Virus record (IMG/VR): IMGVR_UViG_3300044701_004917 | Coordinates: 1 to 42,476 of that record | DNA length: 42,476 bases | Strand: one strand, 5' to 3' | DNA from: a virus | Shown: in pieces, positions 1 through 42,476 of the stretch | Layout: every line of letters begins with the position of its first letter | How positions within the stretch are numbered: the stretch's first letter is position 1 | The notes under the pieces: model-generated | The model's input: only the letters and a program-made list of their open reading frames with translations | What the model was told of the DNA's origin: nothing | Databases searched by the model: none | Made by a program: the position numbers and the translations under genes

Positions 1-534
1 AGCCTTCTTTTCGCACCAGACAAGTATCACGAGATCGGCCCCTTCCGTTTCCCGATCTACAACGATCTTGTGCCTGGCGAAGCAAAGGGTATCGAGGAAA
101 TCTCACGGAAGCAGTCCAAATCAACCTTCCGTTCGATCAAACTCGCACAACGCATCGCAAAAGACAAAGGAATTAGCACCAAAGAAGCCGTAGACCTCCT
201 CAGCCAGGCCGGCGAAGAAGCCAATCAAGACATCCTCTACGACTACGCCAGCGACCTCGAGGAGCTCCAGAAAGACACCATCGGAGCTGTCGCCCAGCAG
301 GTCGCCTTCGTGACCCTGTTCATGCGCTACCGCGGAGAAGCCAAGCTCCCCGGCGCCGACGACTGGTCCAAGCTCCCCGATTGGAGCGAGGACGACACCG
401 AAGCCATGCCAACCAAAGTCATGGAGGACGTGTTCTCCCTGATCCTGTGGGAGCGCGATGGCTGGCCGGAGCCTGACGCGGGAAACGATTCGGAGGCCGA
501 ACCCGAGTTCAGCCCTCCCCGGAAGAAGTCCTAG
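1..534 (+). CDS. Tail assembly chaperone, upstream (gpG-like) part, 5' partial
   Basis: The frame is open from the first base of the window, so the gene starts outside it; a GTG at 70 is an internal alternative start. The product is charged and helical, with an acidic C-terminal part (repeated Asp/Glu around DDW, SEDDTEA and DAGNDSEAEPE). It sits directly before the tape measure gene, with a second overlapping frame behind it. That is the layout of the lambda G/GT tail chaperones, which hold the tape measure while the tube polymerises. The heptamer GGGAAAC at 480-486 lies in the X XXY YYZ register of this frame, so a fraction of ribosomes should move to the -1 frame. I assign the role by position and architecture, not by a recognised domain. 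Confidence 0.72.
   Translation, partial: SLLFAPDKYHEIGPFRFPIYNDLVPGEAKGIEEISRKQSKSTFRSIKLAQRIAKDKGISTKEAVDLLSQAGEEANQDILYDYASDLEELQKDTIGAVAQQVAFVTLFMRYRGEAKLPGADDWSKLPDWSEDDTEAMPTKVMEDVFSLILWERDGWPEPDAGNDSEAEPEFSPPRKKS
480..501 (+). promoter_or_regulatory. Programmed -1 ribosomal frameshift site
   Basis: The slippery heptamer G GGA AAC occupies 480-486 in the correct register of the upstream chaperone frame. Two bases later a small hairpin, TTCGG-AGG-CCGAA (489-501), can form. After slippage, reading continues GGG AAA CGA in the -1 frame, which is open to 965. Lambda uses GGGAAAG at the equivalent place. Confidence 0.72.
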
Positions 535-965
535 CCGAGGCCGAGGCGCACCTCCGCTCCCCGATCACCAACTGGGATGCGATCTACGTGCGCCTCCGTA
601 CTTCCGCCCTCGGAGCAGACTTCCCTGCGGAGCGATTCCTGCGCACACCGGTGAGCACGGTGCGCTGGGTCTTGCGCGAGCTCGATGATCAAGAAAAAGC
701 CCAGGCGAACATCAACGCGATCACCTCAGCGCGTCTGACCAACCTCGTGCTGCAGGTTGCTCACGGCTTCTCCGGCTCCAAGCGCGCCGCACCCAAATCG
801 AAGCCCGAGGACTTCCTTCCCTTCCCCAACTGGAGGCCGTCCAACCAAGAGGCCGACGGCCCCGATCAGCCAACCAAATTCATCCTCAGCGAGCTGCTCC
901 GCAACCGCCAAATCCCAATGCACGTCTTCGTCGCCCTCATCACCCCCTCCGAGAGCCGGCCGTAG
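480..965 (+). CDS. Tail assembly chaperone, frameshifted (gpT-like) extension
   Basis: This frame is -1 relative to the preceding gene and is open from upstream of 480 to the TAG at 963-965. Read from the slip site it gives about 161 residues. Well-formed protein sequence begins upstream of the first frame's stop codon (PEEVLAEAEAHLRSP...), which argues against independent initiation at the GTG at 588 and for a fused product. The expected product is therefore the upstream protein up to the slip site joined to this segment, like lambda gpGT, whose T part binds the tape measure. The tape measure follows after 24 bases. An independent start at GTG 588 cannot be excluded. Confidence 0.7.
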   Translation, partial: GKRFGGRTRVQPSPEEVLAEAEAHLRSPITNWDAIYVRLRTSALGADFPAERFLRTPVSTVRWVLRELDDQEKAQANINAITSARLTNLVLQVAHGFSGSKRAAPKSKPEDFLPFPNWRPSNQEADGPDQPTKFILSELLRNRQIPMHVFVALITPSESRP

Positions 966-970
966 CATAC

Positions 971-982
971 GGATAACGAATA
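971..982 (+). promoter_or_regulatory. Candidate late promoter element (copy 1, weakest)
   Basis: GGATAACGAATAG lies in the 24-base gap before the tape measure. It matches the ATARC core of the element found at seven other late gene starts, but it is only 17 bases from the start codon and lacks the YTG part. Confidence 0.3.
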
Positions 983-989
983 GCGCTGG

Positions 990-3900
990 TTGGTGGCAGA
1001 TTTTCGCCTGCGGGTCACAGCGGAAACGCAGGACGCGGAGCGCAAACTGCGTGCCGTAGACAAGACAGCGGCCGAAGCCACCAAGAACCGCAATATCAAG
1101 GTTGATGTCTCCAGCTTCCAGGACATCAACAAACGCTTCAAAGACATCAACGCAAGTGTCAAAGAAGCTGGCAACAACATCCAGACCTTCTACCGCTTCA
1201 GCAAAAACATCCCCGGCATCGGCGAGCGCGTCCGCGAGGTCGAGGGTCTCGCCAAAGGCGCCGCCAGCCTGGCCCGCTCCGCCCCCGAGTCCGCCGCTGC
1301 TCTACGCGAGAACGCCAAAGCCGGCGCCATCCTCTCCAACTCGTTCGAGGCCGCCGGCGGTGCTGCCGGTCGCCTGATCAACAACCTGGCCAAGGCCGGC
1401 TTCGCCCTCTTCGCCGTCAAGGAAGCGGTCGGCCTTGTCCAAGCAGCCTTCGGTGGCTTCTTCAACGAGACCATCGGCCGCGAGATCAAGCTCCGCGAGA
1501 CGATCCTCAAGACCCAGACCACCCTCGCCTCCACCAACAAGGTCTTCCGCAACGGCACGGAGATCACCGACCCGTACCAAAAGATCGTTGCCCTGACCGG
1601 CGAGGTCGCCAAGCGCATCGACAGCATCCGAGAGCGCTCCATCGCCCTGGCAGGTGTCACTTCCAACGAGGTGATCGAGGTATTCGGGATGGTGGCCTCC
1701 CAGATCGGTCAAATCGGTGGGGGCCTGAAGGACGCCGAAGACCTGGCCATCAACTTCGCCGCCGCCCTCGGCACCTTTGGCATCCCCCTGTACCAGGCAC
1801 GCCAAGAGATCGGCTCGATCCTCCGGGGTGACATCACCACCGATTCCTACCTAGCCAAGGCACTCGGCATCACCAACGAGGACGTCGCCAAAGCCAAGAC
1901 CCAAGCCGGCGGTGTCATCAAATTCCTCGAGGAGCGCCTCGCCGCCTCAGTGGCCGGCCAGCGAATCGCCGCCCAGGGCTTTGCAGGCGTTGTCTCCAAC
2001 ATCCGTGACCTTGGCGAACTGATCAGCCAACGCTTCGGGGCCGGTCTACTCGACCCCATGCTGGGGGGCCTAACCAAAGTCTTCGACTTCCTCTTCAAGA
2101 TCCGCGAAGAGGTCTTCGCCATCAGCGAGGGCCTTGGCCGCGGGCTGGGCTCCCTGCTGAGCACCAACCTCAGCGCCATCAGCGGTGGCTCGGCCCTATT
2201 TGGACAAATAGGCGCCGGTGCCGAAGGGTTTGCCGCCCAGCTCACCGAGAGCGTCAAAAAAGCCTTCGCCTCTCTCCAGGCCAGCGCCAACACGGTCATC
2301 GCGCCGCTGCGCAATCTGTTCGAAGAGATCGCCAAGTCCATCGGCTTGGTGGGCGCTGGCCTGGCCCGCCTGGCTCAGGGCTTCCTCTCGATCCAAATCG
2401 AGAACTTCAAAGCCCTCGTCCAGATCTTCTCCAACCTCAGCGAGGCCGTCACCGCGTTCTCCGCAGTTCTGGGGCAAGTCCTCCGGGCCTACGGCCAACT
2501 GCTGCAGGTTCCCTTCGTCCAGTACCTCAGCCAGATCTCGGCGCAATTCCAGCTGCTTGAAAAGATCGGCGTGATGTCCGTGGTCAAGCTCGGCTTCGCA
2601 GCCGGCGCGTTGATCGCCGCCTGGACGCCGATTGTCACCTTCATCCAGGGCCTCGTCGCCCGGATCGCCGCTCTGCTCGGGGGCCTGGTTATCGCCGTCG
2701 GTGCTGCGTTCACCCGTCTGGGAGCCGTGGTCGCTGCCTTCGCCGCCACGCTCACCGCCACCTACCCAGCAGCCGAAGCTCTCAAACAACAACTCCTCGG
2801 CCTTGCGACCTCGCTCACCACAGCCGGTGCCGCCGCAGACAAGGCTGGGATCTCTGTCACCAAGTTCGGCGGAGCCACGACCGCAGCAGCCCGCGCCGCC
2901 GGCAACGCAATCCTGAGCTTCATCAAGTTCAACCTGATCCTGCTGGCGGTCCAAGTCGCCATCACGGTCCTGGTCGACCTCTTCGGCCGCTTCCAACGCG
3001 CTCAAGAAGAAGCCACCCGCTCCGAGCGCGCCGCCGAAGCACTTCGCCGCCTGCAAACCAAGTACAAAGACGTCGGTGACGCCGCTGACAGCGCCACCAA
3101 ATCAGCCCGCGACTTCGAGCAAGCCCTCGTCGATGCCGAGTACGGCAAGAACCTAGACGCCCTCGAAAAAGTCCGCGAAAAGATCAACCAGATCCGCTAC
3201 GAGCTCAAGCCTGGCATCCAAAGCTGGCGCGAGTTCTGGGATGCGCTCTCCGGCTCCGAGGTCGGGCGCTTCGAAGAGCGCTCCCGCCAAATGCTCCAGG
3301 GCCTCCAGGCCGAAGAGCAGAAGATCAAGGGCCAACTCAGCGCTGTCGACCGCGAGCGCGACAAGCAGCGGATCTCCGAGAACATCCGCCTCGAAGCAGA
3401 CAAACGGGTCAACCTCGAAAAAGAGATCGGGGACCTACGCAAGCAGCAGGACGACCAGCTCTTCCAGCTGCGTCAGCAACGCGCCCAAAAGGAAGTCGAC
3501 ATCTTCCGCGCTGCCGGCGAGCTCCGCATCTTCCAGATGGAGCAGGCCAACAAGAAGCTCATCGAGGGCGAGGAAGGCGCCTCCGCAGCAGCGCTCGACG
3601 CCCTGAACAACTACCTGTCCATCCGCGAGCGAGGCGAGCTGGACATCGAGTCCGGCAAGAAACAGCTGGTGATCGAGGCCGCCAACCTGGAGCGCCAGAT
3701 CTCGGACTACCGCCTCGAGAACGAGAAAAAGATCGCCGAGATCCGCAAGCGCGCCGGCGACTACGAGAAGAACGTCTCGGACTACCGCCGTCAGCTGGCT
3801 GGCCAGAGCCCCGTCGGTGGTGCAACGGGCCTGACTCAGGGCAACACCGGAACCAGCTCCAGCGGTCCCCACTTCCACGTCGCAGGCGCCGCCTCCGAGG

Positions 3901-6068
3901 CCGAAGCCCGCGCCATCTTTGCCCCTGACGTCAATCGCCAACTCACGCTGACCGATAGACCCGGCAGCCCACGTCGCGGTGGCCGCACGCATCAGGGCTA
4001 CGACCTCGCAGGACCCGCCGGCACCCCGCTGAACCTGGCCCAGGGCTACACCCTGCAGAACTTCACCCGCGACCCCAACGGACTCGGCGGCAACTACGCC
4101 ACCATCGCTGGGCCCAAGGGCCAGAGCTACAAGGTCATGCACCTGGCTGACCCGGGCTCGGCCTACAAAGGCCCCGGCATTGCCGTGGCAGCACCACAAG
4201 CTCCGTCCTTCGCGGACGTCGCTGCGCCTGCCGTGGAGAAGTACGCCTCCGCGGTCCGCTCCCTGTCCTCCGCCATGGAGCGCCTCCGCGCACTCCAAGA
4301 GGCCCTCACCAACGCCAAGACTGCTGCTGCCTTCGAGGAAATCGCCAAGGCGGCCTTCCCCAAGATCAACGTCGAGCAGTACAAGGATCAGCTCGTCGAA
4401 GCCCAGACCGCCCTCGCAGCCCTAGCCGCCGCCTCAGGCCAGGCTTACGACCCTGAGGCCCTCAAGCTCTCCGTCGACGAGATCACCAAGCGCAAGATCC
4501 AAGAGCGCGAGATCCAGGAGATCCTCACCAAGGCTGAAGAGCAGCGCAAAGCCGGCAAGCTCTCCGAGGCCGAACTCACCAAGCTCAAGGACGCCCTCAA
4601 AGCCAAACAGGCCGACTACCTCAAGCAGCTCGAAGCCGAGCGCAAGCTCCGCCAGCAGGTCCTGGAGCTCACGCGCCAGCAACAGGCCGTCGAAGACCTC
4701 CGCGCCGCCACCCAAAAGGTGGGCTTCGATCTCCAACGCGCCCGCGTCCAAGGCACAGCCGCAATGGGCGAAGCCTTCGCTAGCGACAACCCCGTACTCC
4801 GCCGCAATGCCGAGGCCGAAGCCCTGATCGCCCAAAAGCGCATCGAGCTCGAAGAGAAGTACGGCAAAAACAGCGCCCAAGCGCAGGAAGAACTGCGCAA
4901 CTTCGCCGCAGCCACCCGCGCTGCTGCCGGAGAACTCGCCGCCATCGACAAAGAAGTCACCGACTTCCAGAAGGCCATGGCCCTAATCCGCGAGAGCGCT
5001 CGCACGATCACCGATGGCTTCAAGGGCTTCGCCAAGACCGTCCTGACCGGGGGCGACATCCAAGAAGCGATGGTCACGATGCTCGAAGGCATCACCGACA
5101 AGTTCTTGAACATGGCGCTCGACGCCGCTTTCAAGCCCCTCGAAGACCTACTGGCTCAGAACTTCAAGGACTTCTTCGGCATCGAGGACCCCACCCAGGC
5201 CCTCCAAGCCGAAAACAACGCAGCACTGACGGCCAACACCGCTGCGTTGAACAGCGTTGCTGCTGCACTTGGCGGCGCAGGCGCTGCTGGTGGCGCCGTG
5301 CCCATCCCCGTCGAGCCCTACAAACCCGGCACCCCTGCCGAAGGCACCAACCCCGAGGCCGCAGCCAACGACGCCGCAGCTCAATCCGCCCAACAAGCCG
5401 CCGAAGCCACCAACCAACAGGCCGACGCCAACAAGAAAGCAGCCGAGAGCGCCAAGGGTGCTGGCCAAGGCATGGCCAACCTCACCAACGTCATCGGCGG
5501 CCTGGCCGGCATTGCTGCCGGGGCTGGTGCCATCGCCGGCGGTGTCGGAATGATGCAGAAGGGCGGCACTTACAACACCCTGATGGGCCTGGCCGGGGTC
5601 TTCGGTGGCATCGGCGGCATCGCCGGTGGCTTCACCGGATTCTTCCGTGCCTCCGGCGGCCCGGTCTCCGCCAACCGCCCCTACATCGTGGGCGAGAAAG
5701 GCCCCGAGCTCTTCTCCCCCACCGGGAACGGCACGATCACTTCCAACCAGGACCTGTTCTCCGCGAACCGCGGTGCCATGGGTGGCGCCTCAGCCGGTGG
5801 GTCCGATCCCTTCTCTCAGAACCGCTCCGCCATCTCCTACAGCCAAGCGGCCATGGAGCGCCGCACCGAGACCGAGCGCGCCCAACGCGCCGTCTCCAAC
5901 CCCAGCCCCATCGACATCCGCTACGAGGCCAGCGTCATCAACAACGTCGAGTACGTCACCACCGACCAATTCCGCAGCGGCCTCAACCAAGCCGCCGAGC
6001 GTGGCCGCGCCCTTGCTTACAACGGCATCCAGAACAGCACAAAAGTCCGTAGCCGCCTCGGAGTCTGA
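990..6068 (+). CDS. Tail tape measure protein with internal M23-like peptidase
   Basis: At 1692 residues it sets tail length and should thread the tube during DNA ejection. It starts at TTG 990 (GTG 993 is possible) with no clear ribosome site. It shows long helical heptad-like stretches, a hydrophobic block around residues 530-670 and a glycine-rich C-terminus ending in the common tape-measure signature GGPVSANRPYIVGEKGPE. Around residues 940-1060 there is a metallopeptidase M23-type domain: GPHFHV (His961, His963), then HQGYDLAGPAGTP (His1001, Asp1005), then VMHL (His1051). All five expected residues are present, but the GPHFH motif precedes HxxxD, the reverse of the usual order, which suggests a circular permutation. 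The stop overlaps the next start as TGATG. Confidence 0.92.
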   Translation: MVADFRLRVTAETQDAERKLRAVDKTAAEATKNRNIKVDVSSFQDINKRFKDINASVKEAGNNIQTFYRFSKNIPGIGERVREVEGLAKGAASLARSAPESAAALRENAKAGAILSNSFEAAGGAAGRLINNLAKAGFALFAVKEAVGLVQAAFGGFFNETIGREIKLRETILKTQTTLASTNKVFRNGTEITDPYQKIVALTGEVAKRIDSIRERSIALAGVTSNEVIEVFGMVASQIGQIGGGLKDAEDLAINFAAALGTFGIPLYQARQEIGSILRGDITTDSYLAKALGITNEDVAKAKTQAGGVIKFLEERLAASVAGQRIAAQGFAGVVSNIRDLGELISQRFGAGLLDPMLGGLTKVFDFLFKIREEVFAISEGLGRGLGSLLSTNLSAISGGSALFGQIGAGAEGFAAQLTESVKKAFASLQASANTVIAPLRNLFEEIAKSIGLVGAGLARLAQGFLSIQIENFKALVQIFSNLSEAVTAFSAVLGQVLRAYGQLLQVPFVQYLSQISAQFQLLEKIGVMSVVKLGFAAGALIAAWTPIVTFIQGLVARIAALLGGLVIAVGAAFTRLGAVVAAFAATLTATYPAAEALKQQLLGLATSLTTAGAAADKAGISVTKFGGATTAAARAAGNAILSFIKFNLILLAVQVAITVLVDLFGRFQRAQEEATRSERAAEALRRLQTKYKDVGDAADSATKSARDFEQALVDAEYGKNLDALEKVREKINQIRYELKPGIQSWREFWDALSGSEVGRFEERSRQMLQGLQAEEQKIKGQLSAVDRERDKQRISENIRLEADKRVNLEKEIGDLRKQQDDQLFQLRQQRAQKEVDIFRAAGELRIFQMEQANKKLIEGEEGASAAALDALNNYLSIRERGELDIESGKKQLVIEAANLERQISDYRLENEKKIAEIRKRAGDYEKNVSDYRRQLAGQSPVGGATGLTQGNTGTSSSGPHFHVAGAASEAEARAIFAPDVNRQLTLTDRPGSPRRGGRTHQGYDLAGPAGTPLNLAQGYTLQNFTRDPNGLGGNYATIAGPKGQSYKVMHLADPGSAYKGPGIAVAAPQAPSFADVAAPAVEKYASAVRSLSSAMERLRALQEALTNAKTAAAFEEIAKAAFPKINVEQYKDQLVEAQTALAALAAASGQAYDPEALKLSVDEITKRKIQEREIQEILTKAEEQRKAGKLSEAELTKLKDALKAKQADYLKQLEAERKLRQQVLELTRQQQAVEDLRAATQKVGFDLQRARVQGTAAMGEAFASDNPVLRRNAEAEALIAQKRIELEEKYGKNSAQAQEELRNFAAATRAAAGELAAIDKEVTDFQKAMALIRESARTITDGFKGFAKTVLTGGDIQEAMVTMLEGITDKFLNMALDAAFKPLEDLLAQNFKDFFGIEDPTQALQAENNAALTANTAALNSVAAALGGAGAAGGAVPIPVEPYKPGTPAEGTNPEAAANDAAAQSAQQAAEATNQQADANKKAAESAKGAGQGMANLTNVIGGLAGIAAGAGAIAGGVGMMQKGGTYNTLMGLAGVFGGIGGIAGGFTGFFRASGGPVSANRPYIVGEKGPELFSPTGNGTITSNQDLFSANRGAMGGASAGGSDPFSQNRSAISYSQAAMERRTETERAQRAVSNPSPIDIRYEASVINNVEYVTTDQFRSGLNQAAERGRALAYNGIQNSTKVRSRLGV

Positions 6069-6541
6069 TGGCCAACCTCGCCCTCGCCAATTACATCCGC
6101 TTCAAGACCAAAGCCGGGGCCTACACCAGCTACGCCTTTGCCAACTTCCACATCCAAGAAACCCGCACCTACAACAACGTCGCGTACACCTTCGTGCCCT
6201 TCGCCCTGAGCGGCATGACCAGCAGCCGTGGTGGCGACCGCCCCGAGTCCGCCCTCGTCACCCCCTGCACCCAACTCTCGATGCAACTCCTCACCGAGGC
6301 CGTCGAATCCAAGTGGTTGCTGGAGATCAAAACCGTGCTGCTCGACAGCGATACATTTCAAGAGACCGCACTGATTTCGACAGAAATGTGGTCAGTCACG
6401 CGCCTTGATCACGACCTTCAAAAGATCAACGTCCGCCTGACCTCTCCCTTAGACGCGGTGAAAGGGACCGTCCCCCGTCGCTACCTCCACACCCGACTGG
6501 TCGGGGCCGTTCCCGGCACGGGCAATATCACCGTTTCATGA
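6068..6541 (+). CDS. Minor tail protein (tail-tip, gpL/DUF1833-like)
   Basis: A 157-residue protein, translationally coupled to the tape measure (TGATG) and to the next gene (ATGA). Its start (ANLALANYIRFKTKAG), the central LLTEAVESKWLLEIKTVLLD and the late phrase VRLTSPLDAV resemble the small tail-tip protein that precedes the NlpC/P60 and gpJ proteins in many siphoviruses. Lambda gpL sits in the same place and helps start tail assembly at the tip complex. No signal peptide or membrane segment is seen. The function is inferred mainly from its position between the tape measure and the NlpC-like gene. Confidence 0.7.
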   Translation: MANLALANYIRFKTKAGAYTSYAFANFHIQETRTYNNVAYTFVPFALSGMTSSRGGDRPESALVTPCTQLSMQLLTEAVESKWLLEIKTVLLDSDTFQETALISTEMWSVTRLDHDLQKINVRLTSPLDAVKGTVPRRYLHTRLVGAVPGTGNITVS

Positions 6542-6933
6542 ACCAGACAGCCGCCATCCCCACCTGGAGAAGGTTCATCGGCCTCCCCCACGCCCTCGCC
6601 GCTGACCCCCACCGAGGAGAAGCAGCGGACTGTCTGCTCGTCGCTTTTTCCGTCCTCACCGAGGCTGGCCGCCCCCATCCCGAACCCAACCTGCACTGGT
6701 TCGAACTCGCCCGCACCAGCCGCTGGGACGAATTGCAAACGATCTGGTCTGACCTCACCGAACCCCTGCCCGGCCCCGAGCCCTACGCCGTCACCCTGAT
6801 CAAAAACGGTCCCGCCGGCCTGGGTGTCGGCGTCGTGGTCGAGGACGGCCTGCTGATCACCCACCACCGACGCGGGGTCAGCTGGGTGCCGCTCTCGGCA
6901 CTCAAGCCCCTGAGCTACAGGAGGTTCAAGTGA
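6538..6933 (+). CDS. NlpC/P60-like tail-tip peptidase (lambda gpK-like)
   Basis: A 131-residue protein with a catalytic-type cysteine in ADCLLV (Cys32) at the start of a helix, and a histidine pair in LLITHHRRGVSW (His109/His110). This fits the Cys...His arrangement of NlpC/P60 cysteine peptidases, and the HHRRGV phrase is typical of tail-associated members. It would cleave peptidoglycan or be a structural remnant at the tail tip. It lies between the gpL-like and gpJ-like genes, as K does in lambda. It is short for the family and I cannot place the third catalytic residue with certainty. Confidence 0.68.
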   Translation: MNQTAAIPTWRRFIGLPHALAADPHRGEAADCLLVAFSVLTEAGRPHPEPNLHWFELARTSRWDELQTIWSDLTEPLPGPEPYAVTLIKNGPAGLGVGVVVEDGLLITHHRRGVSWVPLSALKPLSYRRFK

Positions 6934-9900
6934 TGCCTGAAGGTCCACCGCTCCTTCCCTCAGACAGGTACCTGGCCCAACTGCTCGGCCTCACCGAGGA
7001 CGAGTACCGCTACTTCATGGCGGAGGTCCGGGCCAACGCGCTGGAGCAACCCGCCCCCGAGGTCGAGGCCGGCCTGGAGACGCTGATCACGATCTCCATC
7101 GTGGCCACGCTGATCTCCATTGGCCTGACCATCGCCGCCAGCTTCTTCAAGCCCAAGCCGGCCGAACCACCGCGCCTCGCCTCCCGCAACGTCCAAGGCG
7201 ACACGGTCAACAACATCCGCCGCTACGCCCCGCGCTACGGCTTCGACGCTCAGCAGGACATCATCCAGCTCGGGGACACGATCCCCCTTGTCTACGCAAG
7301 GCGCCAGCTGATCGGCGGCACCTACTACGGCGGCATCCGCGTCAATCTGACCCTGCTCTGGTCGCAACTCTGGAGCCTCGGTGGCAGCCAGCTCCTGCGC
7401 GCCATCTTCCTGCTGGCCGAGGGCGAGATCGAGAGCATCGACACCAACGGCTTCGCCATCGGCAACAACTCCATCGGCAGCTACGACCTCGCCAACAGCG
7501 CCGCCAACCAATCCGGCTCGCGCATCACGATCTACTTCCGCCCGAACGGCGGGCGGATCCAATCGACCGACCGCATCGCAGGCCGCAGCGGCCTGGCCGA
7601 CCCTGCCAATGCCGTCAACTCCGGCGCTCTGGATGTGTACCAGCTGCGCTCGATCAACGGTGACTACAAGTCCGACTTCTCCTACTCCACCAAACCCAGC
7701 ACCCAAACGACATTTGGCCTGTACAGCCCCATCGGCAACAACCTCGGGCTGCGCCTCAATCCGCAGGTCCGCCCCAAAGTCCAAGCCCAGCTCAAAAAGA
7801 AGAACAACGACGGTGATGCCGAGGTCGTCTGCGTTCTCGACATCACGGCCGACACCCTGCGCCAAAAGCAGAACGCCTTCTTCTCCAGCCGCAGCGGCCT
7901 GATCTCCGGCTCGGTCTCGACGATTGGCGACACCTGCACCTACCGCCTCGACGCCAGCTCCGACGCCAACACCACCTTCACAGCCAGCTCTGGCGGCGAA
8001 ACCCACAACGAGAAATGCGCTGACGTTGCCGCCACCGTCTCCGGCCGCCAGCGCACCTGGGACGACGCGATCACCGTCGGTGACATGTACCGGATCGGAT
8101 CGGCCCTCGCGATCTGCACTGCCCGCAACCCGTCCGACGACATCTTCAACAGCGACGCGGACTTCCTCCCCCTCGGGGGCGGCACCAGCATCGAAGCCAC
8201 CTTCACCGTGGTCCGCGCCGGTCAATCCGACTTCACCACCACCGCGGCAATCACTGCAGACGGCAAATCCGGAACTGCCCGCAAGACCGCCACCAACGGC
8301 AGCCACATTTTCCGCGTCGCGTTGGGGGACGTCTCGACAATGCGCGCCTGCCGTGTCCTCGAGATCGGCATCCGCTCCGGCCTCGGGGTTCGCATCAGTG
8401 GCCTTTGCAACTTCCGCGACACCCTCACCTACGACGAGACCGACGGAAAAGCCTGTTACAACAAGGAAGGCAACACCATCAGCAGCGGCAGCGTCCTCAA
8501 GGTCCAGCAGTACGCCAGCGGCTCGATGTCCTCCTCGGAGGAGCGCTACAGCTTCTTCCGCCTCTACTACCGCGAGTCCGGGACCAGCAACGAGTTCACG
8601 ATGCTCCCCCAGTGCTTCGGGGTCCGCAGCATCACCCAGCAAAGCGTCTTCAACTACCTGCGCATCCAAATGCCGCAGAACAAGCGCTGGGAATTCCGCT
8701 TCGAACCCCTCAGCGGCTGGGAGATCCGCAACAACATTGCGGTCGGCAACCTCGAAATCCTCGACAGCCGCATCTCCACGGTCCGCACGGTCGACGACGG
8801 CAACGGCGTCTACATCACCTTCAACGGTGAGCAGGTCGTCCGCTCCATCGAGACCTTCAAGCTGACCAGCGTCGAGCGCAGTACCTCGATGGGCATGCCC
8901 TTCACCGACGGGAACAGCTACGTCGATGCCTGGGGCAAGCTCGCCGAAACCTTCGTCTACGAAGAAGTTGTCAGCAGCGCGGGCAGCAACGCCGAGCACG
9001 AGATCGTCTACGTCAACGAGATCGCCGAAAACCCCGTTGTCCCCACCTACGACAACCTGGCCATCGTCGGCATCAACGCCCGCTCCTCCGTGGAGTGGCA
9101 GAACTTCAGCCAGTTCTCCGCCTACGTCACCGGTGGCCTTAAGGTCCGCCGCCTCACCGAGAACGACACCCTCGGGGCGTCCCACCTGTTCCCCGACATC
9201 CTGCGGGACCTGCTCCTCTCCACCCGCTACGGCTCAGGCGATTCGATCACCGAAGACCAGATCGACACCGACGCCTTCCGCTACGCCGCCCAGTGGTGCG
9301 AGCAGCGCCGCTACTACTTCGACGGCGCCTTGGTTGGCCGCCAAAACCTGCGGGTCTGGGCCGCCGACGTCGCTGCCTACAGCCTTCTGGAGTTCACGAT
9401 CAAGGACGGCAAGTTCTCCCTGAGCCCCGCGCTGCGCTTCCCCTCCGAGGGCGCCGTCCCGATCAAAGCCCTGTTCACCGCGGGCAACATCGTCGAGGAC
9501 ACCTTCCGATTGGAGTACATGGACGAGGCAGACCGCCTCCCCATCCAAGCCTCCATCAAATGGAGAGAAGAGCGCGCCAGCAACGACCCCACCAACCCTG
9601 GCCTCTTCCCCACCGAGCGCGAATTCCTGATCCGCGAAGCCTCCGGCTCCGCCACCGACACCATCGAGTCCTACGACCTCTCGGACTCAGTCACCAACAA
9701 GGCCCAGGCCGTCGACTTCGGCAAGTACGTGCTGCGCATGCGGCGGGTGATCACGCACTCGGTCAAATTCCAGACCACCCCCGATGGCATCACCGCCGGC
9801 CTGGCCCCAGGCGATTTCATCCGCGTGGCGATGGACGTCACCCACTACGACGAGTTCAACAACGGCATCGTCACCTCGGATGGCGTGCTGGTGAGCACCA

Positions 9901-10187
9901 CACCCCTGGCCGACGGTGCTCATGACGTGATCGCCTGGAGCCGGGGCTCAACTCCGCCGCAGGACACTCAGCTCGTCGTCAACAACGGCTTCGCCACCCC
10001 GAAGAACATCATCTTTGCCGTCAAACGAGTGGACCGCCAGGTCCGCACCTACAAGGTGGAATCCATCAGCCTCACCGAGAACGGTGCCATCGACATCGAG
10101 GCCGTCCACTTCCCGACCGAAGCAAACGGCACTCTTACCCTGACTAAGGACTGGGACGACCCTGCGGCCTGGGTCATAAGCGAATGA
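6933..10187 (+). CDS. Central tail-tip / host-specificity protein (gpJ-like)
   Basis: About 1084 residues. ATG 6933 is preferred over GTG 6930 because AGGAGG at 6919-6924 is 8 bases away. Near residues 45-72 there is a hydrophobic segment (ITISIVATLISIGLTIAASF) followed by KPKPAEPP, an arrangement seen at the N-terminus of many gpJ-like tail hub proteins. The middle is beta-rich. Its place at the end of the tape-measure/L/K/J order supports the baseplate hub role, contacting the cell surface and closing the tail. A 741-residue open frame on the opposite strand is a GC-driven shadow. Confidence 0.8.
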   Translation: MPEGPPLLPSDRYLAQLLGLTEDEYRYFMAEVRANALEQPAPEVEAGLETLITISIVATLISIGLTIAASFFKPKPAEPPRLASRNVQGDTVNNIRRYAPRYGFDAQQDIIQLGDTIPLVYARRQLIGGTYYGGIRVNLTLLWSQLWSLGGSQLLRAIFLLAEGEIESIDTNGFAIGNNSIGSYDLANSAANQSGSRITIYFRPNGGRIQSTDRIAGRSGLADPANAVNSGALDVYQLRSINGDYKSDFSYSTKPSTQTTFGLYSPIGNNLGLRLNPQVRPKVQAQLKKKNNDGDAEVVCVLDITADTLRQKQNAFFSSRSGLISGSVSTIGDTCTYRLDASSDANTTFTASSGGETHNEKCADVAATVSGRQRTWDDAITVGDMYRIGSALAICTARNPSDDIFNSDADFLPLGGGTSIEATFTVVRAGQSDFTTTAAITADGKSGTARKTATNGSHIFRVALGDVSTMRACRVLEIGIRSGLGVRISGLCNFRDTLTYDETDGKACYNKEGNTISSGSVLKVQQYASGSMSSSEERYSFFRLYYRESGTSNEFTMLPQCFGVRSITQQSVFNYLRIQMPQNKRWEFRFEPLSGWEIRNNIAVGNLEILDSRISTVRTVDDGNGVYITFNGEQVVRSIETFKLTSVERSTSMGMPFTDGNSYVDAWGKLAETFVYEEVVSSAGSNAEHEIVYVNEIAENPVVPTYDNLAIVGINARSSVEWQNFSQFSAYVTGGLKVRRLTENDTLGASHLFPDILRDLLLSTRYGSGDSITEDQIDTDAFRYAAQWCEQRRYYFDGALVGRQNLRVWAADVAAYSLLEFTIKDGKFSLSPALRFPSEGAVPIKALFTAGNIVEDTFRLEYMDEADRLPIQASIKWREERASNDPTNPGLFPTEREFLIREASGSATDTIESYDLSDSVTNKAQAVDFGKYVLRMRRVITHSVKFQTTPDGITAGLAPGDFIRVAMDVTHYDEFNNGIVTSDGVLVSTTPLADGAHDVIAWSRGSTPPQDTQLVVNNGFATPKNIIFAVKRVDRQVRTYKVESISLTENGAIDIEAVHFPTEANGTLTLTKDWDDPAAWVISE

Positions 10188-10576
10188 CCGTAGCTTTCCC
10201 CGCACTACGCCCCACCAGCCGCGCCTACCAAGCGGGCCAGTTTCCCGTCTCTGTGGTGACAGCCCAGAGCGGAGTGACCGTCCGCCGGATCTACGCCAAC
10301 AAGCGCAGCCGCTCCAGCCTCGACCTGGACTTCAACAACATCAGCGACAGCGATGCTGCATCGATCTTGGCCTGCTACGAGAAAGCCCGCGGCACCTTCG
10401 ACGATCTAACCCTGCCCGAAGAAGTCACCGCCGGAGCACAAAACGACCTCGCTGTCCTCCTGCGCGAGACCGGCTCCGGCCTGCGCTGGTATTTCAGCGA
10501 AGCACCCAGCATCGAGAGTGCATTCAACGGGCGCAGTTCCGTGCGAGTGCGCCTGGAAGCCACTCGTAATCTGTAA
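10184..10576 (+). CDS. Minor tail protein, function unassigned
   Basis: A 130-residue protein whose start overlaps the gpJ-like stop (ATGA). It has mixed alpha/beta composition with no membrane segment, and phrases such as LDLDFNNISDSDAASILACYEKARGTFDDLTLP and a C-terminal VRVRLEATRNL. This resembles the small gpM-like proteins of siphovirus tails, where a short module packs against the hub. The assignment is by context. Its placement after the J-like gene rather than before it is unusual for lambda-type order. Confidence 0.6.
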   Translation: MTVAFPALRPTSRAYQAGQFPVSVVTAQSGVTVRRIYANKRSRSSLDLDFNNISDSDAASILACYEKARGTFDDLTLPEEVTAGAQNDLAVLLRETGSGLRWYFSEAPSIESAFNGRSSVRVRLEATRNL

Positions 10577-10593
10577 TCACAAGGTCAACGGCA

Positions 10594-10989
10594 ATGGCAG
10601 TCCTTACCGCTTCCTATGCAGAGCTGCGTTGGAACGGACAGCGCGTCGCCAAAGTCCGTGACCTCAGCCTGGACATCACCAAAGACGCCCTCGAAACGAC
10701 CAGCCTCGGGGACAAAGATCGCACTTATGTCGAGGGCGTGCGCGGCACCTCCGGCAGCGGCACTGTGCTCTACGACAACCAAGACGGCGGCACCGTCAAC
10801 CTGCTGAACACCATCTTCACCACCAAGACCAACCTCGACGCCCTGACCCTGTCGCTGAACACGACGCAAGGCATCCAATTCGAGGCCCCCGTTGTCCTAA
10901 CAAGCGTCGGCGCCCAGATCTCGACGGGCGAAGTGATCAGCTGCAGCATCCAGTTCCAACTGAGCGGCGCCGTTAGCGGGAGGTTCTAA
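10594..10989 (+). CDS. Tail tube-like structural protein
   Basis: A 131-residue protein starting at ATG 10594. The pattern VAKVRDLSLDITKDALETTSLGDKDRTYVEGVRGTSGSGTVLYD is the one seen in tail tube and phage tail proteins (early beta strand, then TTSLGD...V.G.R..SG). It ends with a beta-rich segment (SCSIQFQLSGAVSGRF) typical of this fold. It may be a tube protein or a minor ring protein, since the main tube gene normally precedes the tape measure. The stop and next start overlap as TAATG. Confidence 0.66.
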   Translation: MAVLTASYAELRWNGQRVAKVRDLSLDITKDALETTSLGDKDRTYVEGVRGTSGSGTVLYDNQDGGTVNLLNTIFTTKTNLDALTLSLNTTQGIQFEAPVVLTSVGAQISTGEVISCSIQFQLSGAVSGRF

Positions 10990-12095
10990 TGCCCCTACTT
11001 GGACAAGGTGGCAGCCTCAAGCTCCGGCGCGGCTGGCCTGACGCAACGGTGCTGCGCCCGAGCGCGGTCAACCTGAACAACCGCAGCATCCTGCTGCGCA
11101 ATCAAGCCTTCTGGACCGGCGACGCCATCCGCATCGTCTGCGAACCCGGCATCCCCTTCGACACCAACAACGACACCTACGCCGACTGTCCCGACGGCCA
11201 CGGTGTTTACTACGGCAGCAACTGGGCGCTCGGCCCCAACCGCAGCCATCTCACCAGCACGAACTCCGCGTTCTACGCCGCCGGCAACCCGCAGTTCTAC
11301 GCCCGCACTGCCTCCACCGGTTTCACCCAGGCCCTGAGCGTCTACATGCACCGCGACCAACTGGATCGCGTCAGCTTCTACAGCACCGAGGCCGCTGCCA
11401 TCAATGGCGCCATGGCGGATCGCCTCGTCTTCAAGGACGTGGACTTTGGCGGGATGATCGTCGCCGCCGACGGCAGCCCGGACTACCAAAACGCCCTGCT
11501 GGACTGCGCCGGCGACATCGGGGACTACCGCTTCTCCGACATCGAAGAGGAAGTCAGCCTGACCTCAATCTGCGACATGGCCCCGAGCTTCGCGCAGGCA
11601 TACCCGGGCTCCGAGGACTACGACAACGCCGAGGTGCTCCCCGCCAACAGCGCCGAAGGCCGCCCCTGGAAGATCCAAGCCTGGCTGCGCGACTGGACCC
11701 TGAACCTCAGTGGCCCCGAGGTCGACACCACAGCCGTCGGCGAAAAGTTCGGTGACGCCGTCAAAGCCATCGTCACCGGCGGCGGCAGCTTGGACTTCAT
11801 CATCGAGCGCACCTACCGCAGTGGCTACGAAGACCCCACCGGCCTGATGCGCCTGCTTCTCCTCGTACAGAACGGTTGCAAGGCAGAAGCAAAGTTTTAC
11901 TTGGTGGAGAACAGAACTGGTACTGCAGCGAACAACACTTGCACTCCAGAGCAACGCCTTTCAGGTGATCTCTACTACCAGTGCGACATTCTGATCACCT
12001 CTTCAGCCATCAACACGAGAGCGGAAGACATGATCGCCGGCTCTGCTGACTTCGTCACAACAGGCCCAATCGCGCTCAAGATGGGAGCTGCATAG
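10989..12095 (+). CDS. Tail structural protein, unknown role
   Basis: A 368-residue protein coupled to the tube-like gene by TAATG. It is beta-rich and carries cysteines scattered through (CEPG, DCPDGHG, LDCAGD, SICDMA, NGCKAEA, YYQCD). The last residues, IAGSADFVTTGPIALKMGAA, resemble the end of tail proteins of the tube class. I do not recognise a domain. Codon use near 11870-12090 looks less GC-biased than before it. The next gene follows after a 38-base gap carrying a candidate late promoter. Confidence 0.62.
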   Translation: MPLLGQGGSLKLRRGWPDATVLRPSAVNLNNRSILLRNQAFWTGDAIRIVCEPGIPFDTNNDTYADCPDGHGVYYGSNWALGPNRSHLTSTNSAFYAAGNPQFYARTASTGFTQALSVYMHRDQLDRVSFYSTEAAAINGAMADRLVFKDVDFGGMIVAADGSPDYQNALLDCAGDIGDYRFSDIEEEVSLTSICDMAPSFAQAYPGSEDYDNAEVLPANSAEGRPWKIQAWLRDWTLNLSGPEVDTTAVGEKFGDAVKAIVTGGGSLDFIIERTYRSGYEDPTGLMRLLLLVQNGCKAEAKFYLVENRTGTAANNTCTPEQRLSGDLYYQCDILITSSAINTRAEDMIAGSADFVTTGPIALKMGAA

Positions 12096-12098
12096 CGG

Positions 12099-12108
12099 CG
12101 ATAGATTG
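12099..12108 (+). promoter_or_regulatory. Candidate late promoter element (copy 2)
   Basis: CGATAGATTG lies 33 bases (from ATA) before the GTG start of the giant fibre gene. It matches the shared SATARCYTG-like element and there is no -35-like box at the usual distance. Confidence 0.45.
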
Positions 12109-12133
12109 CGCTTAGCGTATAAGCCGATCTCGC

Positions 12134-15100
12134 GTGGCCCAACTGACGAAGGCTGGTGCCTCGGGTGCCCTTGATGACATCAACCTGACGCAGTCCCAGT
12201 TCCGCGGACAGATGGGCGTCGTAGTTGACGCGCTCAAGCAAGTCATCGGCAACGCGGATATCGATGCAACATCTGCCAGCGCCAGTTTTCTGAACTCGCG
12301 CTACGTCCTTTACGTCAACCCAATAACAGGCGTCGATGACTACGCCAGTGGCAATTACAACGCAAATACGTCACCCATCATCGTCAACCAGCAGCTGACC
12401 TGCGGTTACACCCCTCAACGCCCGTTCAAGACTCTCAACCGAGCCCTCGCAGAAGCCGCCCGCCTCTCCATCCAGCTGGGCAGCAGCAACGACGATTACG
12501 ACCGTGTTGTTGTCCACTGCTCGGTCGGTGAGCACATCATCGACAACGCTGTCGCAGACACGGTGGTCGCCGCCTGGACTGACGGCACCCCGAGCGCGGC
12601 CCAGCTCCGCTCCTTCAACAAGTCCAGCAAGGCCGGTCTGATCCTGCCCCGCGGCGTCTCGATCATCGGCGAGGACCTGCGCAAAACCGTCATCCGCCCG
12701 GCTTTCGTCCCCGCCTCCAACGGCAACGCCTCGACCGGGCGTAGCGCCATCTTCCGGATCACCGGGGGCTCGTTCTTCTTCAACTTCACCTTCAAGGACA
12801 ACCTGAGTGTCACCAGCAGCCACCACCTGCTGAGCTGCTTCGAGTTCTGCAACGCGACGGACCTCCAGGAGTACTACGACAAGATCGAGACCGCTTTCGG
12901 TCTGAACACCACGGCCTCGGAGATCCGCCCCGGCGAGACCGAGATCGTCGCCCCAGCCCCTGCCGGCACCCCAACCAACGCCACCGACACGACCGTCGGC
13001 TCATCGCCCTACGTCTTCAACTGCTCGGTCCGCTCGGACTACGGCCTCTGCGGCATCTACGCCGACGGCAACGAGGTCACCGGCCTCCAATCCCTGGTCT
13101 GCGCCCAGTTCACCAACGTCTCCCTCCAGAAGGACCTGACCGCCTGGGAGCTGTACTCCGGCGGCAACTGGGTCTCGATCTCGACCTACAGCGACTACAT
13201 CAACGCGGACATCAACAACATCCGCCTCAAGATCGCCGGCAACTTCGACGCCCAAACCGGCACCTACGCCACCGACTTCCGCAGCTTTGCCTTCAAGGCA
13301 GTCCGCGGCGCCTTCATCCAGGAGGTCTCGAACTTCGTGATCGGCGACGCCGTCCACCACTGGAGTTCCAGCGGCGGCGAGATCTCGATGAACAACAGCA
13401 ACAGCTCGTTCGGCCACTACGCGCTGTTGTCCGACAACTTCCGCGGCGTCGGCACCGCCACCGGCTCCCTCCCCCAGGACAGCGGCTTCGCCACCCGCGC
13501 TGTACGTCGCCCCCTCCAGATCAAGACAGACGGCACCAACATCCGTCAGCTCACGCTCGGGCGCCTGTCCAGCAACGCCTACGTCTCAGCCAGCGGCTAC
13601 ATCGAGTTCGACGCCAACATCGACATCGCCGCCCTACTGACCTCCCAGGGCTACAGCCTCAAGGAAGACCACTACATCTGGATCGAGAACCTCAACCGCG
13701 AGGTTGGCCCCGGCTTTATCCCCGGCAACATCCCCGGCTCCACTGCGGTCAACGTCCGTGCTCAGCTCGCCGCCACGCCGTTCAACAGCGCGACCCCCAA
13801 CCGCATCTACGTCAAGGCGAACGGCAACAACAACATCTCGACGATCACCAACGCCGAGCTCGCAGGGAACCGCGTCTTCCTGCGCCGCATCGTGGACACC
13901 CGCACCGCTGAGGAACGCGAGTACGCGCTGATCTGCAGCAACAGCAACCTGACCAGCAGCCGCCGGCCCGTCGGCAACTTCATCTTCCGCCTCGACGGCG
14001 CAGGTTCAGTGGCCAACCAGCTGGACCCCACCAACGGCGCCAACGAGATCTTCATCGTCAGCGACGTCGAGACCACCACGGTCAGCGCCCCCATCGCCAG
14101 CACCAACTACTACAAGGTGACGCTGCGCCCCGGCGACTCCGCCACCAGCTTCACCGCCAACACGTATTACCGCCCAGCTGACCCAGTCCTCTACAACAAC
14201 CGAGTGCGGAAACGCCGCGCTGCCGGTTCCGACGCTTCCTTCGACAGCACCAACTGGGTTGACGCCGCGGTACTGCTCCCCGACGCCCGGGGCGTGGAGT
14301 TCAGCCGCTCCAACATCGGCCCACAAATCGTCCTTGACAAGGACCTCAGCAACGATCCCACCAGCAACACCCTCGGGATCACCTTCGCCACCGACTCCGA
14401 TTACCTGGCCCAACTGCGCAGCAGCGCCGACTTCATTGCCGTCGCTCTGCTGATGTCCAAGCTGGGCTACAGCAACACAGATACGGGATACGCCCAGGCC
14501 ACGATGGCCTCCAAGATCCTCGAGCCGCAAACCAGCGCTTCGGCACGGGACTGGAACCCCGCTGATGCGGCCTCGCCAGCCCCGAACGGGAAGCTGACCG
14601 CCAAAGCTGCCTGGCCCACAGCGTTCAACCGCCCGAGCCTGGTCCGAGCCTTCGGCCAAGCCTTCGAGTGGGTGGGCTACGGCAACTACACCAAGGCCAT
14701 CCCTCGCTACCAGTTCACGACGCTGAGCGACCAGCTGCGGATCGACGCACTGAGCATGAGCGTCCGCGGCGGCCGGGTCTACAACACCGGTTTCACCGAG
14801 GACGGCCTACTTGTCCAAGGTGACCAAATCCGCGACCTCGCCACCGGTCGTGACCTCTCGACCGACTCCGTTGGCCTTGGTGGCCTAAACGGCGACCAGT
14901 TCATCCCCACCTTCTTCAACAACAACGTCACCATCGGTGGCGATCTCCAAGTCCAGGGCGATACGTCCCTCGGCGGCAATCTCTCGGTAACAGGCGAAGT
15001 CACTCAAATGGACTTCGCTGCCGGTGTCCTCCCTGAAGCCTCCACCACCCAGAAAGGCATCATCGAGATCGCCACCGCAGACGAGGTCAAAGCCTTCGTC

Positions 15101-16030
15101 TCGGACACGCTGGCAGTCACCCCCGCCACCTTGATCCAAGCCCTGGGTGATGCCATCAAGAGCGTGGTGAACCTGCGCCTGAGCTTGTCGAGTAGCAGCG
15201 CCGTGCCCAGCGGCAACCAAGTCAATGCGACCTCGATCTTCATCCACCCCTACAACGGCAACGAGATCGCGCTGTACAACAGCAGCCTGCAGCGCTGGTA
15301 CGTGCTCAAGTTCAGCGGTGTCCAAACCTTCAGCCTGAGCCCAGCCAACACTCCGAACCAGAACTACGACGTCTACCTGTACAACTCGGGCACCGTCGCC
15401 AGCCCCGTTCTGGCCATCGACTTCGCGGCGTGGAGCAACGACACAACTCCACCTACCCGTAGCAACCAGGACGGTGTCCTCTGTAAAAACAACAACGCTG
15501 AGCGCCGACTCGTTGGTGTGTTGCGGACCACCTCTGCGAGCACGAGCACCATCGACCTCGGTGGGACCATTGCCGGGGCCAACAGCGCCAGCTTCCCCCG
15601 GCTCTACCTGGCCAACCTGTACAACACCTACGACGCCCGCGCCGTCTACTTCTTCGGCTCCAGTTGGAACGTTACGCAGTGGACTGGCTGGGGCGTGGTC
15701 CCGACCTCGGTCTACGCCACCAACCCGCGCATCAGCTGGGTGCAGGCCAGCGACACCCTAGTTACGGCATTCCTGGACATCTACAACAACCCCACGGACG
15801 GCGCAGCTGGTTCTATTGCCTACGTCGCTCCTGGCATCGATACAACCTCGGGGCCACCCGATGACGCCTTCTACGGCGAGCAGAATTACAACAACAGCAC
15901 GGCAGGTTCCCAGTGGATGCGCGCTCTATCCGCTGGTAAGCACGACCTCTACTACCTGTACAAGCAGAGCGGCACGTCCGTGATCAACGAGCATGCTGCT
16001 CACGGAATGATTGTCTCCGTCAAGGTGTAA
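12134..16030 (+). CDS. Giant tail spike/fibre protein
   Basis: A 1298-residue protein from GTG 12134. Residues about 60-260 contain the pattern YVNPITGVDDYASG...PQRPFKTLNRALAEAARLS followed by VHCSVGEHIIDN and GVSIIGEDLRKTVIRP. This is the form of a right-handed beta-helix (pectate-lyase-like) tail spike that may bind or cleave surface polysaccharide. Around residues 930-970, strands with NNNVTIGGDLQVQGDTSLGGNLSVTG look like a trimeric beta-helix shaft, and the C-terminal 350 residues form a separate globular part. It heads the host-recognition region. An enzymatic activity cannot be claimed from sequence alone. Confidence 0.82.
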   Translation: MAQLTKAGASGALDDINLTQSQFRGQMGVVVDALKQVIGNADIDATSASASFLNSRYVLYVNPITGVDDYASGNYNANTSPIIVNQQLTCGYTPQRPFKTLNRALAEAARLSIQLGSSNDDYDRVVVHCSVGEHIIDNAVADTVVAAWTDGTPSAAQLRSFNKSSKAGLILPRGVSIIGEDLRKTVIRPAFVPASNGNASTGRSAIFRITGGSFFFNFTFKDNLSVTSSHHLLSCFEFCNATDLQEYYDKIETAFGLNTTASEIRPGETEIVAPAPAGTPTNATDTTVGSSPYVFNCSVRSDYGLCGIYADGNEVTGLQSLVCAQFTNVSLQKDLTAWELYSGGNWVSISTYSDYINADINNIRLKIAGNFDAQTGTYATDFRSFAFKAVRGAFIQEVSNFVIGDAVHHWSSSGGEISMNNSNSSFGHYALLSDNFRGVGTATGSLPQDSGFATRAVRRPLQIKTDGTNIRQLTLGRLSSNAYVSASGYIEFDANIDIAALLTSQGYSLKEDHYIWIENLNREVGPGFIPGNIPGSTAVNVRAQLAATPFNSATPNRIYVKANGNNNISTITNAELAGNRVFLRRIVDTRTAEEREYALICSNSNLTSSRRPVGNFIFRLDGAGSVANQLDPTNGANEIFIVSDVETTTVSAPIASTNYYKVTLRPGDSATSFTANTYYRPADPVLYNNRVRKRRAAGSDASFDSTNWVDAAVLLPDARGVEFSRSNIGPQIVLDKDLSNDPTSNTLGITFATDSDYLAQLRSSADFIAVALLMSKLGYSNTDTGYAQATMASKILEPQTSASARDWNPADAASPAPNGKLTAKAAWPTAFNRPSLVRAFGQAFEWVGYGNYTKAIPRYQFTTLSDQLRIDALSMSVRGGRVYNTGFTEDGLLVQGDQIRDLATGRDLSTDSVGLGGLNGDQFIPTFFNNNVTIGGDLQVQGDTSLGGNLSVTGEVTQMDFAAGVLPEASTTQKGIIEIATADEVKAFVSDTLAVTPATLIQALGDAIKSVVNLRLSLSSSSAVPSGNQVNATSIFIHPYNGNEIALYNSSLQRWYVLKFSGVQTFSLSPANTPNQNYDVYLYNSGTVASPVLAIDFAAWSNDTTPPTRSNQDGVLCKNNNAERRLVGVLRTTSASTSTIDLGGTIAGANSASFPRLYLANLYNTYDARAVYFFGSSWNVTQWTGWGVVPTSVYATNPRISWVQASDTLVTAFLDIYNNPTDGAAGSIAYVAPGIDTTSGPPDDAFYGEQNYNNSTAGSQWMRALSAGKHDLYYLYKQSGTSVINEHAAHGMIVSVKV

Positions 16031-16032
16031 CC

Positions 16033-16230
16033 ATGGCCAAAGCCAAACTCCAGATCAGCGCTGCCCAATGGGCGGGGGCCGACCAGTCACTGGTTCGCCT
16101 GACCTTCAACGATGGCACCGCATTCGCCACCTATCCCGAGGACGGCAGCCCTGACATCTACGCCGACGTCCTTCTGCGCGAATGGCTCGACGCCGGCAAC
16201 ACAATCGCCCCTGCTGCAGAAGCTCCATAG
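16033..16230 (+). CDS. Small protein after spike, possible fibre accessory
   Basis: A 65-residue protein two bases after the spike gene, starting at ATG 16033. The part FATYPEDGSPDIYADVLLREWLDAGNTIAPA has the same layout as PANTDYQAYLAWLEAGNTPEPA in the small proteins that follow the later fibres (21070 and 22515). It therefore probably belongs to the same loose family of fibre-linked accessory proteins. No domain of known function is recognised. Confidence 0.6.
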   Translation: MAKAKLQISAAQWAGADQSLVRLTFNDGTAFATYPEDGSPDIYADVLLREWLDAGNTIAPAAEAP

Positions 16231-16235
16231 CCTTG
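16225..16235 (+). promoter_or_regulatory. Candidate late promoter element (copy 3)
   Basis: CCATAGCCTTG overlaps the stop codon of the small gene and lies 47 bases (from ATA) before the ATG at 16274. It has one extra base relative to the other copies. Confidence 0.42.
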
Positions 16236-16240
16236 AAGTA

Positions 16241-16254
16241 GCCCGGCATCGGGC
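16241..16254 (+). terminator. Short hairpin in leader, weak terminator candidate
   Basis: GCCCG-GCAT-CGGGC forms a 5-base-pair hairpin followed by CTCTTC. It lies between the candidate promoter and the gene at 16274. Without a real T-run it may equally be a leader structure. Confidence 0.3.
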
Positions 16255-16273
16255 CTCTTCGCCTGCATAGGCC

Positions 16274-16582
16274 ATGTCACTTCAGATCCGCCTCAAAAAC
16301 AGCGGCGTCCACGGCAAAGAGCCCCTCGCCGCTGATCTCGCGTACTCCGAGCTCGCCATCAACTGGAACGCGGCAGAGCCCTTCCTCGCGATCAAGGACA
16401 GCAACAACACGATCCGCCGCATCGCCGGGGTTCGCATCGGGAACACCGCTCCGGCGACCCCGAGCCCGGGCGAATTCTGGATCGACACGAGCACGACGGT
16501 CTACAGCAACCCTGTTTTCCGCACCTACGTCGACAACAGCATCGGCTGGCTGACGCTGAACACCGACGACGGCACGTTCTGA
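16274..16582 (+). CDS. Short tail-fibre N-terminal-type protein
   Basis: A 102-residue protein. Its first 60 residues (SLQIRLKNSGVHGKEPLAADLAYSELAINWN...FLAIKD) match the attachment-type N-terminus found in three other genes here (16642, 24452, 25970): a basic strand, then L..GELA.N, then LY.KD. It then has APATPSPGEFWIDTST, also present in the next gene. It looks like a stand-alone adaptor or a truncated fibre. Its own candidate promoter and the following gene's separate promoter suggest independent expression. Confidence 0.66.
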   Translation: MSLQIRLKNSGVHGKEPLAADLAYSELAINWNAAEPFLAIKDSNNTIRRIAGVRIGNTAPATPSPGEFWIDTSTTVYSNPVFRTYVDNSIGWLTLNTDDGTF

Positions 16583-16596
16583 GCGCTTTCCCCCCT

Positions 16597-16606
16597 CCAT
16601 AACTTG
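16597..16606 (+). promoter_or_regulatory. Candidate late promoter element (copy 4)
   Basis: CCATAACTTG lies 43 bases (from ATA) before the TTG start at 16642. GGGGAG at 16628-16633 is a good ribosome site for that TTG. Confidence 0.5.
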
Positions 16607-16641
16607 GGATGTAACGCTCATCCCCTCGGGGAGTTAAGAGC

Positions 16642-19011
16642 TTGGCCCTCCAGCATCTCCGCACTGCGACGGCGAACAAGCGCCCGGTTGCCTCCTCCAT
16701 GGCAGTCGGCCAACTCGCCATCAACTACGAGGCGTCAAGTCCTGGCGTTTACTTCAAAGATTCCGCGGGTGCGCTGGTCAAAGCCGGCCCCCTGCACATT
16801 GGCTCAACCGCCCCCAACGTCAGCCCTGCAGCAGGCGGCGCCACAGGCAACACCCTCGGTGAGTTCTGGCTCGACACCGCCACAGCTGGCCAGTACATCC
16901 TGAAGATCTGGGACGGAACTGCCTGGCAGTCCATCACCGTCAACAGCTCCCAGATCGCTGACGGCAGCATCGTCAACGCCGACATCAATGCAAGCGCAGC
17001 GATTGCGCACTCCAAGCTGGCTTCGATGACGGCCGGTCGGGTCTTACTGGGCAACGCCAGCAACGTCCCAACCGCGACTGCGGTCTCTGGCGACGTCACC
17101 ATCTCCAACACCGGCGTCACCGCGATCAGCTCCGGTGTGATCGTCAACGCCGACATCAATGCAAGCGCAGCGATTGCGCACTCGAAGCTTGCGAGCCTGA
17201 CCGCCGGCAACGTCCTGCTAGGCAACGCCAGCAACGTCCCCACCTCCACTGCGCTCAGCGGCGACGTCACCGTCACGAGCGCGGGCGTCACCGCGATCAA
17301 GTCCTCGGTCGCTCTGGCCGGCTCTCCCACGACGACCACCCAGAGCGCAGGCACCAACAACACGACGATTGCGACTACCGCTTTCGTCTCGACCGCTGTG
17401 GACGCGGCCCGCCAGGGCCTGACGGTCAAGCAAGCCTGCCGGGCAACCACCACCGCGAACATCACGCTCTCGGGTACTCAAACCATCGACGGCGTCGCGG
17501 TCGTTGCCGGTGACCGTGTCCTGGTGAAAAACCAGACCACAGGCTCCCAAAACGGCATCTATGTCGTTGCTGCAGGCGCCTGGACCCGCGCCACCGATTT
17601 CGACGCTGACTCCGACGTCGTCGACGGAGCCTTCACCTTCATCGAAGAAGGCACGACCAACGCAGACAGCGGTTGGGTCCTCACCACGGACGCCCCCATC
17701 GTTGTGGGAACTACGGCGCTGACCTTCGCCCAGTTCTCCGGCGCAGGTCAGATCACCGCTGGAGCGGGCCTCACCAAGAGTGGCAACACCTTCGATGTCG
17801 GCACCGCGAGCGCGTCGCGCATCGTGGTCAACGCGGACAACATCGACCTCGCGACCACTGGCGTCGGAGCTGGGACCTATCGCTCCGTCGCGGTCGACAC
17901 CTATGGCCGGGTGACCGCCGGCACCACGCCCACCACCTTCGCTGGCTACGCGATCTCGGACACGAGCGCGAACCTTGCAGCCGCCATCAGCGACGAGACC
18001 GGCACCGGCGCCTTGGTCTTCGCCGGTTCCCCAGCACTCACCGGCACACCGACTGCGCCGACCGCCGCCGCTGACACCAACACCACTCAGGTAGCGACCA
18101 CCGCCTACGTCGTTGGCCAAGCGTCGAGCACGACGCCGGTCATGGACGGCACAGCGGCAGTGGGGACCTCCCTGAAATATGCCCGCGCCGATCACGTCCA
18201 CGCCTCTGACACCACAAAGGCGAACCTCGCGAGCCCGACGTTCACCGGTACGCCTGCCGCACCGACAGCTGCCGCGGATACGAACACGACGCAGGTCGCC
18301 ACCACGGCCTACGTGGTTGGACAAGCCGGCAGCGCCAACCCTCTGGTCAATGGCTCGGTGGCAGTTGGCACCTCGCTTCGCTACGCCCGCCAGGACCACG
18401 TCCACCCCACGGACACCACGAGGGCGGCAGTCGCAAGCCCCACCTTCACAGGCACCCCGGCTGCACCAACCGCAGCAGCAGATACCAACACCACTCAGCT
18501 GGCCACGACCGCATACGTGGTGGGTCAAGCCGGCAGTGCCACGCCCCTGATCAACGGCACTGCAGCGGTGGGTACCTCACTGCGCTTCTCGCGTCAGGAC
18601 CACGTCCACCCCACCGACTCCACGAGGGCGCCGCTCGCAAGCCCGACCTTCACAGGAACGGTAACTCTGCCTGCGGTCTCATACACCGGGAACGTGAGTT
18701 CCACCGCAACCGGCTTCTTCGACCTGCCGGTGGGTACCACGGCCCAACGCCCTGGCAGCCCGAACTCGGGGATGATCCGCTTCAACACGGACATCGTCCA
18801 GTTCGAGGGATACAACGGCACCGCCTGGTCTGCCGTGGGAGGCGGGGCCCGTGGCGGAGGCTCCGACCAAGTGTTCTTCGAGAACGACAAAACCGTCAGC
18901 TCGAACTACACCATCACGACCAACAAAAACGCCGTCTCGGCGGGCCCAATTGTCGTAGCCAATGGGGTCACGGTCACGATTCCATCTGGTTCTGTTTGGG
19001 TAATCGTCTGA
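16642..19011 (+). CDS. Long repeat-rich tail fibre
   Basis: A 789-residue protein. The TTG start is supported by GGGGAG 8 bases upstream. The order is: N-terminal attachment module (about residues 1-60); two 57-residue repeats containing IVNADINASAAIAHSKLAS (from 16972 and 17143); a region shared with the fibre at 24452 (RVLVKNQTTGSQNGIYVV, NADSGWVLTTDAP, FSGAGQITAGAGLTKSGNT); then three full 68-residue units (18028, 18232, 18436) and a fourth partial one (18640) with SPTFTGTPAAPTAAADTNTT and DHVHPTD. The C-terminus is GTTAQRPGSPNSGMIRFNTD plus a hydrophobic end. These are features of elongated trimeric fibres. The stop overlaps the next start (TGATG). Confidence 0.85.
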   Translation: MALQHLRTATANKRPVASSMAVGQLAINYEASSPGVYFKDSAGALVKAGPLHIGSTAPNVSPAAGGATGNTLGEFWLDTATAGQYILKIWDGTAWQSITVNSSQIADGSIVNADINASAAIAHSKLASMTAGRVLLGNASNVPTATAVSGDVTISNTGVTAISSGVIVNADINASAAIAHSKLASLTAGNVLLGNASNVPTSTALSGDVTVTSAGVTAIKSSVALAGSPTTTTQSAGTNNTTIATTAFVSTAVDAARQGLTVKQACRATTTANITLSGTQTIDGVAVVAGDRVLVKNQTTGSQNGIYVVAAGAWTRATDFDADSDVVDGAFTFIEEGTTNADSGWVLTTDAPIVVGTTALTFAQFSGAGQITAGAGLTKSGNTFDVGTASASRIVVNADNIDLATTGVGAGTYRSVAVDTYGRVTAGTTPTTFAGYAISDTSANLAAAISDETGTGALVFAGSPALTGTPTAPTAAADTNTTQVATTAYVVGQASSTTPVMDGTAAVGTSLKYARADHVHASDTTKANLASPTFTGTPAAPTAAADTNTTQVATTAYVVGQAGSANPLVNGSVAVGTSLRYARQDHVHPTDTTRAAVASPTFTGTPAAPTAAADTNTTQLATTAYVVGQAGSATPLINGTAAVGTSLRFSRQDHVHPTDSTRAPLASPTFTGTVTLPAVSYTGNVSSTATGFFDLPVGTTAQRPGSPNSGMIRFNTDIVQFEGYNGTAWSAVGGGARGGGSDQVFFENDKTVSSNYTITTNKNAVSAGPIVVANGVTVTIPSGSVWVIV
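16972..17313 (+). repeat. Two tandem 171-base repeats inside the fibre gene
   Basis: Units at 16972-17142 and 17143-17313 encode nearly the same 57 residues. Their first 45 bases are almost identical in DNA, while the rest differ at many silent positions, which suggests local gene conversion or a recent partial duplication. Confidence 0.75.
18028..18680 (+). repeat. Tandem 204-base repeats (three and a part) in the fibre gene
   Basis: Units start at 18028, 18232, 18436 and, partial, 18640, exactly 204 bases apart. The encoded 68-residue units are highly similar, while codons are freely exchanged between them, so selection is on the protein. Confidence 0.82.
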
Positions 19012-19616
19012 TGCCACTCATTCTCAACGGCTCTACAGGTGTTCTCGACGGTTTGATGGTCAGCAGTGCAAACCTGACCAGCGACGCCGTGTACTTGACC
19101 GCTCCAGCAGGGGCAATCGCTTTTGTCTGCCAGAACACGGCGCCCACAGGCTGGATCAAAGCCAATGGCGCAACGATCTCTCGTACCGCCTACTCAGCGC
19201 TATTCACGGCAGTCGGCACAACATTTGGAGCAGGTGACGGCAGCACAACGTTCAAGTTGCCGGACTTGAGGGGATATTTTCCGCGTGGATGGGACGACGC
19301 CGCCGGTGTCGATACGGGGCGCTCCTTTGGCACAAGTCAGCAGGGTACGTACCTGCGGACAATGATGAACGACTATACAGACAGCGACTCGGCTACCACC
19401 AGCGTGAACTTTTTCGTAGGCATGAGTCACTCCAACCCTGACGATGTACAGACAACAGGAGTGCCCAGCCCGCTGCTCGGTGGAGGCGCATCATTTGGCG
19501 GTGCGATGTACGACAACGCCAGCACTGCCAACCATAACAACAACGCAGGCTTCAATGCCCGCTGGATCCGCGTGCGCCCGGCGAACCTTGCGCTCCTCGC
19601 TGTAATCAAGTTCTGA
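19011..19616 (+). CDS. Tail collar domain protein
   Basis: A 201-residue protein. ATG 19011 overlaps the previous stop by one base. Residues about 40-110 hold the phage tail collar pattern: GAIAFVCQNTAPTGWIKANG, then AYSALFTAVGTTFGAGDGSTTFKLPDLRGYFPRGWD. The C-terminal HNNNAGFNARWIRVRPANLALLAVIKF is the usual end of such proteins. It is probably the distal part of the fibre system encoded just upstream, or a separate short fibre. The role is adsorption. Confidence 0.9.
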   Translation: MPLILNGSTGVLDGLMVSSANLTSDAVYLTAPAGAIAFVCQNTAPTGWIKANGATISRTAYSALFTAVGTTFGAGDGSTTFKLPDLRGYFPRGWDDAAGVDTGRSFGTSQQGTYLRTMMNDYTDSDSATTSVNFFVGMSHSNPDDVQTTGVPSPLLGGGASFGGAMYDNASTANHNNNAGFNARWIRVRPANLALLAVIKF

Positions 19617-19619
19617 GCC

Positions 19620-19916
19620 ATGAAGATCTACCACTACCATCCCGAAAGTGGCGTGTTCCTGGGTCAGGGCGTAGCTGACGAATCCCCCTTGGAACCTGGC
19701 GTCTGGCTGATTCCAGCTAGCGCAACAGACGAACCACCACCCGAGGTCAGTGACGGACTTGAGGCGGTGATGACTAATGCCGGCTGGCAATTACAAGCGA
19801 TACCAGAACCCGAGCCTGTTCCCATCCCCGAGCCCTTTCCCGAACTCACCCCGGCCGAAAAGCTGGCCGCTGCCGGCCTCAGCGTCGACGATCTCAAGGA
19901 GCTCCTAGGACTATGA
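19620..19916 (+). CDS. Fibre-linked small modular protein A
   Basis: A 98-residue protein. The N-terminal half (MKIYHYHPESGVFLGQGVAD...LEPGVWLIPASAT) is the type seen in tail fibre assembly proteins. A proline/glutamate linker (IPEPEPVPIPEPFPE) leads to a C-terminal helix, LTPAEKLAAAGLSVDDLKELLGL. The same C-terminal helix ends the proteins at 21070 and 22515, which have a different N-terminal half. It lies between the collar protein and a fibre (ATGA overlap). Chaperone or adaptor of the adjacent fibre is the likely role. Confidence 0.75.
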   Translation: MKIYHYHPESGVFLGQGVADESPLEPGVWLIPASATDEPPPEVSDGLEAVMTNAGWQLQAIPEPEPVPIPEPFPELTPAEKLAAAGLSVDDLKELLGL

Positions 19917-21073
19917 CCATCCGCCTCAACTCCAGCACCAGCGGTTACACCGAGCTCGACGCTCCTGCCGTCGGCGGCAACAACACCCTGCGCCTGCCCG
20001 GTGACAACGGCACCAGCGGCTACCTGATGCAGACCGACGGCAGCGGCAACCTGTCCTGGCGCGACCCCTCGAGCCTGCTCAGCCCCTATCGCAATCGCAT
20101 CATCAACGGAGATATGCGGATCTCGCAGAGAGGAGCTACATCTTTTTCTACGGTTAGTGCGTTTTATGGCGGAGCTGATAGATGGCGGACTGAGCTTTAC
20201 AACTTTTCTACTGCATCTGGTAGCATCACCCAAGCGGGCAGTCTTGGTAATACCAGCTCACTTATTTCATCTGGTTTCGTTCACGAGGTACAAGCTACAA
20301 CCACAGGTGCTGGCAGCCTTCAGTTCGTGCAACGAATAGAAGCGCAAAACTGTAATGATCTGAACGGAAAAACAATCACAGTCTCCTTTGTCCTTTACCA
20401 GGATACAGGCAGTGCTGTGACTCCGTATGTTCAAATACTTAAACCAAATGCTGTTGATAACTGGAGCACCGTAAGCACGATAGCCACGTCAAATCTGGCT
20501 TCTTTGCCTAGCACAACTCGCACAAAATACACGTTTACAACAACGCTAGGATCTTCGGATGCTACCAATGGCCTCGGTGTTTCCATTGGATTTACTTTAG
20601 GTGCTGTAACAGGCAAGTATTTCCAACTTTCAGATGTCCAACTTGAACCCGGCTCAGTCGCTACACCGTTTGAGAGAAGGTCTTATGGAGCTGAACTCGC
20701 CCTTTGCCAGCGTTACTATGAATCCTCCTACCCACTTGGATATTCACCTGGGTTTAACTTCGCCGAGGAATACCCGTTCTCCACTTCCCGCCCGGTCGCA
20801 ATAAACTTAATCGCAAGCGACGACACAACGGTTTCTCAAACAATCAGGTTTGTTGTTCAGAAACGCGCAGCGCCAACGGTAACTATCTACTCGGCAAAAA
20901 CGGGAGCCACGGGCAATACTTGGACATACAAGGGTAGCGGTTACACTAATCTGAACTGGGGTGCCAATGTCACATATACCTCACAAGACTTATGGAACAT
21001 CAACCAAGGCTTGAGCGCCGTTAATCAAGCCAATGAGTCCTACTTTCATTTCACGGCATCCGCGGAGCTATGA
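19913..21073 (+). CDS. Receptor-binding tail fibre, cassette 1
   Basis: A 386-residue protein. The short N-terminal strand region (TIRLNSSTSGYTELDAPAVGGNNTLRLPG) is followed by the widespread fibre motif NRIINGDMRISQRGA (about residues 60-75), a beta-sandwich of carbohydrate-binding type, the closing phrase QLSDVQLEPGSVATPFERRS, then LCQRYYE and a variable C-terminal tip. The N-terminal DNA is GC-rich like its neighbours, while from about 20110 the DNA is clearly AT-richer, so the binding part looks imported. It is coupled on both sides by ATGA. A paralogue with the same plan is at 21375. Confidence 0.85.
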   Translation: MTIRLNSSTSGYTELDAPAVGGNNTLRLPGDNGTSGYLMQTDGSGNLSWRDPSSLLSPYRNRIINGDMRISQRGATSFSTVSAFYGGADRWRTELYNFSTASGSITQAGSLGNTSSLISSGFVHEVQATTTGAGSLQFVQRIEAQNCNDLNGKTITVSFVLYQDTGSAVTPYVQILKPNAVDNWSTVSTIATSNLASLPSTTRTKYTFTTTLGSSDATNGLGVSIGFTLGAVTGKYFQLSDVQLEPGSVATPFERRSYGAELALCQRYYESSYPLGYSPGFNFAEEYPFSTSRPVAINLIASDDTTVSQTIRFVVQKRAAPTVTIYSAKTGATGNTWTYKGSGYTNLNWGANVTYTSQDLWNINQGLSAVNQANESYFHFTASAEL

Positions 21074-21333
21074 ACATGTATAGGCAACTTCTGAACCCAA
21101 AGGACAGGACGCTGCTATTGCGCGGAGTTGAACGCCTGTCCGACAACGCTTTCATCCCTTTTGACCCCGCCAACACCGACTACCAGGCGTACTTGGCCTG
21201 GCTGGAAGCCGGCAACACCCCCGAGCCTGCACCCGAGCCCGAGCCGCCGCGGGAGCTCACGCCTGAACAAAAACTGGCCGCCTCGGGCCTCAGCGTCGAG
21301 GACCTCCGCCAACTCCTCGGACTGGACCCATGA
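21070..21333 (+). CDS. Fibre-linked small modular protein B
   Basis: An 87-residue protein with a variable N-terminus, then FIPFDPANTDYQAYLAWLEAGN, a Pro/Glu linker (PEPAPEPEPP) and the C-terminal helix LTPEQKLAASGLSVEDLRQLLGL. The layout equals that of the protein at 22515, and its last helix equals that of the one at 19620. It starts inside the stop of fibre cassette 1. Each receptor-binding gene is thus followed by one of these proteins, consistent with a dedicated chaperone or capping partner. The function is not known to me. Confidence 0.72.
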   Translation: MNMYRQLLNPKDRTLLLRGVERLSDNAFIPFDPANTDYQAYLAWLEAGNTPEPAPEPEPPRELTPEQKLAASGLSVEDLRQLLGLDP

Positions 21334-21374
21334 ACAAGGAGTCTTCCCACTACGCCCCCCAGGAGGTGATCTAA
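21330..21374 (+). CDS. 14-codon mini-ORF bridging two genes
   Basis: ATG 21330 overlaps the upstream stop (ATGA), and its TAA at 21372-21374 directly abuts the GTG of the next fibre. The 14-residue peptide is probably not a product of value. The mini-ORF would carry ribosomes across the gap and couple translation of the next fibre. Confidence 0.4.
   Translation: MNKESSHYAPQEVI
21361..21372 (+). promoter_or_regulatory. Extended Shine-Dalgarno AGGAGGTGATCT
   Basis: This twelve-base match to the full 16S rRNA 3' tail complement lies just before the GTG start at 21375. It is unusually strong in a genome where most genes have weak or no ribosome sites. Confidence 0.7.
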
Positions 21375-22511
21375 GTGTCCTCGATCAACGTCATCAACAT
21401 CAAGCACCCAAGTGCGTCCAGCAACGCCATCACGCTGGCCGCCGACGGCTCCGCCTTCATTAACACCGGCGTCCTCGGCTCCCGCAACCGCATCATCAAT
21501 GGCGATATGAGGATCGACCAGAGGAACGCGGGGGCGAGTGTGACCGTAACGAGTGGCGGTGGTTACTTTTACCCTGTAGATCGCTTTCTTGGCTTCAACA
21601 ACACGGGGGTAAACTTTACTGCCCAGCGAGTTTCAGATGCCCCTGCGGGATTCAGCAATTCTGCGAGACTTACTTTCGGATCCGCCATTTCGCTGTCAAC
21701 TACAAATGAAGCAACATTTCAGCAAATCATAGAAGGGTTTAATGTTGCAGATCTGGGCTGGGGTTCGGCTGGCGCTCAGAGCATTACTGTCGGGTTTTGG
21801 GTAAAAGCTTCGTTCACCGGTACAAATAGCATTGGCTTTGCTAACGATGGCGGGAACCGGGCTTATGCCACCACTTATACGATCAACGCCGCTAACACCT
21901 GGGAATACAAGACTATAACCGTCCCAGGCGACACAGGAGGGACCTGGAATACCACCAATCTTTCTGGTTTATTCTTACGCTTCAACTTAGCAGCTGGAAG
22001 CAACTTTGCCGTTTCCAGCAATAACACCTGGAGCACCAGAACAGGAGCTTACAACGCTTCAGACAGCATCTACGGCACAAGAGCAGTTGGCACACCAACA
22101 AGCATCAGCGCAGGGGCTACATGGCAAGTTACAGGCATCCAACTCGAGGCCGGCACCGTCGCGACCGCCTTCGAACGCAGGAATTATGCCCAGGAACTGT
22201 CGCTCTGCAAGCGGTATTTTGAGCCCAGTGGATACGCGATGGGTAACTCTGTCACTACTAGCACTATGGACATGGTTTATAGCTTCGAAGTCGAGAAGCG
22301 AACTGATGTGACCTATGTGTTCGTAAATGGCACAAACGCGGTAACGCAGTCGAACCGTGCAGGGACAAATATCACATCAGTAAATTCAGCGTTCAGACTC
22401 GATAATAGGAAAGCTGGTTTCAGGCTAAATGTTGCTGATACAGGACTAAATGTAGGAACTGCTTGTTTTGCCCTTGCGAATGGCGCATTCGCATTCTCTG
22501 CCGAGCTGTAA
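21375..22511 (+). CDS. Receptor-binding tail fibre, cassette 2
   Basis: A 378-residue protein from GTG 21375, with a very strong ribosome site. It has the same plan as the fibre at 19913: short N-terminus (SSINVINIKHPSASSNAITLAADGS), NRIINGDMRIDQRNAGAS, a beta-sandwich region with FGSAISLSTTNEATFQQIIEG and GFWVKASFTGTNSIGF, a closing QLEAGTVATAFERRNY, then LCKRYFE and a variable tip. The body from about 21510 to 22500 is AT-richer than the flanks. Two such proteins in a row imply alternative or mixed receptor specificities. Confidence 0.85.
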   Translation: MSSINVINIKHPSASSNAITLAADGSAFINTGVLGSRNRIINGDMRIDQRNAGASVTVTSGGGYFYPVDRFLGFNNTGVNFTAQRVSDAPAGFSNSARLTFGSAISLSTTNEATFQQIIEGFNVADLGWGSAGAQSITVGFWVKASFTGTNSIGFANDGGNRAYATTYTINAANTWEYKTITVPGDTGGTWNTTNLSGLFLRFNLAAGSNFAVSSNNTWSTRTGAYNASDSIYGTRAVGTPTSISAGATWQVTGIQLEAGTVATAFERRNYAQELSLCKRYFEPSGYAMGNSVTTSTMDMVYSFEVEKRTDVTYVFVNGTNAVTQSNRAGTNITSVNSAFRLDNRKAGFRLNVADTGLNVGTACFALANGAFAFSAEL

Positions 22512-22514
22512 CCC

Positions 22515-22748
22515 ATGACCTACCAACTTACGCAGTCTGACGTAATCATTCGATTAACAGACGGCGCCGGATTTCCGCCCGACCCCGCCAACACCGACTA
22601 CGCCGCCTATCTCCAGTGGCTCTCCGAAGGCAACGAGCCTCTCCCTGCCCCTGAACCCGAACCAGCCCCCGTGCTCACCACTGAGCAGAAGCTGGAAGCT
22701 GCTGGGTTGACCGTGGCGGAGTTGAAGGAGCTCTTCGGCCTCACCTAA
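22515..22748 (+). CDS. Fibre-linked small modular protein C
   Basis: A 77-residue protein three bases after fibre cassette 2. It has the same modules as the protein at 21070: FPPDPANTDYAAYLQWLSEGN, a Pro/Glu linker (PAPEPEPAP) and the helix LTTEQKLEAAGLTVAELKELFGL. The N-terminal 20 residues differ and may fit the upstream fibre. The role is unknown, probably fibre assembly. Confidence 0.72.
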   Translation: MTYQLTQSDVIIRLTDGAGFPPDPANTDYAAYLQWLSEGNEPLPAPEPEPAPVLTTEQKLEAAGLTVAELKELFGLT

Positions 22749-22755
22749 CCCCCAT

Positions 22756-22765
22756 CCATAACCTG
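22756..22765 (+). promoter_or_regulatory. Candidate late promoter element (copy 5)
   Basis: CCATAACCTG lies 27 bases (from ATA) before the GTG at 22785. The sequence CCCCTCAGGT just before this start recurs before the start at 22969. Confidence 0.5.
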
Positions 22766-22784
22766 AACCAACTGCCCCTCAGGT

Positions 22785-22928
22785 GTGGCCGTCAAGAGCA
22801 AATCCGGCATCTCCGCTACCCGCCGCACGTTCCAAGCCGGCCCACCAAAAACAACCTCCCAAGGCCAGGGTCAGCACTCGCGCCCTGAACGCCGAGGACG
22901 TAAAAAGCTCCGCGGCCAAGGCCGCTAA
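22785..22928 (+). CDS. Small very basic protein (47 residues)
   Basis: GTG 22785 to TAA 22926-22928. The product has Arg/Lys clusters throughout (AVKSKSGISATRRTFQ, PERRGRKKLRGQGR), Gly/Gln/Pro spacing and no hydrophobic segment. Its own candidate promoter and a start region closely matching that of the next gene argue that it is real. It could bind nucleic acid or act in virion assembly. I do not know its function. Confidence 0.6.
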   Translation: MAVKSKSGISATRRTFQAGPPKTTSQGQGQHSRPERRGRKKLRGQGR

Positions 22929-22935
22929 TCACCCT

Positions 22936-22945
22936 CGATAGCCTG
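22936..22945 (+). promoter_or_regulatory. Candidate late promoter element (copy 6)
   Basis: CGATAGCCTG lies 31 bases (from ATA) before the GTG at 22969, again followed by CCCCTCAGGT next to the start. Confidence 0.5.
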
Positions 22946-22968
22946 ACTGAGTAGCAACCCCTCAGGTC

Positions 22969-23214
22969 GTGGTCGAGGTCTTTGCCGCCGTCATCGGCTC
23001 AGCCATCACCGTCGGCGCAATGGGCGTTGGAGCCAACACTCGCCGCGCCACCGAAGGCCGCGACGCCGTCATCAAATTGACCGCCGCCGTCGAAAACGTC
23101 GCGATCCGCCTCGAAGAACTCCACGTCGACATCCGCGCCGACCGCAAAGAGACCTACCAACGTCTCAACGGCCTCGAACAGCGCGTCGCCAAGCTCGAGG
23201 CCATCTCCCCGTGA
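22969..23214 (+). CDS. Membrane-anchored coiled-coil protein of the lysis block
   Basis: An 81-residue protein from GTG 22969. Residues 1-22 (VEVFAAVIGSAITVGAMGVGA) form a membrane segment. The rest is a charged helix with a heptad pattern (IKLTAAVENVAIRLEELHVDIRADRKETYQRLNGLEQRVAKLEAI). This resembles phage lysis accessory proteins of the XhlA kind. It is coupled by GTGA to a two-span membrane protein, so a holin/accessory pair is likely. Confidence 0.62.
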   Translation: MVEVFAAVIGSAITVGAMGVGANTRRATEGRDAVIKLTAAVENVAIRLEELHVDIRADRKETYQRLNGLEQRVAKLEAISP

Positions 23215-23474
23215 GTCACCCCGCCGTCGTCGCACTTGTCCTCAAGCTGCTCGTCGGCTGTTACAGCTACATGCTGCTCATGGCCAGCGCCAACGTCCTG
23301 AGCTGCGAACTCCGCCGCCCCGGCCAATGCGGCAACCAGTGGACCCAAGCCTTCACCGTCGCGGGCGGTGCCGCCTCCACCCTCTGGGCCTACATCACCG
23401 ACTCCCCCGCGCAAACGCGCACCCCCTCTGACCGAGGGCGGTCCCGCAACCCCTTCGGAGGACCCACCTCATGA
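23211..23474 (+). CDS. Holin-like two-span membrane protein
   Basis: An 87-residue protein. GTG 23211 overlaps the previous stop. There are two hydrophobic stretches (about residues 5-27 and 46-63) separated by a polar loop (SCELRRPGQCGNQ) with two cysteines, then a polar, basic tail (TPSDRGRSRNPF). Size and topology suit a holin that opens the membrane for the endolysin, though the endolysin lies about 3 kb away on the other strand. No family signature is recognised, so this is a context call. Confidence 0.55.
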   Translation: MSHPAVVALVLKLLVGCYSYMLLMASANVLSCELRRPGQCGNQWTQAFTVAGGAASTLWAYITDSPAQTRTPSDRGRSRNPFGGPTS

Positions 23475-23737
23475 AATCCTTCCTCATCCGCATCGCCAAA
23501 GCGCTGCTCAAAGCCGCCCTCGATGAGGGCCTCCGCCGCGCCCTCCCCACCGTGTACAAGCAGCTCGACGCTGAAGTACCCCTGCTCCTGAGCAACAACG
23601 CTCCCCCGAGCTCGGTCCAAGGTGCAGTCGCCAGCGCCATCTCCAACGCCACCGGCCACCGCGCTTCGACTACACAAATCGAGGCCGTGATCGGGCTCTA
23701 CGACCCCGTCAAAGCAGCGCTCAACCGCCTGCGCTGA
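23471..23737 (+). CDS. Helical protein of unknown function after the holin-like gene
   Basis: An 88-residue protein coupled by ATGA to the holin-like gene. The N-terminal 30 residues (KSFLIRIAKALLKAALDEGLRRALP) form an amphipathic basic helix. The remainder is a small helical domain (PPSSVQGAVASAISNATGHRASTTQIEAVIGLYDPVKAALNRL). It could associate with the membrane through the first helix. It is the last gene of the three-gene block. Confidence 0.58.
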   Translation: MKSFLIRIAKALLKAALDEGLRRALPTVYKQLDAEVPLLLSNNAPPSSVQGAVASAISNATGHRASTTQIEAVIGLYDPVKAALNRLR

Positions 23738-23740
23738 CGC

Positions 23741-23750
23741 CGATACACTG
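23741..23750 (+). promoter_or_regulatory. Candidate late promoter element (copy 7)
   Basis: CGATACACTG lies 26 bases (from ATA) before ATG 23769, and a ribosome site AGGAGGTCA (23756-23764) follows it. Confidence 0.45.
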
Positions 23751-23768
23751 CCTCAGGAGGTCACAGTC

Positions 23769-24110
23769 ATGATCCAGCCTGGGGTCTACAACATCAAACT
23801 CCAGCGCCGCGCTGACTACAGCGTCCTCCTGGAATTCAAAGACGCCAACAAAGCCGTCATCGACCTGACTGGCTGGACCGTCGCTGCCCAAGTCTGGGAC
23901 CAAGGTCGCTCCACGAAATACGCCGACTTCTCCGTCGACTACGTCAACCGCCCCCAAGGCCGAGTACGGCTCCGCCTGGCCTACAGCGCCACATCCACCT
24001 TCCCCAACGAGAGCGCCTACGACGTCCTCCTGATCAACCCCGCCGGCGAGCGCGAGTACTACCTCGAAGGCACAATCCTTGCAGCTGAAGGCTACACATC
24101 TGTGTCATGA
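23769..24110 (+). CDS. Small beta-rich virion protein (baseplate/fibre-type)
   Basis: A 113-residue protein with a strong AGGAGG ribosome site. It begins with an immunoglobulin-like beta pattern: YNIKLQRRADYSVLLEFKDANKAVIDLTGWTVAAQVWD, later GRVRLRLAYSATSTFPNESAYDVLLINPAGEREYYLEGTI. This layout (QRRADYS...F.D.....DLTGWT..AQ) is found in phage proteins encoded next to fibres and is BppU-like. It is coupled by ATGA to a collagen-like short protein, and both precede the second fibre, so they may form its base. Confidence 0.66.
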   Translation: MIQPGVYNIKLQRRADYSVLLEFKDANKAVIDLTGWTVAAQVWDQGRSTKYADFSVDYVNRPQGRVRLRLAYSATSTFPNESAYDVLLINPAGEREYYLEGTILAAEGYTSVS

Positions 24111-24394
24111 CCTTCATAAACGTCACCACAACTCAAGCAGAGATCACGATCACCGAAGAAAACGGTGCGATCACTGCGATCACAACACCCGCGAGCCCGG
24201 GAGTTATCACCGCCTACACCGAAGGCCCCCAAGGTGCTCCCGGCGCTGCCATCGCCTCCATCGGCCAAATCCCTGACGTCGACACGAGTGCGGTCAGCGA
24301 CGGCTCGGTCCTTGTCTACGACAGCTCCAGCTCCAAGTTCAAAGCAAACAACGTCTGGACGACCTCAACACTTTCGGATGGTGGCAACTTTTAG
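24107..24394 (+). CDS. Short protein with collagen-like tripeptides
   Basis: A 95-residue protein with an early beta region (INVTTTQAEITITEENGAITAITT), a collagen-like stretch GPQGAPGAA near residue 44, and then DVDTSAVSDGSVLVYDSSSSKFKANN, a phrase common at fibre shafts. Short GXY runs help fibre trimerisation. It probably works with the proteins at 23769 and 24452. Confidence 0.64.
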   Translation: MTFINVTTTQAEITITEENGAITAITTPASPGVITAYTEGPQGAPGAAIASIGQIPDVDTSAVSDGSVLVYDSSSSKFKANNVWTTSTLSDGGNF

Positions 24395-24418
24395 TCGCCC
24401 TACGTCTCCAAACAGCGG

Positions 24419-24429
24419 CGATAACTTAG
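24419..24429 (+). promoter_or_regulatory. Candidate late promoter element (copy 8)
   Basis: CGATAACTTAG lies 31 bases (from ATA) before ATG 24452 of the second long fibre. Confidence 0.48.
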
Positions 24430-24451
24430 GGCAATGCTCTTCCGCCGGTAG

Positions 24452-25921
24452 ATGGCCAACACTCTGAGGATCAAGCGCCGCGCCAGCGGCTCTCCCGGCG
24501 CCCCTACCTCGCTCGCCAACGCCGAGCTCGCTTACAACGAGGTCGATGACGTCCTCTACTACGGCAAGGGCACCGCCGGCGCCGGCGGAACAGCAACCAC
24601 CATCCCTGCAATCGCAGGCGCAGGTGCCTACCTAACGCTGAGCACGGCTCAGACAGTCAGCGGAAGCAAGACCTTCACCGGGGACGTAATCGTCCCCACC
24701 CAGCTAACTGCCGACAACAGCACCAAGGCAGCCAGCACCGCCTTCGTGAAGGCGCAGAACTACCTCACCGGCAACCAAACAATCACCTTCACCGGTGATG
24801 CGACCGGCTCGGGCACGAACTCGGTTGCTCTGACCCTGGCGAACAGCGGTGTCACCGCCGGCACCTACACCAAGATCACCTTCAACGCGAAGGGTCTGGC
24901 CACCGCCGGCTCCACCCTGGCTGCCAGCGACATCCCAACGCTGACCGCCGCCAAGATCAGCGACTTCGACACCCAGGTCCGCACCAACCGCCTGGATCAG
25001 CTGGCGGCGCCAACCGCGGATGTCACGCTCAACAGCCGCAAGATCACCAACCTGGCGGACCCCGTTTCCGCCCAGGACGCCGCCACCAAGGCATACGTCG
25101 ACGCCACCAAACAGGGCCTCGACGTCAAGGACTCCTGCCGCGCCGCCACCACGGCCAACATCACGCTGAACGGCACCCAGACCGTCGACGGCATCGCACT
25201 GAGCGCTGGCGACCGTGTCCTGGTGAAGAACCAGACCACCGCCTCCGAGAACGGCCTCTACACCGTTGTCTCCGGCGGCGCCTGGACCCGCACCACCGAC
25301 GCCGATACCTCGGCCAAGGTGACCTCAGGCATGTTCACCTTCGTCGAGACCGGCACCACCAACGCCGACTCCGGCTGGGTCCTGACCACCGACGGCGCAA
25401 TCACCCTCGGCACCACCGCCCTCGCCTTCACCCAGTTCTCGGGTGCCGGCCAAATCACCGCCGGCGCAGGTCTGACCAAGACCGGCAACACCCTCGACGT
25501 CGTCACTGCGAGCGCGTCCCGCATCGTCGTCAACGCCGACTCGATTGACCTAGCCACCACTGGTGTCGGCGCCGGCACCTACAAGTCAGTCACCGTCGAC
25601 ACCTACGGCCGCATCACCGCCGGCACCAACCCCACAACCCTGTCTGGCTACGGCATCGTCGACGCCCAGCCTCTCGACGCCACGCTGACCGCCCTGGCTG
25701 GCGTCACCACGAGCGCGAACCAGCTCATCTACGCCACTGGCTCCGACGCCTTCACCACCACGAGCCTGACCGCCTTCGGCCGCAGCATCCTCGACGACGC
25801 CGACGCCTCCGCAGGCCGCACCACCCTGGGCCTGGGCACCATCGCCACCCAGAACGCCAACAACGTGGCCATCACCGGCGGAACCATCGACGGCATCGAC
25901 TTCGACGGCGGCGTCTTCTAA
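24452..25921 (+). CDS. Second long tail fibre, paralogue of the fibre at 16642
   Basis: A 489-residue protein. The N-terminal attachment module (ANTLRIKRRASGSPGAPTSLANAELAYNEVDDVLYYGK) is followed by SGSKTFTGD and AASTAFVKAQ shaft strands, then about 190 residues closely matching the fibre at 16642 (CRAATTANITLNGTQTVDG, DRVLVKNQTTASENGLY, NADSGWVLTTDGA, AGAGLTKTGNTLDV, DLATTGVGAGTYKSVTVDTY). It ends with GTIATQNANNVAITGGTIDG, a common fibre tip. The shared block indicates duplication and divergence or domain swapping within the genome. Confidence 0.85.
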   Translation: MANTLRIKRRASGSPGAPTSLANAELAYNEVDDVLYYGKGTAGAGGTATTIPAIAGAGAYLTLSTAQTVSGSKTFTGDVIVPTQLTADNSTKAASTAFVKAQNYLTGNQTITFTGDATGSGTNSVALTLANSGVTAGTYTKITFNAKGLATAGSTLAASDIPTLTAAKISDFDTQVRTNRLDQLAAPTADVTLNSRKITNLADPVSAQDAATKAYVDATKQGLDVKDSCRAATTANITLNGTQTVDGIALSAGDRVLVKNQTTASENGLYTVVSGGAWTRTTDADTSAKVTSGMFTFVETGTTNADSGWVLTTDGAITLGTTALAFTQFSGAGQITAGAGLTKTGNTLDVVTASASRIVVNADSIDLATTGVGAGTYKSVTVDTYGRITAGTNPTTLSGYGIVDAQPLDATLTALAGVTTSANQLIYATGSDAFTTTSLTAFGRSILDDADASAGRTTLGLGTIATQNANNVAITGGTIDGIDFDGGVF

Positions 25922-25969
25922 GGCGCTCCGCCGTCTGTCCAGCCTCCCTAGGCACCCGAGGACGGCCAC

Positions 25970-26152
25970 ATGGCAAACACGATCAAGCTCAAGCGCTCCG
26001 CTGTGCAAAACAAAGTCCCCACCACCGGGGACCTCCAGCTGGGCGAGCTCGCCGTAAACACGTACGACGGCCGGCTTTACGTCAAAAAAGACACCGGCGT
26101 CGCCTCTGTCGTCCAGATCGGCTACGACCTGATCGACGACGGCACCTACTGA
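25970..26152 (+). CDS. Stand-alone fibre attachment module
   Basis: A 60-residue protein that consists only of the attachment-type N-terminus found in three other genes here: ANTIKLKRSAVQNKVPTTGDLQLGELAVNTYDGRLYVKKDTG, ending VVQIGYDLIDDGTY. It may be an adaptor on the tail or a remnant of a lost fibre. Its last 7 bases overlap the end of the convergent small gene on the minus strand. No candidate late promoter is seen in the 48-base gap before it. Confidence 0.65.
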   Translation: MANTIKLKRSAVQNKVPTTGDLQLGELAVNTYDGRLYVKKDTGVASVVQIGYDLIDDGTY

Positions 26153-26292
26153 GCCCCAAACCCAGGTGGCCCAGGGTCCCGCCCTGTCGTCAGCACTTTC
26201 ACCGCCCTCGCATAGAACGGGCTGTCGGTCTTCCCTGCCTTCTCCAGGGCCTCCTTGACCTTCGCCCAGTTCTCCCGAGTGCGGTCGTCCAT
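26146..26292 (-). CDS. Small protein coupled to the endolysin (48 residues)
   Basis: On the minus strand ATG (26292-26290) overlaps the endolysin stop by one base (TGATG) and the frame ends at 26146. The product starts MDDRTRENWAKVKEALEKAGKTDS, then FYARAVKVLTTGRDPGPPG: a short charged helical protein with a proline-rich end. The coupling implies co-translation with the endolysin at a fixed ratio. It is convergent with, and overlaps by 7 bases, the + strand gene before it. Its function is unknown to me. Confidence 0.65.
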   Translation of the reverse strand: MDDRTRENWAKVKEALEKAGKTDSPFYARAVKVLTTGRDPGPPGFGAQ

Positions 26293-27431
26293 CAGTAGAT
26301 CCACTCCGCCGCGGGCCTAACCCCGGCCCCGGGAACAAAGCCCCCACCCCCACGGGTGTCCAAATGGATGAACCCCCGAGGACGGCCATCGCCGAGCCCT
26401 CCGGTCCATCGCACCCGGATCCACTGGTAGAAGCTCTCCAGGCTCCGGTCCACCGGATAGATGTCGAACGCTTCGCCCGTGGTGTGCTTCGAGCCCGGCA
26501 CCCCGCCCACCTGGGAATTGATCGGCTCCGGCCTGTAGAAGCTCGTCACCCCGAGGGGCCGCCCCCACGCCTCGCGAACCCGCTGAAACTCTGCTGCAGT
26601 TCGCAGCAATCTGCTGCACACCGATGCTCCGGGACCCGGAATGCGGCGCCGGTCCCACTGCAGGATCTCGCCCACTGACAGGTTCGGGGTCACCAGGCAG
26701 TTGAAGTCCGACCAGTCGACCTGGGGGCGCATGCTCTCCCCTGCGCCGACGACCTTCCGCCAGTGGGGTTCGTAGATGAACCACGTCCCCGCCCCAGCTG
26801 CGAGCTCGACCTTCGCGTGCCCATCCGCGGCGCACTCGCCGTATGCAAGAACTGCATAGTCCTTGCCCTTGGGCACTGCCACCTTCTGCTTCTCCCCGAG
26901 CTCGGTGGCCTGGACCGGACCTTTTTTCAGCCAGGTGGCCTGCAGCGCCTCGATCTCGAACAGCATCGGCTTCGGCGTCGCCTTCACCACGTCCGGCTGC
27001 TTGGCCTTGGGCGCGTGCTCCCCGAGGAGCTTGATCAAGGCATTCGCATACCCGGGGTCCGTGGCGTAGCCCTGCTTGACCAGCTCCTTCGCCGCGGCTT
27101 CCGGCGTCGGTGCCCGGTCCACCCCCTCGTACTGATCCCAGTCCTTGTACCAACGGGTCACGAGGTATTTGACGCAGGCCCCGAGGTCGGGAAACTCCAG
27201 GAACTCATCGGTGATGGTCACCCACTCGCCGTTGATGAACTCCCTGGTCTCGTGCCCTTTCCCCGGCCCCTTCAATCCGAAGTAGTTGTGGCCCGGAGCG
27301 TGCTTGCCAAATCCGCTCTCGAGGGCCCACTGCGCCGCCACCAGCGAGACATGCTTCGCCCCCGCATCCCGTGCCGCCTGCTCAACGCCAGCCCAGGTGT
27401 TGGGGTACGTCTTCGCCTTCGAGCCGGCCAT
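26292..27431 (-). CDS. Two-domain endolysin: glucosaminidase plus M15-type peptidase
   Basis: About 379 residues from ATG 27431 (a TTG two codons upstream is possible). Residues about 10-130 hold a lysozyme-like/glucosaminidase domain: AAQWALESGFGKHAPGHNYFGLKG with a probable catalytic Glu38. Then comes a linker domain, and near the C-terminus an M15-type Zn peptidase: TSFYRPEPINSQVGGVPGSKHTTGEAFDIYPVD and FIHLDTRGGG, giving the His...Asp...His zinc set. It would cut both glycan strands and cross-links to release virions. No signal peptide is seen, so it needs the holin. It is transcribed against the late fibre genes, away from attP. Confidence 0.88.
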   Translation of the reverse strand: MAGSKAKTYPNTWAGVEQAARDAGAKHVSLVAAQWALESGFGKHAPGHNYFGLKGPGKGHETREFINGEWVTITDEFLEFPDLGACVKYLVTRWYKDWDQYEGVDRAPTPEAAAKELVKQGYATDPGYANALIKLLGEHAPKAKQPDVVKATPKPMLFEIEALQATWLKKGPVQATELGEKQKVAVPKGKDYAVLAYGECAADGHAKVELAAGAGTWFIYEPHWRKVVGAGESMRPQVDWSDFNCLVTPNLSVGEILQWDRRRIPGPGASVCSRLLRTAAEFQRVREAWGRPLGVTSFYRPEPINSQVGGVPGSKHTTGEAFDIYPVDRSLESFYQWIRVRWTGGLGDGRPRGFIHLDTRGGGGFVPGAGVRPAAEWIY

Positions 27432-27458
27432 GCGCAAACCGCGTATGAACCAGGCTAC

Positions 27459-27476
27459 TAAGCCAGACTTAAGCCA
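27459..27476 (+). repeat. attP left arm-type repeats
   Basis: TAAGCCA occurs at 27459-27465 and 27470-27476, 11 bases apart. The same pair, in the same orientation and with the same 11-base spacing, lies at 27689 and 27700 on the other side of the tRNA fragment. Such paired direct repeats are typical arm-type sites for the N-terminal domain of phage tyrosine integrases. Confidence 0.72.
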
Positions 27477-27535
27477 AACTTCTTTGCCCTTCAGTCACAA
27501 ACCCTGTGTTCGCAAGGCGCCTCAGCGGAGCCTTT

Positions 27536-27582
27536 GCACTTTGGGGTAGTGGGGGTCGTGGGTTCAAATCCCGCCGCTCCGA
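27536..27582 (+). other. attP core: 3' half of tRNA-Pro(GGG)
   Basis: The sequence folds as the 3' part of a tRNA: anticodon-stem CACT/AGTG around loop TTGGGGT (anticodon GGG at 27543-27545), T-stem GTGGG/CCCGC around TTCAAAT (27558-27574), acceptor strand CGCTCCG (27575-27581) and discriminator A. The 5' acceptor strand, D-arm and CCA are absent, so it is not a working tRNA. Phages that integrate into tRNA genes carry exactly such a 3' copy so that the gene is restored. The integrase gene follows at 27711. The crossover presumably lies within 27541-27582. Confidence 0.85.
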
Positions 27583-27612
27583 TTCAGTTCCACCGGTAAA
27601 ACCCAGTCCCTG

Positions 27613-27643
27613 AGCCGCTTCTCCCCCGAGAGCGGCTTTTTTG
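27613..27643 (+). terminator. Rho-independent terminator after the tRNA fragment
   Basis: AGCCGCT (27613-27619) pairs with AGCGGCT (27631-27637), with extra CTC/GAG pairing in the loop, followed by a run of six T. It may be copied from the host, where it would end the tRNA transcript after integration, and it also shields the integrase gene from upstream transcription. Confidence 0.85.
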
Positions 27644-27688
27644 TTTCTGGGCACCTGGGCCTAAACGGACCTACGTTGGCGGCGGTTT

Positions 27689-27706
27689 TAAGCCAGAGCT
27701 AAGCCA
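27689..27706 (+). repeat. attP right arm-type repeats
   Basis: TAAGCCA at 27689-27695 and 27700-27706, the second pair of the arm sites, ending 4 bases before the integrase start codon. Integrase bound here could repress its own gene. Confidence 0.7.
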
Positions 27707-27710
27707 AGCC

Positions 27711-28745
27711 ATGCCCGAGCTCGAAGCGGCCAACGCCCGCCTCAAGGCAGGGAAGCTCCGGTGCTCCATCCAACTGCGCGGCCGGGTCTACACGCTTGTG
27801 GCGACCCTTCCCACACGGGAGGGCACCGGGCGGAAACAGCAGCGCATCCCCTTACCCGAGGCCGACCTTTTTGAGGCCGAACGCCGCGCCGTGGTTCTTG
27901 GCGAGCAGCTCCGCACAGACACATTCACCTGGGAAGCCTGGGACACCCCCCAGAGCCCTGAGGCGATCACCGTGGCCGACTTCGTCAAAGCCGCCCAGGC
28001 CCTCCACGCCTCCAAGTACCGCAAGGACCCCGAGCGCGGCAACAACGCTTGGTCCAAGAAATGGGCTCCCGCCCTTCGCAAGCTCCCGCCCTCGGGGGCC
28101 ATCACCGAGGCCAGCCTGCTCCGGGTCATCCGCACAATGCCCGCCGGCAGCGCCTCTCGCCGGGACCAGGGCAACCTCCTCACCCAGGTGGCCAAGTCCC
28201 TGGGCCTAGACACCAGCGCCCTCCTCGAAGCCTGCCGCGGCTACGGCGTCGACAAGCTCACCGAGCGCGACATCCCCACCGACGAGGCCATCGAAGCTGC
28301 CATCAAGCGCATCCCGCTGCCCCACTGGCGCTGGACCTTCGGCATGTGCGCGGCATATGGGCTGCGCCCCCACGAGTGCGCTGAGCTGACCTGGCTCGAG
28401 GACGACTGGATCGAGGTCCACGACAAGACGAAAACCGGCGCTCGCCGCGTCACCCCATGTCCCAGCGCCTGGATCAAGCGTTTTGATCTGCGTGACCTCC
28501 CGCGCCCCACGCAAAGCGCCCGCACCCTGACCAAGGTCTTCAACGACGCCCTGGACCGGGCCCAGGTGACCATCAAGCCCTACAACCTCCGCCACGCCTA
28601 CGCCCTGCGCCTGCTGTCCAAAGGCGTCTCCGCCGACCTCGGTGCCCGCCTGATGGGCCACAGCCTCCAGGTCCACCAGTCCACCTACCAGCGATGGATC
28701 GAGGGCGACCGGATTCAGAAAGCGATGCGCGGCATTTCGCTTTAG
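27711..28745 (+). CDS. int: Tyrosine recombinase (integrase)
   Basis: A 344-residue protein from ATG 27711. It has an N-terminal arm-binding part, a core-binding helix domain (about residues 85-180) and a catalytic domain with GLRPHE (Arg219), a TKTGARR lysine region, YNLRHAYALRL, LMGHS and the nucleophile in STYQRW (Tyr326). The first histidine of the usual HxxR motif is Tyr here. It inserts the phage at the 3' end of a host tRNA-Pro gene, as judged from the adjacent attP. Arm-type repeats end just before its start, suggesting autoregulation. The next gene encodes an excisionase-like protein. Confidence 0.92.
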   Translation: MPELEAANARLKAGKLRCSIQLRGRVYTLVATLPTREGTGRKQQRIPLPEADLFEAERRAVVLGEQLRTDTFTWEAWDTPQSPEAITVADFVKAAQALHASKYRKDPERGNNAWSKKWAPALRKLPPSGAITEASLLRVIRTMPAGSASRRDQGNLLTQVAKSLGLDTSALLEACRGYGVDKLTERDIPTDEAIEAAIKRIPLPHWRWTFGMCAAYGLRPHECAELTWLEDDWIEVHDKTKTGARRVTPCPSAWIKRFDLRDLPRPTQSARTLTKVFNDALDRAQVTIKPYNLRHAYALRLLSKGVSADLGARLMGHSLQVHQSTYQRWIEGDRIQKAMRGISL

Positions 28746-28761
28746 GTCGCGCTATGGTCTA

Positions 28762-28779
28762 TCCAGATCCGGTTAGACC
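28762..28779 (+). promoter_or_regulatory. Box TCCARATCYGGTTRAC-like, copy 1
   Basis: TCCAGATCCGGTTAGACC lies just before the GTG start of the excisionase-like gene. Closely similar sequences occur at 36981 and 41649, each at a gene junction. It could be an operator; it has no clear -10 partner here. Confidence 0.32.
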
Positions 28780-28782
28780 TGC

Positions 28783-29058
28783 GTGGACGAGATCCTCAAC
28801 CGCCTAGATGCCCTCGAGCGCACCCTCGTGGCCCTGATCGAAAGCAAGCAGACCCCAGCCAGCAACGACTGGGTCGACTCCAAGGAGTTCTGCCGCCTTG
28901 TCGGCCTCAGGGACACCAAAGCCCTGGTGTACCAGATGTCCAAAGGCATCATCCACGGCCCCGCCATCCGCAACATCGGTACCGCCAAGCGGCCGCGCTA
29001 CCGCTTCCACCGCGTGAAAGCTGTCAACCAGTTTCTGAATAGGACAGTCAGCGTCTGA
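28783..29058 (+). CDS. Excisionase-like / helix-turn-helix DNA-binding protein
   Basis: A 91-residue protein from GTG 28783. The N-terminal short coiled coil (DEILNRLDALERTLVALIESK) precedes a winged-helix-type segment, WVDSKEFCRLVGLRDTKALVYQMSKG, then RPRYRFHRVKAVNQFLNR, the layout of small phage DNA-binding proteins with an excisionase-like fold. Its position directly after the integrase suggests control of excision direction. The 3' end overlaps the convergent gene on the minus strand by 11 bases. A transcriptional regulator is the main alternative. Confidence 0.66.
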   Translation: MDEILNRLDALERTLVALIESKQTPASNDWVDSKEFCRLVGLRDTKALVYQMSKGIIHGPAIRNIGTAKRPRYRFHRVKAVNQFLNRTVSV

Positions 29059-29266
29059 CGGTTTTCCAGTAGCGATCCTCTGCTTTGGCCTCCCAGGCTC
29101 GGTGCTGAGCGATCCGCGCCGAAGCCCGAGCATGCTTCTTACGCAGGTTCCAGTCCCCAAAGAACTCAGCGTCAGCGACGAGACGCTGGAGCAACCCATT
29201 CGGCAGCTTGCGCGCCACCTTCTCCAAGCGGTGCAGCAAAGCGGTCCTGGCTTCGAGCTCGGTCAA
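29048..29266 (-). CDS. Small basic helical protein of unknown function
   Basis: A 72-residue protein on the minus strand. TTG 29266 overlaps the upstream stop (TTGA). The sequence is helical and basic: TELEARTALLHRLEKVARKLPNGLLQRLVADAEFF, then GDWNLRKKHARASARIAQHRAWEAKAEDRYWK. It is the last gene of the leftward polymerase transcription unit and may bind DNA or a replication protein. I know no function. Confidence 0.62.
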   Translation of the reverse strand: MTELEARTALLHRLEKVARKLPNGLLQRLVADAEFFGDWNLRKKHARASARIAQHRAWEAKAEDRYWKTVRR

Positions 29267-29520
29267 CCGCCCACCGAGAACAACAGCTCGACGTAGCGCC
29301 GCCCATCGATTTGCATCCCGCGCCCATCACCAATCACGAGGCCGTCAAAGTGCTGCTCCAACCTTTCGGAGAGCACATCCATGACGGCCATCGCTTCCAC
29401 AACCGGGTCCACGCTGAGGGATGCCTCGATGGCATCGATGATCTCCTCCATCAACACGCAGTAGAAGGAGCGATCAAGGGGCGCGCATTGTGGGGCCATG
29501 GGAGCAGCGCCACTAAACAA
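29263..29520 (-). CDS. Small acidic protein of unknown function
   Basis: An 85-residue protein downstream of the DNA polymerase (15-base gap), coupled to the next gene by TTGA. Residues from MEEIIDAIEASLSVDPVVEAMAVMDVLSERLEQHFDGLVIGDG to RYVELLFSVGG form an acidic helical body. The first 23 residues look less ordered, so a downstream start such as the internal Met at residue 24 is possible. No domain is recognised. Confidence 0.55.
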   Translation of the reverse strand: MFSGAAPMAPQCAPLDRSFYCVLMEEIIDAIEASLSVDPVVEAMAVMDVLSERLEQHFDGLVIGDGRGMQIDGRRYVELLFSVGG

Positions 29521-29535
29521 GGCTACGGATGCTCG

Positions 29536-31485
29536 CTATTTCGCATCCGCCCAGGTTTTGCCCCATGACACCTCGGCAACGATGGGCACATGCGTGCAAA
29601 CCTCCGAGCCCGCCAGCTCCATTGACTCTTTCAGCACACCAGCCCAGTGCTCGGCACGGTCCTCGCGCACTTCGAGCACGATTTCATCGTGGACCATGGC
29701 GATGAGCTTGGCCTCACCCACCGGGGCTTGGACAACGTGGGGCCAGAGCTTGTCAATCGCGAGCTTGGCGATGTCGCCCGCGGTGCCCTGAACCTGGGTA
29801 TTGATCCGGGTCGTGTACTTGTCGTTGAAGCCAACGAGCATGCGCCGGCGGCCAATAGCGGTCTGAACCGCCTTGGTGGTCTTGGTCCCTTCGCGCTGCT
29901 GCCAGGCATAGAGCGTCGGATACGCAGCCCTGAAGCCCTCGACGATCTCGCGGGCTTCGTCCAGCTCCATGTCGAGGCCGTACTGCGAGACCGCCTGCTT
30001 CTGCAACGTGGCCGGCCCTGCGCCATACAGCAACCCGAAATTGGCCACCTTCGCTGAGGTTCTGGCCTCCTTGGTGACGTCCTCGAGGGCGACACCGGTC
30101 ATCAACGCCGCAGTCTCAGTGTGCAGATCGCGCCCGGCCCGATACGCCTCCCGCATCTTTTCTTCCCCCGAGAGCTCTGCAGCCACACGCAGCTCGATCT
30201 GCGAAAAGTCCGCCACCACGAGGACGTAGCCCGGCTCGGCAACGAATTTGCTGCGGAAATCCTTGCTTCGATTGACCTGCTGAAGGTTGGGCGAGGCCGC
30301 GCTCAGACGGCCCGTCTCGGTGCCCATCTGCCTGTAGTTGCAATGGATCCGGCCATCCGGCCCGATGGACTCCAGGAGCTTTTCAATGTTCGAGACCTTG
30401 GTGACCGCGGTCTTCCAATTCATGTACTGATCAATCAGCTCGTAGTCCTTGCGCAGGAACGCCAACAGGTTCTGATCCAGGCTCGGGGCGCCCTTCTCGT
30501 CGGGAGGCAGCATGATCCCGGCCTGCTCAAAACGCAGTGCCATCTGCTGTGTCGACCGCGGGTTGAAGCCCTTCAACAGCTTTGTCCCCTTGCGGATGGA
30601 ACCTGAATCCTTCTCGCGGGTATTGATGCTGTCGTCCTTATCCCGCGGCAGCCACGAGTGCGGATCGTTCGGCCGGTTCGCTCGGATCTCCTTGTCCAGA
30701 TGCTCCAGAAACAAGGTCTTCAGACCCTCGGCCTCCTGGGTCAGCGACAGCCGCAGTTCCTCTGCCCCAGGTTTGTCGAAGCCAAACCCATGCCACTGCA
30801 TGGTGGCAATAGGACGGAGCACCCGCATCTCCAGCAAGAACAGATCCCAGAGGGTGTAGTCCCCGCGGACATGTTGTCCCTGCAACGTCTCGGTCAGTTC
30901 CTCCGCCAGAAAGGGCAGACAGATCACATCGCGTGCCGCGTACTCGACCATCTCACGAGTGATCTCTCCGCCCCAATCCGCCTTCTGTAACTCCTTGGGA
31001 AGCTCCAGCTTGAGAACCCGCAGCACCAAAGCCCCGAGGTCGTTTTTATGACTGGTGCCGTTATTGACGATCTTGGCCGCCACCATTGTGTCGAACAGAC
31101 CTCCCCCGAGGATGATGCCTTCCCCCCTCAGGAAATTGAGATCGAATGGTGCATTCTGAAGAACCTTCGTCTTCCTGCTCTGCAACAGAATCCGTAATTC
31201 CGCCAGTCCAGGTGAATCCCAGGGCACGAAGCGCTCGCCTTCGGCACGCCACCCATCCAGGTCAACAATCAGTGCGAAATCTTTAGTTCCGACCTGGATC
31301 AGGCGAACCTGATTCACCAACGGATCGAGGCCGGTGGTCTCTGTGTCGACCGCGAGAACGCCCTCAACACTTGCGAGTTCAGCGATCCGACGCTTCATCA
31401 GGCCGACCTGATGGGGCCCCTGAACGAAGTCGAAATCCAAACGGGTCAGTGCCTCGACCCTTTCCTGCGTTTTTAGCGATGGCAT
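29536..31485 (-). CDS. Family A DNA polymerase with 3'-5' exonuclease
   Basis: A 649-residue phage-type polymerase. The exonuclease domain comes first: VLAVDTETTGLDP (Exo I, about residue 45), LQNAPFDLNFL (Exo II) and YAARDVICLPFL (Exo III), so proofreading should be active. The polymerase motifs are VVADFSQIELRVAAEL (motif A, about residue 423), AKVANFGLLYGAG (motif B, about residue 477) and AMVHDEI (motif C, about residue 597). There is no 5'-nuclease domain, as in T7-like enzymes. The start ATG (31485-31483) overlaps head to head with a + strand ATG at 31479. It works with the primase-helicase at 35476. Confidence 0.95.
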   Translation of the reverse strand: MPSLKTQERVEALTRLDFDFVQGPHQVGLMKRRIAELASVEGVLAVDTETTGLDPLVNQVRLIQVGTKDFALIVDLDGWRAEGERFVPWDSPGLAELRILLQSRKTKVLQNAPFDLNFLRGEGIILGGGLFDTMVAAKIVNNGTSHKNDLGALVLRVLKLELPKELQKADWGGEITREMVEYAARDVICLPFLAEELTETLQGQHVRGDYTLWDLFLLEMRVLRPIATMQWHGFGFDKPGAEELRLSLTQEAEGLKTLFLEHLDKEIRANRPNDPHSWLPRDKDDSINTREKDSGSIRKGTKLLKGFNPRSTQQMALRFEQAGIMLPPDEKGAPSLDQNLLAFLRKDYELIDQYMNWKTAVTKVSNIEKLLESIGPDGRIHCNYRQMGTETGRLSAASPNLQQVNRSKDFRSKFVAEPGYVLVVADFSQIELRVAAELSGEEKMREAYRAGRDLHTETAALMTGVALEDVTKEARTSAKVANFGLLYGAGPATLQKQAVSQYGLDMELDEAREIVEGFRAAYPTLYAWQQREGTKTTKAVQTAIGRRRMLVGFNDKYTTRINTQVQGTAGDIAKLAIDKLWPHVVQAPVGEAKLIAMVHDEIVLEVREDRAEHWAGVLKESMELAGSEVCTHVPIVAEVSWGKTWADAK

Positions 31486-31736
31486 CGTGGTTTAACGGCG
31501 TTTTGTGGATGGACCACCTCTCGCTGAAATTTGCGGAGCAATCCGCGCTGCGCATGGTGGATAGCTGCACCGACCTCGAGCAGCTCAAGGCTCTGACCCG
31601 CAGCCTGGTCAGCGGACATTTCGAGGCCAAAGCCCTGATCTGCCTGCTGATGGAGCAACAGCTCGCGGCAATGACCCGAGATCGGTGTGAAGGGTGCCCG
31701 TCCGTTTTCGGAATTGATCAGGCGCCAGCAAGCTGA
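31479..31736 (+). CDS. Small helical protein, divergent from the polymerase
   Basis: An 85-residue protein from ATG 31479, on the strand opposite its neighbours. It is helical: SLKFAEQSALRMVDSCTDLEQLKALTRSLVSGHFEAKALICLLMEQQLAAM, then a tail with two Cys (RCEGCPS). The start codon lies inside the beginning of the polymerase gene on the other strand (7 bases shared), and the end overlaps the 3' end of the KilA-N gene by 19 bases. It fills an otherwise empty 230-base gap. Its function is unknown; regulation in trans or by antisense RNA is possible. Confidence 0.58.
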   Translation: MASWFNGVLWMDHLSLKFAEQSALRMVDSCTDLEQLKALTRSLVSGHFEAKALICLLMEQQLAAMTRDRCEGCPSVFGIDQAPAS

Positions 31737-32491
31737 GACTTGAAGCGGCGCAGCGTCTCAACCAGCCAAGTACGGCGATAGCTCTTGACCTGACGAGGAG
31801 CGCCGTCGACAAACTGCTGGCGGGTCGGGGGCTCTTCGCCGAAGTCCTCGCGGTAGGCGTTCGCCACCAGGATCCCTGCGGAGCGGTACTTGGTCCGGGG
31901 CAGCACCTCTTGGAACACCTCCATCCAGGCGTCGCTCAGCGTCAGCTCGTCCTCGCCAACCAGAGCCGGGACTGAACCCGAGCTCGCGGAGAGCACGTTG
32001 CTGCGCACGATGTCCTTGAACAGCAGCTCATCGCGCTGGTCCATCCCACCGAGCTTCTCGAACAGAGCCACGCTCCGCTCCACGAGGGCGACGACCTCGG
32101 CTGCTCCCAGACGCGGAGCATCCACAACCGCAGGTGCCGGAGCACCCTGGACGGACTCCAAAAACCAGCCGTCCATCCACACGGCGAACGGCGCGCTGAT
32201 CCACCGAGCCAGGTCAACAGCGACTTGGGGATGAACCCAAGTGCCACGCCCATCGTTCGGGCCAGTGGTGATCGAGGTGAAAAGGCGGTCGGTCGTAATT
32301 CCGACCGACCCCTCCAAAGCGTCCAGATACTTGTGGCAGCGGTCGGTCTCGAAGTAGTGCTTCCACTCCTTGCCGTTCGCCCGGCACATGGCCGTGGCGT
32401 TGACGAAGCCGTCAGTGGTCCGGCGGCTGATCGGGGTCCCGTTCCAGGACCGCGACACCAGCTTGTTGTTATCCATCGAGAAGAAAGACAT
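31718..32491 (-). CDS. KilA-N domain protein (phage regulator)
   Basis: A 257-residue protein. The N-terminal 115 residues match the KilA-N DNA-binding fold: SRSWNGTPISRRTTDGFVNATAMCRANGKEWKHYFETDRCHKYLDAL, then GTWVHPQVAVDLARWISAPFAVWMDGWFLE. The C-terminal half (about residues 130-257) is helical and ends with RKVKSYRRTW-type basic residues. Such proteins are phage antirepressors or regulators. It sits between the polymerase and primase genes in a leftward order and has a leader with three inverted repeats, consistent with its being controlled itself. Confidence 0.85.
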   Translation of the reverse strand: MSFFSMDNNKLVSRSWNGTPISRRTTDGFVNATAMCRANGKEWKHYFETDRCHKYLDALEGSVGITTDRLFTSITTGPNDGRGTWVHPQVAVDLARWISAPFAVWMDGWFLESVQGAPAPAVVDAPRLGAAEVVALVERSVALFEKLGGMDQRDELLFKDIVRSNVLSASSGSVPALVGEDELTLSDAWMEVFQEVLPRTKYRSAGILVANAYREDFGEEPPTRQQFVDGAPRQVKSYRRTWLVETLRRFKSQLAGA

Positions 32492-32501
32492 GTAGGTTGT
32501 G

Positions 32502-32516
32502 CGGAGCCCTGCTCCG
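32502..32516 (-). promoter_or_regulatory. Inverted repeat before the KilA-N start
   Basis: CGGAGC-CCT-GCTCCG, a perfect 6-base-pair inverted repeat, lies 10 bases upstream of the KilA-N start codon. Another one, CCACC-10-GGTGG, is at 32541-32560. They could be an operator or a translational control hairpin. Confidence 0.38.
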
Positions 32517-32569
32517 GATGTGGTTGTCGGAGCGGCGCGGCCACCAGCGGTGAACGGTGGTGACGCAGG

Positions 32570-32594
32570 GGGAGGGGTTGCAGCCCCTCCCTTT
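32570..32594. terminator. GC-rich hairpin between primase and KilA-N genes
   Basis: GGGAGGGG (32570-32577) pairs perfectly with CCCCTCCC (32584-32591) around TTGCAG. On the + strand only three T follow, and on the minus strand none, so it is a weak terminator or attenuator at the end of the primase transcript. Confidence 0.45.
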
Positions 32595-32668
32595 GCCGTA
32601 TCTGGTCAGCCTAGCCCCGATTCAGGAACTGCAAGCAGTCGTCCACACCAGGGATAGGGGCATGGGGC

Positions 32669-35476
32669 TCAGCCAGCCCTAAACCCAGCGTCGAACTCGT
32701 CCCAGTCGACGGCGACCTCGGGCATCGGCTCCTGCTGCCATGCCGCCGGCGACGCCTCCGAGGTCGGTTTGGGGTGACTGATTTCCCCCAAATCCCGGAT
32801 TTCCGGCAGCTCGTCGGCCGCCTGGGTGTCGTCCTCGGGGGCCCTTATACCGAGTGTGGGCGTGTCCATTGTCCATCGTTCCTCGAGATCGCCCTCGGGG
32901 ACTGGGTTTGAACGATGGACACTCGTTCCGGATTTGGTTGGTTGTCCATCGTTATTCGGAATGGGTTGCACCGCCTCAGAACGATGGACATCATCCCCTG
33001 CCGCCGAGCTCGTGTCCATCGTTCCTTCGTTCTCCTGCAATCGATCTCGGGGAACGATGGACAAAAGACCCTCCGTAGCAGGCAACGCACGCGCGCGAGA
33101 GGGAGGGAGTGTGTAGGAAGAGACCGGAGTTTTTGCCCCACCCACCGAGAGCGGTTTGCCCTGAACCAGAACGCCGTCGTCCACCCACCGTTCGAGCCAA
33201 CGCTTTACGGTCCGGCTCGAGGGCGCCTTCCGGCCTTGCCCGGTGATCTCCCCGACCAACGACTCCCAGACCTGCTTCGAGGTCAGACGGTCCACGAGGT
33301 CGCCACCATCCGCACCCCGGGCCTTGAGGACGTGGTCTTTCACGATCCGCAGCGCCATGGTGTGGGGCTCTGGATCCCCCTGGCCCATGTCCTCCCGCCG
33401 CTCGGTCGGGGTGTAGTCCCATACCGAGTACGCGAAGTCGTGGTCCCGCTCCACCACCAGCAGGTCGCCCTGACGCCCGAGCCTGGACTTCTTGATCTGG
33501 ATCATCCGGCAGCTCGACGGCACGCGCCCCCGCTCACGCAGCGCCTCACGCTCATCCTCCGAGAGCGTCCTCAGGTGCCACTGCTCATCCACAGCGGCGA
33601 TGAGGTAGCGCGTACCCCGCGCATCACCGTTGGCGTTGTCGTGGTGAATCCAGATGATCGAGGTCGCGGGAAACCCTGAATCCGCCGGATCGCCGTTCTT
33701 CTCGGCGTAGTAGTAGAAGGGCGACGCGAACGCCTTGTCCTTCTCCTCGACCTGCATCTTGGTGCTGCAGGAGCCGATGGAGTCGACGACCACGAGTGCG
33801 GGCTTGTACTCCTTGATCCACTGCCCAAACTCATGGGTGTGGTTGATCTGGAAGCCGCGCTTGACGATGAACCACCGGTCCTTGGCCGGGTCGATCCCGT
33901 TGTCCTCGCAGTCCCGCAGCAGCTTCGCTGGGTTCTGGTCGTTCTGAATCCAGAGCACCGGGCCCTGCTTCACCGGCAACTCGATGCCGCGAATCCGCAT
34001 CGTTTCACCGCGTCCGACGACCTTGGCCAGGCCCATGCAGGCCGACGTCTTCCCGAGGCCGCCAGCCGCATGCAGCATCACCTGGGTCGGCCGCATCAAC
34101 AGGTTCGGCACCAGGAACTGCATCTGCTCGACGTCCTGCCACCACTCCTTCTTCTGGTTGTTGCGACGGCTGTCCTCGTAGTAGCGGTACTCATCCATGG
34201 CAGCCAGACACTGCTGCCCGGTCAGACGGCGCCCCGTCTCCGCCGCCAGCCCCGCCATCCGGCCCATCCGGATCGCCGGGTTCAGCTCCTCGTCGTGGAT
34301 CTTGATCAGCGCCTCGTGGAACTGGCGCTCATCCATCACCAGGCGCGGCGCCTCCTTGGTGATCTGCGCCCGCGCATCCTCTGGGTAGTTGAAGCCGAGC
34401 TTGGTAGTGATCTCCGCGACGTACCGCTCCAGGTCCGGGCCCTGAGGACGCTCGGCGTAGAGGTCATTGACCGTGACCTTGTGAACGAAGTCGAGGACGT
34501 CGCCACCAACCCCGCACGCCTTGCAATCCCAACAGCCCGACTCAGCCGAGTACTGGAAGCTGGTGCCTGACTGCCCGCCATGCCATGGGCATCCGGACAT
34601 CATCTGGGGCTTGTTGCCACCCCGCTCCTTCCACCCGTACTTGTCGAAGACCGGGTGGTTGAAGACCAGATCATCCAACCGAGGCCGCAGCAGGCGCTGG
34701 ACCTCCTCCTTGAAGAACCAGCCCCGAATCTGCCGTGACGGAATCGCCGTCTCCCCGAGCTCGGCATCCAGCGCCTTTTGGTCGGCATCGCTCAACCACT
34801 GCACCGGTTTACGGTGGTCCCGCAGGACATCGAGCACCCAATCCGGTGCCGGCGCAACCTTCGCTTCGTTGTAGTTCAACCAGCGATACGGCTTCCCTGT
34901 GTCGGGGTGGGGTGAGCCCGGCACCACGCTCTGGCACTGGTTGAAGCGCAGCACCACCTCCTCGTATTGAGGTGCCTCGCTCGCCTCGGCCTTCCCGGCC
35001 TGACGTTCGACATCGCTGTGCCCCAGGTGCCAACTGCCGTCAGCACGGAGGATCAGCGTCTTGACGTGCCGGAGCTCGGGGACAATCGAGGGCGGCACCC
35101 GGTACAGCAGTTGCCGACGCCCCGGCTTCCCCGACGTCCACGACATCGTGCGCTCTTCCCCGAGCGCGTCGTAGTCCTCGCCAGCGGCATCCTTGTATCG
35201 GCCGTCCGCCTCCGGCCCATCAATATCCAGAGCGATCAGGCCCCCCGAGAACTCCCCGGTGACAACACCGAGGCCGGCGTAGGCCCTGTTCGTCTTGTAG
35301 GCATCGATGCAGAGCTCCCGGGTCAGGGGCTTGGTGCTCCACTCCTTGACGAAGGTCGCCTTCCCTGCCACGGGGACAAAGGTCCACCACTCGGGGAAAA
35401 CACCCTCCCGCAAAAGATCGATGGCGCGCTTCCCCTTGTCCGGGGACGCACCGCTTGCAGCTGGAACAGCAGTCAT
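32669..35476 (-). CDS. Prim-pol / zinc / RecA-type helicase (replicative primase-helicase)
   Basis: A 935-residue protein. Residues about 20-200 form an AEP-type prim-pol domain (WSTKPLTRELCIDAYKTN, ALDIDGPEAD, PGRRQLLYRVP). Near 295-320 there is a zinc site, CPWHGG...CWDCKACGVGG. Around 470 there is a RecA-like ATPase with Walker A AAGGLGKTS and Walker B ALVVVDSIGS. A winged-helix-like part follows (KQVWESLVGEITG...SRTVKRWLERWVDDG). The last 130 residues are a disordered, acidic tail whose DNA carries six copies of a 10-mer in alternating orientation (32871-33062). It would unwind and prime DNA for the family A polymerase. Confidence 0.93.
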   Translation of the reverse strand: MTAVPAASGASPDKGKRAIDLLREGVFPEWWTFVPVAGKATFVKEWSTKPLTRELCIDAYKTNRAYAGLGVVTGEFSGGLIALDIDGPEADGRYKDAAGEDYDALGEERTMSWTSGKPGRRQLLYRVPPSIVPELRHVKTLILRADGSWHLGHSDVERQAGKAEASEAPQYEEVVLRFNQCQSVVPGSPHPDTGKPYRWLNYNEAKVAPAPDWVLDVLRDHRKPVQWLSDADQKALDAELGETAIPSRQIRGWFFKEEVQRLLRPRLDDLVFNHPVFDKYGWKERGGNKPQMMSGCPWHGGQSGTSFQYSAESGCWDCKACGVGGDVLDFVHKVTVNDLYAERPQGPDLERYVAEITTKLGFNYPEDARAQITKEAPRLVMDERQFHEALIKIHDEELNPAIRMGRMAGLAAETGRRLTGQQCLAAMDEYRYYEDSRRNNQKKEWWQDVEQMQFLVPNLLMRPTQVMLHAAGGLGKTSACMGLAKVVGRGETMRIRGIELPVKQGPVLWIQNDQNPAKLLRDCEDNGIDPAKDRWFIVKRGFQINHTHEFGQWIKEYKPALVVVDSIGSCSTKMQVEEKDKAFASPFYYYAEKNGDPADSGFPATSIIWIHHDNANGDARGTRYLIAAVDEQWHLRTLSEDEREALRERGRVPSSCRMIQIKKSRLGRQGDLLVVERDHDFAYSVWDYTPTERREDMGQGDPEPHTMALRIVKDHVLKARGADGGDLVDRLTSKQVWESLVGEITGQGRKAPSSRTVKRWLERWVDDGVLVQGKPLSVGGAKTPVSSYTLPPSRARALPATEGLLSIVPRDRLQENEGTMDTSSAAGDDVHRSEAVQPIPNNDGQPTKSGTSVHRSNPVPEGDLEERWTMDTPTLGIRAPEDDTQAADELPEIRDLGEISHPKPTSEASPAAWQQEPMPEVAVDWDEFDAGFRAG
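32871..33062. repeat. Six alternating inverted 10-mers, candidate replication origin
   Basis: GTCCATCGTT occurs forward at 32871, 32944 and 33014, and as AACGATGGAC at 32911, 32980 and 33053. Three inverted pairs have gaps of 30, 26 and 29 bases. Arms extend to 11-13 bases within each pair. On the coding strand the six copies are read in different frames as SIV, TMD, VHR, NDG, VHR and RWT, so the conservation is of DNA, not protein. An additional partial copy (GTCCAT) precedes the first. Confidence 0.85.
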
Positions 35477-35518
35477 GTAAGTTCTGGACGCTTGAGACTC
35501 GTCCCATCAGGACGCCAC

Positions 35519-35551
35519 AGCCCCCGCCCCTCGACAGGCCGGGGGCTTTTT
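35519..35551 (+). terminator. Rho-independent terminator in a divergent intergenic region
   Basis: AGCCCCCG (35519-35526) pairs with CGGGGGCT (35540-35547), followed by TTTTT. It acts on + strand RNA although no + strand gene ends here. It lies between the starts of the leftward primase gene and the rightward early operon. Confidence 0.8.
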
Positions 35552-35578
35552 GCTGGTCGGCGTCCATCCAGGACAAGC

Positions 35579-35591
35579 CACCGTAACGGTG
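35579..35591. promoter_or_regulatory. Palindrome CACCGTAACGGTG, operator candidate
   Basis: A perfect 6+1+6 inverted repeat in the 228-base divergent region between primase and the early operon. Both transcription directions could be controlled here. No second copy was seen in the window. Confidence 0.4.
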
Positions 35592-35725
35592 CAACCAGAA
35601 TCGGACAAGCTGCAAAACCTGCGTATTTTGTGGAAAAGATGACGAGTTGGGCCGCAACCTTTTAGGGTTGGGTCGATCTCCTGAAGCCTTCAGGCGTAGA
35701 ACTGGTGCCCAACCACACCGTTTCA

Positions 35726-36439
35726 ATGGCCCAGCCTCGACTGGAACGGGACGTTGCCCCCCGCGACCAGTTCGACCACGGGGTCAAGACCTTCGCCCTG
35801 CTGTTCACCCGCTGGATGGACACCAACGGCTGGTCCCACCCAACGATGGTGACCCTGGCCAAGTCATGCCTGGATGGCACCGGCTGGCTCCACAGCAGTC
35901 AGATCAGCGGCCTCCGCCACGCCAAGCTGCTGAGCCCCGGCCCCAGAACCTTCATCGCCATCGAGCGACTCAACTTCTATATCCACCGCTACGCCACCGC
36001 GAAGAAGCTCCTGCCCGGCACCCCCGGCAGCAACCTCTACGCCAAGGCGTACGCCATCACCGAGAACGGCAAGCCCCCCGAGCTCGGCTGGTGGGTCGAG
36101 GTCTTCTGCGGCCAGCGTGTCCCCAAGGACATTGACCTGCGCCAGACCTTCTTCACCGACGATCAGGCCACCAAGCTCTCCAGCACCTGGGCCGGAATGA
36201 TCCGGAAGCTGATGATGCAGAAGGACATGGACATCATCGTGGAGCTCGACCGGGTGATCCGCGAGAGCTACCCCGCCAAAGACGCGGAGCGCGTGAGCCG
36301 TGTCGCCAGCGTCATCCAGAACCGTGACACCTGGAATGCCCAGGAACTGGTGAACGAGCTCCCCGCCATCAGCAACCTGACAGCCAGCCTGGGCGGCCCC
36401 AAAACCGAAACCGAACTGCTCCGCGCTCTGAACGACTGA
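35726..36439 (+). CDS. Helix-turn-helix-like protein, first gene of the early operon
   Basis: A 237-residue protein from ATG 35726 (GTG 35705 is possible). Residues about 30-85, GWSHPTMVTLAKSCLDGTGWLHSSQISGLRHAKLLSPGPRTFIAIERLNFYI, look like a HTH-type domain with an Asn/Ser/Gln-rich recognition helix. The rest is helical and may dimerise. As the first gene to the right of the divergent region it is a candidate repressor or activator. I do not recognise a named family. Confidence 0.6.
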   Translation: MAQPRLERDVAPRDQFDHGVKTFALLFTRWMDTNGWSHPTMVTLAKSCLDGTGWLHSSQISGLRHAKLLSPGPRTFIAIERLNFYIHRYATAKKLLPGTPGSNLYAKAYAITENGKPPELGWWVEVFCGQRVPKDIDLRQTFFTDDQATKLSSTWAGMIRKLMMQKDMDIIVELDRVIRESYPAKDAERVSRVASVIQNRDTWNAQELVNELPAISNLTASLGGPKTETELLRALND

Positions 36440-36451
36440 CCCAGCGCAACC

Positions 36452-36471
36452 TGCCACCACCCATGGTGGCA
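36452..36471. terminator. Perfect hairpin between early genes
   Basis: TGCCACCA-CCCA-TGGTGGCA is an 8-base-pair stem with a four-base loop. There is no T-run, so this is an RNA end-protecting structure, an operator or a weak terminator. Confidence 0.42.
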
Positions 36472-36480
36472 ACGGGTGCT

Positions 36481-36507
36481 TGCACACCATATGGGGCGGC
36501 TAGATTA
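36481..36507 (+). promoter_or_regulatory. Weak sigma-70 promoter candidate
   Basis: TTGCAC (36480-36485) and TAGATT about 15 bases on precede the GTG at 36527. The spacing is short. Confidence 0.3.
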
Positions 36508-36526
36508 AGGGGACTGCTTCTAGTTC

Positions 36527-36994
36527 GTGGACGTCCCCTCCTTATTCGCCACCGCTCACGCCACCCGCCCCGCGAAGGCGATTTCCTGGGAGTACAAGCA
36601 CCTGTGCGACGTCGAGTTCATCGGTGAGCAGGAGCAGCGTTTCGCCCGGCTGATCTACGAAGAAGACGAGAGCGGAGAGATGCACACCCTGGTCTGCGGA
36701 CCGGAGAGTTTCCACCATTTGACCCCCTACATCGCTGACTTCCGCGCCTGGAAATCAGACCCATACGCCCACGAAAACACTGTCATTCCAATCGTTCTGA
36801 GCCCCTGCGGCCGCGCTGAGTTCAGCCATGCCGGCGCCGAGCACGATCACCCCGATCTGACCAAGCGCAGCGCCCAGGTCAAGCTCGTTTCCCAGGTCGC
36901 TCACCAGATCCGGAAAGCCGCCGAAGCCCGCGGTATGACTGGAGCCGAGCTCGTCATGACCGCCCTCCTCAAATCTGCATCCAAATCCGGTTGA
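36527..36994 (+). CDS. Early protein of unknown function
   Basis: A 155-residue protein from GTG 36527 with no clear ribosome site. The N-terminal half is beta-rich and acidic (WEYKHLCDVEFIGEQEQRFARLIYEEDESGEMHTLVCG); the C-terminal helical part (TKRSAQVKLVSQVAHQIRKAAEARGMTGAELVMTALLKSASKSG) could be a small DNA-binding or dimerisation segment. It ends in SKSG, and the DNA encoding this end is part of a box repeated at 41649. No domain is recognised. Confidence 0.58.
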   Translation: MDVPSLFATAHATRPAKAISWEYKHLCDVEFIGEQEQRFARLIYEEDESGEMHTLVCGPESFHHLTPYIADFRAWKSDPYAHENTVIPIVLSPCGRAEFSHAGAEHDHPDLTKRSAQVKLVSQVAHQIRKAAEARGMTGAELVMTALLKSASKSG

Positions 36995-36998
36995 CACC
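36981..36998 (+). promoter_or_regulatory. Box TCCARATCYGGTTRAC-like, copy 2
   Basis: TCCAAATCCGGTTGACAC overlaps the stop of the preceding gene and the -35 box of the promoter for the next one. Confidence 0.4.
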
Positions 36999-37019
36999 AC
37001 GGGGCAACCTGTCTAGGCT
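36991..37019 (+). promoter_or_regulatory. Strong sigma-70 promoter for the RHH-ssb genes
   Basis: A perfect -35 TTGACA (36991-36996), a 17-base spacer and TAGGCT (37014-37019) lie about 20 bases before the GTG at 37041. It is the clearest host-type promoter in the window and suggests early expression by the host polymerase. Confidence 0.72.
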
Positions 37020-37040
37020 GACTTCAGTCGACGTTTTGGA

Positions 37041-37235
37041 GTGAGCACCAAGCACCGTCTTTACGGCGAGCTCAAGCGCAAACGGCATCTGTATCTCACA
37101 GATACCGCCCACACCCATCTCTCCGACCTGGCACAAGGCAAGGGCTCTTCGCCATCTGAGGTCTGCGAGCAGATCATCCGGCACCACGCCACCGCCATAG
37201 CCATCCCATCAACCCCGCCATCTGGAGGCACATGA
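37041..37235 (+). CDS. Small ribbon-helix-helix-like protein
   Basis: A 64-residue protein from GTG 37041 with a very short leader from the strong promoter. RKRHLYLTDTAHTHLSDLAQGKGSSPSEVCEQIIRHHA has the strand-helix-helix pattern of RHH (CopG/Arc) DNA-binding proteins. It is coupled by ATGA to the ssDNA-binding-like gene. Autoregulation of the promoter just upstream is likely for such a protein but is not shown. Confidence 0.65.
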   Translation: MSTKHRLYGELKRKRHLYLTDTAHTHLSDLAQGKGSSPSEVCEQIIRHHATAIAIPSTPPSGGT

Positions 37236-37768
37236 CTACATCATTCATTTCCATGGAGCTCGTCGAGGAAATCTCGAAAGAGAGCTCATCTGGTGGTCGC
37301 TACATCAATCCCCCCAAAATCGAGGGCGAGAAGCGGATGCGCTTCTTCGGGGAAGGGATCACAGGTTGGGAAGCCTGGAGCACTGACAACAAACCCATTC
37401 GCTGGGAAGTGAAGCCTTCCGAGTTCCCCGCCAACATCCGTCGTGATGACGGCAACGTGAACTGCAAGCGCTTTTTGATGGGTCTGGTCTACGACTACGA
37501 AGAGAGCGGCTTCAAGATCCTGAACATCACCCAGCGCACCTTGATGGACCAGCTGTTCCGATTCATCAAGGACTCGGACTACGGCGACCCTTCCGGCTAC
37601 GACATCAAGATCAGCCGGACCGGAGAGGGCCTCAAGACCGTCTACACGCTGGTAGCTGCACCGCCCAAGCCAGTCGCCAAGGAGATCGAACGCGCCTACG
37701 AAGGTGTTAACTGCAACCTTCCCGCTGTGTTCGATGGCGACGACCCTTGGGCTGAAGCCACTGCCTGA
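37232..37768 (+). CDS. Phage single-stranded DNA-binding-like protein
   Basis: A 178-residue protein coupled to the RHH-like gene. It shows the pattern of phage ssDNA-binding proteins of the replication module: RYINPPKIEGEKRMRFFGEGITGWEAW, then FLMGLVYDYEESGFKILNITQRTLMDQLFRFI, SDYGDPSGYDIKISRTGEGLKTVYTLVAAPPKPV, and an acidic C-terminal tail (FDGDDPWAEA), as expected for recruiting replication proteins. No Cys-rich zinc site is seen. It would coat ssDNA during replication by the polymerase and primase-helicase encoded to the left. Confidence 0.8.
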   Translation: MTTSFISMELVEEISKESSSGGRYINPPKIEGEKRMRFFGEGITGWEAWSTDNKPIRWEVKPSEFPANIRRDDGNVNCKRFLMGLVYDYEESGFKILNITQRTLMDQLFRFIKDSDYGDPSGYDIKISRTGEGLKTVYTLVAAPPKPVAKEIERAYEGVNCNLPAVFDGDDPWAEATA

Positions 37769-37776
37769 GTTCACCA

Positions 37777-37821
37777 GTTCATGAACGGGGTGGGCCTCAA
37801 CCCGCCCCCTTCGTTACTGTT
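37777..37821. promoter_or_regulatory. Palindromes and GC hairpin before the HTH gene
   Basis: GTTCATGAAC (37777-37786), a hairpin GGGGTGGG-6-CCCGCCCC (37787-37808) and TTGATCAA (near 37820) fill the 71-base gap. They could end the ssb transcript and provide operators for the HTH protein that follows. Confidence 0.4.
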
Positions 37822-37839
37822 GATCAAAGCTTTTCGCCC

Positions 37840-38094
37840 ATGTCCTCCAATCAGCCGCCTCTTCTGCACGTCTATGCACGGAATGTCGAGCACTGTGCGT
37901 TCAAGCGCGGTTGGTCGACACCTCGGTTAGCGACGGAACTGGGCGTCACTCTCAACACCCTCAACCGCATCCGATTCGGCCGTAGTCGTTACCTCGACCC
38001 CGAGGTCTTCACCGCGTTGCTGGAGCTGTTCGGTTGTGAACCCAACGACCTCCTGCTCCCCCAGCCCGGCATTGACTACGCCATCACTGACTGA
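37840..38094 (+). CDS. Cro/C1-type helix-turn-helix regulator
   Basis: An 84-residue protein from ATG 37840. Residues about 20-70, FKRGWSTPRLATELGVTLNTLNRIRFGRSRYLDPEVFTALLELFGCEPNDLL, match a compact XRE HTH: short helix, turn, recognition helix TLNTLNRIRFG, then two support helices. No dimerisation or cleavage domain follows, so it resembles Cro rather than CI. It lies after palindromes that could be its operators. Confidence 0.78.
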   Translation: MSSNQPPLLHVYARNVEHCAFKRGWSTPRLATELGVTLNTLNRIRFGRSRYLDPEVFTALLELFGCEPNDLLLPQPGIDYAITD

Positions 38095-38779
38095 ACGTCT
38101 CCGGGCTCTCCCCCGCTACGAGCCCGTCCGCACTCACGAGGGCGATGAGCGTCTCTACGCCACGCCCGTCGGCTCCTGCCCCTCTGTCACCACAGTCCTC
38201 TCCGGCTCGCGTGACAACTCCGGCCTCGAAGCCTGGCGCGAATCCGTCGGCCACGAGCGCGCCGACTTCATCAGTTCCCTGGCTTGCTTCCGGGGAAACA
38301 ACCATCACCTGGCAATCGAGCAGTACCTCACCGACGGCACCGAGCCCGGCTTCGACTTCCTCCAGACCCCGTACTGGAAGAGCACCAAGGCGTTCCTCAC
38401 CACCGTCGAGAAGCCCCTACTCCTCGAAGGCGCGATCTGGCACCCCGACGGCTTCGCCGGCACGCTCGACTGTGTCGCCTACCTAGCCGAGGACGGGCTT
38501 CAACCCACCCTCCTCGACTGGAAGACCGCTGACACCCCGCGCAAGCCGGACAAGATCTACGAGTACTCGCTGCAGTGCGCGGCCTACGCAGCCGCAGCGA
38601 ACTACGTCTACGGGCACCTGGGTCTGCACATCACCCAGGCCAAGATCGTCATCGCCATCGCGGACTCCACTCCGCAGATCGAGACCCTCGACGCCCGCGC
38701 CCTCGAGCAGCTGTACAAGCACTTCCTGGCGCGGCTGAAGCGCTTCACCTTCGCCCGCAATCGGAGGCGCAAGGGATGA
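38072..38779 (+). CDS. PD-(D/E)XK exonuclease (RecB-like)
   Basis: About 235 residues. TTG 38072 is preferred; a GTG at 38036 would add low-complexity residues read out of frame from the HTH gene. Motifs: CPSVTTVLSG near the start; RGNNHHLAIEQYL; DGFAGTLDCVAYLAED (the metal-binding Asp); then TLLDWKTADTPRKPDKIYEYSLQCAAYAAA (D-x-K with the following Gln/Tyr helix), the classical order of phage recombination exonucleases. It would resect DNA ends together with the ssDNA-binding protein. Confidence 0.85.
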   Translation: MTTPSLTERLRALPRYEPVRTHEGDERLYATPVGSCPSVTTVLSGSRDNSGLEAWRESVGHERADFISSLACFRGNNHHLAIEQYLTDGTEPGFDFLQTPYWKSTKAFLTTVEKPLLLEGAIWHPDGFAGTLDCVAYLAEDGLQPTLLDWKTADTPRKPDKIYEYSLQCAAYAAAANYVYGHLGLHITQAKIVIAIADSTPQIETLDARALEQLYKHFLARLKRFTFARNRRRKG

Positions 38780-39183
38780 CGGACGCCCCCACCAAGGTTG
38801 AGGACTATCTCACCTCCGCCATCGCTGGCTCCCTTGTTGGTCAAATTGCCGCCCAACGCCGTATCTCCTTCGGCACGCTCCTGGGCCCCGACCGCGACGG
38901 CGAGAGCCCCGAGCTCCGCGCCCTCTCCGACGAACTCACCGAGCTCGGCATCGACCCCTCGTTGATCGCCAACCACAGCCTGCTCGCCCTCGTCGCCCTC
39001 TTCGCCCAAGAGCACAACGCAGATCTGATCGTCAGCCAGTACACCTCCCTGCTCTGGACGATCCTCGGCGACCCCAAGAGCGGCAGCCCTCCCGAGATCT
39101 ACCGCCGCGCCGGCTGCGCAATGCACCTCGCCCTTCTGGGCATCCTCGACCCCTCTTTCGTCGACAACGCCACCCAACCGTGA
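38776..39183 (+). CDS. Protein of unknown function in the exonuclease operon
   Basis: A 135-residue protein from ATG 38776, coupled to the exonuclease by ATGA. It is helical and Ala/Leu-rich: KVEDYLTSAIAGSLVGQIAAQRRISFGTLLG, SLIANHSLLALVALFAQEHNADLIVSQYTSLLW, and ends in GILDPSFVDNATQP. Hydrophobic stretches look like a buried helical bundle rather than membrane spans. Its stop overlaps the next GTG. Confidence 0.62.
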   Translation: MTDAPTKVEDYLTSAIAGSLVGQIAAQRRISFGTLLGPDRDGESPELRALSDELTELGIDPSLIANHSLLALVALFAQEHNADLIVSQYTSLLWTILGDPKSGSPPEIYRRAGCAMHLALLGILDPSFVDNATQP

Positions 39184-39755
39184 CGCACCCACCTCGTCTG
39201 ATTGGTCTCTACAGCCCGGCCCCCCGCTCCGGCAAAACCACCATCGCCCGCTACCTGATCGACGCTGGCTACGAGACCGTCTCCTTCGCCCAGCCCATCA
39301 AACGGATGGCCACGATCCTGCTGATGGAACTGGGGCACGATCTCGACACCATCGAGAACCTCCTCGAGTACGGCAAAGGCGACACCATCCCCGGCATCAA
39401 GACCAACCTCCGCCACATCCTCCAAACCCTCGGCACGGAGTGGGGCCGCGACTGCATCCACCCCGATGTCTGGCTGATGTGCTGGGAGCACGCCGCCACC
39501 CGCCAACTCAACAACGGCTTCAACGTCGTCTGCGACGACATCCGCTTCCCCAACGAAGCCGCCTTAATCCGCCGCCTTGGTGGCGAAATCTGGTGCGTCA
39601 CCCGCCCCGGCACCGAGCGCGGCACCTCGCACTCCTCCGAGGGCTCCCTCGACAACTACCCGCTGTTCGACCGCCGGATCCTCAACGACGGCACGTTGCT
39701 CAACCTCTACGACCGCATCCAGTCCCTGACCACCTACACCCCCACCGCCGCATAA
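39180..39755 (+). CDS. Deoxynucleoside monophosphate kinase-like P-loop protein
   Basis: A 191-residue protein from GTG 39180, coupled by GTGA. The P-loop is LYSPAPRSGKTTIARYLIDAG (Lys19), followed by SFAQPIKRMATILLMELG, the LQTLGTEWGRDCIHPDVWL phrase typical of phage dNMP kinases, and VVCDDIRFPNEAALIRRLGG (Walker B and lid). It should convert dNMP to dNDP and so, with ThyX two genes downstream, supply the polymerase. Confidence 0.88.
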   Translation: MTHPPRLIGLYSPAPRSGKTTIARYLIDAGYETVSFAQPIKRMATILLMELGHDLDTIENLLEYGKGDTIPGIKTNLRHILQTLGTEWGRDCIHPDVWLMCWEHAATRQLNNGFNVVCDDIRFPNEAALIRRLGGEIWCVTRPGTERGTSHSSEGSLDNYPLFDRRILNDGTLLNLYDRIQSLTTYTPTAA

Positions 39756-39757
39756 CG

Positions 39758-40006
39758 ATGCCCCCACTTCCTCCCCCCAACGCTCGCCTCGCCCCCAGTC
39801 CCGCTGAGAGCCAGCGCTCCTTCCCGTGGCGTTTCCGCATCGGCGATCCGGTGTACGTGAACGGCCAATTCCCCGACGCCAGCTTCATCGTCACCGGCGG
39901 CGAACTCTGGGTGGGCTTCCCCCACCTCTACGTCCTGGATTCCGACGGCAAAGCCTGGCGCGTCCCGCAGCTCCACTGCTCCTCCAAGCCGATCACGGCC
40001 CGCTAG
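39758..40006 (+). CDS. Small beta-barrel-like protein of unknown function
   Basis: An 82-residue protein from ATG 39758, two bases after the kinase stop. After a proline-rich start (PPLPPPNARLAP) comes WRFRIGDPVYVNGQFPDASFIVTGGELWVGFPHLYVLDSDGKAWRVP, a strand pattern of SH3-like barrels. Location in the nucleotide block suggests a replication-related role, but none can be named. Confidence 0.64.
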   Translation: MPPLPPPNARLAPSPAESQRSFPWRFRIGDPVYVNGQFPDASFIVTGGELWVGFPHLYVLDSDGKAWRVPQLHCSSKPITAR

Positions 40007-40010
40007 TCCC

Positions 40011-40736
40011 GTGTCCATCGACCCCCACTTCCGCGTCGAAGTCCTCGCCCGCACCGAACACCCCCAGACCCTGTGCTGGTGGGCAATGCACCAGGACTAC
40101 AGCGACCGATTCGTCTTCGACGAAGAACCCCCCAGCGAACCCGAGGCCGGCCGCCTAATCATCAAGCACCTCCTCGCCGGCGAGCGCGGTCACTACGGCC
40201 CCCTGGAGCACCCAGCCATCACTTTCAACGTCGGGGGCTTCCCCCACTCGGTGATGCAACAAGCCCGCACCCACCGTGTCGGCGTCAGCTTCGACGTCCA
40301 ATCCGGCCGCTACACCGGCAAGCGCATCCTGGACGTCTGCACTGGCGCCCGCGACGCCGAAGAAGTCTTCTACCTCCGCCCCGTCGGCACCTACCGCGAC
40401 CGCCAAGGCAAGCAGTACGAATACACCGAGGACGCCCGCATCGTCCACCGGATCATCTGCATCGACTCCGCCGGCCGCTTCAAGCTCGCCCTCGAGTCCG
40501 GCTTCAGCGAAGAACACGCCCGGGACATCATCCCCTACGCGATCCGCCAGGACTTCGTCGTCTCCTTCAACCTCCGCTCCCTACTCCACTTCATGGATCT
40601 GCGTGCCAAACGCGACGCGCAACTCGAGATCCAACAACTATGTGACCTCCTGTGGCCCCACCTCGAAAGTTGGGCCCCCGAGATCGCCAGCTGGTACGCC
40701 ACTTCGCGTCTCCACAAAGCCCGCCTTGCACCTTGA
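40011..40736 (+). CDS. thyX: Flavin-dependent thymidylate synthase
   Basis: A 241-residue protein from GTG 40011, 4 bases after the previous gene. The signature RTHRVGVSFDVQSGRY (residues 86-101) is the ThyX motif RHRX7S with the common RTHR variant, and it includes Ser98, Arg100 and Tyr101. Other parts are HYGPLEHPAITF, the FAD/dUMP contact helix YAIRQDFVVSFNLRSLLHFMDLRAK, and DAQLEIQQL near the C-terminus. It makes dTMP from dUMP with FAD and NADPH, which is useful during rapid replication. Confidence 0.95.
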   Translation: MSIDPHFRVEVLARTEHPQTLCWWAMHQDYSDRFVFDEEPPSEPEAGRLIIKHLLAGERGHYGPLEHPAITFNVGGFPHSVMQQARTHRVGVSFDVQSGRYTGKRILDVCTGARDAEEVFYLRPVGTYRDRQGKQYEYTEDARIVHRIICIDSAGRFKLALESGFSEEHARDIIPYAIRQDFVVSFNLRSLLHFMDLRAKRDAQLEIQQLCDLLWPHLESWAPEIASWYATSRLHKARLAP

Positions 40737-40740
40737 GACC

Positions 40741-41313
40741 ATGACAGTCTTTAATTACATCAACGCGCAAAGCAAGTACGACAAAGTCCAACCCGAGGTC
40801 AAAGAGCTTGTCGCGGACTTAATTGAACATGTGGTAGAGTTTATTCAGAAAAAAGCCGCAGAACAGACAAGGGAAATAATTCAGGAGACCCTTCCGAGCA
40901 AAGAACAGCAAAGAGAAACAATAGAATTCATAGCATTGAACACGCTATATAAGCCCAAAAGCGAGAAGCGAATGCGCGCTGTCATCCGCAGTTACTTAAG
41001 CGAAGTCCAGGATCCTCAAACACATGACTGCACAGCCGCGAAGGACGACTCTTTCCATTCCACCCAGGAAATAAGGGAGCTAATACTCAAGCATCTCGAT
41101 GCCATAAGAGCTGACGCACTCTTCTCTCAAAGGGAGTTCAGGCTAGTTCATATTATTGAATACCTTAAAGTTCGCGCACCACGAAGAATGGGCGACGCCG
41201 ATCCTCGTTGGGCTCGGCAAGTCCACAACGCCCTTGCTACGTGGGATCCCGCGGCTTGCCCGATCGTTCGAGGCTCTACCAAGGGTTACTACAAGCTGCG
41301 CGATCTCGCATGA
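40741..41313 (+). CDS. AT-rich gene of unknown function, possible C-terminal wHTH
   Basis: A 190-residue protein from ATG 40741, 4 bases after thyX. The first 100 residues are charged helix (YDKVQPEVKELVADLIEHVVEFIQKKAAEQTREIIQETL, then KRMRAVIRSYLSEV). The C-terminal part (FSQREFRLVHIIEYLKVRAPRRMGDADPRWARQVHNALATWD...YYKLRDLA) resembles a winged helix of the kind found in restriction-associated or phage regulators. The DNA from about 40745 to 41170 is clearly AT-richer than its neighbours, with non-GC third codon positions, which suggests recent acquisition. Confidence 0.62.
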   Translation: MTVFNYINAQSKYDKVQPEVKELVADLIEHVVEFIQKKAAEQTREIIQETLPSKEQQRETIEFIALNTLYKPKSEKRMRAVIRSYLSEVQDPQTHDCTAAKDDSFHSTQEIRELILKHLDAIRADALFSQREFRLVHIIEYLKVRAPRRMGDADPRWARQVHNALATWDPAACPIVRGSTKGYYKLRDLA

Positions 41314-41663
41314 GCCCCTACTCGCCTCTCCTCATCACCATCCGCTCCACCGAGGACGGCTACTACCGCTGGGAACTGCACGACGGCCCCGACGGCGCCT
41401 TCTCCTACTCAGGCTGCTCGCCGCTCCTCGAACGCTGTTTCGAAGACATCCTCCGCGCCCAGTGGTCCCTCGCCGACCACCTCACAGACAACCTGAACCC
41501 CGAGACCGACTGGCTGCCGCACCCGCCCGCGAACCTCGAGCCCATCATCCAACTGCATACGCCCGCTGGAACTGCGCTCCCCGCTCAGCAGCACATCCCA
41601 GCCACGGCGCATCTCGTTGATCCTTCAACTTCTATTTACCCTCACCCATCCAAATCTGGTTGA
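41310..41663 (+). CDS. Small protein before the sigma factor, unknown function
   Basis: A 117-residue protein from ATG 41310, coupled by ATGA. It has a beta-rich start (YSPLLITIRSTEDGYYRWELHDGPDGAFSYSG), then helix LERCFEDILRAQWSLADHLTDN, and a proline-rich C-terminal tail ending HPSKSG. Its stop codon is inside the repeated box TCCAAATCTGGTTGAC. It precedes the sigma factor by 10 bases. No family recognised. Confidence 0.62.
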   Translation: MSPYSPLLITIRSTEDGYYRWELHDGPDGAFSYSGCSPLLERCFEDILRAQWSLADHLTDNLNPETDWLPHPPANLEPIIQLHTPAGTALPAQQHIPATAHLVDPSTSIYPHPSKSG

Positions 41664-41666
41664 CAA
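41649..41666 (+). promoter_or_regulatory. Box TCCARATCYGGTTRAC-like, copy 3
   Basis: TCCAAATCTGGTTGACAA overlaps the stop of the preceding gene and ends 8 bases before the sigma factor ATG. Its TTGACA cannot be a normal -35 box for the sigma gene because it is too near the ATG. Confidence 0.38.
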
Positions 41667-41673
41667 TGCCCGC

Positions 41674-42476
41674 ATGTCTCAATCAGAAGTCCACAGCTAT
41701 CTGACCGAAATCGGTCGGCACCCCGTCCTCTCCAAGGAGGCGCAGCTGCGGCACTGTCAGCGCATCTACGCCTGGATCCACCACGAGGGCGGCCGCGACG
41801 CAGCGCCCGAGCGTATCCGCCGCGCCGGCTCCCGCTCCATGGAGGTGATGATCCGCACCAACCTCCGCCTGGTCGTCTCCATCGCCAAGCGCTACCAAAA
41901 CCGCGGCCTGGACCTGGCCGACCTGATCCAAGAGGGCAACCTCGGGCTGATCCGCGGCCTCGAGCTCTACGACCCGACCCGCGGCTACGCCGTCTCCACC
42001 TATGCCTACTGGTGGATCCGCCAAGCCATCACCCGAGCACTACACACCCACGCCCGCTCGATCCGCCTGCCAATCAACACCCACGAGCTGCTCGCCCGCA
42101 TCCAGCGCTTCACCACCGAGCACACCAGCCTCTACGGCACAGCCCCAACGGTTCTGCAAATCGCCGAACACACCGAAACCAGCCCCGAGCGCATCGCCCA
42201 GGTCCTCCAAACCCACACCCTGACTGCCTGCGCCTCCCTCGACGCCATCAGCACCGAGGGCGGCACCGCGATCATCGACATGATCCCGTCTCCAAGCGAG
42301 AGCAACGAAAGCGACCCGGACGAAGCCCTCGCCCTGCGCGCCAACCAAGAGGCCATCCAATCCGCGCTGGCCACCCTCACCCCCACGGAATTCCGGATCA
42401 TCCAAGCCTCGTACTTCCAGGGCCGCACCCTGAAAGACATCGCTACCGAGCACGGTTTCAGCCGCTGCCGGGCCGG
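41674..42476 (+). CDS. Sigma-70 family RNA polymerase sigma factor, 3' partial
   Basis: The reading frame runs from ATG 41674 past the right edge; 267 codons are visible. Region 1.2: SYLTEIGRHPVLSKEAQLRHCQRI. Region 2: NLRLVVSIAKRYQNRGLDLADLIQEGNLGLIRGLELYDPTRGY, then VSTYAYWWIRQAITRALHTHARSIRLPIN (2.3-2.4, with the Gln and Thr that contact the -10 element in RpoD). Region 3: TAPTVLQIAEHTETSPERIAQVLQ. Region 4 starts at LTPTEFRIIQASYFQGRTLKDIATEHGFS. It resembles group 2 (non-essential primary-like) factors. It would redirect host RNA polymerase, possibly to the phage late promoters. Confidence 0.93.
   Translation, partial: MSQSEVHSYLTEIGRHPVLSKEAQLRHCQRIYAWIHHEGGRDAAPERIRRAGSRSMEVMIRTNLRLVVSIAKRYQNRGLDLADLIQEGNLGLIRGLELYDPTRGYAVSTYAYWWIRQAITRALHTHARSIRLPINTHELLARIQRFTTEHTSLYGTAPTVLQIAEHTETSPERIAQVLQTHTLTACASLDAISTEGGTAIIDMIPSPSESNESDPDEALALRANQEAIQSALATLTPTEFRIIQASYFQGRTLKDIATEHGFSRCRA

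Follow-up and report, generated by a model that had tools for sequence, protein, structure and literature searches.

The tape measure locus

The stretch of DNA analyzed here, which we call the window, is a virus record of 42,476 bases whose tail module is siphovirus-like; it also encodes a primase-polymerase, a DNA polymerase of family A and an integrase-like protein. The gene at positions 990 to 6068 specifies a long, helix-rich protein within the tail module, with distal tail genes downstream, and its product was matched to the tail tape measure class of PHROG (E value of 2.1e-7); the NCBIfam search of the same protein returned nothing relevant. The N-terminal region of this tape measure protein (TMP) is similar to the tape measures of Aphanizomenon, Nodularia and Planktothrix phages, and the three relatives read from these phages were all without the M23 motifs described below. 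Features of the window and of related proteins are collected in Table 1.

Table 1. Features of the TMP locus and of related carrier proteins, with residues numbered from the TTG at position 990
Feature	Position	Strand	Description
TMP gene	990..6068	+	1692 aa, TTG start
Charged helix-rich flank before domain, residues 860-940	3567..3809	+	Composition only: 37% charged, 7% Gly+Pro
Predicted permuted M23 domain, about residues 944-1058	3819..4163	+	Profile match 951-1056; model with confident core
First segment, corresponding to C-terminal part of normal M23 (G..GNTG...GPHFHV)	3819..3884	+	Profile 5-35 on C-terminal part of solved M23 chains
HxH motif	3870..3878	+	His961 nt 3870-3872, His963 nt 3876-3878; both invariant in 23-sequence alignment
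Linker joining former C and N termini	3879..3989	+	37 residues; helix predicted at model residues 38-43
Second segment, corresponding to N-terminal part of normal M23 (HxGxD to HL)	3990..4157	+	Profile 68-129 on N-terminal part of solved M23 chains
HxxxD zinc motif	3990..4004	+	His1001 nt 3990-3992, Asp1005 nt 4002-4004; invariant in 23-sequence alignment
His1051	4140..4142	+	By homology, the second catalytic His; lies 50 residues past His1001; invariant
Helix-rich flank after domain, residues 1075-1155	4212..4454	+	Composition only: 64% helix formers, 5% Gly+Pro
J-like tail protein, downstream	6930..10187	+	PHROG 27845 E 6.4e-30, PHROG 31 E 4e-16
Integrase-like gene	27711..28745	+	At Pfam cut-off
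Synechococcus podovirus internal core proteins ending in permuted M23 fold	L346:778-3780 (P60 gp33), L350:189-3182, L351:882-3845
gpD-type baseplate hub (PF05954)	L043:3008-4399		Ends shortly past catalytic HL of permuted M23
Cyanomyovirus hubs	L010:1893-4949, L006:4405-7371		Apparently degenerate ordinary M23-like copy, permuted M23, C-terminal PF18013
R3177 tape measure	L263:2494-6804		HLD replaces HLH
Mcat20 tape measure	L264:1673-6055		HLD replaces HLH

Motif order in the TMP

Direct reading of the TMP placed all five residues of an M23-type active site where the first-pass annotation had put them, in the order GPHFH (His961 and His963), HQGYD (His1001 and Asp1005) and VMHL (His1051), with exactly 40 residues, given there as about 40, separating His961 from His1001. 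This order, HxH ... HxxxD ... HL, is not the canonical one, which runs HxxxD ... HL ... HxH. The protein contains only four His in its 1692 residues, all of them part of the motif set, as well as one HxxxD and a single HxH, so that the canonical HxH past residue 1060 which had been named as evidence against a permutation is absent. The further claim that the sequence around GPHFH is exactly the usual domain end held nearly, not to the residue: in GNTG-TSSS-GPHFH the spacing between TG and GP is one residue longer than in the usual ending GSTG-RST-GP, where it is three. None of the six residues before His1001 is a Tyr, and loop lengths differ from those of LytM and lysostaphin; a review of M23 peptidases (PMC9662197) gives an oxyanion Tyr for LytM, lysostaphin and LasA.

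Taken alone, the GPHxH pattern is unremarkable, with one match in the DNA of the window and at least one in 47 of 100 dinucleotide shuffles, and the significance of the finding therefore rests on the ordered set, which 100,000 composition-preserving shuffles of the TMP never produced, and on the relatives. The domain is encoded in five viral contigs with 88-100% identity, four of which differ from the window, and assembly error is thereby excluded. When the TMP was compared with that of L076, the domain was the most conserved part (85% identity, versus 57% and 50% in the flanks), and its dN/dS of 0.11 indicated strong purifying selection; the comparison with L005 probably reaches the contig end, and its C-terminal part was disregarded.

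Profile matches to the M23 fold

A profile of 19 other permuted domains, with no tape measure sequence among its members, matched TMP residues 951-1056 collinearly at 49.5 bits, the best of 1000 shuffles reaching 9.5 bits. The 23-sequence permuted alignment, which includes the window and in which all five active-site residues are invariant, gave a profile that matched 35 distinct PDB sequences at an E value of at most 1, the top ones being nearly all M23 by name. In the five PDB alignments read, the pieces of this profile were swapped and lay 0 to about 12 residues apart on the solved chain; in 6muk, for example, chain residues 257-320 aligned with profile positions 68-129, followed by chain residues 320-350 with profile positions 5-35. 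Since the pieces nearly abut on solved M23 chains, the new ends would lie at one turn of the ordinary M23 fold; linkers of 35-53 residues connect the old ends in the permuted members.

The Pfam model PF01551 matched eight of the 10 permuted relatives scanned, with L070 and L076 giving no match, and six of the 10 exceeded its curated cut-off (L057, L063, L084, L136, L038 and L109). The best stretch was the first one, falling on model positions 65-94, with E values down to 2.7e-11. When halves were scored apart, the first half fell on positions 65-89 and the second half on positions 2-56 in four of five members; the halves of the window domain had no Pfam match under this treatment, and the complete window TMP reached an E value of 0.099 and 13.3 bits, below the curated cut-off of 28.7.

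Predicted structures

AlphaFold models were obtained for the window domain (pLDDT 80.5, pTM 0.76) and for the relative L084 (pLDDT 86.2, pTM 0.81). The window model aligned with lysostaphin over 81 residues (Z 5.4, rmsd 2.7), with model residues 43-132 on chain residues 253-339, and the values for the L084 model were similar (Z 5.6, rmsd 2.9, 84 aligned residues), the first 11 rows of its structural search being all M23/LytM chains; Z values near 5 are modest. In both models the sequential aligner followed lysostaphin or LytM over a stretch that begins ahead of HxxxD and breaks off shortly beyond the catalytic His, the match of L084 on LytM ending at LytM residue 271, ahead of its HxH, and stopping there is what a permutant must give. 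Foldseek found no match in the PDB at an E value of 0.001 for either model, which is expected for a permuted chain, though still weak. The prediction thus supports an M23 beta fold for the window domain over the nonswapped stretch alignable to lysostaphin and LytM, and the simplest reading of the first-pass annotation, a circular permutation that keeps the active-site residues, is borne out by the half-by-half profile matches, the two predicted structures, the partial structural alignment and the many independent relatives of the same order, which occur in unrelated phages.

Relatives and their carrier proteins

The first distant match was cyanophage S-TIM54, in which the motif order is permuted, as it is in S-TIM66 and S-TIM5. 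IMG/VR was then scanned for GPHxH followed by HxGxD 105-135 bases on, one scan per Gly codon, which returned 40, 49, 43 and 24 stretches, 156 in all. Chance readings and ordinary M23 domains were sorted out by eye and with a profile tally, leaving 37 permuted M23 domains, the window group included (5 with GGC, 18 with GGT, 14 with GGA and none among the 24 GGG stretches). Three of the 37 (L088, L113 and L125) look permuted but are truncated by contig ends and were not aligned; the retained set had 26 distinct domains, of which 23 came from contigs and three from cultured cyanophages. The discarded stretches comprised ordinary M23 domains with a chance upstream GPHDH (L015, L017, L030, L031, L047, L062, L064, L066, L072, L082, L092, L099, L100, L101 and L102) and off-frame readings in GC-rich DNA (L018, L051, L124, L127, L129 and others). 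Scanning genome contigs with the window domain yielded no relative among 77 pattern stretches, and a scan of viral contigs with L070 recovered only its own contig. A genome scan with one Gly codon gave no permuted domain in 54 in-frame motif matches among the matches listed. A single one of these, L178, got through the automatic filter, and it proved to be a protein from a Ruminiclostridium metagenome-assembled genome with two ordinary M23 domains in tandem; a tandem pair of this kind could give rise to a permutant.

The same motif order in other tape measures, which had been proposed as a check, was found in Acinetobacter and Moraxella phages. The search with L135 returned 30 phage records (24 from Acinetobacter and six from Moraxella), 27 of which cover 80% or more of the query at a single location, and relatives of the Acinetobacter type were encoded in 140 of 142 IMG/VR stretches. 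Among BFVD models, four matches had a probability of 1.00, namely, the internal virion protein of Synechococcus phage P60, S-TIM5, an uncultured tape measure fragment and one other protein.

The carriers are proteins of the phage tail or of DNA ejection. Tape measures carry the domain in the window, L070 (classed as such by likeness to the window type only), L135 and the Acinetobacter and Moraxella phages. Hubs of approximately 1000 residues with a PF18013 tail lysozyme carry it in S-TIM54, S-TIM66, L058, L136, L119 and L123, and a gpD-type baseplate hub is listed in Table 1. A degenerate M23-like copy lies upstream of the permuted domain in at least one hub, that of S-TIM66; in the hub relative P0004, residues 450-484 of an extra degenerate copy match profile positions 45-79. 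What appears to be such a copy is noted for two cyanomyovirus hubs in Table 1. Among the internal core proteins of Synechococcus podoviruses, P60 gp33 ends in the permuted arrangement, but HLD replaces HxH there and the His of HxGxD is missing, and the DSL-LC07 and S-CBP1 core proteins are the same (HLD and SxGxD). The last zinc ligand is also changed in the tape measures of R3177 and Mcat20, and HxD was present in 82 of the 83 motif matches tallied, the remaining one being of the L070 type.

Discussion

The window domain shares with M23B peptidases (lysostaphin, LytM and ShyA/MepM; PF01551) the five active-site residues, the strand order within each half and the GxTGxSxGPHxH ending, and it differs from them in that its HxH half precedes its HxxxD half and a linker connects the old ends. 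The distance from the His of HxxxD, which we take to be His210 in LytM and His279 in lysostaphin, to the catalytic His of HL is likewise 50 residues in both. In the accessible text of PMC9662197, that catalytic His is LytM His260 and lysostaphin His329, and the InterPro M23 domain is defined from Hx3D to HxH. Permuted proteins are therefore matched in pieces or missed. Peptidoglycan-cutting M23 domains on tail or ejection proteins are otherwise represented by Thermus phages P74-26/P23-45, EnpA of an Enterococcus prophage and the L015 group; the motif order is normal in the L015 group, where it was read directly, and presumably also in the Thermus phages, whose match covers the HxxxD half only, and in EnpA. 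The S-TIM54, S-TIM66, S-TIM61 and S-TIM5 hubs have the same permutation and breakpoint as the window (the order was read in S-TIM54, S-TIM66 and S-TIM5 and taken from coverage in S-TIM61), whereas the carrier is another protein of approximately 1000 residues, with a C-terminal PF18013 in S-TIM54 and S-TIM66. In the Acinetobacter (R3177 type) and Moraxella (Mcat20) phages, the same permutation lies inside a tape measure, but one of the TMP_3 family (PF20155), which was not found in the window TMP, and with HxD for HxH. The permuted NlpC/P60 peptidases (YaeF/G6R and LRAT groups) show that a wall-peptidase fold can be circularly permuted in nature, according to the accessible text of PMC6403190, and serve as precedent only, being cysteine peptidases of another fold.

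A description of permuted M23 was not found among the open-access papers listed for permutation together with M23, LytM, lysostaphin, peptidoglycan hydrolases, tape measures or endolysins, some of which apply "circularly permuted" to genome ends. In their accessible text, the string "permut" does not occur in the review PMC9662197, and PMC6403190 mentions permutation for NlpC/P60 relatives only.

We consider it likely that TMP residues from about 944 to about 1058 form a permuted M23 domain, with its former ends joined by the linker and a putative zinc site, that cuts the cell wall at ejection. The new break in the chain would fall at the turn that separates two strands, one with the catalytic His-Leu at its end and the other leading to GxTG...HxH, and the former ends would be bridged by the linker of approximately 37 residues. 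By analogy with LytM, zinc binding and the activation of water would most likely fall to the four His and the Asp. In view of what is known of virion lysins, its likely role would be to cleave peptidoglycan locally at ejection. The TMP would exit the tail before the DNA does. The domain, most likely a tail-borne zinc endopeptidase, would then cut peptide cross-links where the channel crosses the thin wall of a Gram-negative cell, D-Ala-diaminopimelate links being the natural guess for its substrate in a Gram-negative host. This role in wall penetration is inferred from the tail-protein setting and from the second lysozyme domain of some carriers.

The permuted fold could also be real and yet no longer an enzyme, acting as a structural or peptidoglycan-binding module in the manner of EnvC and NlpD. 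Relatives of M23 without enzyme activity are known, as the accessible text of PMC9662197 indicates, and the replaced ligands of the cyanopodovirus core proteins, together with the HxD of nearly all Acinetobacter and Moraxella tape measure matches, point the same way; the podovirus domains are probably without enzyme activity, and some branches with changed zinc ligands may have left catalysis. For the window itself we judge this unlikely, given that the five residues are invariant in the alignment of which it is part and that the motif His are the only ones its TMP has. Quite improbable is an active site completed in trans, with the HxH half of one TMP copy serving the HxxxD half of a neighboring copy: each phage tail holds several copies of its tape measure protein, which would permit it, but a single chain is predicted as a compact domain, both for the window and for L084, and a linker of 37 residues is ample to close the ring.

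That the motifs are halves remaining from a tandem pair of M23 domains that has decayed, with neither fold nor function, has in its favor that tandem duplication is the usual route to circular permutation and that hub relatives such as P0004 retain a degenerate upstream copy; the conservation of order, breakpoint and residues in many phages, the strong purifying selection and the confident predicted fold make it very improbable indeed. Chance motif matches or an assembly artefact, suggested by the expectation of GPHxH alone in about half of shuffled windows, are refuted by the shuffles of the ordered set, the relatives in other contigs and the independent profile match.

As to the origin of the permuted domain, the breakpoint is the same in the window, in cyanomyovirus and gpD-like hubs and in Acinetobacter and Moraxella tape measures, and in both the window and R3177 the domain is flanked by helix-rich stretches poor in Gly and Pro. 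With its new ends adjacent, the domain might loop out from a single site on a long helical rod, and adjacent ends would probably favor insertion in the middle of a tape measure or hub, a suggestion that we make tentatively; permutation is not required for insertion, since long phage proteins can contain canonical M23 domains as well (the L015 group). The degenerate upstream copy of S-TIM66 fits duplication followed by loss. A profile of the hub linker failed to detect the linker of the window and reached L070 only at an E value of 2; it detected Acinetobacter phage R3177 weakly (E value of 5.7e-4, the best shuffle giving 0.015) and L035 at 9.9e-15. It is possible, though in our estimate somewhat short of an even chance, that a single ancient permutation gave rise to an M23 endopeptidase with its ends meeting at one point, and that this module spread among unrelated siphovirus, myovirus and podovirus ejection proteins because it fits into the middle of a structural rod, with ordinary databases seeing only fragments of it. 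If so, siphovirus tape measures, myovirus hubs and the podovirus internal core would share one module.

The interest of the permuted domain can be seen along several lines: (i) few wall-cutting enzymes of bacteria and phages are as common as the M23 peptidases, whose database definition assumes one motif order, so that with a recurrent natural permutant many virion enzymes may be missed or labeled as fragments; (ii) the permutant offers a clean natural test of how a zinc site survives permutation; (iii) adjacent ends are a possible reason why an enzyme can sit within a tail-length ruler; and (iv) the domain is a lead on wall breaching by phages of cyanobacteria and Acinetobacter. A cyanobacterial host is plausible for the window phage, since the first matches listed for its DNA polymerase are from Pseudanabaena phages (27-28% identity). 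The integrase-like gene makes it possible that the phage is temperate.

Follow-up and report, generated by a model that had tools for sequence, protein, structure and literature searches.

A probable replication origin inside a cyanophage primase-helicase gene, with repeats that covary with the winged helix of the encoded protein

In phage lambda, the origin repeats sit inside gene O, whose product binds them, and extra lambda origins arrest lambda (PMC4488673). The alpha protein of phage P4 combines a primase, a helicase and a winged-helix origin-binding domain in one polypeptide and acts on short repeats, while ORF904 of plasmid pRN1 combines a Prim-Pol, an SF3 helicase and a C-terminal winged helix-turn-helix domain (wHTH), with an origin just 3′ of the gene whose recognition motifs, according to the cited passages, have not been identified (PMC4234260). 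In the PLE satellites, the RepA_N initiator domains covary with the origin iterons and swap as modules, the cognate pairing has been established experimentally, and the origin-directed nuclease Odn may select for diversification (PMC8263062).

The window analysed here, the whole 42,476-base stretch of one virus record, encodes a 935-residue protein with the Pfam domains Prim-Pol, CHC2-type zinc ribbon and RecA-like AAA_25. The neighbouring genes encode a KilA-N protein, DNA polymerase A, a tyrosine integrase, an Xis-like protein, an exonuclease and tail proteins, and the record is therefore most likely that of a temperate tailed phage. The AlphaFold2 model (mean pLDDT 78) places a wHTH at residues 691–793, with its helix and wing where the variable residues sit. 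Foldseek matches to the wHTH model are winged helices, including DNA-bound wHTHs of replication proteins; the top match is the B. subtilis replication terminator protein (RTP; E 1e-3, TM 0.57, 23% identity), with generic wHTHs close behind, and a PDB sequence search with the wHTH alignment found no significant relative. Directly after the wHTH, the codons of a low-complexity tail contain an array of short repeats, which they presumably tolerate because the tail is of low complexity. The main features are as follows.

Positions 32669–35476, minus strand: replication protein of 935 aa (Prim-Pol, CHC2 zinc ribbon, RecA-like AAA_25 helicase, wHTH), whose tail codons hold the array
Positions 33098–33406, minus strand: C-terminal winged helix, residues 691–793, proposed reader of the array (AlphaFold2, Foldseek, covariation)
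Positions 33197–33223, minus strand: recognition-helix residues 752–760 (PSSRTVKRW), which track the 5′ half TGTCC
Positions 33113–33166, minus strand: wing residues 771–788, which track the 3′ half ATCGTT
Positions 32870–32880, plus strand: array site 1, TGTCCATCGTT, an outer site
Positions 32911–32921, minus strand: array site 2, TGTCCATCGTT
Positions 32943–32953, plus strand: array site 3, TGTCCATCGTT
Positions 32980–32990, minus strand: array site 4, TGTCCATCGTT
Positions 33013–33023, plus strand: array site 5, TGTCCATCGTT
Positions 33053–33063, minus strand: array site 6, TGTCCATCGTT, an outer site

The array consists of six exact copies of an 11-mer in strictly alternating orientation (F R F R F R), with successive sites 41-32-37-33-40 bases apart, resulting in a grid that is nearly mirror-symmetric. 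An earlier note on the window had reported six alternating 10-mers at 32862–33062, with gaps of 30, 26 and 29 bases within pairs and a unit spacing of about 71 bases. The copies (10-mer starts 32871, 32911, 32944, 32980, 33014 and 33053), their order, the gaps and the spacing (73 and 70 bases between forward copies, 69 and 73 between reverse copies) were all reproduced, whereas the extent had to be revised, since the core is one base longer in 6/6 copies, the true span is 32870–33063, and a half-site lies at 32863. In 60 dinucleotide shuffles of the window, the maximum number of copies of any 10-mer within 220 bases is 3, and the array word has no exact copy elsewhere in the 42,476-base record. 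Of the features typical of iterons, a single cluster of several short identical repeats is present and same-strand (direct) repeats are absent. The copies are read in different frames as SIV, TMD, VHR, NDG, VHR and RWT, the five different peptides described earlier. A protein-level repeat was rejected on the basis of these frames and peptides and of the intergenic arrays of two relatives (L037 and L205), and a mobile repeat family was rejected because exact copies are lacking elsewhere in the record and relatives carry different words.

As a putative origin, the array would function much as lambda O/ori, P4 alpha and pRN1 do; it shares defining features with each of these, and with PLE, but lacks at least one of each and so is a member of none. 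As in lambda, the repeats lie within the initiator gene (here 32870–33063 within 32669–35476, as a putative origin). Lambda, however, has four 19-bp repeats beside an AT-rich segment instead of six alternating 11-bp sites, and its O protein, which lacks a helicase and primase of its own, uses its N-terminal half for binding and brings in the helicase of the host, whereas here a C-terminal wHTH would bind, and Prim-Pol, CHC2 zinc ribbon and AAA_25 are in the same polypeptide. P4 alpha likewise unites primase, helicase and wHTH in one polypeptide, but by its description has a Toprim primase, as opposed to the Prim-Pol and RecA-like AAA_25 found here, and the repeats of the window, unlike those of P4, are inside the gene. 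The P4 alpha helicase belongs to SF3. As far as the cited passages go, pRN1 shares a Prim-Pol initiator with a C-terminal wHTH, an origin (here putative) at the 3′ side of the gene and dyad symmetry, but differs in a stem-loop origin without iterons and in an SF3 helicase in place of AAA_25, and those passages report no covariation between an origin word and the wHTH. The PLE RepA/ori of Vibrio cholerae phage satellites is similar in that the initiator DNA-binding domain covaries with the origin repeats and modules are swapped, but has a RepA_N initiator, an intergenic origin and two replicon types, as compared with about 20 words here, resolved to helix and wing. The isolated Synechococcus phage S-LBS1 (MG271909) encodes a Prim-Pol domain homologous to the present one (33% identity), and a dense CTGCCTAACCT cluster comes directly after the gene, but the repeat is different, outside the gene and partly tandem, and only the N-terminal domain aligns. 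At 34240–34641 of S-LBS1 (8241–8642 of L209), at the end of the published record, dense CTGCCTAACCT/CTGCCCAACCT repeats are accompanied by a direct repeat of about 250 bases.

The first viral scan identified 73 loci, and later scans added more; words were assigned by scanning and by visual inspection, and, as many loci duplicate a contig already in the set, statistics were calculated on distinct units only. Single-protein scans with L203 and L068 yielded only three new contigs. Relatives found in bacterial assemblies come from Vulcanococcus, Synechococcus and Cyanobium. Nearly all relatives with a complete 3′ end carry an array at the equivalent position and on a similar grid. All sites within one genome share one word, but about 20 different words occur among the relatives, including TGTCCATTGCT, TGTCCGTTCAT, TGTCCTTTGCT, TGTCCGAACC, TGTCCGCACC, TGTCCAAAACC, TGACCAAAACC, TGAGCAAAACC, TGTCCGTAAAT, TGTCGTTAAAT, TGATAATTCTT, TGTCCCTCGTT, TGTCGCTCGTT and TGTCCCTATAT, and even within one clade the grid is constant while the word differs between genomes. 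The earlier statement that DNA, not protein, is conserved can thus be made more strongly: although phages differ in the exact 10-mer, the grid, the identity of sites within a genome and the match to the wHTH are conserved. The array straddles the stop codon in L201 and lies 85–300 bases past it in L037 (grid 42-30-28-30-43) and L205 (42-31-37-31-42), and four loci (L012, L022, L095 and L149) have degenerate arrays. A CCCCGAG repeat considered as the word of L022 and L095 was rejected as a chance repeat, manual listing giving degenerate TGTCC sites. In L200, the Prim-Pol frame ends early (an apparent frameshift or sequencing error), but past the stop the array persists and carries the word predicted by the wing of L200 (GTTCAT). 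TGTCCCC repeats near the gene end of two distant helicase relatives (L196 and L198, about 29% identity) are possibly a further branch of the same arrangement. The same scan found no array in L267, a relative with about 50% identity, and no comparable array is present at the gene 3′ end of four remote cyanobacterial plasmid relatives (L311–L314), whose matches cover 21–40% of the query, mostly the Prim-Pol domain; the trait therefore does not look general to Prim-Pol replicons.

Further motifs accompany the array.

Positions 32863–32869, plus strand: half-site TGTCCAT, 7 bp outside site 1
Positions 32884–32891, plus strand: CGAGATCG, flanking outer site 1 on its inner side
Positions 33042–33049, minus strand: mirror copy of CGAGATCG (CGATCTCG on the plus strand) on the inner side of outer site 6
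Positions 33083–33091, minus strand: CGTGCGTTG, the only copy in the window

Comparable half-sites are located about 7 bases outside the outer sites in L203, L201, L202 and L027, and that of L203 follows the changed word (GTCGCTTGTCGC). The distance from CGTGCGTTG to the first site, in coding orientation, is exactly 28 bases in the window, L015, L027, L037 and L205. This offset recurs in many relatives, including those with non-coding arrays, and CGTGCGTTG remains constant while the word changes. It may be bound by an invariant part of the initiator or by a host factor. The mirror CGAGATCG flank is also present in the non-coding array of L037, and the CGTGCGTTG offset and CGAGATCG-like flanks inside the outer sites are common to coding and non-coding arrays, indicating that RARAL and PVPEGDL, two conserved peptides of the tail, reflect at least in part the conservation of DNA motifs.

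Across the relatives, the array word follows the wHTH of the same protein. Wings of the type [ASV]K.PV occur with the 3′ half ATCGTT, [AS]DKPV with xTTGC/xTTCC, GQ[NR][KR]P with GTTCAT, and GGRP with AAAACC, while helices carrying E, D or Q at position 758, or L at position 755, occur with the 5′ halves TGACC, TGAGC, TGTCG or TGAT, not TGTCC; the changed 5′ half of L207 (TTTCC) falls outside the helix rule. In partial Mantel tests on 43 distinct units, controlled for the distance of the rest of the protein, and with words, helix and wing limits and traits defined after inspection, the helix correlates with the 5′ half (r = 0.46, p = 0.0004) and the wing with the 3′ half (r = 0.50, p = 0.0002), but the wing does not correlate with the 5′ half (r = −0.08, p = 0.74) nor the helix with the 3′ half (r = −0.05, p = 0.84). 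The sequences thus present a double dissociation, in which the recognition helix tracks the 5′ half and the wing tracks the 3′ half. The 3′ half is also correlated with the wHTH segment that precedes the recognition helix (r = 0.50), as linkage would lead one to expect. The wing is therefore singled out by the natural pairs and not by the Mantel statistics alone. In L055 and L057, the helix and 5′ half are identical, while the wing and 3′ half differ. Conversely, in L201 and L203, from one Vulcanococcus strain, the wing type and 3′ half (CTCGTT) are the same, while the helix and 5′ half read SKKSVRRW/TGTCC versus SRRTVERW/TGTCG.

The array is adjacent to the wHTH, and co-transfer by recombination inflates their association; the same wing-word pair nevertheless recurs on distant branches amid different surrounding residues. 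On a tree built from the protein body with the wHTH removed, the first four letters of the 3′ half changed at least 25 times, and phylogenetically independent pairs for five trait pairs are concordant in 7/7, 6/6, 3/3, 3/3 and 5/5 cases (24/24, none contrary). To guard against post hoc traits, a prediction for L294 and L296 was fixed beforehand from the protein sequence only: words ending in AACC, with 5′ halves unlike that of L067 and unlike each other. The words read GACACAAACC and GGTAACAAACC, as predicted. Covariation, independent pairs and prediction together match the repeats, indirectly, to the replicon's own initiator, as for iterons, and lend strong support to the primase-helicase, through its own C-terminal wHTH, among the binders proposed earlier.

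The same data bear on other readers of the array. A KilA-N/BstA-like neighbour, a phage repressor, a partition protein, or integrase/Xis acting at arm-type attP sites could be the binder, and the KilA-N gene (31718–32491) is separated from the array by about 370 bp and weakly matches the BstA abortive-infection family (phrog_6287). In favour of integrase/Xis, short inverted repeats do occur among attP arm sites. The KilA-N gene, an alternative binder in the earlier note, is however sporadic among relatives and missing from most of those that carry arrays, on which basis it was rejected as the binder in a BstA/aba-type system. Integrase/Xis arm sites were rejected because Xis is unchanged where the word changes, being 99% identical between L024 and L036, whose words differ; similarly, L055 and L057 keep about 93–100% identity for 4.5 kb downstream of the gene, yet their wings and arrays differ. 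We regard any such binder as scarcely credible.

The dyad symmetry of the array raises the question of whether an initiator recognises shape, as would be the case for a pRN1-like structural origin folding as a long nested hairpin. The single strand at 32855–33105 indeed folds far better than shuffles (z = −4.7), with nested pairing of sites 1-6, 2-5 and 3-4, and in pRN1, according to the cited passages, a stem-loop located 3′ of the Prim-Pol gene serves as origin (PMC4234260). For a hairpin, however, a match between partner sites would suffice, whereas the same word is found at non-partner sites too; the word also tracks the wHTH; and in the L043–L064 clade the site order +-++-+-, or longer variants, breaks the nesting. 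Recognition of shape is thus very unlikely.

We consider instead, with a probability of roughly 80%, that the array is the replication origin, that is, the initiator loading site, of a temperate cyanophage, located inside the 3′ end of the gene of its own initiator, and that the same enzyme very probably reads the array to start copying. Between the origin and the regulator or partition site that the earlier note had left side by side, the covariation of word and wHTH argues strongly for an origin, although this case is built on comparison of sequences. Against it count the absence of an array from L267 in the scan used and the degenerate arrays of L012, L022, L095 and L149. No AT-rich unwinding element is present near the array, as had been observed earlier (array 44% AT versus 38% for the window; best 40-mer within the array 53%). 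The GC skew, a check suggested in the same note, does not change sign in the window, and its weak point at 31–33 kb coincides with genes turning strand and is uninformative. DnaA boxes form no cluster in the window and are fewer than expected by chance. These results leave room for a control site bound by the wHTH, either one governing copy number or incompatibility, as do P4 crr and the inc iterons of plasmids, or an operator for the downstream polA, with the origin elsewhere; all covariation evidence bears on binding, not initiation, and the array is upstream of polA in most relatives. Yet it is the only such array in each record searched, its six to eight symmetric sites exceed the need of an operator, and the distance to polA varies, up to about 2 kb. 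A control site is, in our estimation, unlikely.

As an origin, the array could act as follows. One wHTH would bind each 11-bp site, with the recognition helix reading TGTCC and the β-wing reading ATCGTT; the six mirror-symmetric sites would assemble initiator subunits in two groups facing opposite ways; and these subunits would open the duplex, be loaded as helicases for travel in either direction, and make primers for the PolA that the phage encodes in a neighbouring gene.

Over most of 10 kb, the DNA of L018 matches that of L066 at about 99% identity, but identity is only 61–76% at the wHTH and array, and the two diverge again further on, at the Xis/integrase region. Identity likewise falls at this cassette between L024 and L036 and between L055 and L057. 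The wHTH and array would thus change together as a single cassette, so that each type of phage would possess a private origin. One Vulcanococcus limneticus assembly contains two elements with related Prim-Pol genes (L201 and L203), whose words differ by one base at every site; the difference would fit, without proving, a need for compatibility. By analogy with lambda, arrest by extra origins is a possible reason for private origins. Tentatively, antagonism may keep origins private: relatives up to about 99% identical may repeatedly swap or retune the compact cassette, escaping co-resident relatives, decoy origins or origin-directed nucleases, and the two-part rule (helix for the 5′ half, wing for the 3′ half) may let sites be predicted from the protein.

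In the open-access literature, we found no description of such an array for this Prim-Pol protein family. The arrays supply, for a single winged helix, 43 distinct natural pairings of protein and DNA, in or beside one gene, among which near-minimal natural pairs separate the contributions of helix and wing. How an initiator and its origin shift specificity together while replication persists, and what drives origin diversity in phages, become testable questions. The carriers are best read as temperate phages of freshwater picocyanobacteria, and the arrays offer candidate origins, possibly representing compatible replicon types, for the temperate phages of freshwater Synechococcus, Cyanobium and Vulcanococcus.
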